64,000 bases of DNA, from NCBI GenBank assembly GCA_916610825.1, contig OU744448.1, positions 4,379,465 to 4,443,464 on the forward strand, given 5' to 3'. Of this stretch, positions 1 through 64,000 are shown piece after piece. Positions within the stretch are counted from its first letter, which is position 1. Every line of letters begins with the position of its first letter. The position numbers and the translations under genes are program-made. The notes under the pieces were generated by a model. It was not told the origin of the DNA. It made no database searches and saw only the letters and a list, made by a program, of their open reading frames with translations. This stretch comes from Haliclystus octoradiatus (lineage: Eukaryota; Cnidaria; Staurozoa; Stauromedusae; Haliclystidae).

Positions 1-132
1 GAAACACGTGATTGAGTGAATGACGTATAAATTTGACTTTCTGCGCACACGCAGTTGAATCCATAATGGCTGTGACTGCTGGTCAAATAGACACTTTTTA
101 AGAAAAAATGAAGAAAAAATGAAGAAAAAATA

Positions 133-692
133 GGGGCCATCCATAAAGTACGTACTCGGTGAATATTCCAATATTTAACACCTGTACACCTACATAGTTG
201 TTCACTTACACTCTTGGATATCCCCTTTCTGTGTACATACTGAAAATTGTGCAAGCCCTCCCCAAATTTTGTTTTACTTGTTTTCAAAAGTATGTAAGTT
301 CCACATTTTTTAGAAAAATGCAAATTTTCAAGGTTTATATAGAATTTATAGTAAATGTTCAAATACTTGATAACCCCCCTCTTTCCCTCACCAAATTTTA
401 TCTTTGTTGTTTCCAAAATTATACAAGTTTTTAGAAAACTTCAAAATTTTCACATTGAATATATTGAATTTATAGTTACATTTTTCTGCAATTAAAATTG
501 ATTTAATCACCAATAAACTGGTAATTAATAGCATAACCATATATATAGTCTTTCATAAATTGCTACAGAAACAGTTGAGATGCATACGTGTAGTCATTGT
601 GGACACCCCTCCCCGAGTCCCCAATGTATGCAGCGGTGCGCTTTTGCTATCACCCCCTCCCCCTTGACTGAGTATATACTTTATGGATGCCC
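133..692. mobile_element. TIR element with CCATCCATAAAGTACGTA ends
   Basis: The left end GGGGCCATCCATAAAGTACG and the right end (reverse complement GGGCATCCATAAAGTATATA) form inverted ends of about 20 bp. Ends of the type 'GGGCCATCCATAAAGTACGT' are known from widespread MITEs in animals. The interior holds two diverged copies of a block of about 100 bp (near 255-355 and 385-475), each with CCAAATTTT followed by TATACAAGTT-type sequence. No coding capacity. Confidence 0.6.
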
Positions 693-694
693 TT

Positions 695-840
695 GTAGCA
701 TAGTTTAAATATTAATTGCTTCCGCTTGTACGCTTCCAAATTAAGAAATCATTGTCACCATTCCTCATCATTTAACTTCGGCTACAAAAGCCTCTGTTAA
801 TTTTTTGTTGTTGTGTCATATGCACTTTAGACTGAAACAA
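695..840 (+). repeat. Half copy of the large foldback repeat
   Basis: Matches the right arm of the foldback at 8178-9037: a Ser/Leu-free A/T stretch, then TCATTTAACTTCGGCTAC and a TGTCATATGCACTTTA end. No inverted partner is present here. Confidence 0.55.
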
Positions 841-1141
841 ATATATTCAAATGTGTCCACATACCAAGAAATAAATGTCTTATTTTAAGTAAAATTTTCT
901 TTAAATTCTAACATTTTGATAAAATCGTAATCTAAACCTAGAATTTTCCTTTATAAAATATTGCAATGGTTGAGGTTAAGGAATTGTTGACAAGTTACAA
1001 GCATGACATATTGAAACCATAGTCTATGATTGAAACATAACAACCTGGAATTGTGCACAATGTCAATGTCTATCAATTAAGTAGTATCAATTTCAATCGA
1101 TTTCGGAAGTTGTTTATTTATTCTCAAATTTCATTTTATAG

Positions 1142-2826
1142 ATTTGGTGGTTGATGGTGAAAAAATAGCTTACAGTCTTATCCTAAACATGCCATCATTT
1201 TCAATGCCAAACATCACAATAGTTATTACAAGTTCAACGGGCGATTTTGATTTTGTTACCATTTCAAATGTGATAGTAAAATCAATTGGTGCTGGTCTTG
1301 CGATAAGTGGCCCTCAAAGCTGTGTTTATTCATCTGACAATACTACTTTAGGAAACACTACAGCTAAGTTCCATTTTGGAGCAATCACTGTAAGTTTATT
1401 TTGTAAATTTGAACAATAAACGTAAGCATATTACATTAGAATGTGTAGATTGATTAATCAAGTCAAGAAACTACTTAAAGTCTATAATTCCCCTTTGAAA
1501 ATACAGTTCAGGAGTTCCTGAAATTGGGTCATTTAACGTGCAGGAACTGTTCATCAACTTTTTGTTAAGACGTCTGGTCCTTGACTATGAAGCCGAGTTA
1601 GGGTCAAAATTCGATTCACATGTTGATGATGTGTCTCAAATGGCGACGATGTGTTTCACACTTGACCCTAGTAGAAGCACTACTGATTGGTGTTAGGAAT
1701 GGCATCTGGCGATTAAACTCACACACTCTAAAAATACTAATCAACTAACCAACCAATATGGTGAAAAAAAGCTTCTAGCCTACTGCGGCTTGTGGCTAAA
1801 TGATAATTCGAAAAAAGTTCAGAATTTCAATTTCAAAGCGAGTAGTTTTGAAATTAGCATGTTACTTACAGCAGCTGAAGATCTATTTTGTTAAAACTTG
1901 GTAGTGATCATTGACCAAGTATATATTTCAACATTTGCATAATAATTACTTTTCGTAAAGCTATAGGAAAATATTTATTTCTTCATCTAGAAAAATGGTG
2001 TTTTTCAAAAAATGTATTCACTCAATAATTTATAAACACCTCTGCATTTGAAGTAGGACTTGTATATTCAAACTTATTTTTAAAACTCAGGCCTGAGATT
2101 GTTCCTACGAAAACAACAAACCAATTGTTTTTTATATATATATAACTAATATGGAACCTTAAGAATAATAACGTCATATTAATTGGTCAATAATAGCCAC
2201 AGCTAATACCTATAGTAACATAACAAAAAAATGTAACTTATGTCTTACTGAAAACTACTATATAATTACATCACATTTACCAAATTTACTAAACAAAAGA
2301 TCGGAACTAATTTCGAAATGCCGCTATCAAAATAAATTCTATTTATGTAACTTTAAATGCGTTATCTAATCATAACAATTGTAATAATAAACAACAACCT
2401 TTGTATTAACACAATAGACATATATTGCGTCTATGTATGAATTTATGGGAGTATAGTGGTATGTTTTAATTTTTTAGTAAACCGTCTGATGAACGCAAAG
2501 TAAACGTGTGAAGCTCCGAGTAAAAGAAAAGGCTTTTGCCTCATCGTTGTGTCTATTCTATTCTATACTTACAGAATAATAAAAACAATGTGTTGTAGAA
2601 AGCACAGAGAAGAACATCTCAACTTCCTTTCTGACTGTTATGTAAATGCTCATATATTAAATTTTAATAGGTTTCTGATAATGCTGACACGTCTATCATA
2701 ATGAGTTTCAAAGTAACTGTTCATGATCATCAAATGCTGACTAATGGAACAATACATTACATAGGTGCCGAAGTTGAAGATTCAAACAAAATGGAAGTTG
2801 TTTTATTGCGTAGAACTGTCATGAAG
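1142..2826 (+). CDS. Repeat-unit exon pair 1 of the DUF11-like gene
   Basis: Two exons (1142-1389 and 2671-2826) encode a half-unit starting DLVVDG and ending FHFGAIT, followed by a half-unit with the FKVTV...LTNGTIHY signature. The same two-exon pair recurs at 5369-5613 and 7290-7448 with the same boundaries and phases (the first exon begins after one base of a codon; both end in phase 0). Matching motifs are FSM near residue 20 and LGNT..FHFG at the end. This is direct evidence of duplication of a two-exon module inside the gene. Confidence 0.75.
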
Positions 2827-3029
2827 GTAATATCTTTAATGTCATGAAGGTAATGTCTTTAGCGAAAGCTTAAAAATTGCACCACCATCAAACAGTTAAA
2901 CATTAAATTGTATGCAAACTGTTCCATTGGATTTTACAAAAATGCTCTCAACTTGGAAAAATCAATATATACTTTACTTGAATCACACATTATCTCTCCT
3001 TTCAAGTTTTCTTTCACAATTTCTGGTTG

Positions 3030-3081
<52 letters not shown>

Positions 3082-6000
3082 TGACATGCTCACGCCAATT
3101 TATCTAAGTTCTTTGTATTCGATTATTACTTAATTGTTCATTAAATCAGCATCTATAGTCACGTAACTGTAGTGCTGTATTATTGTGTTGCTATCAAGCA
3201 TGAACAATATTCGTCGAAAGTCTCCCATCGTGGAAGTAGGGAAAATACTTAATTGTAGTACAAATACTGAGAAAAACCGTCGTCGTCACCATCGTTATCA
3301 TCGTTGTATTGATTAATACATTCATGTATGACAAAATTAGAAACAAGGTTTTGGTTGTTGTTGTTCACCAGTGATTCATGTTGGTGCCTTTGGTTGTGCC
3401 ATTGTGTCATTTTTTGTGTATTGTCTAAATCCTAAGAGACGCGTATTTCACTTTCCCTACAAGGAGTCTTTATATGACATTTTTACTTTTCTAGTAGAAA
3501 CAAAAAAACAGGTGAAATTTACTGATTGGTTTAATACATCGTAATAAGATCAAACAGCTTTATATAGCCATAATGGGCTTTATCCTTTTTGACACCCTTC
3601 GCCTTGATGGTTTCATGAACTTTCAACTGTCAATCCTGCATTGGTTAATCAAGAAGGCCTCACTGCTTTAGACATGAGTTATCGTAGGGGCTCATAATAT
3701 GCCCACTATACTCTTTAACAATGATCTATCAACATTTGTACACAACAAGCAAAAACATAGAGTGTAACCCGTTGTCAACAATTTCATTGCAGTAATCCAA
3801 CTTTTCCGTTATCCGAAATTGTTTAACAAAGACATGACTACATAATAGTCAATATAGTTTTAAAGCCGGATTGCATAAATGCGGTGAGGCCACTTATCAG
3901 AATTGCACTTATGCGAAAACCACTATAATCAGGGTCCGACAAAAGAAGGCTTCCTGGAATCCTAGATACCTAGAAAGCTAGAGCAAATTCAGAAGAAAAT
4001 CGATATTTGTAGTGATTTGTGTTGTGTAATGTAATTTGTTATATCCAAGCTGTTTTGTCTTGTATATGTGCAGTTGTAATTCTATGTGTAATTGACGTCA
4101 TCATCCGATGTAATTCCTGTAATCTATCTATGTGTAATTTGAAAAATAAATCAGTGCCAGTTTGACCGTCGTTGTAGTCGCTAGTACTCAATGCCGTTTA
4201 TAGCCAAGTCAGCTATACGACAATTTGTATTGGTCAAACATCAACAAAAAGATTCAGAAGAAAATATTGAAATGCCTTTAGGATTCTAGAAGGCTGAACC
4301 TTTTGTCGGACCCTGACTGTAATGATGTTTTTGTCTTTCTATATTTCAGCCAGTGCCCTGTACAAGTATTTTGGTTAGCGCTATACCAGATGTATCAGAG
4401 AAATTTTACTTTGAGCGTGGCGACATGATCAAATTTAAAATCATTGTTTATCATAACTCAACCACAACAGCAACGCGAGTTGATAATTTGGCAATTAGAT
4501 TATCTAGCAAGTATCTCACTCTTAACAGTTCATTAGTGTTGAGTCAAGAAATCCCGACAGCTACCACCACCCTTGATGTGCCAGTGATGAGAGACAATGA
4601 TAGCTATCTGAAGTTAACACCTGGTACATTGGATGTATCAAACACATATACTGCATATGTTAATGCTACTGTTAAAGACTATGTCAATGCTCTTGATCCA
4701 TTATATCTTGATGTTATATACCAAGGAGATGAAATGATTAGTGTTGGAAACTCATTTGTGTGTGGTATTAAACAAACATCTGATCCAATTGTGTATGTCG
4801 AGCATCCAACGTTGAATCTTACGCAGACAATAGAAAAAGGTAATTACCAATCATGTAATGCAATGGCACACTTCACAAATGATGTCATTTTCCAAAAATA
4901 CAATTATGTTAATACATACAGTCAAATGCAAAAAAAGTATGGAAAAACTGTATCAAGTTCGCATAAAAAGAAGCATGTATTCATCATTCTTTGTTCTCAC
5001 ATAATTAAATATAATATATCTTAATCAAACGATAAATAATAAATAATCAATGCGTGCCAATATATTTACAGGGAAACATTTTTTTATTATAGCCATCGAT
5101 ACAATCTGGAGTTCAAACTGATTTCTACAGGCAGGTGGTCTTTATATACAGGTTTTATTCAAAGAATACTATTTGGATCTTGGTAGGATGACCATCATGT
5201 GTGGTGACTACGGGAGGTGTTGCTGTAGAAGTAGGCCTATTGATTGAGTGATAAAATAAGCCAGAGTATTAGCCAGTGTTATTAACCCAATTAAAATATT
5301 TGAGTTTGATAGAGATTGTTTGCTGAAAGTTAGTAAATAATATTATAATATATTTATTAATTAATTAGATTTACTGGTGAATGGTGACCCAATTGATTAT
5401 GATCTTGTTCTCACAATGCCAAAATTTTCAATGAATATTAGTATTGAAATATCAAGTGCGGTTGGATCTTTAAAATTTATGACATTATCAGATGTTGAAG
5501 TCGTAACAGTTGGTAGTGATCTTTCAGTTACAAATACACCGCAACCTATATATTCATCAGTGGATCCTTCTTTGGGAAATACCGCAGCTAATTTCCATTT
5601 TGGTATTGTCACTGTAAGTATGAGATCATACTAATTTACAATCATTATTGATCGTAAGTTTTTTAAATTATTGGCTTATCGAACACTGGCAATAGGGTTA
5701 ACTCGTAAAATAATTAAAACTCAAAATTTTTACCTTAACTTGTTTTACTGAGTACCTTGATTACTTTGCCAAGTTTTTTTGTTGATAAATGGATAAGTAT
5801 TTATTGAGAAATAGTCAAATAAGTATTTGAAAAGATGAGAATTTCAAATCTTGAAGTACAGAGAACAGAAGTTAGCTACATCACACTGTAAAAATCTCTA
5901 TCATAACGAGTGAGCACTTTGTTGGAATATTTATTATTATGAACGAATGCACGATAGATGTTGTGATCTTATCGCTCTCACTCGTCGTGATAGGAATCTT

Positions 6001-9000
6001 TACAGTAGTCGTCACTTAACATTTGTTTGCCGTTTTCCAAGATTTGAATCGTTCGCTTTTTCAAATGCTTATTTCTCAAAAAGTACTTATCCGTTTATCG
6101 AAAAAACTTTATAGTAAATTGAAGTAATCAAGGCATTTAATGTAACAAATTGAGGTAAACAGTTTTGGTTTTGATTTTCTTTGAGTCTGCACAATTCCTA
6201 ATGTCTTTGAAAACAACGAAGAAAGTCGAGACATTAGAGTAGAGCTCAACATTATGTCAAGACAATATGTCAAGACAATAGTTGTATAGATGGTTGCAAG
6301 AGTGACATGACAATAAAATAATGTTCACAAAATTTACGCTTTTAACAATAAATGTATAACATTTGCTGCATCAACAGAAGCAGAGCTAACATATTTTCAG
6401 ATGAAAAGGATGCAAAAATGCAAAAATGCTAAGAGGGTATTGGAAATATAAATAAGCAGTAATACAATTTGTTAACTCCGTTTTGCATGACATTGAAAAT
6501 TTTTCTTATGAAAAAAAATACTATTGCGGTTTTCCTGTTTTTGCCCACCTCAGAATTTCATGCACGCTATTTCGATCAATCAGATCGCAGAAAAACTTTG
6601 TGATATTTTAGAAAAATTAATTATGACCTTTGTATTATAATATGCATGACATCAGGACAGCATGAATATTATCACACTTGGGATGGTTATTTCATTCTGG
6701 AGATTACTAGCTTGCGAGTACTAACCTGTACTAACCAGGTATGGACTCTGGTCGCTTAATACATCCATCCCTGAAGTATAAATTGTTTGATTCTTTGCTG
6801 CTATACTCCTGCGAAAAACAGTTCATGAGTTCATGATTGTTACATGGCCTTAATTTTCATGAGCTGTTCATGAACTGTTCAGCTAGGGTCACAAACTATT
6901 CATGAACAGTTCATGAATAATTCATGAACAATTCAGTAAAATTTTTTGTTGAACTGAAAACTGACTTTTTTTACAGCCTGGGTAACAGCTATTTTTATTC
7001 TTAGCTATAAGTCCTGTTCCTTTGTTTGTTTGATCAATTGCTGGGTGTTGTGATTTGTTGTGATTGCTGTTAAGTTAGTGTTTCCTTATAACGATTCATG
7101 TGTCTGTTGGGATGGCCATTTACCAATCACAACGGCGCATATGAACAATGTAGATGCTACCATGACGTTTTTATGCCGAGGGATTTGAAGGCCAATAAAA
7201 GTCACTAATGGTCATATAATAATTTTTATACCAGAAATACTAACATTACTAGTCTAACCATAAATAACATCTATATGATTCTATTTCAGGTGAACTCTCC
7301 TTTTACCAGTGTTCAAATTCATTTTAAATTCAAAGTGACTGTTGTTGATAATGAATTACTTGCTAATGGAACCAATCATTATATTGTGGCTGGTGTTGAA
7401 GACAAACAAATGATGGAAATTGTTTTATTACATGGTACAGTTATCAAGGTATATACATCATACAGTCCTACATTATCTCATTGTATATTTATTAAACACT
7501 TGATACAACTATGTTGATATTGTTTCTCCCGAAAAACATTGCTAATACGATTATACGATTACAGTGAAACCTGTATATAATGTTCAGCTACGAGAGGTTA
7601 ATAAATTGACCACTATAGACAGGTGGTCTTTGTATACAGGTTTGATTCATTAGAAAATACTATTTTAAACATTGCAAGAGTGACCACTATAGACATGTGG
7701 TCGCTTTATAGGGGTGACCGTTATAACAGGTTTGACTGTACGTCAGTCACTGAATTATCTTTCTTGAGGTCAGCGACTGAACTCTAAAATTGGAAAATAT
7801 TACTTTTCTCAACATGTGAATTCTACAAAGAATTCTATTCTACTGTAGATATTCTAATTATGAAATGATATCAATACATCTAAAAAATATCTGTTAATAG
7901 TTAGTGGGCTCTCCGTCATTTATATTCTTGTTGACATACATGCTTTTAACTTAAAGGGGCAAAATTGACCGGCGACCGCTGCGAGCACAAGTTGAATTTA
8001 TGCTTAGCGTAATTCAACCGTCTCGCTTTGAAACAATTGTTATACGCAGGACTAACTTGTAATAAAATTCATGTCAACAATGTACATTGTGTTATAACAA
8101 TAAGCGTGCACGTGATCCCAAGTGCGTAGCGCCTGCCGGTCATTTTTGTTCCTTTAAGGGACAAAACTAAAATGAGACCAATGGTTTGAGTTGCTTAGAG
8201 TGCACATGACATGAACATTTTTTTAATGCAGATTCAGATAGCTGGAGCTAAATGGTGAAGAATGGTGACAATGATTGCTTAGTTTGAACCCTTATATCGA
8301 ATGATGTTGAATATACCCCCATTTACTATTTTACATTCACTCACTGTTTTCCAAACTCAGAACGACAGTCGGAATGATAAGAAGGCTTCTATAGAAAAAA
8401 GGTGAAGTCAAAATTATAAAAATTCTCTTTTCGCTCGAAATCAAAAGTTTCAAACGTCCAAGTCAGGTATGCCCACACCTCTAGGACACCTTTTCTGCTT
8501 GAAATGAATATAATTTATTAAGAAATACATGAAATACAAGGGTTTTTAGTTGTTGGATTTACTTTTCTCTGTCAAAAAGGTGTCAATCATCCTCCGCGGC
8601 CTGCGGTTTAGACCGCACACCCGTTGTTTACGTGCACATCACCTCAATTTATGACAAGTGTTTATCATGTGTTTGAGCTTTTTTCTATTGAAAAATGCTA
8701 TTTCAACTACTAAATGTCCTTGTATCACAAGCAAAAAAGGTGTCCCAAAGGTGTAGGCATAGCTGACTTTGACGTTAGAAACTTTCAATTCTGCGTGAAT
8801 AGAGATAAGATTTTTGAAAATTTTCAATTGCCTTTTTCCCTATAGTAAGCTTTCTTGTCATTCTTAGCTATCGTTGCGAGTTTGGAAAAAGTGACTGATC
8901 AAAGATAGGATAGATTCAACATTAAATATCTCTGCTTTTACGCGTTCAAACTAAGTCATTGTCACTATTTTTCATCATTTAGCTTCAGCTACTGATAAAT

Positions 9001-12000
9001 GTTTTTGTGTCATGTGCACTTTAAATTTCAACAAATGTTTCCTTTATCTTGTAGGAAGAACCTTGGTTAGACTTGGAGGTCATAAAAAATAGCTTGTTGG
9101 ACTTCTCTTCATTGTTCATTGGGGATGAAATTGAATTTTCTGTAAATGTCAAACATACAAATGTCTCAACAAGTCCTGCACAAAATGTAGTATTTTACTT
9201 TACAAGTCAATATCTTGAGATGCAGCCTACGGATCCTGTTTCATCGACATTTAATGCATCAACAATTATGTATGAATCAGCTAATATAGCTCTAGGTAAG
9301 TGTGAGCCTATTTTACTGAGTTTGGTTTTCATGTCGGGGGGAGGAGAGAATAGCCTAAAGTGACAATCATCCAGGGCCATCAAGAGTTAAAGGGCAAACG
9401 GGAAAATCTCCTTGGGCCTTAGGGCAATTCCCAGGTTTTACTGTAACATTTTGATTGTTAAGATCGTTAATTCGAAATTAATCATATATATAACTAGGAA
9501 AAAAAATTATGCAATGTTTGTTATATATTTTCATATACACAAGAGGTGCATGTTGAGACAAGGTTAACACATCAAAAACCCATGGCTAAATGCCCATGTG
9601 AAAAACAGTTCAGGAATTCATGAACGCTAAATGACCCCAATTTTCATGAAATTTTTATGAACAGTTATTGAACAATTCATGAGAATTTGGGTCTTTATAA
9701 TGTTGATGAACTGTTTATGAACTCCTGAACTATTTCTCGCAAGGGTGGTAGCAACTATTTGTGTGTCTTATCACATCTAGATCAATAAAGAGTATATGAA
9801 AAACATTCAACAATTGGCTTATAATTTTATTTGATACCTCTATTATAATTTTATTAGCTTTCCTTTTTTGAGCGTATTTATATGAAAAATTAATTAAACT
9901 CATCCCAATGATGAGGGTTGGCACTTGGTGCTTGGATTGTGGGAGCTAAGAGTTTGCGATTGGCGTTGTACCAGCTAGATATCCTGTCACCACCCTCAAG
10001 CATCGGTCACACTGATAATCAGAGCAATTATTAATCATATGAATCTACGGAACAGATACAGACAGAACAACATTGATTACAACATAACAAATGTAACAGC
10101 CAAACAAACGCCTCAACAATGAGCTTTATCGGAGAGTGGGTGGGAGGGGAACAAGCTAGCGTCCCTGCTATTTCTGGTGCGTTGAGGCATCGTTGGAACA
10201 AATAGTAGCGAATAAAGCGTAATAATCGATGCTACAAGCTAGCAAAATTCAAACAAGAATGACACTGATACCTTACACCATTACTTATTTGAATCTGATC
10301 CACTCTATTCCATAATACTGTATGTTATATTTGTAGATGTAGTAACACCATTCACATTCAATTTCACTGTGATTCAAGATGTATCACCATTGGCAGTTGT
10401 GCCATTCGATTTTAAATTGGAATATACAAATGCTGCTTCTTTAGCCAAGCCAGTGCATTATTTTTCCGCAAGTAGTAAAATTGGAACGCCATCGTTAACT
10501 ATGATAGCTGTTGTTCCGTTGACTGATATTCGCCCTGGTAATAAAGTTTGCTTCAACATATTAGCACTGTTTGATAGAATAAAATCTGGTGCAAAATTTG
10601 AGGTACGTAAAAACATCAGTAAACTTGAAATAGGACAGCTTAGCTACCGTTTGTTTAGGCAGTGCAGCTGCATTTATCATTTCATGAACTTCAATCTTCA
10701 GGATTTGATGAGCACTTCACTGAAAGTTCATGTGGTTTATGAGCAGTTCATGATCTGTTTATCAACTTTATGCAGGAAATTTTCTCTCAGATTTTTTATG
10801 AAACAATAGAATCTATGGATTGTTATTTGGTTATATGTCCAACAGAAATAGTTAATAGCTGCCATAATTAACTGGATTATTATGAAGTTACTCACAAACT
10901 TTATGCTCAAATCTGTGGATTCTCAGTCAATGCTATTTTCTACTGCTGAGTGTGAATTATTCAGAAACTGGAGCAGAAATTCGAGATACAAAAGAACAAT
11001 GGAATTTTATTTTGATTTTTATACATAGTTTTAGCTGTGTTCAAGTTTTACATACCCTATCTTATCAGCAAATATCGTAGTGGGAATTTTCATGCAAATT
11101 TTACCTTCTCAGATTTGCAATTTCATGAATCAACCAATCAGTTTACTGGAATCTAACGTTTTATTTTATAAAATGATTTTAATACATAACATCATATTTT
11201 TCCTTTTTTTTTTTAGTTCACTGTACAATCTATTAACGAGAGACCAATCTTTGAAATTGAAAATGTTGAAATTTCAAATATTGGAGCTAGTATTGACAAT
11301 TTGAATCGAACAGCAAAATTTACAATGCACTCAACTGATCAAATCAATTCTGGAATTAAAAATATTGCTACAATTGATTTTGGTACTGGAACAAACACAG
11401 ACACTGGAGATACTGCCGACAATAAAATTACCTTTGATTTTTGTGTGGTATTATCTCAACATAGTAATATAACCAATGGTTCGCAATATTGGATTGGTGT
11501 TGGCATGTATGATCCAAATATGGTACTTGTACGTCAACAGTTGATGACAACATTTTTACCTGATCCTTCTAGGCCGCATTTAAAGCCAACTATAGTCGCA
11601 AATGAAACACAATTTTATAAAGGGTAGGTTATTATATTGTTTCCTCTTGGTTTATTTATCTATTGAGCCTATCTATTGGCATGCCAAGAATAGTTCTAAG
11701 ATATTCACAAAAATAGCGTAAAGAAGTTAAGATCAAGAACGTGCGTCAATTTGCCATGCTTTTTTGCTTGATTCTTCTCCTTCTTCGATAGAAAATATAC
11801 TTTATTTGCAACACTTTTGCACCTAATATATTGATGCTGAAAAGCAAAATATATATAGGAAAATCTTTAATTTCCTTCAGAGATATTGGCTTGCCAGTTC
11901 AGGCTCATTCCTCTCATTTTTATTTCTTGTTAATCTCCAAACCTTTTCACTGGAATTTCACCAGGATTTCATTGCTTCAGAATTGTTATGAATGGGAGTA

Positions 12001-15000
12001 TTTAACATGTGTGCGTTTGATGATTGGATTCCTGTCCTGTAACAGAAAATAGTTGGGAAGCCCCTGTGGAACACAGTTCAGGAGTTCATGAACAGTTCCA
12101 TTTACTGTTCATGAGCTAGTTCATGAACTCCTGAACTGTTCATTTGCAGATGCTTTTAAAATGCCAAAATACAGAGGGGCTAGCGAGCCTAATGGTTTGC
12201 ATGGTTGAAATAAAAAGCTACAGTGATTTACAAAGCTTTTGATAATTTACTAACTTCCTTAAAATTTGAGAAGTGAGATACTTGATAGATTATTATTTTT
12301 GCTATTACAATATTTTTATCTATTTTAAATTTGAATGATTGCAATGAATACAATCAAGATGATTTATATAAATTTATGGAATACTAAACAATTATTCCTG
12401 TGAAAATTTCATTAACGGTTCATGAACACCGTTCATGAACGGTTCGTGAACGTTAAATGGCACAATTTTCATGAACATAGTTCATGAACGTTGCGGAGTT
12501 CATGAACACAGAAATATAGTTATTCATGGATAATCCAAAGAGTTTGAGCGCAACATTGAGAATTATCAGACCGATGGCTCTATAATCTACCAAAGTGGTT
12601 CGTATCAGAATTGACGATTCAACAAGATTTTCGAATTTCGTTTTATTTGATATTATAATATAGAACTGTATACTTGTTTTCTGACCAGGCAATTATATCT
12701 TACTTTGGTTATTGAAATACATTTAGTTGTACCTACTTAATAAATCTCCATTAATAATAATATGATTTACAATTAAATGCAGTTATAATTTAAATTGCAA
12801 GTGTCATTGAATTGTTTTATTTTTCAGCTTATTCTTCCGTTATACTATCAAAGTTTCACATGCAGATGAATCATCGATGTTTGCGCATAATGTTAGCATG
12901 GTAGTATTTTTTCCAAGATACATCAGTTTCAAAAAAATGTCATCTGGTTACCCTATTCATGCAACCTATGAAATGAAATCTCATTATCTAGTCATAAAGG
13001 TAAGTACAAATCGACACCTATGTATTTGTAAGGTTGTCTCATATGTTGCTGTTTAGTGCTTGGTTTACTCAGAGCCATCTATTTACAAGAGTTGGGACAC
13101 TCATGCCATTTTTGTTTCTTTTTGCCTGGACCCGAGCACGTTTTTAACAGTACGCATGTGCAGGAGAATGCTGTGTGTTTTTTCAGCCATATTTTATTGT
13201 ATTTTTTCGCGCGTTTCACTTGAAATGATTGAGAACCTGTTTCCAAAAGAACAAAGATGTTGTCCAAAAATCATGTGACTGGCATCTGTCCAATTGGAGA
13301 CGATAGTGGCACATGAAAGCGTGTCCCAACTCTTGTAAATAGATGGCTCTGGGTTTACTTACTGCCTGCTGAGTCTGTGGTGTTTATAAATGTGGTATCA
13401 TTCTAGATAGAGAACACACTTGCATTTCTTCTGAATAGTATACTGATATTCAATACAACATAATTTTCAATATATAATACAGAATCATATGATTTTCAAT
13501 TACACAATAATCGTAGAATGTAAGCATGGGCTTATTCTGAAGTCACTACGCCATTTGCGTTTGGATTACTGAATTTTGTTTGAGAACTGAGTTTTTAAAA
13601 GCACAAGGTTTATTGATGAGCAAAGATATCATTAGGAAAGTTAGAGGTTTTATTGTAATTATATGCTCAGATTGTCAATTATTGAATATGTCACGTTAAT
13701 GAAACAGTGACCAATTTCACAATCAAGTTTGTAAACTATTCATAGAATTTATGAATTAATAAAAAAATCATGAACCGTTCTTGGCATTTCACAAATGCAG
13801 GAATGTTTTCCAAAATAAATAGAAATAGGTAAACTTTTTATGTATTCATTGCAAGGACAATAAAGTATAATTTAATGTTTACAAACTAAAATCATTGGTT
13901 ATGAATACCCTTTCACGTTTTACAATGCTTCATTACAGATTTCTGCACGCTTTTCAACATTCAGCAACCTAGAATAAACTCTCTTGCGGCTCATTTGGCT
14001 AAGAGATTGTCAATTATTGTAATGAAAACTGTGAAATACCGTTTGTTCTTGACATTTCACGGTGCTATAATTGGCATCATATTTCGTGATTAATGTCTCT
14101 TTAAGAAAGATGTTATTAATTTCAAATTCGAATTATTTCACTTTTCGTTTTTCCTTAGATTCCTGGTGAAATGGCTTTCACTCAAAAATTCACATTTGAA
14201 TTAAATATGGTGGTTGGAGATGATGTACCATTGGAAAATGGTGGATCATTACATTCTGTTGGGATCGTTCATCTCAACTACAAAGATTCTGCGTTGACTA
14301 AATTTGCAAGTTCAATTAATGTTAAAACACCGCTTGTTTCGTCACAGGCATCAGAAGGAGAAACATTACCCATTGGATGCAAGCCAGGTACTTCACGGGA
14401 AACATTGGTTAGGGTTGCTATTCAATTCCAGAGTCCTTATTTAAATTTCTGTTGTTTTTTTCTTAAAATTTAAGGTTAATACAACGGACAACTAGCTCAA
14501 TTTGATTTTTATAAGTAGGCTATGTATAAAATAAATATTGAGCCACAACTTTATTTGAGACTCAATATGTTTGGCATAGCAAAAAGTGTTCTCGAGAACG
14601 GTGCAATTTGATCTACATCTAATGTATAGGTTATTGGAAAGATTATTCAATTTTTCATCAATCCTGTGGGCTTTTTTATTTTTTAGTATTATTCTTGCTA
14701 TATCAAAAAAATAATACTTTTATATTTGCTGTAGTTTTCCAACTAGAATACTAGATAAGATAGCAATAAGAATTTATAACTTGTTAAAAGCTCTTGTGTC
14801 AAATGCTAGCAAGTTCTAAATTTAATTTTTCATTGCTGCTTTAATTGAGGTCTTTTTTTTTTTTTTTTGTATTTATCATTTTTCCACGAACCGGGTAAGC
14901 TTACAGCTTTTTTTCACCGGGGTGGTTGGTTAATTTGTTAGTATTTTGAAGCTTGTGTGCGTTTAATAGCCGGATGCCCTTCCTGACGCCAACCTATAGT

Positions 15001-17644
15001 GCTTCGGACAGGGATTGAACCCGAGACCCTGCGGGCCGTGGTCCAACACCCTAGCCACTACACCAAGGCCGCACTTACTTGTTGTGATGCTATGCTAATG
15101 ATGAATGGTGTATTGGTTGCTGTTGTTTGATGCTGGTCAATTGTTCTTGTTGATTGCTGCTCCATGCGAAAAACAGTTCAGGAGTTCATGAACAGTTCAT
15201 GAACATTAAATGGCCCCAATTTTCATGAATAGTTCATGAACCTCAATCGAAAGTTCATAAACAGTTCAAAAAAATGTATAGCCATTGAACCTTCATGAAC
15301 TTTTCATGAACTCCTAACCTGTTTTTCGCAGAGATGCTGATATTTTTCAACTTGCTGGTTCAGATATTTTAGCGTTTGTGTTGTTGTTGTTGCTATGCTT
15401 TGCCAATGATAATGACCATGCCGCAATCATCGGTGTTGTTATTGTTGCTCTGCTATGCTACTGTTTTGAGATCATGCCGCTATCATTGTTGTTGTTGTTG
15501 TTGTTGTTGATGTTGTGTGCTATGCTACTGCTTTTGAGTCATGCCGCTATCATGGGTGATGTTTTCGTTGTTGCTATGCTATGCTAATGATGATGTGGGC
15601 TGCTGTTGTTTAGTACCGGTCAAACGTGGAACATTTTTGTTGCATCCTCCCATTTAAAGTTATGGTAAGTATGATTAGGAATTCCACTGACGTCTTAGCA
15701 GTGTGACTGTAGCTTAGTTGATGATTTCAGGTCTGCATTTGCTCTGTCAGCCTTTATACTTATTCCGCCTGCCGCCCACCACCTGCCACGAAACAAACAC
15801 CTATGCCAAAACATTGTTGTAATATTAAGGTGAATGGTTTAACCTGTGTTTACAGCCAAAAATAGTTTGAGAATGTTATCTATCCTTAGCATGATCGAGA
15901 TGTTTGTATGAATTTATATTGTGACCATAGAATATTTGATTTTCATTAATCTTTTTACAGAATACTATGAGTTTGGGATTGCCATTAATTATGGAACTAC
16001 ACCCGACACAATATATTCTTGCTTGGGCCAAAAGAAAGCAATGTAAGTTGAGAAACATACTTCATTACTACTACATTTCATTTGCTCCATTGTAAACTTT
16101 AGGAAGGCATGAAATGATATTAACAAAACACAGTTTTCATCTATTTCCTTCAAATGTATGATGCAGTACTAGCAATTCCTACCTGCTCCGCTGTTATGTG
16201 TCTCTATAATAGATTTCTTCATGGTATAACATCCTAAATGTGAAAACCCAGTGATTTCCTTCTTAACTTGAATAAATCTTTAGGCATTGGAGCAACACAA
16301 ATTCAAATTATTGCATCCGTTTTGCAGTACAGCCTACCTTTGTATCCCTTTGATTGAATGATTTACCTGGGTAAAACTGAACCAAAGTTACAGTAATTTT
16401 CCCTTAACAGGGGGCACCCCTGCTAAAAAACTTGGTTGAGCTTTCGATTTCTACTGAAAAGGGGATGTATTGTTTATAGTTTAATCTGTCTATTTTCCTA
16501 CAGCAAACCCTCTTGTCATTCCGACTGTCGTTCTGAGTTTAAAAAAATGAATGATAGAAAATAGCATAGTTTCAACATTAAACATCTCCGCTTAAATGCG
16601 CCCAAATTGAAATAGAATTTTCGCCATTCTTCGTCATTTAACTTGATTTATCTGTCAAATGTGTTAAAATTTGTTGATGTCATGTGAAACTCAGAGTAAC
16701 GGAATAAACTCGTGATCTTTGATACTATTTATATATATCTAATAGCAAAAAATAGTGCTCAATATCATTTGACAGAGCTAAATATAATAAAAGGAGTCAA
16801 AGACTACACATTCATAATTGTATTAATAATAATTCACTTAATAATAATAATAATAATTCATTTATAATTCACAAATATGAATGTGTAGTCTTTGACTCCT
16901 TTTATTATATATATATAGAGTATAAAACAGAGACGAGGCAAAGCCTTTTCCGTAACTCGGAGTTTCACGCTTTTATTGTGATCTTCAGACGGTGATACTA
17001 AAAAATTAAAAACATACGATTACTCCTAAACATACACACATGAGTGCGATATCCAGCTATTGTTTATCTACAATGGGTTACTGATAAATTAATATTTTTA
17101 TTGTTTGTTTACAAAGGCATATTGTTGTAAATTTCTTAATGTCTACGATTTACTGGATTTACCGGATTTTTACAACAATATGCCTTTGTAAACAAACAAT
17201 AAAAATATTAATTTATCAGTAACCCATTGTAGATAACCAATAGCTAGATATCGCACTCATGTATGTATGTTTAGGATTAATCGTTTGTTTTTAATTTTTT
17301 AGTATCACCGTCTGAAGATCGCAATAAAAGCGTGAAACTCCGAGTTACGGAAAAGGCTTTGCCTCGTCTCTGTTTTATACTCTATATTATGCTCTGTTCT
17401 AAAAAACATTGAGCACTTTCATATACATGTGTGTATAAGAGTTCACACTCAATACAATTATTTTTTTTAATTAATTATTATTATATTATATATCAGTTTT
17501 AACTAAAAAACTGTCAGTTTTAACTGTCTGAGTTTTAACTTTAAGTAACAGTATCAAAATGTGTAGTCTTTGACTTCTTTATTATATTTACAGCTCTGTC
17601 AACTGACATTGAGCACTGTTTTACTGCTATTAGATAATATCTAA

Positions 17645-17679
<35 letters not shown>

Positions 17680-20600
17680 GTTTCAAATTTAATAAAAATT
17701 TAAAAGTATTGGCAGGTGAACAGTGCTCAATGCTTGTAAATAGCAGAGCGGTAAATAATAATAGAGTCAAGAAAGACACACCATTTTTGCTGTTACTTGA
17801 AGTTTCACGTTGTTACACGTTCACATTTTATGTATGTATGTTTTTAATTGTATTCTGTCTGATGATCTTTTAACAACGTGAAACTTCAAGTAACAGCAAA
17901 AATGGTGTGTCTTTCTTGACTCTATTATTATATATATATATATATATATGCACTTTTATAAATTGAATATGTCATGCTAATCAGTCCAGAATGTTATACA
18001 TGAGTGAATAATTCTAGACTATTTTCAATAATGATCTTATAAGTAAGGTATCCTGAATCAACATTCTCCTTGAAATCTGTATGTACTAGCTATGGTATGT
18101 TTTAGAACCTTCATTTGATATATTTTACAGAATTCACCAGTCTTTTCACTATTGTAATTTCAATTATTTGAGAAATCTTGCCCCTCTTTCAGGTTTCACT
18201 TTTCTGATATGATATACAACAGATTCAATGTTAAACAATTCTGGTATATCTGTTAATTCTAGACTTGGCGCTGACGGTGGATGTTATTCTACAACTGATG
18301 GAGGGGTCATATGGTCAAGTAAGTTTCCTATTATCATTATTATCATCATTACTTTTTGTGTTTGGATTAGGCAGTCACTCGCAAACAGGGTAAGCATACA
18401 GCTGTTTTCATCACAGAGGCTGGTTAATATTATTTTTGAATTGTGTATGCATTACATGATTGTTTTTCCTCCCTGATGACAAGACAATTAACAATTATCG
18501 AATGAGAGTGAGCACGACACTGAGAATTATCAGGCCGAGGCGGATAACACGCGCCGAGGCCTAATAATTCTCAGTGTCATGTGAAATCGAGTTTGATAAT
18601 TGTTTTATTATTAATCCATACCTTGATTAATCCCATGAAATAGTCAAGAACAACTGCGTTTTGGGAAATATTACGAATTCATCGCAACAGGTTTGTTTAA
18701 ATATGTCTTCATAATTTAGAGACTTTAACGCTATCAACTTGATTAGATGAAAACTTCTTTGCATTTCGTTGTCCTCTTTCTAATTATTCGCATTTTTTTT
18801 TATAATAAACTTGACAATTCTGGCTTCTGTATTGTAGTAAATCTTTATTTTGAAAAGTCGAAAATTTGTAAAAAAAAGAGTTTTTCTATCACGTCAGTCT
18901 TGAAACCTTGGAGATGCTATTGTCTCAACATATTGTCGCGACCTAATTGTCTCGAGCTCTACCCTATTGTCTCAGATTATTACGTCACGTTCGAAGACAC
19001 TAGGAATTGTCGATGTTTGATTAACCAATAGGAAGCAAGAAAACGTTCGAAAAACTTGCCATTAATAATAATGGTGCTTGTGTAAGGGTTTGAACACAAT
19101 AACCCGCAGGTAAAGGCCCAGAGCCCTAACCACTATACAAATGCATTATCGCTGTCATCACTGATATCAGCTGATTAATTTCAAATTTTAAAAATTGTTG
19201 ATGTTATTCGTTCAAAGTTTTCCACTATCCGGAAAAGTAAAGTATAAGCATATTGATCGAACAGCATGTGATTCTAACGTTATGTAATTTATATAATTTA
19301 TTCTATTGGAATCTACTAATCACATATGGACTTATAAATACTTATTTACATATCATGTGACCTGTCAATCATAGCCACTATATTAGCTTATATCCCCATT
19401 CATTTATTAGTAGTTATCAGAGATGTTATCACAGTAGTATCATAGATATATCAAGAAATCAAGAAGAAGTTAATAAATCACATATTCACATTATTATATT
19501 GGTCTTTATTGATTTGTTATATATATTTTTTTTGGATTTATCATTTATCCACAAACCGGGTAAGCTTGCAGCTTTTTCTCACCGGGGTGGTTGGTTAAAT
19601 TGGTTAGTATTTTGAAGATTGTGTGCGTTTATAGCCGGATGCCCTTCCTGACGCCAACCTATAGTGCTCCGGCCAGGGATTGAACCCGAGACCCTGCGGG
19701 CCGTGGTCCAACGCTCTGACCACTACACCAAGGCCGCACTATCGTAACGAACACAAAATTCACTTCTGCACTTTGTTACATGATTACTTATTAAAATATT
19801 TTTTTGTATTTCAAACTCTCGTTACATACAGGGTAACCCCTGCAATTAAAATCTATGACTTCATGAACAGTTCATGAACATTTTTTTGTGGGTTCAAGAA
19901 CGTGAAATTGCCCAAATTTCCATGAACAGTTCATGAACTTTGGGAGACTTCACGTTCAAGAACTCATGAACTTTTTTGCACAGGAATGTAAAATGTTGTT
20001 ATCTTACGGCCCTTCGAAACACAGTTCATGATTTTATGAACTTTTTATGGCAATTCATTAACTATAGTAGTTAAGCTTCGAAAAACATTTTAGTACGAAA
20101 GATATCGCCAAAATATCACTATTTAATTTTGTTCTGACGTTTCGAAATCGCTGTTGTCATTATCAAGGTTGAAGGAAATATTTTATGAAATTACAAGTTT
20201 GATATAGGTAAAATGTGCTAAGATATAAATTTAACATTCTATGGCTATTGTTTACAAACAGAGAATAACATTATAACAAATTTTATCGTGATTTTTTGTC
20301 ACTGATTCTTTCATACAAAAAACATTCATTAACTGTTCTCAAAACCTCATGAATAAGCATTAACAGTTCATCAATAGTTCATGAATAGTTCATGAACTTA
20401 TGAACTGTTTTTCGCAGGATGGGGGTTTGTTCCAGCAGTGTAGACTAAGTTAAAAGGAAAATTGATAATGTTGCGGTTGACATACAATTAGCTTGAACAA
20501 CAAAATTTAACATTAAAAGTTCAAATATTATAGGATTTTAGAGAGGTTTAATCTTTTTGTCAAATCCTGATTATCTTTTATGTATATTTTGTTTTCTTAA

Positions 20601-22768
20601 ACAGAAATATCACCAACAGTAGGCTCTGTTATTGGCTCAGATACAAACAATTTGTTGTATGGAGTGTCAAGAGATTGCCACTCTTATATGAAATTAGGTG
20701 GAGATGGTACATGGTATGATATTAGTTCATTACCTTCTGATGTAACACTAAACTACAAGCAGCTTTCAACCTCATCCGCTATTGGAACTCCAACGGATTC
20801 ATCCCTCGTTTTGACTGCCGACACTCACAAAGTTGGAGGTAAGTTATCGTATGGTTATTCGTGTTTGAATTGATAACTCTTGACTATCAAGTCGACTGTT
20901 CACTTGAACTACCCCTGCGAAAAGCAGTTCATGTCTTCACGAACAGTTGATGTACGTTAAATGGCCTCATTTTCATGAAACATTTTGAAGAAATTTTCAT
21001 TATTTCATAAACTTTTTATAAACGGTTCATGAATTGCCATAATTATAATGATAATGTGAACTGCCATTCAATGTTCATGAACTCATGAACTATCTTTTCA
21101 CAGAGAATGGTTTAAAGGAGCAAAAATGACCGGCAGGCGCTACGCACTTAGGATCACGTGCATGTTTATTGTTTATAACACAACGTTCATTGTTGACATG
21201 GATTTATTACAAATTAGGCTAGCGTATAACAATAGTTTCAAAGCGAGACGGTTGAATTACGCTAAGCATAAATTCAAATTGATCTCTCAGCGGTCGCCGG
21301 TCAATTTTGCCCCTTTAAGCAATAATTGAAGCCATCGCAGAAAGCAAACCAATTTTCAAAAATTGCAATGGCTTAAGTACACCATCATATTATTACGTCT
21401 TATAATTCATATGTGAATTGAGAAATGGGAATACTGGCCCTTTCAAATACAATTTGAAACCCAGAATGTATATATAAATGTAAATGAAATGTATAAAGCT
21501 AGCCTAGCTCCACAAGGACCATTATTGCGCTCCTCTACTCTACCCTATCCTATACAAAACAGTTGTTTGTAAAGTGGAGTACAGGGTAATGTGGCACAAG
21601 TCTAGTGTAACATGACACTGTAATCTCTTTATATATAATAAAGATCCCTTTTAAGATCAGTTACTGAGTTCATCAATACCATATAAACAGTTCATGAACC
21701 GTTCACAAACAGCGATTCACAGACCTTTCACAAATGTATCACACACATTTTCTGTTAACATTCGAGGGTGACACGTGGGCTAATAAATTTTATGAGCGGT
21801 TCAAGTCTTTAAAACGTTTATGAGTTTTAAATGGCCTGTTTTTATCAACATATTTATAAACTTTTCATTACATGTTCATGAACTGTTTAGGTTAAGGTCA
21901 ATCATCAATTTATTCTATGTAGTTGACCTGCATTTTACACCTGAGACGAAGATTGTGCCATAGCATTATGACGCGCAAAAGATCACATGTGGTGAAAGTG
22001 ACACGGCATATGTTTTTACTTGCTAGTGTCTTGTATTAAATGAAAACTCCACAATGTCCTCTTTCATAAATAGAGACAGCTTTTGTTGAGGTTATTTCTT
22101 TAGTAATACGTTGTAGTTGCCTATTGTTCTTCAGGATTTTATCGTTAAGTTTCGAGAGGGCGTTTCTACTAATTTTTATCCTAGGATTTCCATAGCCTAC
22201 ACATAGACTAACCGATCAATTTATAAGATTACTAGTGAAGTGAACCCGTTCCGTTGGTTGAAATTTGAAATAAAAAGAAAGAAAATTCAATTGCTAGATG
22301 TTAACCCAAGTGATAAATAAACAATAGAGCTGAAAGTCAGTCGGCTCTGAAAGATATTGCGTGACGAACATGAGAATGTAATTCGTTCTTTCTATGGAGC
22401 CGCAAGAGAAATCCTACGAAGTAAATACGCTTCGAGCCGTCAATTGAAGGAATATAAAGATATGAACATAAAACTTGGCCTTTATTGCCGCAAAAAACTA
22501 TAAGATACCTCACGGAAAGTATGGATTTGATACGTTTACCATGAGAAGCGTGAGTCTCGAATACAGTAGATACAAACAGACATACATCGACGTTTATAGT
22601 AGATGTTCAATTATGACGTCGTATTTTTAGAATACTTACTTGTAAATTTATAATCATAAATGTAATTCTTTCTCTTGTCTAGTGACTGGCGATGGAGTGT
22701 ATTTTGCTCCCATTTCAACAACAACCTGGGATCAAAAATTAGTTCATCCTTGTCCAAATTGTACTTGA
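1142..22768 (+). CDS. Large extracellular-type protein of DUF11-like repeats (3' part of gene)
   Basis: I do not recognise a named gene. Exons joined by splice sites and phase: 1142-1389, 2671-2826, 4350-4839, 5369-5613, 7290-7448, 9055-9295, 10337-10602, 11217-11623, 12828-12999, 14159-14387, 15961-16042, then 18223-18318, 20605-20838, 22683-22768 (TGA). The first exon starts in mid-codon, so the gene begins left of the window. The protein repeats two half-units: one like 'GDEIEFSVNVKHTN...AQNVVFYF' and one like 'FKVTVHDHQMLTNGTIHY' (also at exons 7290, 11217 and 14159). This alternation matches the DUF11 style of beta-sandwich repeat. Many NxS/T sites and no transmembrane segment in the visible part suggest a secreted or surface protein. 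The C-terminus is a different Gly/Trp-rich region ending PCPNCT. The join between 16042 (phase 2) and 18223 (needs phase 1) does not fit, so at least one exon is missing there. AATAAA lies at 23022. Function unknown. Confidence 0.72.
1590..1815 (+). repeat. Diverged tRNA-derived SINE
   Basis: Carries the SINE body seen at 14884-15072 and 19530-19740 but in the sense orientation: GAAGCACTACTGATTGGTG, GGCATCTGGCGATTAAAC, then CTAACCAACCAATATGGTGA. The tRNA-like head is poorly preserved (CAAAATTCGATTCACA may be the B box). Confidence 0.5.
2165..2575 (+). mobile_element. Penelope-like element 3' remnant (GIY-YIG tail plus terminal motif)
   Basis: One frame reads WSIIATANTYSNITKKCNLC followed by LTENYYIIT and SELISKCRYQNKFYLCNF then a stop. 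This matches the C-terminal part of the GIY-YIG endonuclease at 58941-59270 and of Penelope-like elements generally. About 100 bp downstream is an eroded hammerhead-like motif (CTGATGA, then GTGTGAAGC) and the family end AAAAGGCTTTTGCCTCATC. Confidence 0.75.
3028..3078 (+). repeat. (GAT)n microsatellite
   Basis: A run of GAT trinucleotides with one GGT interruption. It produces an Asp-rich open frame that is not a gene. Confidence 0.9.
3170..3920. other. Intron sequence without recognisable content
   Basis: Lies in the intron between exons 2671-2826 and 4350-4839. I see no exon, coding similarity or clear terminal repeats in it. Confidence 0.4.
3930..4315. mobile_element. hAT-like TIR element (CAGGGTCCGACAAAAG family), long copy
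   Basis: The ends CAGGGTCCGACAAAAG and CTTTTGTCGGACCCTG (via TTTTGTCGGACCCTG) are inverted. Flanks ACTATAAT and ACTGTAAT form an 8-bp target duplication with one mismatch, as expected of hAT. The right end lies about 30 bp before exon 4350. Related copies are at 31636-31799, 32534-32708, 55964-56126 and a right half at 56270-56371. Confidence 0.75.
4350..4839 (+). CDS. Long exon of the DUF11-like gene
   Basis: A 490-bp exon flanked by a TTTCAG acceptor and a GTAATT donor. It encodes about 163 residues beginning PVPCTSILVSAI, with the core motif ERGDMIKFKIIVYHNS that resembles the start of a DUF11 beta-sandwich. The later part contains YVNATV and a Cys (FVCG). It ends in phase 1, which fits the next exon at 5369 (G|AT gives Asp). 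It is longer than the other exons and may carry one full unit. Confidence 0.72.
5115..5210. mobile_element. Fragment of pogo/Tigger-like MITE
   Basis: Contains the internal sequence GGTGGTCTTTATATACAGGT followed by a TTTATTCAAAGAATACTATT segment, typical of the CAGTSAAACCTG family. The ends are lost. Confidence 0.55.
5750..6137. mobile_element. Foldback TIR element of about 385 bp
   Basis: Two arms of about 165 bp are inverted relative to each other: left CCTTGATTACTTTGCCAAG and right GAAGTAATCAAGGCA, with inner segments such as ATAACGAGTGAGC against GCTCTCACTCGTC. The centre is near 5945. It lies in the intron after exon 5369-5613. Confidence 0.65.
6803..6945. mobile_element. GTTCATGAAC-family TIR element
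   Basis: Begins CTCCTGCGAAAAACAGTTCA and is filled with TTCATGAAC words; the right end is eroded. Member of the family with inverted ends near CTACCCCTGCGAAAAACAG. Confidence 0.7.
7562..7738. mobile_element. pogo/Tigger-like MITE
   Basis: Starts CAGTGAAACCTGTATATAA and ends ATAACAGGTTTGACTG, flanked on both sides by TA. The ends and TA duplication fit Tc1-mariner superfamily elements of the pogo/Tigger type. The interior repeats GACCACTATAGACAGGTGG twice. No coding capacity. Confidence 0.8.
7955..8153 (+). mobile_element. piggyBac-like MITE, 199 bp
   Basis: Ends AGGGGCAAAATTGACCGGC and (reverse complement) AGGAACAAAAATGACCGGC, flanked by TTAA at 7951-7954 and 8154-8157. A second copy of identical length lies inverted at 21116-21314. 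TTAA duplication is the mark of the piggyBac superfamily, although other TTAA-targeting families exist. Confidence 0.8.
8178..9037. mobile_element. Large foldback repeat of about 860 bp
   Basis: The arms are inverted. The left contains AGTGCACATGACA, ACTCAGAACGACAGTCGGA and AAGTTTCAAACGTCC; the right contains the corresponding GACGTTAGAAACTTTC and TGTCATGTGCACTTTA. Related copies are at 37800-38440 (both arms), 16480-16690 and 695-840 (one arm). The right end is only about 20 bp from the 3' splice site of exon 9055. Confidence 0.7.
9593..9746. mobile_element. GTTCATGAAC-family TIR element
   Basis: Left end CCCATGTGAAAAACAGTTCA and right end TGAACTATTTCTCGCAAGGG, with TTCATGAAC-type words between. 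Confidence 0.75.
9930..10260. repeat. Dispersed repeat related to 60420-61050 and 38760-38900
   Basis: Shares GTGCTTGG...GTGGGAG, the CACCACC...TCGGTCACACTG segment and CAGAACAACATTGATTACAA with the longer copies. It is too diverged for exact borders. Confidence 0.45.
12061..12150. mobile_element. Short GTTCATGAAC-family element
   Basis: CCCCTGTGGAACACAGTTCAGG on the left and CCTGAACTGTTCATTTGCAG on the right enclose a compact palindromic core. Confidence 0.7.
12395..12510. mobile_element. GTTCATGAAC-family TIR element
   Basis: Contains CCTGTGAAAA, four GTTCATGAAC-like words and the family internal sequence GTTAAATGGCACAATTTTCA. Confidence 0.65.
13070..13351. mobile_element. hAT-like MITE with perfect 31-bp TIRs
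   Basis: Both ends are the same 31-bp sequence, inverted, beginning CAGAGCCATCTATTTACAAG. Flanks 13062-13069 and 13352-13359 are both GGTTTACT, a perfect 8-bp target duplication. It lies in the intron after exon 12828-12999. Small open frames inside it are not genes. Confidence 0.9.
14884..15072 (-). repeat. tRNA-derived SINE
   Basis: Read on the minus strand it begins GTGCGGCCTTGGTGTAGTGG (A-box-like TGGTGTAGTGG) and has the B box GGTTCAATCCC about 45 bp later. The body follows: GGTTGGCGTCAGGAAGGGCA, then AACCAACCACCCCGGTGAAA. A second close copy is at 19530-19740. The spacing of A and B boxes matches a pol III promoter from a tRNA. Confidence 0.85.
15160..15333. mobile_element. GTTCATGAAC-family TIR element
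   Basis: CCATGCGAAAAACAGTTCAG at the left and CCTGTTTTTCGCAGAGATG at the right; typical internal AACATTAAATGGCCCCAATT. Confidence 0.8.
15365..15620 (+). repeat. Degenerate minisatellite with (GTT)n
   Basis: A unit of about 70-80 bp containing GCTATGCTA and CATGCCGCTATCAT is repeated roughly three times, mixed with GTT runs. A related block occurs at 15075-15160. The Leu-rich open frame here is a product of the repeat. Confidence 0.6.
16284..16350 (+). other. Candidate unplaced exon of the DUF11-like gene
   Basis: After a TTTAG acceptor, the phase left by exon 15961-16042 reads into a short open stretch containing HWSNTNSNYCIRFAVQ, then reaches a TGA. The composition (Trp, Cys, IRFAV) suits the extracellular gene. 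I see no good donor that would restore the phase needed at 18223. It may be an alternative last exon, a skipped exon or chance. Confidence 0.3.
16480..16690 (+). repeat. One-arm copy of the large foldback repeat
   Basis: Shares CTTGTCATTCCGACTGTCGT and TCAACATTAAACATCTCCGC with the arms at 8178-9037 and 37800-38440. Confidence 0.55.
16950..16992 (-). ncRNA. Hammerhead-ribozyme-like motif, minus strand
   Basis: Minus strand reads CCGT (stem I), CTGAAGA, a loop-out ATCACAATAAAAGCGT, GAAAC, ACT-CCG-AGT (stem III, sharing AC with GAAAC), T, ACGG (stem I). It differs from the 17308 copy by one base, which weakens stem II. Confidence 0.5.
17308..17350 (+). ncRNA. Type I hammerhead-ribozyme-like motif
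   Basis: Reads CCGT, then the core CTGAAGA, a stem II hairpin CGC-AATAAAA-GCG, then GAAAC, a 3-bp stem III ACT/AGT, the cleavage triplet GTT and ACGG closing stem I. This matches the minimal type I hammerheads reported at the ends of Penelope-like elements. A caveat is that position 10.1/11.1 would be a U-U mismatch. Confidence 0.6.
17641..17676. repeat. (TA)n microsatellite
   Basis: About 14 TA units between Penelope-like fragments; a second short TA run lies at 17930-17949. Confidence 0.85.
17855..17896 (+). ncRNA. Hammerhead-ribozyme-like motif, variant
   Basis: CTGT, CTGATGA, a poorly paired stem II, GTGAAAC, stem III ACT-TCA-AGT, cleavage triplet GTA, ACAG. Stem I CTGT/ACAG is the covariant form of CCGT/ACGG at 17308. 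Confidence 0.5.
18360..18445 (-). repeat. SINE body fragment
   Basis: Matches the 3' body of the tRNA-derived SINE (AACAGGGTAAGCATACAGCT, then a GGCTGGTTAATATTA segment), without the tRNA head. Confidence 0.5.
18481..18606. mobile_element. Palindromic MITE of about 125 bp
   Basis: Near-perfect inverted arms: ACAATTATCGAATGAGAGTG and CACTGAGAATTATCAGGCCG on the left, with GCCTAATAATTCTCAGTGTC and GATAATTGT on the right. A half copy is visible at 12543-12590 (CATTGAGAATTATCAGACCG). Confidence 0.75.
19530..19740 (-). repeat. tRNA-derived SINE
   Basis: Close copy of the element at 14884-15072, with the same head (A-box TGGTGTAGTGG, B-box GGTTCAATCCC) and body. A T-rich tract follows its 3' end on the minus strand (TTTTTTTT at 19527-19534 on plus is an A tail). 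Confidence 0.85.
19834..19985. mobile_element. GTTCATGAAC-family TIR element
   Basis: AACCCCTGCAATTAAAATC at the left and GAACTTTTTTGCACAGGAAT at the right, with paired ACAGTTCATGAAC words. Confidence 0.7.
20008..20421. mobile_element. GTTCATGAAC-family element split by about 230 bp of foreign sequence
   Basis: The left end GGCCCTTCGAAACACAGTTC and the right end ATGAACTGTTTTTCGCAGGA belong to the family. The intervening 20060-20300 does not resemble it and may be a nested insertion. Confidence 0.55.
20909..21106. mobile_element. GTTCATGAAC-family TIR element
   Basis: Starts CTACCCCTGCGAAAAGCAGT and ends with GAACTATCTTTTCACAGAG. A piggyBac-like MITE is inserted within 10 bp of its right end. 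Confidence 0.75.
21116..21314 (-). mobile_element. piggyBac-like MITE, 199 bp, inverted copy
   Basis: Minus-strand copy of 7955-8153 with the same length and ends; flanked by TTAA at 21112-21115 and 21315-21318. The open frame inside is not a gene. Confidence 0.8.
22205..22598 (+). repeat. Dispersed repeat of about 390 bp, copy 1
   Basis: Closely similar to 42612-42985 along its whole length, including TTCTTTCTATGGAGCCGCAA, AATATAAAGATATGAACATA and the end ATACAAACAGACATACATC. No terminal inverted repeats or coding frame found. Class unknown; a Helitron or SINE-like element is possible. Confidence 0.75.
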
Positions 22769-25438
22769 GAAGAAACATGGAAAAGTACAGAAAAACGAAG
22801 AGACAGTTGTATATCTGCTTGATTTTCATTATTTATTGGTTAATTTGGGAATTCTATTTAGTACTGTAATATAAATTTATTTGGGGTTTATTAATTGATG
22901 CAATTTATCGGGGTTTTCAAATGCATACTTAAAGGGTTTTATATATTTAACACCGCTTCATTGGAAAGCATTTAATATATTATATGCTTACTCCTTTTCA
23001 TTTTGCAATAAGTGCCTTGTAAATAAAATATTTCAAATTTAATTTACTTTATAATTTTAACTGCAAAATTCAATTTTGAATTTTGAATTTTGTTGTTTTA
23101 TTTCATTTTTTGCTACCACATTTTTAGTTATTATGTATGCGAACAGGTTGCAGTGTCTTACGGTAATGTAGATGGTTGAGAAAAGCCAACTCGCCGACTC
23201 TCTCAACATAGATAACATTTTCTTTCAAAATTAAGCAAATTTCATGAAAGTTCTGCATCATATAGCCTCCATATAATATGAATAAAGTCTTTGCTATGAA
23301 TTGTAAATTTCAATCGAACTCAACGGCATCACAATAACTTGAAAACGTGAACTTCGAGTTACGCGAGGTATTTTGATGCAAATGAGTTTGAGCTTCACAG
23401 TTCAGCGAGTTGACTTTTCCCACCCACTCCGACCCCGGAATGTTTTGTGTCACAGTATGGTGAGTTTTCTTTTTTATATCCCGTAAGTTTCTTTGTCAAC
23501 TAAATGTCTGACCGCGAATTGTGGCGTTGTTTGTGTAAACTAAGATATAGCCACGGCCCACGGATGTAGCCACTTTCGTATCAACTCTCTCCAGAGACGA
23601 TACTTTGGAAAAATACAAGAAGCAGCAATTAATATTTCTCGTTTGATTTGTACTCAAAATTTAAGAGACCATGACGTGAAAACAAGAACATTTAATTTTC
23701 CAAGATTCTCTAAAATACATAATTTGGCCCTGGTAGTCCCTTCACGTCAGGGAAGTAAGGGGGTAATCAGTGCTTTATATGCACCTTAATGGCTATATCG
23801 TCCTTGCAATTTAAAACTTCTTCAGCCCGAAATCAGCAAAAACAAGTTTAAAAGTATATTTTATTCTGTACAAAACAAACGCTAGGGTAGAAAATCATAT
23901 CAAGGTCTTTGATTGGAAAACAGTGGTATTATAAAATATCTAAATGATATTAATCATAAATTATCTTGCAAAGAAAACTGTCCATACATACATATTTCCG
24001 CATTTATGCATATATAGATTACTAACTGTTACACTTATTCTTTCAAACTTTCTGTAAATATTTTGCCACAGTTTAGCAAGATAATGGCCAATAATCTAAT
24101 GTGAATATTTTTATTATTCACATTATTATATTTTTATGAATGTGAAAGTGAATCAACTCATTATTCACATTTTTATATTTTCATGAATGTGAAAGTGAAT
24201 CAATTCAGCATTTATTAAACATTGCTGATATTCAATATGTTTGAAATGTCGCGAGTGGCAAAAAGTCATCAGAACCGGGTTTCATGATTTCATCTAAACC
24301 GCGCGAAAAAATGTTTTACTTTTCACAAGAAAGTAAGTTTGTTTATTTGATAATCTTAGCCCCGGTAATTTTTTCGCATCGAAACGAGATGATCTTAAAA
24401 TAGATTTTGAGGCCAATTCTCAGTGATTTTGCCGTGGCAAAACAGATCAAAATGTTTGGAATTGATCGATATTGGGTCAACAAAGATAGACTATTGAGGA
24501 TGTTATTGATGTCAGGCAAAGACGTCGTTTTTAAATTTGAATTATTCAATGCTTGAGGATGTTAAATACAATTTATTTGGTTGATTTTCACAAAGGTAAG
24601 ATAATATTATGGCCTGTTTAAAACTCTCAAAAACACAAATCTGAGTTAGACTATCTTGGTTCTATTATAATATCTTGACTATACTAATGCCACGGGTAGT
24701 TAGATAAAAAGACAAAATGGCGGCCCCATCAAAAAGGGATGTTATTGTGCGTTTCCACAATATGTGGATCAGAAGGAGAGTTTACGCAGTAAAAAATCCT
24801 TAAAACACACTGACATCTTCATCAGCGAAGACTTACCCAAGCAAACCAGTCAAACATTCTACCACTTTAGACAATTAGACAAGAAGAAACTGATTTTGTC
24901 AACATGGACACAGGACCACAGTGGAATCCTTGTACAGTACTTGGAGCGCCAGATATTTACACCAAATTCACGCTACACAAATACAAATTTTACTCCACGC
25001 CAAAATACGCCAACACTTAGTTGAAAACTATAGAAAAATACCAGGATTTGAGAGTCTGTACATTTTCCACCGGATGTATCCTGCATAACTGTCATAAGAT
25101 TCATGAAATCCACTATGGACACAGGACTTAAGCATTTATGTAAAAAAAATGGATGGTGGGATAATTCTCATCGAAGACGAAAAAGATCTCAATCAGTTGC
25201 AAGGTAGTGATGAGTGATTCCAACCCTTGTTCTTTAAATGTTTCTTTATTTTCATTCTTCATTACTGCCTTTAGGCTCAATGCATATTTCACAAGTTCAC
25301 CAACATATTATTACGTAGATTCTTAGTTTATAAATTCATTATACAAAAATAAACATGATCACATCTAATACTATAGCCTACCCAACTTCAAGTTTAATTT
25401 AATTCACATATCCTACAAATTTAGATGAATAATTCTCG
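22769..25438. other. Intergenic region between the DUF11-like gene and the old LINE
   Basis: No exon of either neighbour is recognised. It holds the 3' UTR and AATAAA (23022) of the upstream gene, an A/T-rich stretch, and a tandem duplication of about 48 bp at 24112-24208 containing TTTCATGAATGTGAAAGTG. A sequence ending ACAGTATG followed by GTGAGT near 23455 looks like an exon donor and could be a 5' exon of the DENND2-like gene, but its phase does not match 28125. From about 24720 the LINE ORF1-like remnant begins. Confidence 0.5.
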
Positions 25439-26337
25439 TTTTGATCTCCCTGAGACTTGATCTCTCTCGTTTTGATCTTTTGATCTCCAATGAATTTACG
25501 ATAGCTTCTCATATCATATGTAGTCTGCTAAAACACAGTGATTCATTAACAGGATTCTTGCAAGAAACAAACATTGACTATAATTTGGCTCTACAGGAAA
25601 TCTGGCAAAATTGCACAATTTTACTACCAAATTATCATGTCATTCTAAAAGAATGCACAAGCCGCAGAGGTGATGGAATTGGCTTTTTATTATTCGTAAC
25701 TCTATTGAATACAACTTTTGCAATGACTTTTTTCTTATGAATAATGACCTCAAATTCGCTATATAATAGAATCAAAAAACTTTATCTTGCGTCTGTTTAT
25801 ATTCCACCAAAATCAACATTTTTCAATACAATCAATTTGCTAACAAACATCTTATCATGCGGTTAAAAACTATCAAACCACTTTTTTGGCTGGGGACTTT
25901 AATTTCATCATTACTGACTGATACCTCAAAATCTCATAAACTGTTTAATTTATTATTACAGTTTCATCTTTTCTCAACTATCGTCAATACAACAAGAATC
26001 AATCAAAAATCATGTACTTTGCTTGATAACATATTCACAAACTGCAAACATAGCCTAAAATTGGGTGTTATCACATCAGATATCCCTGATGATCTTTCAC
26101 CATTTGTCAGGATAAATAAAACACCAGCCCCTGACCTGAAAATAAACAAGGAACAGTAAGATACAAGGATATGTCATCTACTAATCTTGAACACTTTAAA
26201 ATCCTTCTCTCAAACTGTGGGCCGGTATCTCCCACCTGAGCCAAAAGAAGCTTACTAAGCAATCATCAAACCACATATTGACTATGATGGCCTTGCAGTA
26301 TTGGGCAATAGTCCTCATTTCAAATTTGTCATCAAAC
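24720..26337 (+). mobile_element. Decayed LINE, 5' part (ORF1-like, endonuclease, RT)
   Basis: In order: an ORF1p-type C-terminal domain (VIVRFHNMWIRRR, then TDIFISEDLPKQTS); fragments of an APE-type endonuclease (GFLQETNIDYN near 25550; an AGDFN-like block in another frame near 25890; CTLLDNIFTN near 26015; a SDI-DDLSPFV block near 26085); and an RT-end motif IKPHIDYDGLAVLG near 26265. Several frameshifts and a missing RT core show it is dead. It is interrupted at 26338. Confidence 0.75.
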
Positions 26338-26646
26338 TAGGGAAGAGACATTTATTCTGAAAATAATCAATTTTGACGATCATCGACGCTATTTTTAGTA
26401 ATCAAAAAATAATCGGCATTGGCAAATAAATTATTTTTTAATCGTTGAACTGATTATTATTTGACAATGAAGTTTGAAATGAAAGTTCCGAAATAGTCGC
26501 TTCTGTTTTGTTTACATTGTTTTGTAATCGTTTGTTTGAGTGAGAAATGATCGAAACGTTCAATTAATCGTCCCATCACTATGACTAATCTGCTGATAAC
26601 TAATTGTATTTGAACATTGGTAAATTTTGTAATCGTTTCATCCCTA
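26338..26646. mobile_element. hAT-like element, 309 bp, inserted in the LINE
   Basis: The ends TAGGGAAGAGACATTTATT and (reverse complement) TAGGGATGAAACGATTAC are imperfect inverted repeats. The flanks 26330-26337 and 26647-26654 are both CATCAAAC, a perfect 8-bp duplication. LINE coding similarity continues in the same frame across the two flanks. Confidence 0.85.
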
Positions 26647-27180
26647 CATCAAACTACATAAAAATGTGTCAGAATTATTTGTAGGAGACAGTAAATACAA
26701 TGCCCACACAGAACCATTATTAATAAAGCACAATATATTGGTTGTCCAAGATATATATCAAGTCAGGATAGTTACCTTTCTACATACAATCATTGCAAAG
26801 ACATCCCCATCTATTCTACTTGATAAATTTATCTTCATCCCCAAACAATATCGTCAATGTAGGCCTAATCAGTTTTCTGTACCATTTGTAAAATCTTTTT
26901 AGCCTATCTTCAGAATTTACCCATGTATAAGTTTCCTCCTCTCTGTTGACTGGCTCAAGTCCCGCTTTCTTTTTGCTGCCTCATTTTCATGATTGGAAAG
27001 CACTTCCCAATCCATCAGGATCGGCGCAACACAGAAGTGAGACTTGAGCAAGTCAACCCTGTCTGGAACACCTGCTCCTTCTCATTCAACATGAACACAT
27101 CAAAAAACTCATTTATGAAATTCTTTAAAACATCTCTTACTCAATGTTATTCTTCTATATGCTATCTATATCTATAAGAC
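26647..27180 (+). mobile_element. Decayed LINE, 3' part
   Basis: Continues the interrupted element with HNILVVQDIYQVRIVTFLHT, a typical LINE RT C-terminal block, and later LRQ/WNTCSF-type tail sequence. Ends in A/T-rich sequence with no clear tail. Confidence 0.65.
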
Positions 27181-27410
27181 AGATGTTATATATGTTCAAA
27201 ATAACCTCTCAATCACCATCGCAAGTAAAGTTTTCTACCTACATCCTATTATTACTGAGTTTTCTTTTCTGATTTCATAATTCTTTTCTTCCACAAAATA
27301 TCACTCACACTATCAATCAGCATAAATTATAAACTGAAATAGTAAATAAATTAATAAATTACATGTAGGCCTAATCTGTACAACATCATGTATAAATTAG
27401 CATAGTATTG

Positions 27411-27445
27411 TCCCCCTAATAAACAAGCACTGGTGCTTAATTAAG
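27411..27445 (+). repeat. Short match to the tail of the second SINE-like family
   Basis: GTCCCCCTAATAAACAAGCA resembles GTCCCCCAAATAAACAAGCA at 29811, downstream of the tRNA-like head at 29703. Confidence 0.45.
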
Positions 27446-27874
27446 GGGTGTCTACAATCATGTAATTATATCTAATAAATTATTTGATTGAAATATATAT
27501 TCATTCATTCAATTTACCAAAACAATGTACTGTATAGCCTAGACTGAGCTACCAGCTAGACCAGACAAAACATGTATCAGATAATTATTGAAATTAGCAC
27601 CCCCGATGGACAACTTCACACTTGTTAGGCCTCTCAATCCTAATGATTTCATGAATTCAATATTATTTACAGTCTTTCGATAGAGCAACATTTTTCTTCA
27701 AAATCAGTTTATTAACTTTTAAGGACTTACAAATGTCTAACACCATTATATTTTTTCTACGGGGAATTTTAATGGCATGGAGTTAGCTCTGCAGCTAAAA
27801 AGTTGCTCCACTTCAGATAAATATTTCATTTCCGCAGTAGACTGTCTCATAGCTGCATCTTTAACAGATCGCTG

Positions 27875-28097
27875 CTAAAGCCCTGGCCAAATGAAGCCAA
27901 CTTTCTGCCAGCTTTTTCACAACATCAATATTGTGAAATGCTGGCTTCATTTGGCCAACCCAGCCAGCATGTTACCAGCATTTTCACAACATTGAGCAAA
28001 ATTTTGATCAAATGCTGGCAAAATGTTGGCTTCATTTGGCCACCCCATTCATTGATGTTGTGGGGTTACTGGTAAAATGCTGGCTGGTTAGCTATTA
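27875..28097. repeat. Repeat with inverted GGCTTCATTTGGCC words
   Basis: GGCCAAATGAAGCC occurs once and its complement GGCTTCATTTGGCC twice, with AATGCTGGC and ACCAGCATTTTCACAAC repeats between. The block looks like a small foldback element and ends about 25 bp before the acceptor of the first DENND2-like exon (28125). Confidence 0.6.
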
Positions 28098-28124
28098 ATA
28101 TATTTGTCTGTGTTTTTGTTTCAG

Positions 28125-29646
28125 ATTTGTAATATTGAAAAGGAATGCTGCACCAATGAGAATGCACAATTATGTTGATGATGGTGTATCATGCAACACA
28201 CAGCATGTACGACCAAAGATATTACCTAGAAAACCTCCAAAAGAACTGTTACTGGACAGTGCTGTACACAAAGTAGCAGTAGCTGATGAAGAATATGCAA
28301 CTCCATTACCTTATTCAGTGAATTCAAGAAATGGTTCAGCTGCACAAAGATCAAATTATGATATCCCATCACCAAGTCATGAGAACAGAATTCGAAGGGT
28401 ATTGCCATTACCTCCCAATAATACACTTAACAATACTAATGGATCAAGTTGCCCTGAAGATGACGAACTATACAGCGAACCCGAAAGTAGTCAACCATGC
28501 TATGATGCACCTTTAGGACCTTCTAAACCGCCTCTACCAAATAGACCACCTCCGCCACGGCGTCAATTATCAAATGAAAATAAATACAATCCTCCTTATT
28601 CTGTATCAACGTTAAATCGTAAAGATAAAGCAATGGGATTTGAACATTATGACCAAGAACGTCATCATTCGAATAACCCACACATTGCAGTTGCTGGCAA
28701 TAGCATATTTTATGATGTAGCAGATGACGATAGTATGCCATCTAAACCGCAACATAATAAACTTGTTACACAAACAAATACTGATTTTGAAGATGATGCG
28801 TCACAATTATACGATTTACCTGATTCTATGAATAACGATAATAGAGCTAGTACAGAAACCGATATCTACTATTCTGAAGCTGTAGAACCTCCAATAAGAA
28901 ATAATGGTTTCCAACTTCAGCGTATGCAAAATCAAGTTGCAGCATCTCAAGGAAAAACTTTAAAATCTCTACCAAATCCTAAAAAATACCAAACACTTCC
29001 GAAACCAAAACCTAAACGACCGTTACCTTTTAATTCTAGAATAAGAGCTTTTTCTCATATCGATGAGTTACCGGAAACAAATGATCAAGATGAAGTTACA
29101 CAAAGAAGCAAGCATTCTTCTAGTAGTACTCACAAGTTAGCTTTCGACTTACCATCTAGACCACAGTTACCTTTACCAAATACTTCGGTGGATTCCTCTT
29201 TTCCATTCCCAACATCTAAGAAGCCATCTACGAGAGAAGATAATGCAACTGATGATATACCAAAACGTGGACCTGAAGGGAGAGACTTTAAATCTCGTTT
29301 TAATAAAAAGTTTGCATCCATTAGACCAAAAGGCAGTCCAAATAAATCAAACCTTAGTAAAGAAATTAGTGCATCTATGCCTGTTTTACCACAGGATATT
29401 GCTAATGATGATAGAAAAACTACAGACAATACTGATGGTTTTAAAGGGAAATTTCACGCTTTGCTTAGACCTCGAAAAGGTGGTAAAATTCAAAATGATA
29501 ACAGTATTGAGAAATTGAAATTGAATAATAGGCAAAGTGCGCCTGTCACAAATGATGGAATCAATACGTTTGCAGTAACTGCGGACAATGTTGCTAATAT
29601 TCATTCTCAATTTGCTGCAAGAAATTTGACCAAATCAAATTCACCT
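28125..29646 (+). CDS. DENND2: Disordered N-terminal exon of the DENND2-like gene
   Basis: A single 1.5-kb exon encodes about 507 residues of low-complexity, charged and Pro-rich sequence with no folded domain visible. It has a strong SH3-binding-type run (KPPLPNRPPPPRR) near residue 130. Short tyrosine motifs are scattered along it: YDIPSP, YSEPE, YDAPL, YDVADD, YDLPDS and YYSEA, which resemble SH2 or adaptor docking sites. The C-terminal third is basic (RGPEGRDFKSRFNKKF and similar). Long disordered N-termini are typical of DENND2A and DENND2B (ST5). The exon ends in phase 0 at a GTAAGT donor. Signalling use of the tyrosines is inference. Confidence 0.88.
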
Positions 29647-32600
29647 GTAAGTTGTTTTGCATGTTCGGGATTTAACTGGTAGCACTGGTACTGTGCTATT
29701 TAGTGCACAGGTAGCTCAGTGGCAGAGTGTCAGTATTTAATGCGGGAGGCTTAGGATTCGATTCCTCGTCTGTGCACACATGTTTGTATTTGTCTGTAAA
29801 TGTGTTTATGTCCCCCAAATAAACAAGCACTTCTGCTGACGGGTTGACTATGACTATCAGTTATCATGTAGTTAACTGAAATCGAAATGTTGTTGACTCA
29901 TGGTTACGTAAGTGACATTGAGTCTATCCTGTCATGGTGGAAACGTTTTCATTTCATTTTTGACTAAATCTATTGTTTTTTTGAAATAACGTTCAACATA
30001 CTGCTTTGCGTGCTAACAAAGGTCGAACAAAAAACGATTGTTATCATGTAGTTAACTGAAATCGAAATGTTATTATTGTTTACACATCGACCTTGTTTTA
30101 TTCACAATATGAATGTTGTCCTCTAAGATAAAAATAGATTTGGGAAAATGTTATGACTAACTTATTTCCACTTAAAAAGTATTGTCATGTTTACGTTGTC
30201 GCTTTCATAACATGTGCTGACTTTCAAATATTAACTTGTTTTGATATAGTTCAATAGTAACATGAATGTATTTGACATTCCTTTGACAATAAAATTTTTC
30301 AATATAATGTGTAGCAATGTAGTGGTTTGTATTTAAAAATCACACACATTTAAAAAAAATGTTGATAAGCTGTCAATTGATATTGATGTCTCAAGTTCAC
30401 ACGACAAGGTCAACAATGGCGACATCTTTAAATCTTCATAAGTTAATCATTGCGCGGAATTCAAGTTTGATGTTTGAATTATTAGGTAGAAAAACAATGT
30501 TCTTTAATTCAGACATAAATAATGACAAAAAGCGTCATTTAAACATTTTATTTTGACTTACGAACATAAAGATCAAGATTTAGAAAATGTACCTTGATCA
30601 TCAACAAATGACAATAGCAACAACATTACAATTGTGTTCATATACAAACTTGACATAATTTGTCTTGAAGAATTGCTTTTACAAAACAAATCATTGGCGT
30701 CAGGCATACATAAGCCTATAGTCACAGATCAAACGAGCTACTCAATAAGCATGAACTCCTCATTCCTAAGCTATTTCCATTTAGCGGCGCGTTGAAGCAA
30801 GGAAAGAACGGTATAATCCTGAACTGAATTGATGACTAATGTAAGGTCCTTGGCAGTATGAACTGACATGATTATGCTGTTACATGTCCTGAATTCAGCA
30901 CTAAGAGAGATCAGCTGTCTACAAGAGCCATTTAACAGGAGAACTTGCAACGCTATGCAAAGTTCTTGTTTAACCTCAGTAAAATTTCATATTACTACAA
31001 CAAATTATTCTAGATAATGGATCGAGATTTGAAAAAGAAATTAGCATTTCAGAAGCAACGATCAGAACAGCAGGGTCCTCTACAAGAAGAGGATACCAGA
31101 AAAGAGGTATGTGATATGTACATTCAAACACGTTTCCTTTGTTTTATAATAATAATAATAATGATGCTTCATTTACGTAGCACTATTTTATTTTAGAAAT
31201 CCAATAAAAATACTGATTCAGCCTTCATATATCAGTGCACACATTCACTGCTCAGACTAGCGAAAAAGTTGTTTGATAAGGCATGGGTTGTATTATGAGG
31301 CATTCAATCTGAGGCATACCATGTACACCTCTTCACATTTTTTTGCAATCCAGTCTATTGATAATTCTTATGACACATTCTAATTCCCTCATTAGAAAAA
31401 GCTTTGGAAAAGCTATTTTATTTCAACCTCCTTTTTAATTGTTATTTTATTTATTTAATGAACTTCAATCCATTATTATAATAATTATATTTCAACATGC
31501 TGGACAATTATTTAAACAGAGAGACATGGAAAGGATTTACTTCCATGTGGTAATAGAATAACAATTGTATTGCCATGACAACTGATAATCACGATGTGCT
31601 GTCATGACAACAATGATCTGATTTGGTGCGATAGCCAAGGTCTGACAATAGCGGGGATCCTGGGATCCTAGAACTCGGAAAGTTGAAGCAAATTCAGAAG
31701 AAAATTGATAATTTTCAGGCCAAACCTCAACAAAAAATTCAGGAGAAAATGTTGAACATTTTTAAGATTCCAGAAGGCTAAATCTTTTGTTGGACACTGG
31801 TGATGCTGCACACAAATCACTTCAGGTGTGCATGTTATAGCACCTGTGTCTTTTTTATAATGCAAACCATGCAATAAGGTGATCTCTATAAAATGTCAAC
31901 ATCGTATTATCATCAAGGTATATATAGATTGACTACTGTATGCAGGTTGCCTTTGTTTAGGCCTACAGGGTTAATTCAATAGAAAATACTAAGTTAGACA
32001 TTGTAAAAGTGACCGTTATAGACAAATATGATTGTTAACACAGGTTTGACCGTATTCTATTGTTGTGTTGTTAGAAACCAAAGAGAGAAAATGACATATC
32101 AGCAGATATGGCACTCTTTGAAAGCGTACTAGTTGTTTCCTTGAAAGAAGGTAAAGTGTAGCCTAAACGTAATATTTATTACCAATTTCACAATTTTGAA
32201 TGTGTTTTCAATTTTTTGCTGTGTAGGCTATATATTAATTAGTCAACGTAGTCATACAATTGTTTAATTAATAGCAATTTTGCAGATTGTGATTCTTTAT
32301 GCTAAAATTTGATCAGATTTCAAACTTCACTTGTTTGAAGCTCTGGTTGATGGATTAATTTTGGCTGAATTTAAAACTGCATTTGACGCTGTCAAAACAA
32401 ACGTATAATTAATATTGGTATTTTCTACAGTCATGCTTTGCCACTGATTGGTAATTGCGCAGAATGAAATTGGAGAACATGTGAATTTTAATATCAAACA
32501 ATAGGAACGTGATGTAATGAAGCATTTCATAAGCAGGGTCCGACAAAAGGTTCAGGCTTCAGGAAACCTAGATGTATTTCAACATTTTCTTACAATTTTT

Positions 32601-35600
32601 TTTGCTGATGTTAGACCTATAAATGATTACTAAGATCAATTTTCTTCTGAATTTGATCCAGCCTTCCTTGAATCAAGGACCAAGGATTCCTACTTTTGTC
32701 GGACCCTGCTCATAAGCATGACTGTTCCAAAAAGCCAGACAAAATCAGAATGTGAAAGCACATTTTCTTGCAAAGGAAAATTGTGTAAAACCAAGCATGT
32801 TAGGTACGACTATCCGCAATTAGGGGAGACCGGGGAGACTTGGACCTAGGGAGACATGGGACAAGAGGGTTCCTGATTACCCATGTAAATTATCTTCTAA
32901 TATGCTGTATATCACTTCATATCATGTTGTTTCCCTAAATTTCAATAACCAGCAATAACTAATTATCAAGAAGTTTTAGTGTACAGTTTACGATGATCGA
33001 CATGCGTTTTGCGATTCCTCTTTTGATTCAATTAATTTTAGAATAAGTGTTCAATTTCCATTTTGAAAGGTACCATTGCAAAGATTTCGCTTAGATGAAT
33101 CATTTGATATAAAAATGTGTGTATATTCCTGTTAATGAGGAGTGCAGCCTCATTTTTTGCTGGGAAGTCAAACGGGGAGACATGGAACAGTGCGTTTTCG
33201 CATCAACCACGAATGGGAAACTAGTCGCATTTGGTTGAGATATGAGTTTGTTTTCATTTATATGCTCTGTATTTGACTTTTTTACTTTGTGGAGATAGAG
33301 TTGCTGAATCAATTACGATTAGGTTGATGACAGATGTGTCAAAATTTAATGTTATTTATTAATGCTAAAATTACTTGTTGCTGGCTTAATTTTGATCAAA
33401 TAAACTTCCTAAGTCAAAGCAACAGCTGTTAGTGTCTGGTACTGGAAAGTAAATTTGTCAATTATTTAATGAAATTTTGAGAAAATATGCCTGATCCATG
33501 TCACCCCACCGTGTCCCAAGTCTCCCCTCTGAAATAGTCGGTCTTCCACATTAAATATTTGAAAAATTGCTACATTTATGTAATTGATATTCTTACCCTT
33601 TTGAATTGAGCATGTTGGCTAATTAATGACATAAAATTTGTTACATTTGCACAACCACAATCATTTTGATAATTAAAAATGTGAAAAGTGGTCCAAGTCT
33701 CCCCGGTCTCCCCTATCTATTGAATCATGCTGTGTGATTCATTTGCTTTTGAAATGACTGAGGAAATCTCAAATATCCACACACATACACACGGACATTA
33801 GGTGAACATTTTATCTATACAATGTGGTGCCATCATTTCTTGAATCTTTCTTGAATGTGTATTCATTACTGTAAGCTAGGTTATATTTGAAAAAATCCAA
33901 TGTTTATTTTCTTGCAGAAAACTCGCGGCTGGTGCCAATGATTACATTTCAATTTCCTCCAAAGGTATATACTTTAATTATGGAAACGATTTGTAATAAA
34001 AATAAATTTGTTGTTCTTTACTTTAACCCCAAGTAATGTATCTTCATCATCAACATCATTAATCCTTTGTTTTGTAAAAGTAAACATTAAGCTACTATTG
34101 ATAGCTTCCCAGTAAAGATTACTAAGGCGAACCAACCAACAACAAAACTATTTGTCTACCATATGATACAGGGCTTGTACATTTGCAATTAAGCTTCCAT
34201 AGTTGTGATTTATCAAGTCGAGTGCAAATATTGAATAATTTCTTGAGTGTTGACAGAAAACGATAGGATTCTAGAAGGCTGAACCTTTCGTCAGACACTG
34301 AACGTAACACTGCAGATTAGTTTAAACAGATTTCATAGTAGATTGATTGTCGAGGCACATATATCGTAGGCCTATCCATTTAATAAATATGAAGATAGCG
34401 TCAAGATCCAGTGTGCAAAGAATGGCAATCTCGGGAAAATGTTGGTGGCCAAAGACGATAATTGATGCGTTTGATTGCAGGGTTGCGAAAACTCAACCAG
34501 TTCAGTAAAAATTAAGGGTGAAATGACAGGAAATCCGTTTTAAACAATTGATTTTCGATGGAAATTGCAACTTCATGTGGCAAGCAAGCAAAGACTTTTC
34601 TGGCAGCAGCTTTCATACTTTGCAGACTGTCAAAGGTCAAAAGATCAAGACTAAATTGACCATTTAAGGATTTAAACCCAAGACTATCTATCAGATCTGA
34701 AACGAATATCGTTATCAAAATGTCTAAATTAATGATTAGGCCCCTGCGAATAAAAGTTCATAAGTGCATGAACAGGAAATTGCCCAAAGGTTCATGAACT
34801 GTTCATGAACTTTCAGGCAATTTGACATTCATAAACCAGTCCATTAACCCGTTCATGAAGTGTTCATGAACTCTTCGTGAATGTTCATGAACTGATCGAT
34901 TTTTATCACAGTCCTATACCGAAACGATGCATGCTTCACATACCACTGACCTCCAAGTTTGTGCCACAAATTACATTAACTTATTTCCTTGTCATTTAAG
35001 GCCAATGAAATTGTTGATCCAAGTGATCGACTTCAAGCAATACCATCATTTTGTTTTCCTAATCTGGATTCAGAAACATCTAGTCATGATTTATCTGTTG
35101 GTTATGGAAAAAGGTATGGTACAAATTGTGCTCTTTGATACATTAGACAGGAGCAGTTGCAATTTCAACAACCCCTGTGAAAAAATGCCATGAGTTCATG
35201 AACAGTTCATAAACATTTTTTGTAGGTTCATGAACTGTTCATGAACCTACAAAAAAATGTTTATGAACTATTCATGAACTTTTGGTCAATTGTGAACTCA
35301 TGAACTTTTTTTCACAAGGGAAGAGGCTGGAAAAGAAAAACAGTTAACAATGTAACAGGTTGCATGACTGTGATTTAAATTGGGTATAACAACTCTTGGA
35401 CAAGCCATTGCAATATTATTTTTCAATGGAAATTAAACTTAAAATGAGACTATTCATGTAAGGAGAGTAACTTTGGTTTTGTTATGCCGAAATATCCTCC
35501 AGGTGATGTCATTTGATTTCCAGCTTCTTTAATATTTTCTTATGTCAATATATTTGCAATGTGCACCCTCGTTGACGCTATAAAATTAAGAGAATAATCA

Positions 35601-38600
35601 GTTATTTATTGATGGGTGATTCCCCTGAAAATTTAATCAATATTTTTGTATCACAAATAACCAATGTTGTTATTTTGTCCAGGCAATGTTTCAAAAATTT
35701 CTTTGTGTTTTATGTTTTTAGTGAAACATTCTCCTTTGTCTTAACAGACATGAATGGTAAACGGCACTTTGGATACTGCAGACATATCATGGTATGAATT
35801 GCTGTGTTGTTTATCACCATCATCATTATTTATTTAAAACCCTTTAAGTTTACACAATTTTTTTCCCAAAAGGAACGATTCTTCTGCATTACATACATAT
35901 ACCATAGACTTACATAGACTGCTGACGAAAATATGCAACATGGGGAACAAAGATGGTTGGCGCAAAGGACCTATTTTAGCGCTCTTCGCATTGACATTTT
36001 CAAAATTATTTGATCTCTCCTATATACTCTTTTGTAATCTTAACTCTAACTAATATGTTCTCACTGTCGTAGAAAGATAGTTTAAATAGGATTTTGATTT
36101 CCCAGCCAGCAAAGAACGATTTCTTTGTAGGACCACAATTGTTTTCAAACAGTTATGAATAATTTAAATCACACAGAGAAACAAGGAAATTTCAAATTTA
36201 GAGAAACCATATTATTTACAATCAAATACGTTTTAAAAACGGATATTTTAACTCATAAATGATGCAATTTGAGACTGGAAGTCATAAATTACTCTCCTAT
36301 CAGAGAAAAACATGTTTCAGTTGGAAAGAAAAACTGGTCAAAACGTGGCTTGAAAAATCGCGGTTTTCGAAGAAATAGCAGTACTTACATGTTTGTTTTT
36401 GGCCATTAGCCTTCATCAGTAGGCCTACTGTTCAATGAATGAGGAACTGACTTGGCTATATAACTATTATAGGTCAATATGGGCTAGACAATTCTGTGCA
36501 AACATTCATATCACAAAAACGTATGTGCCATACCAGAGTGTTCAAACTACAGAAGTAGCAATAAAAGAAAATAAATAAAGCAAAAAATAGATAAAGTATT
36601 CAGTAATAAAAAATGGGTCTATTGAGACTTTGCAGGCATTGCAGACAAAGATCATTTCCCTTGTAAGCATCAGCGTATTGATATAAAGACAGCTCGTTTT
36701 GACAGTGAATTAATTATACAACAGTAAGTGTCTTATACTCCCTTTTCATGACAATTTTTATCTCCGGTAATCCTTCAATTTTCAAAACGTATTTCTGGAT
36801 TTCACTTTTATGATTCAAAATATCATATTTCATAAATTGTCTTGAACTCATGAATTCCATAGTGTTGTTTTGTACCCTGTAAACTATCCTCTGGTCAAAT
36901 GCTTTTTAAGGGCAAATTTGAATAAATGGAATGAGATTTGTTGGTAGCTTTGCGTTTAGATTTGCATTTACACTGAACTGGTAATAGAATGATGCAATTT
37001 TGAATACAAAGGTTTGTTTCGTTTTTTCTGTGGTAAATTCAATGCACTGATGATGTGTATGTATTATGTGCATGATGGAATGAGCAGCGAAATGTGAATT
37101 CGTAAGCGTTTATACAAGTGTTATTGCTTCACAGGAAGACTCGTTCGGACCATCAATCAAAGCAATGCCAAAAGTATTTTGTATTATTAGCTCATTGGGT
37201 CTATTCTCGCTATATTCTCAGGTATATTGAAATATTTATTTTATCTCACTATTTTCTTTGAACCCACGTATGTAAAGTGTTACTAAATTCACGCCCTTAT
37301 ATCCTCGAAGAACAACATAAATATTAGTATCAATTTTATTGGTTACTTGTTTTGATATTTCTGAATAATATCTTCTTTCCTACGGCAGCAGATCAATTTC
37401 AAAGCATTTCTAGAATCAAACACTTCCATATTTTAACACCGTCTACTGATTGTGATAATGTATGGTTAAGACTTATGATTTTAGCTTTCTTCTAATGCAA
37501 TTGAACATGTATGTAACCACCAGCTATTTTGTTGACTGCTATAAACAGGTTCTTTTTATTTATGATAGTTTTTCCATATGATACTGCTGAAGTGACCACT
37601 ATAGACAGGTGGTTGCTGTATAGAGGTTATCATGATGACAGATTTGAATATTTGTCTTTTCTCTGTGTTAGGTTCTAGATGAAGTAGAAAAGCAACAGAT
37701 GAACTCTCCTGCGACAGTTTTTTCACTATTGAAAACAGTAAGTCTAATGTAACCTTTGTTGTAGCACAGACAGAAAAGTTTTTAATACATATTTGGGTAA
37801 CTGAAGCTACATTATGAAGAATAGTGTAAAGAATTTTTCACTTTGGATGTGTATAAGTGGAGATATTTTATGCTGACTGCAGGCTATTTTTGATCATTCA
37901 CTATCTTTCAAACTCAGAACGACAGTCGGAATGATATGAAGACTAACTATAGGCAATAGATGAAGTCCGAATTGTATAAATTCATATCTCCTTTTGTGCA
38001 GAATCAAATGTTTCTAACGTAGACAGTCTATGTCATTTTTTAACAGAAAAACGCTATTTGAAGTACTAAATATCCTTGTATCTCTTTGTATATGTGTTTC
38101 TTGATAAAATGAACTCAATTTAAGCAGAAATGGTGTCCCCAAGTTTTGGGACTTTGACGATAGCTGACTTAAACGTAAGAAACTTTTGATTTCGTGCAAA
38201 GTTTTTGCGCAGAAGGAGATAGGATTTTTCAATGTTTTAAATTATTTTTAAATCATCTTGTCATTCCAACTATCGCTCCGAGTTTGGAAAAGTGATCAAA
38301 AATTTGGTATATACAACGTCACTGCTCATACGTCATGCACGTCCAAATTAAATCCTTTTCACTATTCTCCATCATTTAGCCTCAGCTACCCGAATCTGTG
38401 TTAATTTATATGTGTGTGTCATTTGCACCTTATTGCTATTGTTATTGTCATAATTATTGTTTTTTTTTATTTGTATCTTTGACAGGTTTTATCACAGCCT
38501 CTTCCTGCGCCGGTATGATTGGCGCTCACATGTTTTCTACTTATTTGCATAATTAATTTGTTCTTAATTCAATGCCACTTCATATCTTCATTGCTATTCT

Positions 38601-39234
38601 TTCTTTAGGGTGAAACACTGAAAATGCCGTTCTATTCGGTATGTTAACCAAATTATTGCTGTTTCACTTACATTTATGACCTGGGGAATTAACGAAATGT
38701 CTTATATTTATAGACTTCCCAATTGAGTTAAACTTGTTGTCTTGTCTACACATATTGCTTGGCTTGGATGGTGGTCTCCGTTTGTTTTGACTCAATAGAA
38801 TCTAATCTGTCATCACCACCAAACAAGCACCAACCAGTCACACTGCTAATCCAGTGGAAATTCCTTTAATACTTATCACTAGGTCTCTTTTGGACACAGG
38901 AAGGAGGGCAAACAATACAGAGCCATCTATTTATAAGAGTTGGGACACTTTTTCATGTGCCGCTCTCAGTTCCAATTGGACAGATGCCAGTCTCTTGATT
39001 TTATGGGAGCCATTTTCGTTTCTTCAAACCCAGGCTCGCAAAATTTGAACAAAGCGCTGAGAAATAATATCATGGATTCGAAAAACTTTTTGTTCAAGAG
39101 CAAAACCTCGTTTTCAATAGAACGAAAATGGCGATTTTTGAGCCCCAGAAGTTGTGTGTCCCAACTCTTATAAATAGATGGCTCTGAAATAATTCTTTCT
39201 TTTGAATGTTTAATGCTTAATGATTTAATTGTTT

Positions 39235-39266
<32 letters not shown>

Positions 39267-42200
39267 TTATTGAGAAGCCTTTAAGCCGTTTGGCTTTTTT
39301 TCAAAGGGCTCATACATATTAAAATTAAAATAGTTACAAACATAATTACAATATAGACAAAAACAATGGATTAGTGAATGATTAATCTTTACATGCTAGA
39401 TTTGATTTACATAATTTTTGGAAAAGCCTACTATCAGTGATATCCTTTATCGAGTTTGGCAGATCATTCCATTTGCGAGCACCAGCTGACTGAAAAGAGT
39501 GACTATGACTTGGTTGAATGTAAATATTATTGTTTGTATGGGAATAAAAACATGATATTATATCCCTTGTTTCTTTAGAGTGGTACACATGGCATGGATA
39601 CTTTGACATTGGAGCGTCCTGGTGATTCAGCAATTCATGCTCATGTAAGATCAATACCATTTTTATTTAACCTGACTACCCCTAGCCCTATGTACCCCTG
39701 TCCATGGAAGCATAGTTGTCAAATATTTTACCCAACATTGGACCATTTTTATATGATATGTTACGAGTCTAGAAGCAATCAGTATCTAATAACTTATCTA
39801 ATTAGAAACAATCAGGAACCAATCCTATTGAAAAAATCATGAAAAATGTGCATCAGAACTTAAGTCCCTTTTGTCAAAGTTGAGTTGGTCATATTAAAAC
39901 GCAAACTAATAAATTCCGTTTCAACCGATTCTCAATATTCTATTTTGATCTGATACATTTGCACATTTGCTACAAATATACCGAGTTATTTTTAGATGCC
40001 ATAAAAGAGATAAAAAAATTATTGTAAGAATTCTTATTCAAACAAAAATGATTACCATCATGTGCAGTTTCAGAGTTGAATAACTTTTTTATTTCTTTAT
40101 CATTTCTAAAATTCGGCATCTTGTGATTTTCTGATGCCTTCTTGTTTTCTCCTGACGTGCCCTCTCATGAGGCCATCATAAGCTATAACTGATACGTTTA
40201 AATATCGTAATTGATCTAGCAGATACTACACATTCAGGCAAAGAATTCCACACGGGAATTGCTCTGAAAAAGAATGAGTTTTTTATAACATTATTTACAG
40301 CAATTGCTTCAGGAGCTAGTTTGTATGAATGGCCTCTAGTGGCATATATTTTAGAGTGATTTTTGAATGGTGTTGTAGGTCCAATATCAACAAGTTTATG
40401 AATAATTTTGTAAACCATATATAAATCAGATTTCAAGCGACGGAGTTCAAGTGGTTGCATATTTAATAGATTTAGACGCTCTTTATAGGAAAAACTTTTT
40501 TTTTGGCAATTGTTTATAATATAGCGAGTACATTTTCTCTGGACTTTTTCTAAAACGTTAATATCTTTCATCAAATACGGACTCCACACGCTACAATCAG
40601 TTTCTAAAATTGGACGGACATAAATTAAGTAAGCACTAAGAAGTAAATCAATAGAACGAGATCTGAAACATTTAAAGATGAGGAATAAACGTGAATTTGC
40701 TTTAGCAGCTAAAGCTGCACAATGTTTTGAAAACTTCAAATCCGAAGAAATGACAATGCCAAGATCACGTATTGTATCCAATTCTTGAAGAATGTGTGTT
40801 GATAGTTCATAAGTACATTTAGATATGTTTTTGATATTGCCGAAAGAGATTACATTGCATTTTTCAAAAGCAATGCGCAATTGCCAAATGTCAGCCCAAG
40901 ATTGTAAGTTCTGTAAAGTTATGTGTAAGTCATTGTTGTCTATATTGGTGTCTTTGATATAGCGAGCAAGGGAAAACTTTGCATCATCTGCAAATAACTT
41001 AACGTCACAAATTCCTTCGAGACAGGAGCCGCTATCATTAATAAATAAACGATTTCTTCCCAAGAGATCAACCACAACGCAGCTTCTACTTGCATTAAAT
41101 CAATGGTACCATGATATAAATGACCATGCTCGCATCGATGCGGTATATATTGATCTCAGTAAAGCATTCGATACTGTTTCCAATCCTAAGCTTATTTCTA
41201 AACTAAAGGCATATGGTGTTCGTCATGAACTATTAGATTGGATTAATGCTTTCCTGACACAAAGATTACAACAAGTATCTGTTGCGAATAAGTTATCAAG
41301 TTTGTTACCAGTTACCAGTGGCGTTCCCCAGGGATCTGTTCTTGGCCCTTTGCTTTTTCTTTTATTTATTAACGATATCGGCTCCTGTCTCGAAGGAATT
41401 TGTGACGTTAAGTTATTTGCAGATGATGCAAAGTTTTCCCTTGCTCGTTATATCAAAGAAACCAATATAGTTAACAATGACTTACACACAACTTTACAGA
41501 ACTTATATTCTTGGGCTGACATTTGGCAATTGCGCAATGCTTTTGAAAAATGCAATGTAATCTCTTTCGGCAATATCAAAAACATATCTAAATGTACTTA
41601 TGAACTATCAACACACATTCTTCAAGAATTGGATACAATACGTGATCTTGGCATTGTCATTTCTTCGGATTTGAAGTTTTCAAAACATTGTGCAGCTTTA
41701 GCTGCTAAAGCAAATTCACGTTTATTCCTTATCTTTCAATGTTTCAGATCTCGTTCTATTGATTTACTTCTTCGTGCTTACTTAATTTATGTCCGTCCAA
41801 TTTTAGAAACTTATTGTAGCGTGTGGAGTCCGTATTTGATGAAAGATATTAACATTTTAGAAAAAGTCCAGAGAAAATTTACTCGCTATATTATAAACAA
41901 TTGCCAAAAAAAAAGTTTTTCCTATAAAGAGCGTCTAAATCTATTAAATATGAAAACACTTGAACTCCGTCGCTTGAAATCTGATTTATATATGGTTTAC
42001 AAAATTATTCATAAACTTGTTGATATTGGACCTACAACACCATTCAAAAATCACTCTAAAATATATGCCACTAGAGGCCATTCACACAAACTAGCTCCTG
42101 AAGCAATTGCTGTAAATAATGTTATAAAAAACTCATTCTTTTTCAGAGCAATTCCCGTGTGGAATTCTTTGCCTGAATGTGTAGTATCTGCTAGATCAAT

Positions 42201-45200
42201 TACAATATTTAAACGTAGTTTAGAAAAAGTTAATTTGGAAAATTTTTGTAAATATACTTAGGCTGCTTATAAGTGAAAGTACTATAAACTTTCCTTTGTT
42301 TGCCTTTCAAAATAATTGTGATAATTAACTATTACTTTTTATTTTTTGAAAAATATATCAAATATCAAATAGTAACATATGAACCAATTACTTAATAACA
42401 ATGTTAATTTTTTGAAAATTTAGGTTGATTTGAAAATACTATTTGATACGCTACCAGTATCTACGGTACGTACGCTATATAATGACAATGAAACCTTTAT
42501 ATTATTGCCTTTATATAATGTTTTGTAAGTTGTCTTACTGATTGAACATAGGGCTCAATGCTATACAGAAGAGCTTTACATAATATATATTATTTCATAT
42601 TTTATATATTATAGTGAAATGAAACCGCTCCGCTGGGTAAAATTTGAAAATAAAAAAATAGAAAATTGAATTGCTAGAGTTTAGCCCAAGTGATAAATAA
42701 ACAATAGAACTGGTGGTCAGTGGGGTGTGAAAGATATTGCATGATGAATATGAGAATGTACTTCGTTCTTTCTATGGAGCCGCAAGAGAAATCCTACGAA
42801 AAAAATACGCTTTTGACCGTCAATTGAAGGAATATAAAGATATGAACATAAAACATGGCCTATGCTGCCGCAAAAAATTATAAGATACCCTACGGATTGT
42901 ATGGATTTGATACGTTTACCATGAGAAGCGTGAATCTCGAATACAGTAGATACAAACAGACATACATCAATGTTTATATTTTTTATATTATTACAGCCTT
43001 TATATATTATTTCTTATTCGTTCTACTGTAAAGAGAACGAGCTAATATACACACACAACCAGCTATAAGAGTTAGACAAATTGATTACTATAGACAGTTG
43101 GCCTTTGAATACAGGGTTAATGTAACAATAGAAAATACAAATTTAGACTACCAAGAGCACAGATTATAACGACCAGATACGGCACTGAACGTTCGAAATT
43201 GTGATTGGTCAAATAACGGCCATCATGTTTGTTGCCCATTTTTTGACGCATTTCATCATAGTCCATTACGATTTTAGGGAACTATCGACAAAATAATACT
43301 TGAAATAATTCACTTTTGAAGCTGAATTCAGCCTTCTCAAGCTACTCAATGAGAGTGGATGGATGGTACGCTGTATGTAAAATTCAAAATCATAATTTTG
43401 ATATTAGCAAATTTATTTTAAATGCTATAAATTCAAAAGCCTAAAAAGTCTACGGTTGAAATGAAGAAAGTACGACAATATTTATAGTTTATCACATAAA
43501 TTTCATTGCAAACTGTAGAATAATATGCACTGATGCTTGGTGATATGGAATAACGCAATCACAGTCAAAGAATAGGCTATTTGGAGTGGATTATTAAGGA
43601 AATCACTGCTTACGTTTTTCCATTATTTTCGATCGAATACGATCACTCGCACTCCAAAACCACGGCATTTCAAACTCGGAAAATTTGTGTAAAGAGCCAC
43701 ATACATTCGATAAATTAATGAAATCATAATATGAAATATTATTTGCAATGTAACTGTAAATTTTATTCATCAAAATCTACTTGTATTCATAATTTATAGC
43801 CAGTTTTTCTCTTCAGTAAAATCAATGATTTTGTTCAACTTTCATAAGTCAATAAAATATTGTCTTCCAGTACACAGTATACCATTATCAAGCGACCATC
43901 TCAAAATAGATGATATACTTTCCTGTTATTTTCCTTTAGTACACATTTATCGTGTTTTTCCATTGCGATTTTTCAATGAACAATTGAATTCGAAAAACAA
44001 TGAATTCGACTTTCAGTGCCGTATCTGGTCGTTATAATCTGTGACCAAGAGTGACCACTATAAACAGGTGACCACTATATGCAGGTGACCTTTATATGCA
44101 AAGTTGATTCGATAGAAAATACAAATTTAGACTACCAAGAGTGACCGCTATAGACAGATGACCACTATATGCAGGTGACCCTTATAACGGGTTGACAGTA
44201 CTTCAAATTATTTTTCAATTGATCAAGTGAAAATCTCTATGATTTTTGTTTTTCTTCAGATTTTATCAATTATTACGAGTTTGCTGATGGAAAAACGAAT
44301 CATACTAAGTTCATCATCATTGAGGTATTAACTGTTGTTTTTGATGGTCTTCGTGTCTATTTATTAATTAGAGTATTTCCTAGTAGCTTAGAGTAGTTTG
44401 AATGCATGACAGTTATGATAATTTGGATTATCCATAGACTTACATACGTAGACTGGCTATCCCATTGCATATAAGTGACGTATTACGTCCGAAGATCGCA
44501 ATTAAACGCGTGAAACTCTGAGTAACGGAAAAAATGCTTTTGCCTCATCTTTGTTCCTTATTCTATAATGCTCTGTTTTACCCAACATTGAACACTTTCA
44601 TATTCATATCTGAGTTTACACTCGATATAATACATTTTTTAATTTATTATTCTACATTTTTATTTATACAGCAATGTTTGGGCTACTTTATTAAAATTTA
44701 ACCTGATCATCAAAAGATAATAAATGTGTTTACAGAACGATGCTGCTTCATCGAATTACTTGATATTAGTTTAACGCATTTTTAATTCTTATGTCTTATT
44801 TTAGTACTCTGTCTGCATGTTGTCATGGTTTCATTTCACTCTTATACCCTTTCGTTTGGCAGGTATTTATGTTGTCATTCATTCGTTAAATCATATATCA
44901 CTCATTTGATCTTCTTAACATTGATAATAATACTACATGGTTTTAATATACTGACGTTAACCAATAGTCTGAACCTCAGAATCAAAGCTGATTTAGTAGC
45001 CCCTTTGTATTTGGGCACTTCAGAAGTGGAAGTTATTTTTTAAACTAGCAGTACCCTGATTTTTCCTGTCATGCGTTATTGGCAGAATATATATATTTGT
45101 ATATCTATCTAAGCAGCCTCATTGTCAAGAAATTTCAATGAAATGCTCATACAAAATTTACCAAAGACTCAGATAAAGAGTTCCAGGTTCGCCGGAAAGG

Positions 45201-48200
45201 TAAAAGTAGCCACAAGCTAGGCTACTTTGCAAAATATATCAGACATGAGAATTTTCAGACTTTTAGCGGATTTCAGACTATTTTGGGCCTTGTGAAACTC
45301 TAGTTATTGCTTTTCCCCATTCAATTCCATTGAGATTTATCAAGATATTGTAGATTTCAGACTATTTTTGAAATTGCAATTCTCATGTCTGATATATACA
45401 CAATACCAAGGATCAAAGTGCTCCTACATAGGCGTTACTGCGTTGAAAATGCCACACTTGCCCTTTGCATGTTGAGGGAAAGTAGTGATGTGTATAGAAT
45501 ATATAAACCTACGTTAATTTTATTCTCGCTTTGCCTCTCCCAGGCTCTAAAATGCAGAAGTTTGCAATGGAGCAATATAATCTACCGCATTTGAAAACCT
45601 ATATTTTTACAGTTTATGATTTTCCTACTGCCTATTTAATGGCAGTAGAAGCTCTTGATAGCTTGCTGAGTGCTCTGTCTAGTCTCGGAAAAACGTCCAG
45701 AATCCAATGATCTCCAATTATGTGCATAACTTGAGGGCTTAAGTAACACTGAAACTCATTTATTGGTTTTCAAACGACGTAGACTTCATTCTTTTTTATC
45801 AATCTTTATGTTTTTATATTTCTAAGCATACATACATCCCTGTATTGCCTCGTAAATTGATCGATATCTGCTGTAGTCCAACTCCATATCTTCTTGGTGT
45901 TTTGAATGTATGTTTACCAGAACTTGAAGATTTACCCATGTCAGAGGTATGTTTGTTCAGACGTCTGTCTAACTTCTTATACAATCCAGCCTGTTATAAC
46001 AGCCACCTCTATAGAGCAGTAACCTGTCTATGATGGCCATACTAATGATGCTATATCTTCTGCTAGATAAACCCTGTATATAACAGCCTCCTTGATAACA
46101 ATTTATCTTTATCTAATGGCTGGCTATCTTTATCTAATAGCTCACTGTACATATTTTTCAAATAAAAAATTTGAAATTGTTTTGGCGTTCTTTGTGTAGC
46201 AAATATGTTAGACGAAAGAGGGACGGCACATTTCTATAAGGTGACTGTCTGTCTATTATACTGCAAATACTTCTAATACTTACTGAAGTTTCCCTCCAAA
46301 ATCAATAATATATGCAATAATTTCCTATACCAATAATTACGTATTGTTTACTGGCATCAATAACTTCTTGCACATTTTAGTATTAAGACCAATTGTATTT
46401 ATTTTCTAAACATATATTTCTAATGCCGACTAACATATGTCAAACGTCAATTCATATTTCACTGTATTTTAACCATAAAAAAGTTATCGGTATCATTTGT
46501 TTATTGATCTGAAAATACAAATTCCTCGATTTTATAAAGGAATAAAAATGACAATACCACTATGAAATGTAGTACATGAATGGAATTATCGATGGCATTT
46601 TTGTTCTCTATAGGTCACTGTTGTAAATTTGGATGACGGGAAGTTCATTGAACAGGTTAGTGCAATAAGATCACATTTAAAGGTAAATACTATCAAGAAA
46701 TTGCAGACATGAGAATTTTCAGACTTTTAGCGGATTTCAGATTATTTTGGACCTTGTGAAACACTAGTTATTGCTTTTTTCCATTGAAATCGATTAATAT
46801 TGATCAAAATATCCTAAATTTCAAACTATTTTCTAAATTTGAATTCTCATGTCTGAAATTGGCGCACAGTTTACTATAGGCTATTGATATTTGGCGCACA
46901 AGATGCACAAAGGAGAAAATAAAAAGGCATCAGAATATCACAAGCTGCAGCAGCGAGGGATTTTTGCCTTAAATTTTCCCTTGAAATGACTCAAGTGCAT
47001 CGAAATCAATTCCCCATAGGAAACTGTGTGCCAATTGCTTAGTACAAAGTTATAACTTACACAACTTTTATAAACATTTACATGATTTTTTTGTGTGTTT
47101 GAAATCTCCTGATTAAATTGGAAATTCTCATTCGTGATGTCTGACAAGCTCGAATTGAAAGATTGATTTTGTTTTCAAACCTAATTTTGCTATTGTGAGT
47201 TGCTGTCATAACTCTAAACCAATCAGATTGATCAGATCAATTTTGTGATAATTCACCTCTGTATAGCAGCCACCTGTCTATAATGATCAATTTAGTAATA
47301 TACAGAAATCATTGTTCTATACAACAACTCTGTATATAAAGATCATCTGTTTTGTTCTGTTTGATGGCTGGTTTTACTGATTTATTGTATGCATCAGTTA
47401 GTTGTCAGATAATTGTCATACAGCCAACCCTGTTATAACGGTCGCCTCTATACAGCAGCCATCTGTCTATAGTGGTCACTCTTCCAATGTCTAAATAGCA
47501 TTCTCTATTGAATCAAACCTGTATATTAAGGCCACCTGTTTATAGTGGTCAATTTATCTACCTCTCGTAGCTGGCCGTTATATACAGGTTTCACTGTAAT
47601 ACGTTTGATTTGGCTTTTCGACATTGTAATTTTAATGAAAGCATATGAGTCTCTGTAAGCAAGGTTAACAAAAGCTAGCACCAATTGATTTAAGAGCTTC
47701 ATACCCATGTCCATTTAATTGCGTAGCAGCTACATTCTGTACAGCAACCAATACGAATGAATTATAAGGAATATCTTTGTTAATAATCTGCCATGTCGTC
47801 ACTTGCTGTTGTTTTATTATTTGTATCAAATGCTTTGGAATCTGTGACAACATGTGCTGTAGCATCGACCATCACAATATTGAAGCCTCGTTTCTTCTGA
47901 GAATGTTCAACGCTATATACAAGAATTGAAGCTTTCTCACACTTGTTCCCTTTAGGAGATACAACTTTTACTGGATCTTCACACCCTTCAGATATGATAG
48001 ATACAAACGCTGAAAATAAATAAGATACAAAATATGATATCAGATCATTCTTCATTAGTAAATCCAGATGGTTTTCAATATAAAAGTGTAAATTTCACGC
48101 GCTCTATTTAATATAATAATACTTAACTTTATCCATTTTTAGGGTGACTCATACAACTATTTTCCAAAATCAATTCGTGATGAAATGGATAAAACTCTGG

Positions 48201-51200
48201 TTAGTTTTAATTGAAATTAACTGTTATCAATAATAAATTAGTGTTCTATAGAGTCTACTGTCGCTGACAATCTACATTTAAGAACGTTTTGTGATGAAAA
48301 ATGATAATTACTATGACAACATTTCTCTTTCATTGTTTCTATTGATATCCAGAATGTTTCGAAGTTTCAAATTGTAAGGTTGATTTTTCCTGCTCCAGCA
48401 AAAAATGGCAGCCAGGTTTCTTTGTAAGAGTTAGTGTGTATACTAGAGATGTGTGAATCCGACCGAATCGGAATCTGATCTGGTCAAACTGACATAGCTC
48501 TGTCGGATTAAATCGGATTTTGAGAATAATTTTACATTACTTTTACAGTTTTAATTGATTTTAACTACGTTTATCACTGATTTAATCAAACAATGTCATA
48601 ATAGCCATTCTGATTATTAAGAAACTGTAGCTGCAATATTAGTAAATCACCTTAGATAACACTAAAAACTTGCAAAATTGAAAGTTTTTGAAAAGACTAT
48701 AAAAATTTTAGTTTTTTTTTCTGATTGATGATTAAATTTTCGGATAATTTCTCAAAAAATACCCATTCGTCGGCAGAAAAATACTTTGCAAAGTAATCAA
48801 GGCACCTTATACAACAATACAAGACAAAAAACTGAGTCTTAATTTTTAATGTGTCAACACTATTATTAGGCATATTCCTATTTTATATTATAAGTTGGGT
48901 ATAATATAATATTGCTTATATACATACAGTCATGGATTCCAGAATGTTTGTACCGGCATTTTCAGAAAATCCAATCCGTCCAACCTTTATTTTTTTTCAG
49001 AATTTGAAAATTTGAATACTGTATTGTGTTCTATTTAATTTAGAATACTGTCAATAATGAAAGCAAGAAAAGAGATAGTATTGTTTATAAAGGTAGGGAT
49101 CCAATCTATTGATTTGTACAAATATTACGATTATGTAACCGTGATGCCCCACCGTGACCCGGAAACCACCCATACAACAAGGGACATTGTAAATGAGTTA
49201 AAAATGTTCATGAAAGTTAAATGGCCCCAAATTTTCATGAACTGATCATGAACTGTTCATGAACTCCTGGAATGTTTTTCGCACGGGTCCCTATAAATAG
49301 CACATGTGCACAAACAACAAATCAATCTGTGTTTATCAATCAATCAATTGCATACAGTGAATTTTGTGCAACACTCTTTCACTAAATATCAAGTGTACCA
49401 ATAAACTGCAACTTTATCTCTAGTCAAGCTGCTACAACATTCACTGCTGTATAGCGACCACCTGTGTATTATCTGCATCTTATAATTGGCTGATAGAATT
49501 ATAATAGGTTTCACTGTACTCAAAATGGTTCTTTGATTTAAGATTTCACAAATAGTATTCATTGTCCTTCAAAATAGTTATGTTCATTGCGAACTTTTCT
49601 ACAGTGTATTATTATATCACAATATCTTCTTACTAACAATTTTATATATTTTTAGAACACAAAGCAAAGAATACTTTGATCACTGAAGTCTTTGTACAGG
49701 CTTACATTCAAATGATAGGTATGAATTATGATCTTACTTTGTTTGTTTTGATATCATTGATCATATTTACATACAGAAGATATCGATGGTCCATATAAAA
49801 AGATCATTAAAAGATATCTATCGATTATCCCTACATAAAACAGTTCATGAGTTCATGAACAGTTCACAAACAGTTCATGAACGTTAAATGGTCTCAATTT
49901 TCATGAACTGTTCATGAATTTTTTAGGGGGTTCATTTAATTGTTCACACAAACTGTTCATTAACAGTTCAAGAAAATTGAGGCCCTTCAACGTTCATAAA
50001 CTGTTCACGAAACTGCTCTTCAACTCCCTAAACTGTTTTCGCAGGGGTAGCATTTTGTTACTTGAAATGCATGCTTCAAATACTAAAATTTTAACCGTTC
50101 AACCCATTGAACAATCACTAGGTCGCCATGTTTACATGAAATGGGTAAATAGCAAAAAGTGATGCTTTGAAAAGATATCATATGAACACATCTTTGGACT
50201 ATCTCCATATTGATAGTAGTGTATATTTGTAAATAGTTATTTGTGGCTTATTTGTGGTAATCATAGTTTCTTTGCTTTATCACATTATTGCTACTGGTCA
50301 ATTTGTAAATATCATACTTTTATAATAACACCTGATGCATTTATGCTGAACAGTAAAAGTCTAGTCTAAATAAATAAAGATGATGATGAGGATGATGATG
50401 AGGATTGCGTTGTTTATTTATTTATTTTTTCTCTTTTATTCTACATTTTGGTTAGGTTGCTTTGAAGATCATATTGTTGTTGATGAAAATGGATCAAAAA
50501 TCTTTCAGGTTATTTCTCACTTTCCTCGCATTTTCAATCTTTCAATAAACCATATTTTCACGTTGTAAAATTTAATTTTTAATAGGAGGAATCCTTCAGA
50601 AAAGCGACAAACTCGAAAGAAATTAAAAAGGTAGGATTTGATTTTGCTGACCCAAGAAAAACAATATTCATATGTACAGAATTGCCTTTTCATGTAAAGT
50701 AGATTTATTTTTCAAATCTGTTACATTGAAGAACAGTCAAACCTGTTATAACGGTCACCTCTATAAAGCGGCCACCTGTCTATAGTGGTCACTTTTGCAA
50801 TGTCTAAAATAGTATTTTCTATTGAATCAGACCTGTATATAAAGGCCACCTGTCTATAATGGTCAATTTATCTACCTCTAGTAGCTGGCTGTTAGGTTAC
50901 ACTGTAGTATTAATTTAATCTCTTTTTCATTCTCAATAAAGTTGAATTTGTCTCTAACCCTTCGCAGACATGTCATTAGTTATTAGCTTATGAACAGTTC
51001 ATGAACTTTCAAACCGTCAAAAATTTGTCAAACTTGTTCATGAACTTTTCATGGTAACTCATTGATAAACAAGAAAAGTTAATAAAAAATTTCATGAGAT
51101 CAGGCTATTTAATGCTTATTAAATGGTTTGTGAACTTGTAAACTGCTATTCTCAGAGGTAGATATTAGCATGGCAGTTTTACTTTAATATTCTCAGGTCG

Positions 51201-52224
51201 TCTTGACGATGATAAGCAACATGTAATCTAATTGATATGAGATTTTGTAACACTTTTTTTTCTAGTTTCGTAAAAACTTTGTTGCAACACAAGCTTTTCT
51301 ATTGTTCTTGGAACCGTGGCTTGACGACGAATCGACGGTGTCTGGTACAGGTAAACGCTGCTAACATCTTTAATAAAATCCTGATAAAAATTGTGGGTTT
51401 TCCATAAAATTGTATTATACAGGCAATTAACAGGATAGTCACAATACTTCAATTCAATACATTTAGTATTGAATTGCAAATGGGTGTTAGTGTTGCAGCT
51501 TTTGTTCACAAGAACCCCTACATCCTATTGTTGATGTTTGAATTAGGCTTCATATCTTACCAAACTTCCTTAGAGTTTTGTCTTATAATGAGGGAGCCGT
51601 CTCTTGTACCATAGATAAGATATACTTTGAACGCAGTGGAAGCATTTGACTCATTTAAACTGAACAGGAATCAATCTTGTTTAGTTTTATGAATGAGGCT
51701 AAATAATCTTGCAGATTCAAACTTGTCTACCCGGGCATGCAACGTATCATTGACGGATAGAGGCCGACTCACAATAGAATTGATGTAGATGATGGTAACA
51801 AAGAAATAATAAGCGAACAAATAATAAATTGTGGAATTACAAATTTAATGGTTATAGAGGCAGTGACAAAGAGATGATTCGATTCCTTCAAGAATTATAT
51901 TGACTTTTTTAGCAAATAAGTATTATAAGAAGCATGTAGCTTTATATTGTGAAATTAATCACATTATTTTGTGTAATGTTTTAGGTTTATTTGAACAAAG
52001 ACTTCATGAATGGAAGCTTTCTAGGTAATCATTTTATATGAAGTTGAATTTTGTCATGTTTTTTATTGTCAGACTACTGTTGTGATACATTTTCATTTTG
52101 TTATTTTGTCTGCAGGAAAACTGACTTTCATAATTTCGCATCAAGAGTGCGTGAATTATTACCAAAATCAAAACAGTCATCTCAGGATGGAGGTAAGTTA
52201 CTATCATCATATATAAAGAAGTAA
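28125..52224 (+). CDS. DENND2: DENND2-like DENN-domain Rab GEF
   Basis: Exons, all with GT/AG ends and matching phase: 28125-29646, 31014-31106, 32075-32150, 33918-33964, 35001-35113, 35722-35791, 37135-37221, 37672-37737, 38486-38512, 38609-38638, 39579-39644, 42424-42465, 44260-44324, 44805-44862, 45827-45946, 46614-46655, 48143-48199, 49044-49092, 49656-49718, 50456-50508, 50586-50630, 51266-51350, 51985-52024, 52116-52224. The total is about 1,007 codons, close to the size of vertebrate DENND2A. DENN hallmarks in order are LFESVLVVSLKEG, ITFQFPPK, LQAIPSFCFP, SETFSFVLTDMNGKRHFGYC, KVFCIISSLGLFS, EKRIILSSSSL, LLYPFVWQHTYIPVLP, IDICCSPTPYLLGV and LFEQRL. DENND2 proteins are exchange factors for Rab9-class GTPases (family knowledge). 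The first exon starts after an acceptor, so a 5' exon is missing; the first in-frame ATG in it is 28156. Which of the DENND2A-D paralogues it matches is not decided. Confidence 0.93.
29703..29777 (+). repeat. tRNA-like head of a second SINE-like family
   Basis: A 75-nt tRNA-sized unit with a perfect 7-bp acceptor stem (GTGCACA with TGTGCAC), an A-box-like GTAGCTCAGTGGCAGAG and a B-box-like GGATTCGATTCC. The T stem is short and no CCA-adjacent terminator is seen, so a functional tRNA is unlikely. A second copy begins at 63977 and runs off the window. Confidence 0.7.
29861..30073 (+). repeat. 32-bp direct repeat flanking about 150 bp
   Basis: GTTATCATGTAGTTAACTGA and the following AATCGAAATGTT occur at 29861-29892 and again at 30042-30073. 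The segment between has no identified ends. Confidence 0.7.
30600..31013 (+). repeat. Dispersed repeat of about 400 bp, copy 1
   Basis: Parallel to 60630-61045: ACAATAGCAACAACATTACA, GCATGAACTCCTCATT, GGCGCGTTGAAGCAA, CATGCTGTTACATGT and the end CTCAGTAAAATTTCAT. It ends directly at the acceptor of exon 31014. Confidence 0.75.
31014..35791 (+). CDS. DENND2: uDENN-domain exons of the DENND2-like gene
   Basis: Five small exons encode a basic linker (MDRDLKKKLAFQKQRS) followed by the upstream DENN subdomain: LFESVLVVSLKEG, then RLVPMITFQFPPK, then ANEIVDPSDRLQAIPSFCFP, then SETFSFVLTDMNGKRHFGYCRHI. The order and spacing agree with vertebrate DENND2 proteins as I recall them. The ATG at 31017 is internal; the exon joins the large exon in phase 0. 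Confidence 0.92.
31636..31799. mobile_element. hAT-like CAGGGTCCG-family element, diverged
   Basis: The ends CAAGGTCTGACAATAG and TTTTGTTGGACACTG are eroded versions of CAGGGTCCGACAAAAG and its complement. Confidence 0.6.
31915..32053. mobile_element. Diverged pogo/Tigger-like MITE
   Basis: Contains AATTCAATAGAAAATACTAA and ends AACACAGGTTTGACCGTA. It lies about 20 bp upstream of exon 32075. Confidence 0.6.
32534..32708. mobile_element. hAT-like CAGGGTCCG-family element
   Basis: CAGGGTCCGACAAAAG and CTTTTGTCGGACCCTG (ACTTTTGTCGGACCCTG) inverted ends; the flanks TTCATAAG and CTCATAAG form an 8-bp duplication with one mismatch. Confidence 0.8.
32821..33715. mobile_element. 895-bp TIR element with perfect 26-bp ends
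   Basis: The left end TAGGGGAGACCGGGGAGACT continues to 32846 and is perfectly inverted at 33690-33715. Internal degenerate copies of the same words (GGGGAGACATGG near 33175; ACCGTGTCCCAAGTCTCCCC near 33510) are present. No coding frame of note. I could not find a clear target duplication. Confidence 0.8.
34738..34914. mobile_element. GTTCATGAAC-family TIR element
   Basis: Begins GGCCCCTGCGAATAAAAGTT; contains TTCATGAACTGTTCATGAAC and further copies of the word. Confidence 0.75.
35171..35320. mobile_element. GTTCATGAAC-family TIR element with a long central palindrome
   Basis: Left ACCCCTGTGAAAAAATG, right CATGAACTTTTTTTCACAAGGG. The middle is an almost perfect palindrome of about 60 bp centred on GAACTGTTC near 35238. 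Confidence 0.8.
35830..37130. other. Intron of the DENND2-like gene without recognised elements
   Basis: Long A/T-rich intron between exons 35722-35791 and 37135-37221. I see no coding similarity or terminal repeats. The start (CATCATCATTATTTATTTAA) may be the 3' tail of an antisense LINE. Confidence 0.4.
37135..45946 (+). CDS. DENND2: cDENN-domain exons of the DENND2-like gene
   Basis: Nine exons encode the central DENN core. Recognisable blocks are KAMPKVFCIISSLGLFSLYS, VLDEVEKQQ, PLPAPGETLKM, the MDTLTLERPGD region, ILFDTLPVST, IITSLLMEKRIILSSSSL, CCHGFISLLYPFVW and the highly conserved HTYIPVLPRKLIDICC. Two exons are very small (27 and 30 bp). A LINE 3' fragment abuts the acceptor of exon 39579, and a 2-kb LINE pair lies in the following intron. 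Confidence 0.92.
37800..38440. mobile_element. Large foldback repeat, second copy
   Basis: Left arm with ACTCAGAACGACAGTCGGAA and TTTCTAACGTAGACAG; right arm with AGCTGACTTAAACGTAAGAA, CATCTTGTCATTCCAACTAT and CATCATTTAGCCTCAGCTAC. Same family as 8178-9037. Confidence 0.65.
38760..38900 (+). repeat. Dispersed repeat fragment
   Basis: CACCACCAAACAAGCACCAA and CAGTCACACTGCTAATCCAG match the start of the repeat at 60420-60545. Confidence 0.5.
38918..39186. mobile_element. hAT-like MITE, second copy of the CAGAGCCATC family
   Basis: The ends CAGAGCCATCTATTTATAAG and its complement are inverted for about 31 bp. The flanks AAACAATA and AAATAATT match in six of eight positions. Same family as 13070-13351. 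Confidence 0.85.
39237..39577 (-). mobile_element. LINE 3' end with (ATG)n tail, antisense
   Basis: The minus strand encodes SHSFQSAGARKWNDLPNSIK followed by a TDSRLFQKLCK-type tail, the standard C-terminal end of LINE RT proteins. It then has a short 3' UTR and a (GAT)n tail (plus-strand CATCATCAT from 39238). The 5' truncation point lies right at the acceptor of exon 39579. Confidence 0.8.
40180..41049 (-). mobile_element. LINE RT fragment (left arm of inverted pair)
   Basis: An open frame of about 290 codons on the minus strand contains the RT catalytic block LFADDAKFS and the C-terminal thumb region (SYKERLNLLNMQPLELRRLK, then NNVIKNSFFFRAIPVWNSLP). It differs from the right arm at roughly a dozen residues. 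It lacks the upstream half of the RT and the endonuclease, so it is a dead copy of a Jockey/CR1-like LINE. Confidence 0.88.
41049..42270 (+). mobile_element. LINE RT fragment (right arm of inverted pair)
   Basis: An open frame from about 41050 to the TAG at 42261 encodes PKRSTTTQLLLALN, AVYIDLSKAFDTVSNPKLIS, the box GVPQGSVLGPLLFLLFINDI, LFADDAKFS and the C-terminal RT tail. It is 5'-truncated (no endonuclease) but the frame is intact for about 400 codons. It lies in a DENND2 intron in the same direction as the gene. Confidence 0.9.
42612..42985 (+). repeat. Dispersed repeat of about 390 bp, copy 2
   Basis: Second copy of 22205-22598; both begin TAGTGAA and end ATACAAACAGACATACATC. Confidence 0.75.
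43072..44203. mobile_element. pogo/Tigger-like repeat, interrupted
   Basis: Pogo-type sequence (ACTATAGACAGTTGGCCTTT, GAAAATACAAATTTAGACTA) is broken at 43157 and resumes at 44044. It continues as a partly duplicated copy to ATAACGGGTTGACAGTAC. The interruption is a separate hAT-like element. Confidence 0.75.
43158..44043. mobile_element. hAT-like element, 886 bp, nested in the pogo-like repeat
   Basis: Ends CACAGATTATAACGACCAGA (and on through TACGGCACTGAA) and the inverted GTATCTGGTCGTTATAATCT-GTG. The flanks 43150-43157 and 44044-44051 are both ACCAAGAG, a perfect 8-bp duplication. No transposase frame is visible, so it is non-autonomous. Confidence 0.92.
44440..44640 (+). mobile_element. 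Penelope-like terminal fragment with eroded hammerhead
   Basis: ACGTCCGAAGATCGCAATTA, GCGTGAAACTCTGAGTAACG and the family end TGCTTTTGCCTCATC, followed by CCCAACATTGAACACTTTCA. The core is mutated (CCGAAGA). Confidence 0.6.
45240..45391 (+). mobile_element. 152-bp MITE with 6-bp duplication, copy 1
   Basis: Ends CAGACATGAGAATT and AATTCTCATGTCTG (GCAATTCTCATGTCTG), flanked by ATATAT on both sides. Copy 2 has the same length. A third partial end occurs at about 61300-61322. Confidence 0.8.
46614..52224 (+). CDS. DENND2: dDENN-domain exons and C-terminus of the DENND2-like gene
   Basis: Nine exons encode the downstream DENN subdomain: VTVVNLDDGKFIEQ, the YNYFPKSIRDEMDKTL segment, LITEVFVQAYIQMI, EESFRKATNSKEIKK, FRKNFVATQAFLLFLEPWL and LFEQRLHEWKL. 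The last exon reads to a TAA at 52222-52224. A perfect GTAAGT donor at 52193 lies inside it, so an alternative spliced C-terminus is possible. AATAAA-rich sequence occurs near 53114-53150. Confidence 0.9.
46704..46855 (+). mobile_element. 152-bp MITE with 6-bp duplication, copy 2
   Basis: Same ends and length as 45240-45391; the flanks 46698-46703 and 46856-46861 are both AAATTG. Confidence 0.85.
46858..47240 (+). repeat. Dispersed repeat starting TTGGCGCACAGTTT, copy 1
   Basis: Parallel to 53588-53975 across about 380 bp: GCTATTGATATTTGG, TGACTCAAGT, CTGTGTGCCAATTGCTT, CAACTTTTATAAACATTTAC and CTCTAAACCAATCAGATTGA. TTGGCGCACAGTTT and AAACTGTGTGCCAATT form internal inverted segments, so the first 180 bp may be a separate TIR unit. 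Confidence 0.7.
47421..47596. mobile_element. pogo/Tigger-like MITE
   Basis: CAGCCAACCCTGTTATAACG to ATATACAGGTTTCACTG, with TA on both sides. It truncates the GG-domain pseudogene. Confidence 0.8.
47600..48012 (-). pseudogene. ILEI/PANDER (GG-domain) protein fragment, frameshifted
   Basis: In the minus strand, after a TTTTCAG, the translation contains KRGFNIVMVDATAHVV and FDTNNKTTASDDMADY. It continues in a second frame with NSFVLVAVQNVAATQL and ALKSIGAS, then in a third frame with FVNLAYRDSYAFI. This order matches the ILEI/PANDER-like (GG) domain of FAM3, CEMIP and related secreted proteins: a 'GlN V' strand, D...V....FDT, a 'siVLvAV.deAa..L' block, 'alksiGa', then 'yRdSya.iG'. Two single-base frame breaks (near 47790 and 47700) make it non-functional unless the sequence has errors. 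It sits antisense inside a DENND2 intron and is cut off on the left by a pogo-like element at 47421-47596. Confidence 0.72.
49190..49290. mobile_element. Right part of a GTTCATGAAC-family element
   Basis: Contains GTTAAATGGCCCCAAATTTT and ends GGAATGTTTTTCGCACGGGT; the left end is missing. Confidence 0.6.
49435..49520. mobile_element. Fragment of pogo/Tigger-like MITE
   Basis: GCTGTATAGCGACCACCTGT and the end ATAGGTTTCACTGTA are recognisable. Confidence 0.5.
49828..50050. mobile_element. GTTCATGAAC-family TIR element
   Basis: CCCTACATAAAACAGTTCAT on the left and AACTGTTTTCGCAGGGGTAG on the right; contains the internal AACGTTAAATGGTCTCAATT and its inverted counterpart. Confidence 0.8.
50734..50904. 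mobile_element. pogo/Tigger-like MITE
   Basis: CAGTCAAACCTGTTATAACG at the left; the right end GGTTACACTG is slightly shortened. Confidence 0.8.
50985..51165. mobile_element. Diverged GTTCATGAAC-family element
   Basis: Two blocks (AACAGTTCATGAACTTTC and CTTGTTCATGAACTTTTCAT) with eroded ends. Confidence 0.5.
51351..51984. other. DENND2-like intron with no recognised content
   Basis: I see no terminal repeats or coding similarity; the minus-strand open frame at 51228-51509 overlaps an exon and is a shadow. Confidence 0.4.
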
Positions 52225-52289
52225 CAAATAATACTTGTATAAGCTACAATGCCATTGCGAGCTATTAGGTCAATGTACTACGTCTACAT

Positions 52290-52400
52290 ACAGTCAAACC
52301 TGTTTTAGGTCACCTGTTTAGAATGGTCACTCTTGAAATGTCTGAATGTTCTATTGAGTTAAATCGTTATACAAAAGCCTCTTGCATATAGAAGATATCC
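52290..52400. mobile_element. Left part of a pogo/Tigger-like MITE
   Basis: Begins ACAGTCAAACCTGTTTTAGG and fades after TTATACAAAAGCCTCTTGC. Confidence 0.6.
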
Positions 52401-53587
52401 TTGTCAACGTACATTGTATATTGTACTAATTCCTTCGATTATACGATTCATAAAATTTTTTAAACGTAAAATGCTTATGTGTAATCATAGATAGTGTGAT
52501 GGACCTTTTTACGAACAGTTCATAGAAATTAAATCATTTAACGTTTACCAACTGGAGTCTCGAAGGAGATCACTCGCCAATCATTGAGGAAAAAATCATC
52601 GAATTAAATTGAAATTTGATCATTTCATCAAGTTTTTTGAAAGTTTTTGTGTGAAATTTTAGTATTATTTTATGTGTCCTCTGACACTTGAAGTTCACAT
52701 GGCACAAAAAAATTTAATACAGACTTGGTAAAACATTTTTCTGGTCATGTGCTCTTTAAATCGCTTGAGGCTCTAAGAGTGCCTTAAGATCCCCAAATTT
52801 GCTTTCTTTATTTCCATAGGTAGGTAGAGTCCTTGAAAACTAGGTTTGCCTCCGAAGGATAGAAAAATTGATGAAATCAAAGATGATGCATTAAAAATAT
52901 TGCAAATTTTCTATAGGTTTATATATAACATTCCAGACATCCGTAAGAATAGTATATAATTGGACCTTGATGAGAATTCAGAGCTAAAACCATCAAATAG
53001 GGCAGTACTATTTATATGGTCTCTTGAAGAATTTTCCATTGATTTGAAATTGATATTTATTTTTGATAGGTGGATTTCATAGATTTCTTGGAAAGCTGAC
53101 CAATAAATAATTGTAAATAAAATATTCCTTAAATAAATAAAATAAAATTGAAATTGGTTAAATTCCCTCTTTCTTATTCCATGATTCTCAAATTTCAGCT
53201 TATTTGTAGTGTCCAACATTTAAGTTGCACAAAGAAGGGATATTAAGCAAATTCGATTGTGTAAAAGTGTTGAAAATGCTTTTATGTGAAAATGTATTTA
53301 TTTTTACCCAAATTTTGATTATGTAGTTACATTTAAAGATCTAGCTTGTTTATCTAAGCTTTGTAAATATAAAGTTGTAATATAATGATACTAAGAATTT
53401 TAGTTTTTGATTCAAAATAGATGAATAATATGATAATTACAATGTGGGATAAATTTTCAATAGTGGTCTTTTGTGTCCTTGTTTGATTAAAGTTGCAATA
53501 ACTTGTTGAATGAGATTTAACCCTTACGCAGTGATTGTCAGAAAGTCAAGAGAAAAAGTACAACTATAGTGTGTATACTGTATTAAG

Positions 53588-53975
53588 CAATTGGCGCACA
53601 GTTTCCTATGAGCTATTGATATTTGGAACACACATTTGGAGGCACGTAAGGATAAAACAGGAAGGCACGAAAATTACGAGCAGCCTCTGCAATTAATTTT
53701 GCCTTCGACTTTTCTCCTGAAGTGACTCAAGTTTGCCAAATATCAAAACCTCATAGGAACCTGTGCGCCAATTGCTTTGAAATATAACTGCAGTAGCACA
53801 ACTTTTACAATCATTTACATGACTTTCTTGCTCATGAAGTCTCTTTGAAAACTCCTGATCAAATTGTAAATTCTCATTCGTGAAATAAAGTTCGAATTTG
53901 TAAGATCGATTGTGTTTTCGAACCTAGTTTTGCGATAGTGATTTGGCGTCAAACTCTAAACCAATGAGATTGATC
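53588..53975 (+). repeat. Dispersed repeat starting TTGGCGCACAGTTT, copy 2
   Basis: Second copy of 46858-47240, including the paired TTGGCGCACAGTTTCC and ACCTGTGCGCCAATTGCTT segments. Confidence 0.7.
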
Positions 53976-53997
53976 GCATCATTCTTGTTGTAATACA

Positions 53998-54180
53998 AAC
54001 TGTATTGGCTCTTTTTCGCAGGGTTATGGGTGGTTAGTTTGTTGGTGTTTTTGGAGCGTGTGTGTGTTTCAATGATCTGATGCCTTTCCTGGTGCCAACC
54101 AATAGTGCTTCTACCAGGGATCGAACTCAAAACCATGCGAGCCGAGGTCCAACACCCTAACCACTACACTATAAGACCCA
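53998..54180 (-). repeat. Diverged tRNA-derived SINE
   Basis: The minus strand keeps the head (TAGTGTAGTGGTTAGGGTGT, B-box-like GAGTTCGATCCC) and the body (GGTTGGCACCAGGAAAGGCA). It lies in the DENND2-ABCE1 intergenic gap. Confidence 0.7.
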
Positions 54181-54195
54181 TTTAAAAGTGATAAA

Positions 54196-54371
54196 CAGTC
54201 AAACCTGTTATAAAGGTCATCCCTATACAGTGGACACCTGTCTATAGCAGTCACTCATGTAATGTCTAAAATATTATTTCTATTGAATTAAACCTGTGTA
54301 TGAAGGCCACCTGTCTATAGTGGTCAATTTATCTACCTCTCACAGATGGCTATAATACACAGGAATCACTG
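54196..54371. mobile_element. pogo/Tigger-like MITE
   Basis: CAGTCAAACCTGTTATAAAG to ACACAGGAATCACTG; the flank on the right is TA. Confidence 0.8.
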
Positions 54372-54409
54372 TAAATGAATTCTCTTACCATTCAAATAGA
54401 ACTCATTAA

Positions 54410-55205
54410 AAACAGCTAAAATTAACCCCACTCATAAAGCTAATTCTAAGCAAGACCACCATTACTACAGACCAATTTCCATTTTACCTGTTATATCAAA
54501 AATCTAAGAAAAAGTTGTAGATAAACAATTATCTAATCATCTCAATAAAGGAAACATAACCTACTCTCAACTTATCAATCCTATCTTGGCATGGGACTAG
54601 AGGATTTAAAGTACAGTAGTAAATTTTTACCTTTGGAAACTGGAAAAATTTTATATAACGCCCTTGTTTCATCGCATTTTGACTACTGCACTGTTGGGGA
54701 ATGGTATGCAGAAACACCTTGATCTCCTCCAGATACTCCAAAACAGGGGTCTACGGACATTGCTCCAATGTCCCTTCAGGACCCCTGTCTCGCGGATGCT
54801 TAGTCAGCTTGGTTGGCTATCTGCCAGAGACAGGGTGGAATACAATCAGCTTTCCTGGGTGCATAAAATAAAATTTCAGAAAGCTCCTCCTACTATGCTA
54901 TCCACATTCTTCTCTTCTCCGTTCACCACAAAAACCCGCTCCTCGATCAATCACTTATATACATCAAACAAAGCCATTGCAATTCTTTCCAGTCAGTTGG
55001 TGCTTGTTTGTGGAACAATCTGCCATCCTCGATGAAAGCGACCGCTGACATTTCCACTTATAGCAAAGTGTGCAAAATTATATTATTGTAAATTAACTAA
55101 CTATTTAATCTTTGCATTTTTAAACATTACATTGTATTTTTATAATGAGCCCTTTGAAAAAAGCTTGTGTAGGCTTAAAGATGATGTTGACGATGATGAA
55201 AACAA
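54410..55205 (+). mobile_element. LINE remnant with 3' end
   Basis: Near 54455 one frame reads YYRPISILPVISKI (RT domain 1). After a large deletion come the C-terminal blocks: FRTPVSRMLSQLGWLSARDR, then in another frame SFQSVGACLWNNLPSSMK. The 3' UTR TAATGAGCCCTTTGAAAAAA and a GATGATG tail match the LINE end at 39237-39577. Two families may be mixed. Confidence 0.75.
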
Positions 55206-55379
55206 AAAGCAATTACAACAACTATTTTGATCCTGCCAATGTATTTCATCATAAGTCTCATTTTGAACATATTCTTTCTTTGATATTTTCTTTTATTATT
55301 ATTTGTGAAGGAATCTAATCTTTAATTTAGATAAATATATATCTTAAAAGAAAATAAAAATAATCTTTACAATAGAAAA

Positions 55380-58316
55380 TTATTCCGTGTCGAGGAAAAA
55401 GTAATTTCCTGCTCTCTTTTGTTCAGAATCCTACAAAAAAAAAAAAAAAAAAAAAATACCTGTAAGTAAATCATAGTATGCTCCAAATTAAAATGATATC
55501 TAGACTAGATACAATAGGCTTTTCAATGCAGTACCGGATAATGCCAGTAACGACATCTCCTGTAAACAAGCTTGTGAGCTGTTCATGAACTTATGAAATG
55601 TCCTTTGATTTTCATTTCCTTATTCTTTTTAACTCGTATTGAGTAGAGGTGCTAGAATCCTAATTCTCAAGTATCCAGATCCATTCCGAGTCAACCAAAC
55701 GTCAATCTTGATATGGGTCCAGATCAAAAATGATCTTGGCTGCTCTATAGAAGTGACTGTTATACCAGGCTCAACTGTAACATGATAAGGCATTGCACAC
55801 TATGGATATCAGGCACATTACATTACAGAATGTAACCCAGGGCAGTTAGACTCAGTATTAATTGGGAATATTTTCATGTGACTGTCTGAAATTCAATTAG
55901 AAAATATGCAGTTGTCACTTAATTCTGTGCGTCATAACAGTACATGTGGACTAAGCAGAACGACCAGGGCCTGACAAAAGGTTCAGCCTTCTGGAATCCT
56001 TGAGGTATTTCAGCTATTTATTTTGAATTTGTTTGACCAATAAATCATAAAAATATCATTTTCTTTTGGACTTGCTTTTGACTCCCCGAATATAGGATTG
56101 CAGGAATCTCATTTTTGTCAGACCATGAGACCGACAACTATCCAAGTGGCCTTAAAATCCTGGAGATCCAATTTAAATTTGAAACAAGTGCTATTCAATC
56201 AAAATAAGTTCAATACATACTAAGGACCTCTTTCTTCTGACATATTAATTTTCTTCTGAATTTTTTGTAAATGTTTGATCAATAAATTATTAATAATATC
56301 ATTTTCCTTTTGAATTTGCTGTAAGCTTCTGGAATCTAGGATTCCAGGATTCCTACTTTTGTCTGACCCTGCTAAGGACAACCGTAGCAAAACATAAACA
56401 CTAACAATAAAACGACTTGAACAAATTCAAAGAAACGAGACATTCAATGAGTTTCATGACAAACAGGGCAGTGAATGTGGCATATTAAACAGCAAGGGAG
56501 CTTGTGTAGAAAACAGAAAAAGGTTTTTAAAATGGGGATATAAAGAAAGGCTGGATATGAGTTTCACTTTACTTGCAAATGTTAAAAAAACAGTTTTCAT
56601 ACCTTCATTGAGTTAAGTTTATTGATTCTTGGACGGAAATTAGTTGGATCACGTCTGAATGTAATCGATAGAGATTTTAAGAATTTATTCATGCCACCAA
56701 GAAGAGATTGTGGACTAAAAATAGAAAACAATGCAACATAAGCAACATTTGTCAAGGACAAGGTCATTTGTCAACCTTAAAAACGTCATCAGAATCATCA
56801 CTAAACTTGATTGTGAAAAAAAGGAGTATGGGCTTGCGATTGCATGCAATATAATACAATCCATGCTGGCAATAAAAATTGCATAACAGTTTCTATACCG
56901 TTACATACCATTGTTATAATTTCTATGCCTCAAACAATGTGTAGAATGTTTTGTCCAGTTAGCTGGGGGAAAGCCCAACAAGGACCGTCACCATATGATT
57001 TCACATACCTGCAAGCTTTTGTTGCAATAGATGGTATTCCTTCAAAGACGACAACACGATCAGCAAGATAAGTAGCCATTATGAAATCATGCTCGACAAT
57101 AAAACCAGTCTTTTTAGCATGAAGAATAAACCTATGTAGTAAAAAGAAAAGTAAACAGTTGGACTAAGCATTCAAAATAACATTCAACTGTGGAGGTAAT
57201 TTTTTAGTACAGTGAAACCTGTATATAACAGCCAGCTACGAGAGGTAGATAAATTGACCACTATAGACTGGTCACCTTTATATACAGGTTTGATTCAATA
57301 GAAAATACTATTTTAGACATTTCAAGAGTGACCACTATAGACAGGTGGCCGCTATATAGAGGTGACCGTTATAACAGGTTTAACTGTAGGATATTATTTA
57401 TAGCCATACTATCAAGTGCAAGTCAAAATTATCAAGATTTCCATTGCATTCACCCTAAATAGTACTTACCCGAAACTGTATTATAAAGCATTTGACAAAA
57501 AATCAAAGAACAAAGCACAAACATTTATGTCAAAGCACAAACATATTACACGTCATTCCAACAGTATGTCATTCCAGCAAACATCTGCTACTCCTGCTTA
57601 CGCAACTAAGGCATTCTATGTGTGAGAGCAATCAGAGAATGGAATACTCTTTCTGAAGAACTTGTAACAGCACCATCATTATACACATTTAAAAAACGTT
57701 TACAAATTTATTTATCCCAGTAACTTTTTTAATATATATTTTAACGACCTTACTACACAATTTTTATAAGAAAAATTTTATTAAAAGTTTCATTGTATTA
57801 TTTTATCATCTTAACCTTCAATCTGTTGAAGATGGTGATCAATATTGAAGAAGAGAAGTATTGCAATGTAACATTACCTTTTGATGACTTTCGCAGCGTG
57901 AAGACGTTGTTCAGAATCAAGGTATGCCGAAGGTTCGTCAATCAAATAGATATCAGCAGGCTGGATAAAAATACATTATAATAAATTACTACAGTTTGCA
58001 ATGGAACATTACAAGCTACATTCTAGTCCGCCAATCACAAATGAGAGTGTGGCATTTTTGAAAACGCAGAAATAACAGAAGTAGTGGGAACAGTTGAGAG
58101 CACAATGATGATGTCTAATGTGGATGTTCAAAATACTACCTTTCCGAGGCATAATGTCAGTGCAACTCTTTGAAGCTCACCACCAGAAAGATTTTGAACC
58201 TAAAACAGTCACAATATCATTAGAAAATTAAAAAATTAAAAAGAACTAATTCACCCTTGCAATGTCTAAAATATTGAATCAAACCTGTATAAAATGCCAT
58301 CTGACTATATTAGTGG

Positions 58317-58351
<35 letters not shown>

Positions 58352-61300
58352 AATAATAATATATGGCGAAAGAGTCAAAGAATACACATTCTTTACTGTT
58401 ACTCAAGTTTCACGCTTTTCACAGCGATCTTCAGACAGATTTTTTACTCAATGAAAAATATACATGATATCTACGTTCTATGGTCAACTCTCCGTAATGC
58501 TGCTTTTTATTGTTTAATTAATACAATGCTATTGTTATTGCTATTGTTAATACAAGTGGTGGAAAAATGTGATGGTTTCCTTTATTCTCAGTAAATGATT
58601 ATTTATTATGTTTTTGATTTATTAAAATTGGACAGGTAATATTTATTTTCGTGACGACATTTAGATATTAATTCAGTTTTTTTGTTTATTATTGGTTCTT
58701 CTGCTCATATAATATGATATTTTTCTAAGAGGCATAAATGGCATTTTTTCGAGATGTTGTTGTATGCTTTTGCATTAGCGATGGCTGACCATTCGATTTT
58801 GTATGTGATGTTTTTGTCTTTTAAATCCCAAACGTGTTTGGATAGTTGTGTGCTAGTGTTGTATTTTCTGTGTTTAAGTGTTGCCTTGTGTTGCGTGTAG
58901 CGTTGTTTGAACGTGCCTACAGAGCAGAGAAGGACAGAGCTACATTGGGTTGACGGAAGGCACGTTCAAACAACGCTACACGCAACACAAGGCAACACTT
59001 AAACACAGAAAATACAACACTAGCACACAACTATCCAAACACGTTTGGGATTTAAAAGACAAAAACATCACATACAAAATCGAATGGTCAGCCATCGCTA
59101 ATGCAAAAGCATACAACAACATCTCGAAAAAATGCCATTTATGCCTCTTAGAAAAATATCATATTATATGCGCAGAAGAACCAATAATAAACAAAAAAAC
59201 TGAATTAATATCTAAATGTCGTCACGAAAATAAATATTACCTGTCCAATTTTAATAAATCAAAAACATAATAAATAATCATTTACTGAGAATAAAGGAAA
59301 CCATCACATTTTTCCACCACTTGTATTAACAATAGCAATAACAATAGCATTGTATTAATTAAACAATAAAAAGCAGCATTACGGAGAGTTGACCATAGAA
59401 CGTAGATATCATGTATATTTTTCATTGAGTAAAAAATCTGTCTGAAGATCGCTGTGAAAAGCGTGAAACTTGAGTAACAGTAAAGAATGTGTATTCTTTG
59501 ACTCTTTCGCCATATATTATTATTATTTACCGCTCTGTCAAATGAAGACATAGAGCCCTATATTATCTGCTATTAGATAAACATAAATTTTATTATTATT
59601 ATTATTATTATTATAGTTACTAATAATAAATATTATCCAATAGCAGTAAAACAGTGCTCAATGTCTGTCGACAGAGCTGTAAATATAAGTATAAATAGAG
59701 GAGTCAAAGACTACACATTTTGTTACTGTACAGTAACAAAATGTGTAGTCTTTGACTCCTCTATTTATATTTATATTATAGTTATTATAATTATTATTAA
59801 CATAGTACAAATACTCTAGTTAACATACCTCTTGATCAAATAACTCTTCAATGTGTAGTGGTTTTATAACGTCAGTAATAAATTGTGGATGGATATAGGC
59901 ATCACGGATCTTTGCATGAAGCAACATGCGAACATTGCCTTTAGATTTGGGACTGATCTTTTGAGGTTTGTAGCTAACATTCATCTGTGGGATGTCGGCT
60001 GAAGAAATAAATTCAAAAAAGTTATGGCATTTTTAAATTCAATCTTCCATTGAAAGATGATTACTTAATGCAAAGGGAGACAATCTGAGGAAGCATCTTT
60101 GAAATTTAGTATGAATCTACATTGCATTGAGAATTGAAAAACTTCCGCCCAAGTTCCAATTTAGTCATTTCAAACCCTGACGCCACATTTAATGTACTTT
60201 AACATTGCTTTGCTTCTAGAAGACTAAAAAGTTCAGTGAAAACAGTGCATTAATATCCTGTTAATACACTGTAGGCAATTAGGTATGCCATTCAAAAACA
60301 AATTATGATAATAGAGAATTAGCTATGTATTAAACTACTATTTGAATAAAATTGTGATTTATCTTAATATATTTCTATTAAACCCTTTATCTCAAATCCT
60401 TAACATCACAATAATTTGGACTAGGTGCTTGGTTGGTGGGAGGTTGGCAGCAAAACACAATAGCTAGTTGACTAATAGCAGACCTGACACCACCAACCAA
60501 GCTCCAGTCACACTGCTAAGTCAGTGGAATTCCTAGGTATACTTACCTTTGTCAACCAACAAGGGATGGGAAGGGAGGTGGAAAAGTAAATAATAAACAG
60601 CGTAAAATATCAGCAGCAAATAAATTAACCACATCAACAAATAACAATAGTAACAGCATTAAAATTGTGTCAATATACAAACTAGACATCATTTGTTGAG
60701 ATGAATGGCTTTGACATAACAGATCATAGGATAAATACAGTCAGAGATCAAACAAACCACTCGACAAGCATAAACTCCTCATTAACTTTCCTAAACCATT
60801 CAGCGGCGCGTTGAAGCAACAAAGGAACGATATAGTCCCGAACTGCACTGATAAGTGGCTTAATCTAGGGTCCTAGGAAGTAGGAACTAACAGGGTCATG
60901 CTGTTACATGTGCTCAATTCAGCAGAAAGGCAGATTGCTTGTCTACAAGTAGACTTTGTGCCAGTTAACAAGAGAGCTAAGCAGCGGGATTCAAAGATAG
61001 TGTTTACCCTCAGTAAAATTTCATTTAACTACAATAATCTCTAATTTCTGTATTTCCCTATAGAATTCAAAACAAAGATGAGAAAAACGCCTTCACTCGA
61101 AGGGTTGAAATTCTCTGTGAAAAAATCCACTACTTCATGAACAGTCACAAATAGTTCATGAACATTTTATGAACCCGTTTACGTCACTGTTTTGAATTTC
61201 AACGCATGAACGTGAAATTGCCTGAAAGTTATGAACAGTTCCGGGCAATTTAACTTTTATGAACTCAGTAACTTTTTTTCACAGGGGAAAATTTGCTAAA

Positions 61301-62923
61301 AGTCTGAAAATTCTCATGTCTGTTGTATTGAATCGTATTACCTTGATCGTCCGGTTCTAAAATACCAGCCAACATACGAATGAAAGTTGTTTTGCCAGTA
61401 CCTATCATGTAATCATAATTAAAAAAAATGAATATTTGGATTTGATAATGTGGAAAATATTTTTCTCCAATTTTAATTATTGATTACCGTTTTCTCCTAA
61501 CATCACAATGATTTCTGAATCTGTGAATTGACCTGCATCTATTTGAAGATGAAAACTCTCTGCAGGAAGAAACAAAATCATAAAATTCAAGTGATGATAA
61601 TAAGCTTCAATGTTAAACGTTTTGAAAATGTATCAGCATTTTCGAACTATAAGTCAGGACTATAATTTCTATAAACAAAATAATAATTTCCTATCGTAAT
61701 AATGTGAACGAGAAGCATTTCTCATGTTAAAAAACGATGTTAAAATTGCACACACACACACAGTAATCAAACAGAAGCAACCTTTTCATAATAGCCAATT
61801 TTACAAGGTGTGACTTAACTCCCCCAGTCAGGGGGCTATTTATAGAAAATATTTGCAAATCCTTGAAAAAGTATCAGAAATTTCACCGACAAGAGGTCTG
61901 GTATTAGAGCCAGGGGGTGTAAATCCTTGCCCCTAATAATCACGTACGGTAATACCGACAAACATACTCAATGTTTTTCCCATTGATGGGTATCCATAGC
62001 GACGCATTCGTTTGATTTCTTCTTCCTGAAAAGGAGGTAAAGTAACAATCTTGAGATCACATGCTTCAGAAGAATGCTTGTATTTTGCAGTGCTTAAGTT
62101 GCGGACGAAGATATCAAACGTTGCCATTTGGTAAATTATTATCAAATTTCACTCCTTTTCCAAAAGTTTTAGTTGTCTGTAAGATTGTATTATAGAGTTT
62201 TAAGGACGAAATAAGACAAACGACCAAACATCAAGATAGCTTGTGTAACTCTGTTTTATTAATCATATACGTGTTAGTTTTACAACGCTGTGCAATACAC
62301 TCCGGTGTGACGTTGTAAATATTAGTATTATTAATTATTATATACTACATTGTCTTAAAATCATTAATGTTTGGAATTTCAACGTTAAATTTGAATTTCT
62401 GACTTAACAAGTTTTATTGATATATCAAATTTCAATAAAATCGGAGAGGATAAGGGTCAAATTGTGTGATTTTCTACGGATTGACCAATTTTCTATTCAA
62501 GCTCTCATATCTTTCTTAATGTCCCTACTTTCATCTGCACAAGAAGGGACGGGTGTAAGTAAAGTAGCTTTAACTGTATTGCATTAGTAATAATAATAAT
62601 ATAATAATATATTTCTTATATAGCGCACGTATCCATTAGCTCAAGGCGCTTTAACAATTTATGGAAATTAAGGATTAAAATGACAAATTTAAAAACTAAG
62701 TTAAAAAATAAACAGGGTTAAAAAATCAGACTATTAAAATACAAAACTATTTTATAATTATATAAAGTTTTTTAAAAATTCATAATAATTCATAGATTAG
62801 TAATAAATAAATAGAACAATTGATAGGTTACCTCTGCATTTTCTGAAACTTTGAATGTTAACGATGTTTGTCTAAACCGTAAATTTTCTGTTGGCACAAA
62901 ACCATCAAGGAAAATGTTGATAC
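55380..62923 (-). CDS. ABCE1: ABCE1 / RLI ribosome recycling ATPase, C-terminal half
   Basis: Ten exons on the minus strand, in gene order: 62832-62923, 61956-62025, 61488-61559, 61342-61401, 59829-59998, 58140-58199, 57878-57960, 57009-57131, 56603-56714, 55380-55430. All phases agree and give 296 residues plus TAA, about the second half of the roughly 600-residue family. Visible blocks: [18 protein letters not shown], Walker [22 protein letters not shown], the signature [11 protein letters not shown], Walker [12 protein letters not shown], the H-loop [15 protein letters not shown], the hinge [16 protein letters not shown] and a C-terminus NYFFLD. ABCE1 splits ribosomes after termination, using an N-terminal Fe-S domain and two ATPase domains. 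The N-terminal half lies beyond 64000. A minus-strand AATAAA lies at 55292-55297. Confidence 0.96.
55433..55456. repeat. Poly(A) run beside the last ABCE1 acceptor
   Basis: About 22 A's on the plus strand, i.e. a T tract immediately upstream of the minus-strand GTAG acceptor of exon 55380-55430. It serves as the polypyrimidine tract. Confidence 0.8.
55964..56126. mobile_element. hAT-like CAGGGTCCG-family element
   Basis: CAGGGCCTGACAAAAGGTTC at the left and ATTTTTGTCAGACCATG at the right; a related right half lies at 56270-56371 (CTACTTTTGTCTGACCCTG). Both are in the ABCE1 intron before the last exon. Confidence 0.65.
57210..57386. mobile_element. pogo/Tigger-like MITE
   Basis: CAGTGAAACCTGTATATAAC to ATAACAGGTTTAACTG with TA on both sides. 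Confidence 0.85.
57440..57722 (+). mobile_element. LINE RT C-terminal fragment
   Basis: After a frameshift near 57620 the plus strand reads [20 protein letters not shown] then [12 protein letters not shown] and a stop. This is the usual 'WN.LP..vv.a.s...FK..L' tail of LINE RT proteins. It sits antisense in an ABCE1 intron. Confidence 0.65.
58396..58438 (-). ncRNA. Hammerhead-ribozyme-like motif, left arm
   Basis: Minus-strand copy identical to 59438-59480: CTGT, CTGAAGA, CGCT/AGCG hairpin, GAAAC, ACT/AGT, GTA, ACAG. Confidence 0.6.
58941..59270 (+). pseudogene. Penelope-like GIY-YIG endonuclease fragment
   Basis: Starting at 58941 the frame reads [17 protein letters not shown], then [26 protein letters not shown], and the Cys cluster [13 protein letters not shown], ending at a TAA near 59270. 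YIG, the Arg of F..RY..H, and the C..C...K..I pattern are hallmarks of the endonuclease domain fused to RT in Penelope-like elements. The RT and the GIY half are absent, so it is a truncated copy. The same sequence is encoded on the minus strand of the left arm. Confidence 0.88.
59438..59480 (+). ncRNA. Type I hammerhead-ribozyme-like motif
   Basis: CTGT (stem I), CTGAAGA, hairpin CGCT-GTGAAA-AGCG (stem II, with an unpaired T each side), GAAAC, a short stem III ACT-TG-AGT, cleavage triplet GTA, ACAG (stem I). Best-preserved copy in the window. Confidence 0.62.
60000..60415. other. ABCE1 intron segment without recognised content
   Basis: No exon, terminal repeat or coding similarity seen. Confidence 0.4.
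60415..61050 (+). repeat. Dispersed repeat of about 600 bp, longest copy
   Basis: First part GTGCTTGGTTGGTGGGAGGT ... CAGTCACACTGCTAAGTCAG (also at 38760-38900 and, diverged, at 9930); second part parallel to 30600-31013. No coding frame. It may be a decayed non-autonomous retroelement. Confidence 0.65.
61111..61287. mobile_element. GTTCATGAAC-family element, diverged
   Basis: CTGTGAAAAAATCCACTACT at the left and GTAACTTTTTTTCACAGGGG at the right, with AACAGTTC words between. It ends just before exon 61342-61401. Confidence 0.65.
62160..62830. other. ABCE1 intron with an interspersed-repeat fragment
   Basis: An (AAT)n run at 62588-62612 is followed by TATAGCGCACGTATCCATTA and CTCAAGGCGCTTTAACAATT, a pattern common in short interspersed repeats of marine animals. 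Nothing else is recognised. Confidence 0.45.
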
Positions 62924-62966
62924 CTAAAAATAAATATAGTATCGATATTCAATCATACTATACTTC

Positions 62967-63143
62967 CTACCCCTGCGAAAAAAAGTTCAAGAGTTCATGA
63001 ACCGGTTCATGAAGTGTTCATGAACTCTTTGGGACTGTTTATGAACTGTTCATGAACTGTTATGAACCCACAAAAAAATGTTCATGAACTGTTCATGAAG
63101 TTCATGAACTGTTCATGAACTCATGGATTTTTTTCGCAGAGGT
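62967..63143. mobile_element. GTTCATGAAC-family TIR element
   Basis: CTACCCCTGCGAAAAAAAGT at the left and GATTTTTTTCGCAGAGGTAC at the right; contains at least six TTCATGAAC words and a central palindrome. It is the most regular copy in the window. Confidence 0.85.
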
Positions 63144-63356
63144 ACAAATCAATTTTTTACAGAATACTCAGAAACGTCACTTATCAGTAATTTAGTGTAA
63201 CTTATTTGAGTAAATGAACATGAACATTTGACAGCAGTTATACACGAGTCACTTTAACATCAGTCAAAAAGTTCTGTTTAATAAAAAGGGTGGTTTGTGA
63301 ATTGATAGGGAGACAGTAATACATAACTCAGAACTCATAAAAAGCATTATATGGTA

Positions 63357-63533
63357 CAGTCAAACCTGTTATAGCAGCCACCTTTATACAGCGGCCATCT
63401 GTCTATATTGGTCACCCTTGCAATGCCTATAATAGTATTCACTATTGAATCAAATCTGTATATAAAGGCCACCTGTCTATAGTGGTCAATTTATCTACCT
63501 CTCGTAGCTGGCTGTTATATACAGGTTTCACTG
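63357..63533. mobile_element. pogo/Tigger-like MITE
   Basis: CAGTCAAACCTGTTATAGCA to ATATACAGGTTTCACTG with TA on both sides. Confidence 0.85.
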
Positions 63534-63976
63534 TACATTAGCTAATATATAGACTAAGAATTCAATTTTGAAAAATTGTCTGGAATCAAGGTTAGCCTAT
63601 CAGCATTGCATACTAATTCAGCCTTCAGTTGGCTGTCACAAAGCATTATGGGAACATGGTCCTGGAAAGCCAGCACAAAATTATACAAGAAGTTTCCAAT
63701 TAACGATACCATTTTCATAAATTTTGTATTCCTACTTTTAATGTCTTTCTGCAAAATTTCGATGCATTTGAAATTCAATAAGCAACAGTTTTCGATCAGG
63801 TCATAAGAAAGGCGCCGAAAACATCAGTGACACCCTTTAGAAAGCCTAAAAGATTTTTCGCATTCTGGAATCTAGAAATGCTAGATGCTCAATGGGACCC
63901 TGCATACATTTTAGTAGAAGAGTAAGCCTTGTGACACACTGTGGGAATTTGGATTTCGAATTAAAACTAGCAATAT

Positions 63977-64000
63977 GTGCACTAGTAGCTCAGTGGCAGA
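63977..64000 (+). repeat. Start of a second tRNA-like SINE copy, cut by the window end
   Basis: GTGCACTAGTAGCTCAGTGG matches the first bases of the tRNA-like unit at 29703, with A-box-like GTAGCTCAGTGG. Confidence 0.6.

Follow-up and report, generated by a model that had tools for sequence, protein, structure and literature searches.

Hammerhead motifs of a putative Penelope-like element in Haliclystus octoradiatus and palindromes that often end at the predicted cleavage site

Why should palindromes at one locus carry a hammerhead-like motif on each arm, and did the ribozyme have a part in making them? We analyzed a 64,000-nucleotide stretch of the Haliclystus octoradiatus genome (contig OU744448.1; hereafter, the window), for which the original prediction had described two Penelope-type palindromes with such motifs on both arms, and compared its motifs with copies elsewhere in the genome.

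Hammerhead motifs in the window and the genome

The window contains five near-intact hammerhead (HHR) copies of three types, in addition to one copy with a changed core and four that are decayed (Table 1). Foldbacks A and C do carry motifs on both arms. The right-arm copy of A reads CCGT-CTGAAGA-T-CGC..GCG-T-GAAACTCCGAGTT-ACGG, and the left-arm copy is the same except for one broken stem II pair (CAC for CGC); both copies in C are identical (CTGT-CTGAAGA-T-CGC..GCG-T-GAAACTTGAGTA-ACAG). Stem I is thus CCGT/ACGG in A and CTGT/ACAG in C, as had been described, and the original description also holds for the conserved core, for stem III (ACT/AGT, with a variable loop) and for U facing U at the base of stem II. 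The other copies were missing from that description. Foldback B has the core on its right arm only, with a single broken pair in stem II; the core is gone from the left arm. The copy at 44485-44528, with core U4 changed to C (CCGAAGA) and pairs broken in stems I and II, is probably dead. Among the decayed copies, 16671-16702 forms a direct repeat with the other copies, and 17524-17551 is a weak match by itself, with a leader behind it that resembles those of other copies in the self-alignment of the window.

Table 1. Positions of hammerhead copies, foldbacks and element fragments in the window. Bit scores are from the covariance model built on copies outside the window.
Feature	Position	Strand	Predicted cut	Evidence
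Decayed PLE endonuclease fragment, then 3'UTR, hammerhead, leader	2217-2337	+		Window alignments
Decayed HHR, 3' of PLE endonuclease fragment	2482-2526	+		26.3 bits
Decayed HHR, chiefly 3' half	16671-16702	+		15.6 bits, E 0.035
Leader-only palindrome without hammerhead	16779-16913			Arms 16779-16821 / 16871-16913
Foldback A	16913-17387			Inverted 219-nt arms 16913-17131 / 17169-17387, 97% complementary
HHR, foldback A left arm	16950-16992	-	16954/16953	50.0 bits
HHR, foldback A right arm	17308-17350	+	17346/17347 (GUU^ACGG)	58.7 bits, E 2.7e-15
Decayed HHR, stem II deleted	17524-17551	+		12.7 bits, E 0.27
Foldback B	17752-17934			Inverted 72-nt arms, 94% complementary
Decayed HHR without CUGA core, left arm of foldback B	17790-17826	-		28.3 bits
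HHR, foldback B right arm only, N7=T	17855-17896	+	17892/17893	51.1 bits
HHR copy with core change	44485-44528	+		47.0 bits
Foldback C	58349-59527			Matches own complement at 97.8%
HHR, foldback C left arm	58396-58438	-	58400/58399	58.6 bits
C-terminal 119-aa fragment of PLE ORF, GIY-YIG-like endonuclease end	58911-59270	+		ORF comparison
HHR, foldback C right arm	59438-59480	+	59476/59477 (GUA^ACAG)	58.6 bits
Leader-only head-to-head palindrome	59603-59777			Arms 59682-59729 / 59730-59777, 98%; long left arm from ~59603 read off self-alignment 59477-59729

The pattern CTGANGATCN{6,30}CGTGAAACT matches the window five times (0.00 expected), and a looser one, CTGANGAN{6,30}GAAAC, matches the same five places (0.64 expected). 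A full structural descriptor retains three of them, the right arm of A and both arms of C, vs a mean of 0.04 matches in 100 order-2 Markov controls. Across the genome the strict HHR pattern occurs 3834 times, and complete HHRs with a single type of stem I number 2524; the reversed-pattern control gave 0. The HHR sequences that we compared are roughly the first 100 places of each genome-wide search, all on contig C1.

The covariance-model check that had been proposed gave a divided answer. The Rfam hammerhead models match nothing in the window, whether gathering scores or an E limit of 10 are applied, and no window copy reaches the gathering score of the type I family RF00163; a search of the whole genome with the Rfam hammerhead family also returned 0, as it did in control genomes, which means that absence is not implied. 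A model built from copies outside the window, in contrast, matches all 10 window places (E 3e-15 to 0.27). Rfam microRNA matches (e.g., MIR4208, 79.6 bits against a gathering score of 140) were dropped as typical of long inverted repeats. Minimum-energy folding of the window motifs did not recover the hammerhead: the A and B motifs were no better than shuffles (z +0.72, +0.27 and +1.02, the B motif having been folded one nucleotide short, 17855-17895), and the C motif alone was better (z -2.18).

Covarying stems and a short helix III

In 36 distinct HHRs outside the window, 86.8% of cells are paired (77.3% when shuffled, at most 50.0% when the structure is slid), 57 cells are altered on both sides (17.9 shuffled, 0-10 slid) and the covariation score is 0.340 vs 0.159; the number of further pair types is at the shuffled level (21 vs 19.5, reached by 129/500 shuffles). 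The covariance model and its alignment used 27 of these 36, the other nine, mostly with a weak stem II, being left out; recounts with all 36 and without a pairing filter were somewhat weaker and had the same outcome. One further selection kept 53 of 97 distinct matches by requiring stem I and II pairs and so favours pairing. We therefore cite the counts for all 36 and for a set of 73 distinct copies chosen without any pairing condition. In the latter, stem I pairs 1, 3 and 4 are formed in 72, 63 and 64 copies, respectively, vs 59.2, 58.2 and 50.1 in shuffles, and all four pairs in 53. These three pairs, like pairs 2 and 4 of stem II, lie above the shuffles (at most 15/2000 reach the observed counts), whereas stem II pair 3 is at chance (63/73 vs 62.2). 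Pair 2 of stem I is nearly invariant, as are the outer pairs of helix III, which carry little covariation information. The compensatory change first read from two palindromes is therefore borne out by excess pairing at stem I pairs 1, 3 and 4, and the compensatory changes in stems I and II back a three-helix type I fold, open at helix I. The predicted hammerhead fold is supported.

The copies have the type I core (CUGANGA ... GAAA) and a cleavage triplet ending in H: position 17 is A in 48, T in 24 and C in 3 of 75 distinct HHRs, G being excluded by the pattern used. That set comprises 75 of 78 sequences, partly from the pairing-selected 53, three with an odd helix III or overlapping matches having been dropped. 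Both it and the 73-copy set come largely from a strict pattern that forces U at 10.1 and 11.1, and for this reason the unbiased figures for these positions are those of 43 distinct complete HHRs, among the matches listed, in which 7, 10.1 and 11.1 were free. N7 is T in 32, A in 10 and G in 1, and 10.1/11.1 is U.U in 31, U-A in 7, U.C in 2 and C.U, A-U and G-C in one each. The suggestion that N7=A and a mismatched stem II distinguish a subfamily is not supported by these counts: N7 is mostly T, U.U is prevalent and already published, and N7=A marks nothing.

Inner helix III positions cannot pair within a monomer, where they would leave a loop of 1 or 0 nt, and they are self-complementary, as in the dimeric minimal HHRs of Penelope-like elements (PLEs). 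The complementarity holds in 16 of 20 unique segments of the unfiltered set (10.2 shuffled; 2/2000 reach it), and in 18/20 9-nt and 4/4 8-nt segments of the 75-HHR set; duplex energies for six segments, calculated with no control, are -3.4 to -7.8 kcal/mol. Minimal type I hammerheads of PLEs were reportedly described by Cervera and de la Pena in 2014 and by Lunse, Weinberg and Breaker in 2017. The motifs here resemble the known PLE hammerheads in being type I, with helix III very short or missing, in lying in pseudo-LTRs (pLTRs), in having thousands of genomic copies and in the dimer action that has been reported or proposed for those and that we propose here; they differ in being mostly U.U at 10.1/11.1, and in that inner helix III complementarity and cut-site footprints (below) are measured within one genome. 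Minimal dimeric HHRs in PLEs were known already, and so was a U.U opposition at the stem II base. The axolotl hammerhead HHR_Amex2 has such a U.U mismatch, a helix III of just two pairs closed by a tetraloop, and much better activity as a dimer, but it belongs to tandem retrozymes without coding capacity, of which a 353-nt repeat was assayed, rather than to a coding PLE (PMC7229834).

The host element

The motifs are hammerheads of an element present in thousands of genome copies. Its unit is tandem and about 2.5 kb long (spacings of 2516/2519 nt among the matches listed), and in the one unit read, HHR cores 2519 nt apart flank a 712-aa ORF, both tandem HHRs being present in head-to-tail pLTRs, with 174 nt from the predicted cut to the ATG. 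We take the motifs FDIENFYPSI and LYRDDG of this ORF to be RT-like, and IIYKANV and SYIGLT to be GIY-YIG-like. The ORF has no match in Pfam at E up to 10 and none in PDB, and no relatives in viral contigs. A unit of 2516-2519 nt with an ORF does not fit a metazoan retrozyme, in which canonical type I hammerheads lie in short tandem repeats of ~170-400 nt that encode no protein.

Foldback C consists of two 5'-truncated 3' ends of the element (endonuclease end, 3'UTR, hammerhead, leader) placed head-to-head. Residues 5-119 of its 119-aa fragment share 98% identity with the C-terminal part of 721-aa open frames at other genomic places (among the matches listed); the predicted fold of the fragment was useless (pLDDT 36). 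The arms of foldback A align to the 3' end of the element at 2398-2579, and since the copy at 2217-2579 ties the two together, we assign A to the same element (3'UTR, hammerhead, leader). Inverted pLTRs, a one-sided short tail and AT-rich or simple-repeat targets are found at C-type loci; of the 17 palindromes compared, out of 24 such loci, 15 have an extension on exactly one arm and 0 on both. The Penelope-type affinity originally proposed is thus backed by the tandem unit, the GIY-YIG-like ORF end and the inverted pLTRs, and by this architecture and the protein motifs, the element is probably a PLE.

The Anolis PLE PAc is comparable: its RT and GIY-YIG ORF (the ORF here has residues resembling both) starts at the hammerhead or a short way after it, and it has a pLTR, tandem units and AT-rich targets. 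An internal RT start and extension on both strands, which we propose here, were demonstrated for PAc, as was the cutting of both strands (PMC11167929). Its ORF begins at stem II, whereas here the cut precedes the ATG by 174 nt in one copy. For PAc, the template must include the initial 172 nt of the ORF, and reverse transcription initiates in an AC-rich stem loop (PMC11167929); in the present element, UUAUUA runs of the leader are where arms end.

Palindrome ends and the origin of the foldbacks

Short palindromes hold leader without a hammerhead. One in the window has an AT-rich center of 49 nt (16779-16913); the other (59603-59777) is centered at 59729/59730, between CTGT and ACAG, at the predicted cleavage position, with offsets 0 and +1 indistinguishable because H17 = U in that type. 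We collected 76 distinct short head-to-head palindromes of seven leader types, leaving out 13 of 21 in one listing and merging duplicates (1/36 and 6/24 in two others). Among the 114 arm ends within -6 to +8, a range set after the ends were seen, 39 lie exactly at the predicted cut, where a uniform distribution would place 7.6 (binomial 4e-18); 75 lie off it. Over all 152 ends (-10 to +17) the expectation is 5.4, the 38 outside the nearer range including 32 below -6, where the search anchor begins. At least one arm is at the site in 33/76 palindromes and both arms in 6; 43 are off-site. Within -6 to +8, every leader type has its most frequent end, or one tied for most frequent, at the site. 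The window palindrome (arms 59682-59777) was scored +1/+1 by the script, since the U at H17 is also the base that would pair with the first base of the product, and is left out of the 39. GUH stands directly upstream in 1 of 42 arms reaching the site, so these arms are not HHRs of another type. Simple non-inverted (TAA)n junctions (12 rows, ~10 places) include two possibly at the site, ambiguous by 1-2 nt. Deletion between direct repeats in larger palindromes was considered and rejected: it predicted CTGT beside CTGANGA on one side, which was not seen, by eye rather than by count, in the minimal palindromes of three listings.

The excess of ends at the predicted cut suggests, at the level of sequence, HHR cleavage in the living animal. 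We assign a probability of roughly 0.7 to the full account, in which RNA cut by the PLE hammerhead templates two-strand copying and the palindromes and foldbacks result. That the hammerhead cuts in vivo, the cut RNA serving as RT template and the foldbacks arising by two-strand target-primed copying that often ends at the cut, we consider probable.

The steps that we infer would run in the following order. The minimal type I hammerheads lie in the pseudo-LTR of the putative PLE, and because the element occurs in ~2.5-kb head-to-tail tandems, its transcript would carry one hammerhead per unit. Catalysis would take place after GUH, probably by a dimer of two copies joined through the self-complementary helix III, leaving an RNA whose first letters, ACAG, ACGG, ACAA or GCAA, are those of the stem I 3' strand. 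The element protein would nick both strands of AT-rich or (TAA)n DNA, and copying would begin within the leader, at UUAUUA runs. Where the template has been cut just upstream, the enzyme would run off at the cut and leave a cDNA of some 50-130 nt, and two such cDNAs, one primed per strand and joined head to head, would form a small palindrome at the cleavage site; an uncut template would allow copying through hammerhead, 3'UTR and ORF to give larger foldbacks such as A and C, with an HHR on each arm.

Part of the PAc evidence would, by analogy, count against in vivo cutting: insertion in vitro persists when the HHR is mutated, the HHR did not cut without protein, and no RNA-seq ends were found at the HHR site (PMC11167929). 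The same lack of cutting without protein, with the weak monomer folds and the decay of some window copies, favors the view that the ribozymes are fossils, their ancestral activity and covariation inherited among subfamilies and the present copies dead or protein-dependent. We think this unlikely: the strict motif is kept at 3834 places, and among C-type copies are 721-aa open frames with 97-98% identity between their ends, a sign of recent activity; the same C type shows cut-site footprints.

Self-priming on antisense RNA, proposed for the head-to-head palindromes of rotifer Penelope elements (PMC3846280), would leave the HHR uninvolved and the ends at the cut a coincidence or a transcript end. 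The rotifer elements share head-to-head inverted pLTRs, junction palindromes and a tail on one pLTR only, and the word 'hammerhead' is absent from that text (PMC3846280); the difference here is that junctions frequently fall at the predicted ribozyme cut. Antisense RNA cannot be cleaved by a sense ribozyme, yet the ends peak (once tied) at the cut in seven leader types whose site letters differ (ACAG, ACAA, ACGG, GCAA), and many junctions are asymmetric or contain filler, unlike snap-back products; we regard antisense priming as a doubtful source.

It is less probable still that the enzyme halts at a folded, uncut ribozyme, in which case the ends would reflect RNA structure instead of cleavage. 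Stem I, when folded, would sit at that place, but its 3' strand should already stop an enzyme arriving from the 3' side, ~4 nt short of the site, and ends at -4 and -5 number 7 and 4 against 39 at 0. Chance or a simple-repeat artefact in AT-rich inverted repeats, for which the short core and the missing Rfam match might speak, is refuted by the controls, with 0.04 descriptor matches per control sequence, 0 reversed-pattern matches against 3834, and pairing and covariation that drop when the structure is slid.

If cleavage of the RNA template is indeed the cause, the ribozyme would fix the 5' end of new copies, and the leader-only palindromes would be shed as waste. The 5' end of the PLE reverse-transcription template was called a mystery in 2020, and junctions at the cut site bear on it. 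They also bear on the sense or antisense RNA origin of head-to-head palindromes, which the 2013 rotifer study left open (PMC3846280). To count junctions at a ribozyme cut takes no experiment and is possible wherever a genome is rich in PLEs.

Hammerhead motifs in the window and across the genome

Pattern searches of the window place the two 43-nt motifs where the original prediction had put them, and with the parts it described: stem I is CCGT/ACGG in foldback A and CTGT/ACAG in foldback C, both of which are 3' ends of a Penelope-like element (PLE) in inverted arms with hammerhead ribozyme motifs (HHRs). The window, which belongs to contig C4, is AT-rich (33% GC) and its coding stretches are broken up; together with the LINE-type reverse transcriptase and the PLE, these stretches suggest an animal genome. 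A structural descriptor matches the window three times, whereas 100 control sequences average 0.04 matches. The expectation that an Rfam hammerhead model would recognize the motifs failed in the letter, as the hammerhead family is absent from the output of all 4227 families, run on the full window at gathering scores and, with the looser limit of E up to 10, on four short stretches. It held in substance: a covariance model that we built from 27 distinct HHRs, all outside the window, aligned with a type I structure, gives six matches in the window with E-values of 3e-15 to 1e-11, plus four weaker ones (weakest E 0.27). The sole Rfam match above gathering scores in the full window is tRNA-like (35.4 bits); ARAGORN makes no tRNA call at this position, which is possibly a SINE head or a decayed tRNA gene.

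The strict motif is present in 3834 copies in the 262-Mb, 33-contig genome (1750 on one strand, 2084 on the other; reversed control, 0), and complete HHRs with stem I CUGU/ACAG and stem II left free number 2524 (control, 0). Stem I occurs as CUGU/ACAG, CCGU/ACGG, UUGC/GCAA, UUGU/ACAA and others, and stem II as CGC/GCG, UGC/GCA, CGUU/AACG, CACC/GGUG and others. Covariation is directly observed. Among 36 distinct HHRs, 9 of the 13 named pairs change on both sides, a count reached by 6 of 500 shuffles, and 57 cells are changed on both sides, versus 17.9 after shuffling and 0–10 with a slid structure; further pair types in this set are unremarkable (129 of 500 shuffles equal the count). When 73 distinct copies are taken with no pairing filter, stem I pairs 1, 3 and 4 are kept in 72, 63 and 64 copies; in stem II, pair 2 is kept in 66 and pair 4 in 67. 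These five counts exceed those of the shuffles; stem II pair 3 is at chance level. The mismatch at the base of stem II had been proposed as the mark of a subfamily. Among the CUGU/ACAG matches listed, pair 10.1/11.1 is U.U in 31 and Watson-Crick in 9 of 43 distinct HHRs, and U.U is therefore common but no fixed mark; it has already been described in an axolotl HHR (PMC7229834).

Features of the window, in window coordinates
Feature	Position
43-nt motif, foldback A	17308-17350
43-nt motif, foldback C	59438-59480
Foldback A	16913-17387
Foldback C	58349-59527
Decayed element copy	2217-2579
Leader palindrome	59682-59777
tRNA-like match	29705-29776
LINE-type reverse transcriptase	40963-42261
LINE-type inverted repeat	40193-42217
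104-aa open frame	48094-47783

The element that carries the motifs

In foldback C, the C-type HHR (stem I CUGU/ACAG) sits 3' of the end of a GIY-YIG-like ORF. This protein end was scored at no fewer than 150 places genome-wide (from 2831 candidates). Among the matches listed, open frames that contain it reach 743 aa and are often 721 aa, neighboring copies are spaced 2516 or 2519 nt apart, and there are inverted blocks, for example - - - + + on contig C10. In the one unit read (locus L129), the spacing between hammerhead cores is 2519 nt, and a 712-aa ORF starts 174 nt downstream of the predicted cut. Reverse transcriptase-like and GIY-YIG-like residues are visible in the ORF; Pfam and PDB searches with the element protein returned no matches, so the protein family is our reading. 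By analogy with elements treated in PMC3846280 and PMC11167929, the architecture is that of PLEs. Foldback A is tied to the element by the decayed copy, which shares sequence with both foldbacks: it matches C at the endonuclease end and A in the hammerhead region.

The LINE-type reverse transcriptase repeat, a head-to-head inverted repeat with 860-nt arms that are 98% complementary, is another element with paired inverted copies. The 104-aa open frame has a sub-threshold match to the ILEI domain (E 1e-4, 23.1 bits; cut-off 27).

Arm ends and outer tails of the palindromes

Among the matches listed, strict-motif HHRs often occur as divergent pairs, and the target searched was short palindromes in which two leaders (element sequence 3' of the predicted cut) face away from each other. 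The searches returned 36, 10, 21 (longer centers), 5 and 24 such palindromes, and none with reversed-pattern controls. Arm ends, counted relative to the predicted cleavage site (position 0), were scored in 76 distinct, fully displayed palindromes, or 152 ends. The range -6 to +8 holds 114 ends, of which 39 fall exactly at 0, followed by -1 (12), -3 (10), -2 (9) and +1 (9); 32 of the 38 ends outside this range lie at -10 to -7, adjoining the search anchor. At least one arm ends at 0 in 33 of the 76 palindromes, and both do in 6. The leader palindrome at 59682-59777 in the window has its center between CTGT and ACAG. The most frequent C palindrome, found at seven loci with differing outer flanks, was entered as one sequence.

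Arm ends at the predicted cut, by leader type
Leader type	Ends at 0 / ends in -6 to +8	Remark
T1	6/12	
T2	10/39	
T3	2/10	tied
T4	3/5	
T5	5/17	
C	10/24	
A	3/7	

An antisense self-priming model has been put forward for palindromes (PMC3846280); it does not predict ends at the cut of the sense ribozyme. In 42 arms extending as far as the cleavage site, the adjoining upstream base is C 20 times, G 11 times, T 6 times and A 5 times, in an AT-rich genome, perhaps reflecting untemplated addition at run-off.

For the outer ends, 17 of the 24 C-type palindromes (loci L109-L125) were fetched with flanks, and an arm was called long when GCTCTGTC occurred no more than 70 nt behind the leader anchor. Exactly one arm runs past the first UUAUUA run in 15 of the 17, none does in 2, and both do in 0; with independent arms, 15 or more one-armed tails would arise with a probability of 0.001. 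This is the one-sided tail already described for rotifer Penelope elements (PMC3846280). It is consistent with copying that starts internally, at UUAUUA runs, on targets that are (TAA)n or AT-rich, and the asymmetry of long and short arms suggests a difference in how the two strands are primed.

Proposed dimer action and two-strand priming

In a set selected in part for pairing, 18 of the 20 unique 9-nt helix III segments have complementary bases at inner positions 4 and 6, and all 4 of the unique 8-nt segments have them at positions 4 and 5; taken alone, the 8-nt result is within shuffle noise (312 of 2000). Without any pairing filter, inner positions are complementary in 16 of 20 unique segments, equaled by 2 of 2000 shuffles. 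A monomer cannot use these inner pairs because its loop would be 1 or 0 nt; two copies can. Judged from sequence, the complementarity is in line with the published picture of PLE hammerheads as dimeric ribozymes (a title cited in PMC7761336), and minimal dimeric HHRs in PLEs are an already known kind.

Searches of open-licence PMC papers surfaced no title or opening of an abstract that reports PLE insertion ends at a hammerhead cut, and this footprint may have been observed earlier. Beyond the arm ends, the tails and the covariation themselves, we infer catalysis, dimer action, help from protein and the joining of two cDNAs. Two-strand target-primed reverse transcription, demonstrated in vitro for the Anolis PLE PAc (PMC11167929), would, acting on hammerhead-cut RNA, be the simplest account.
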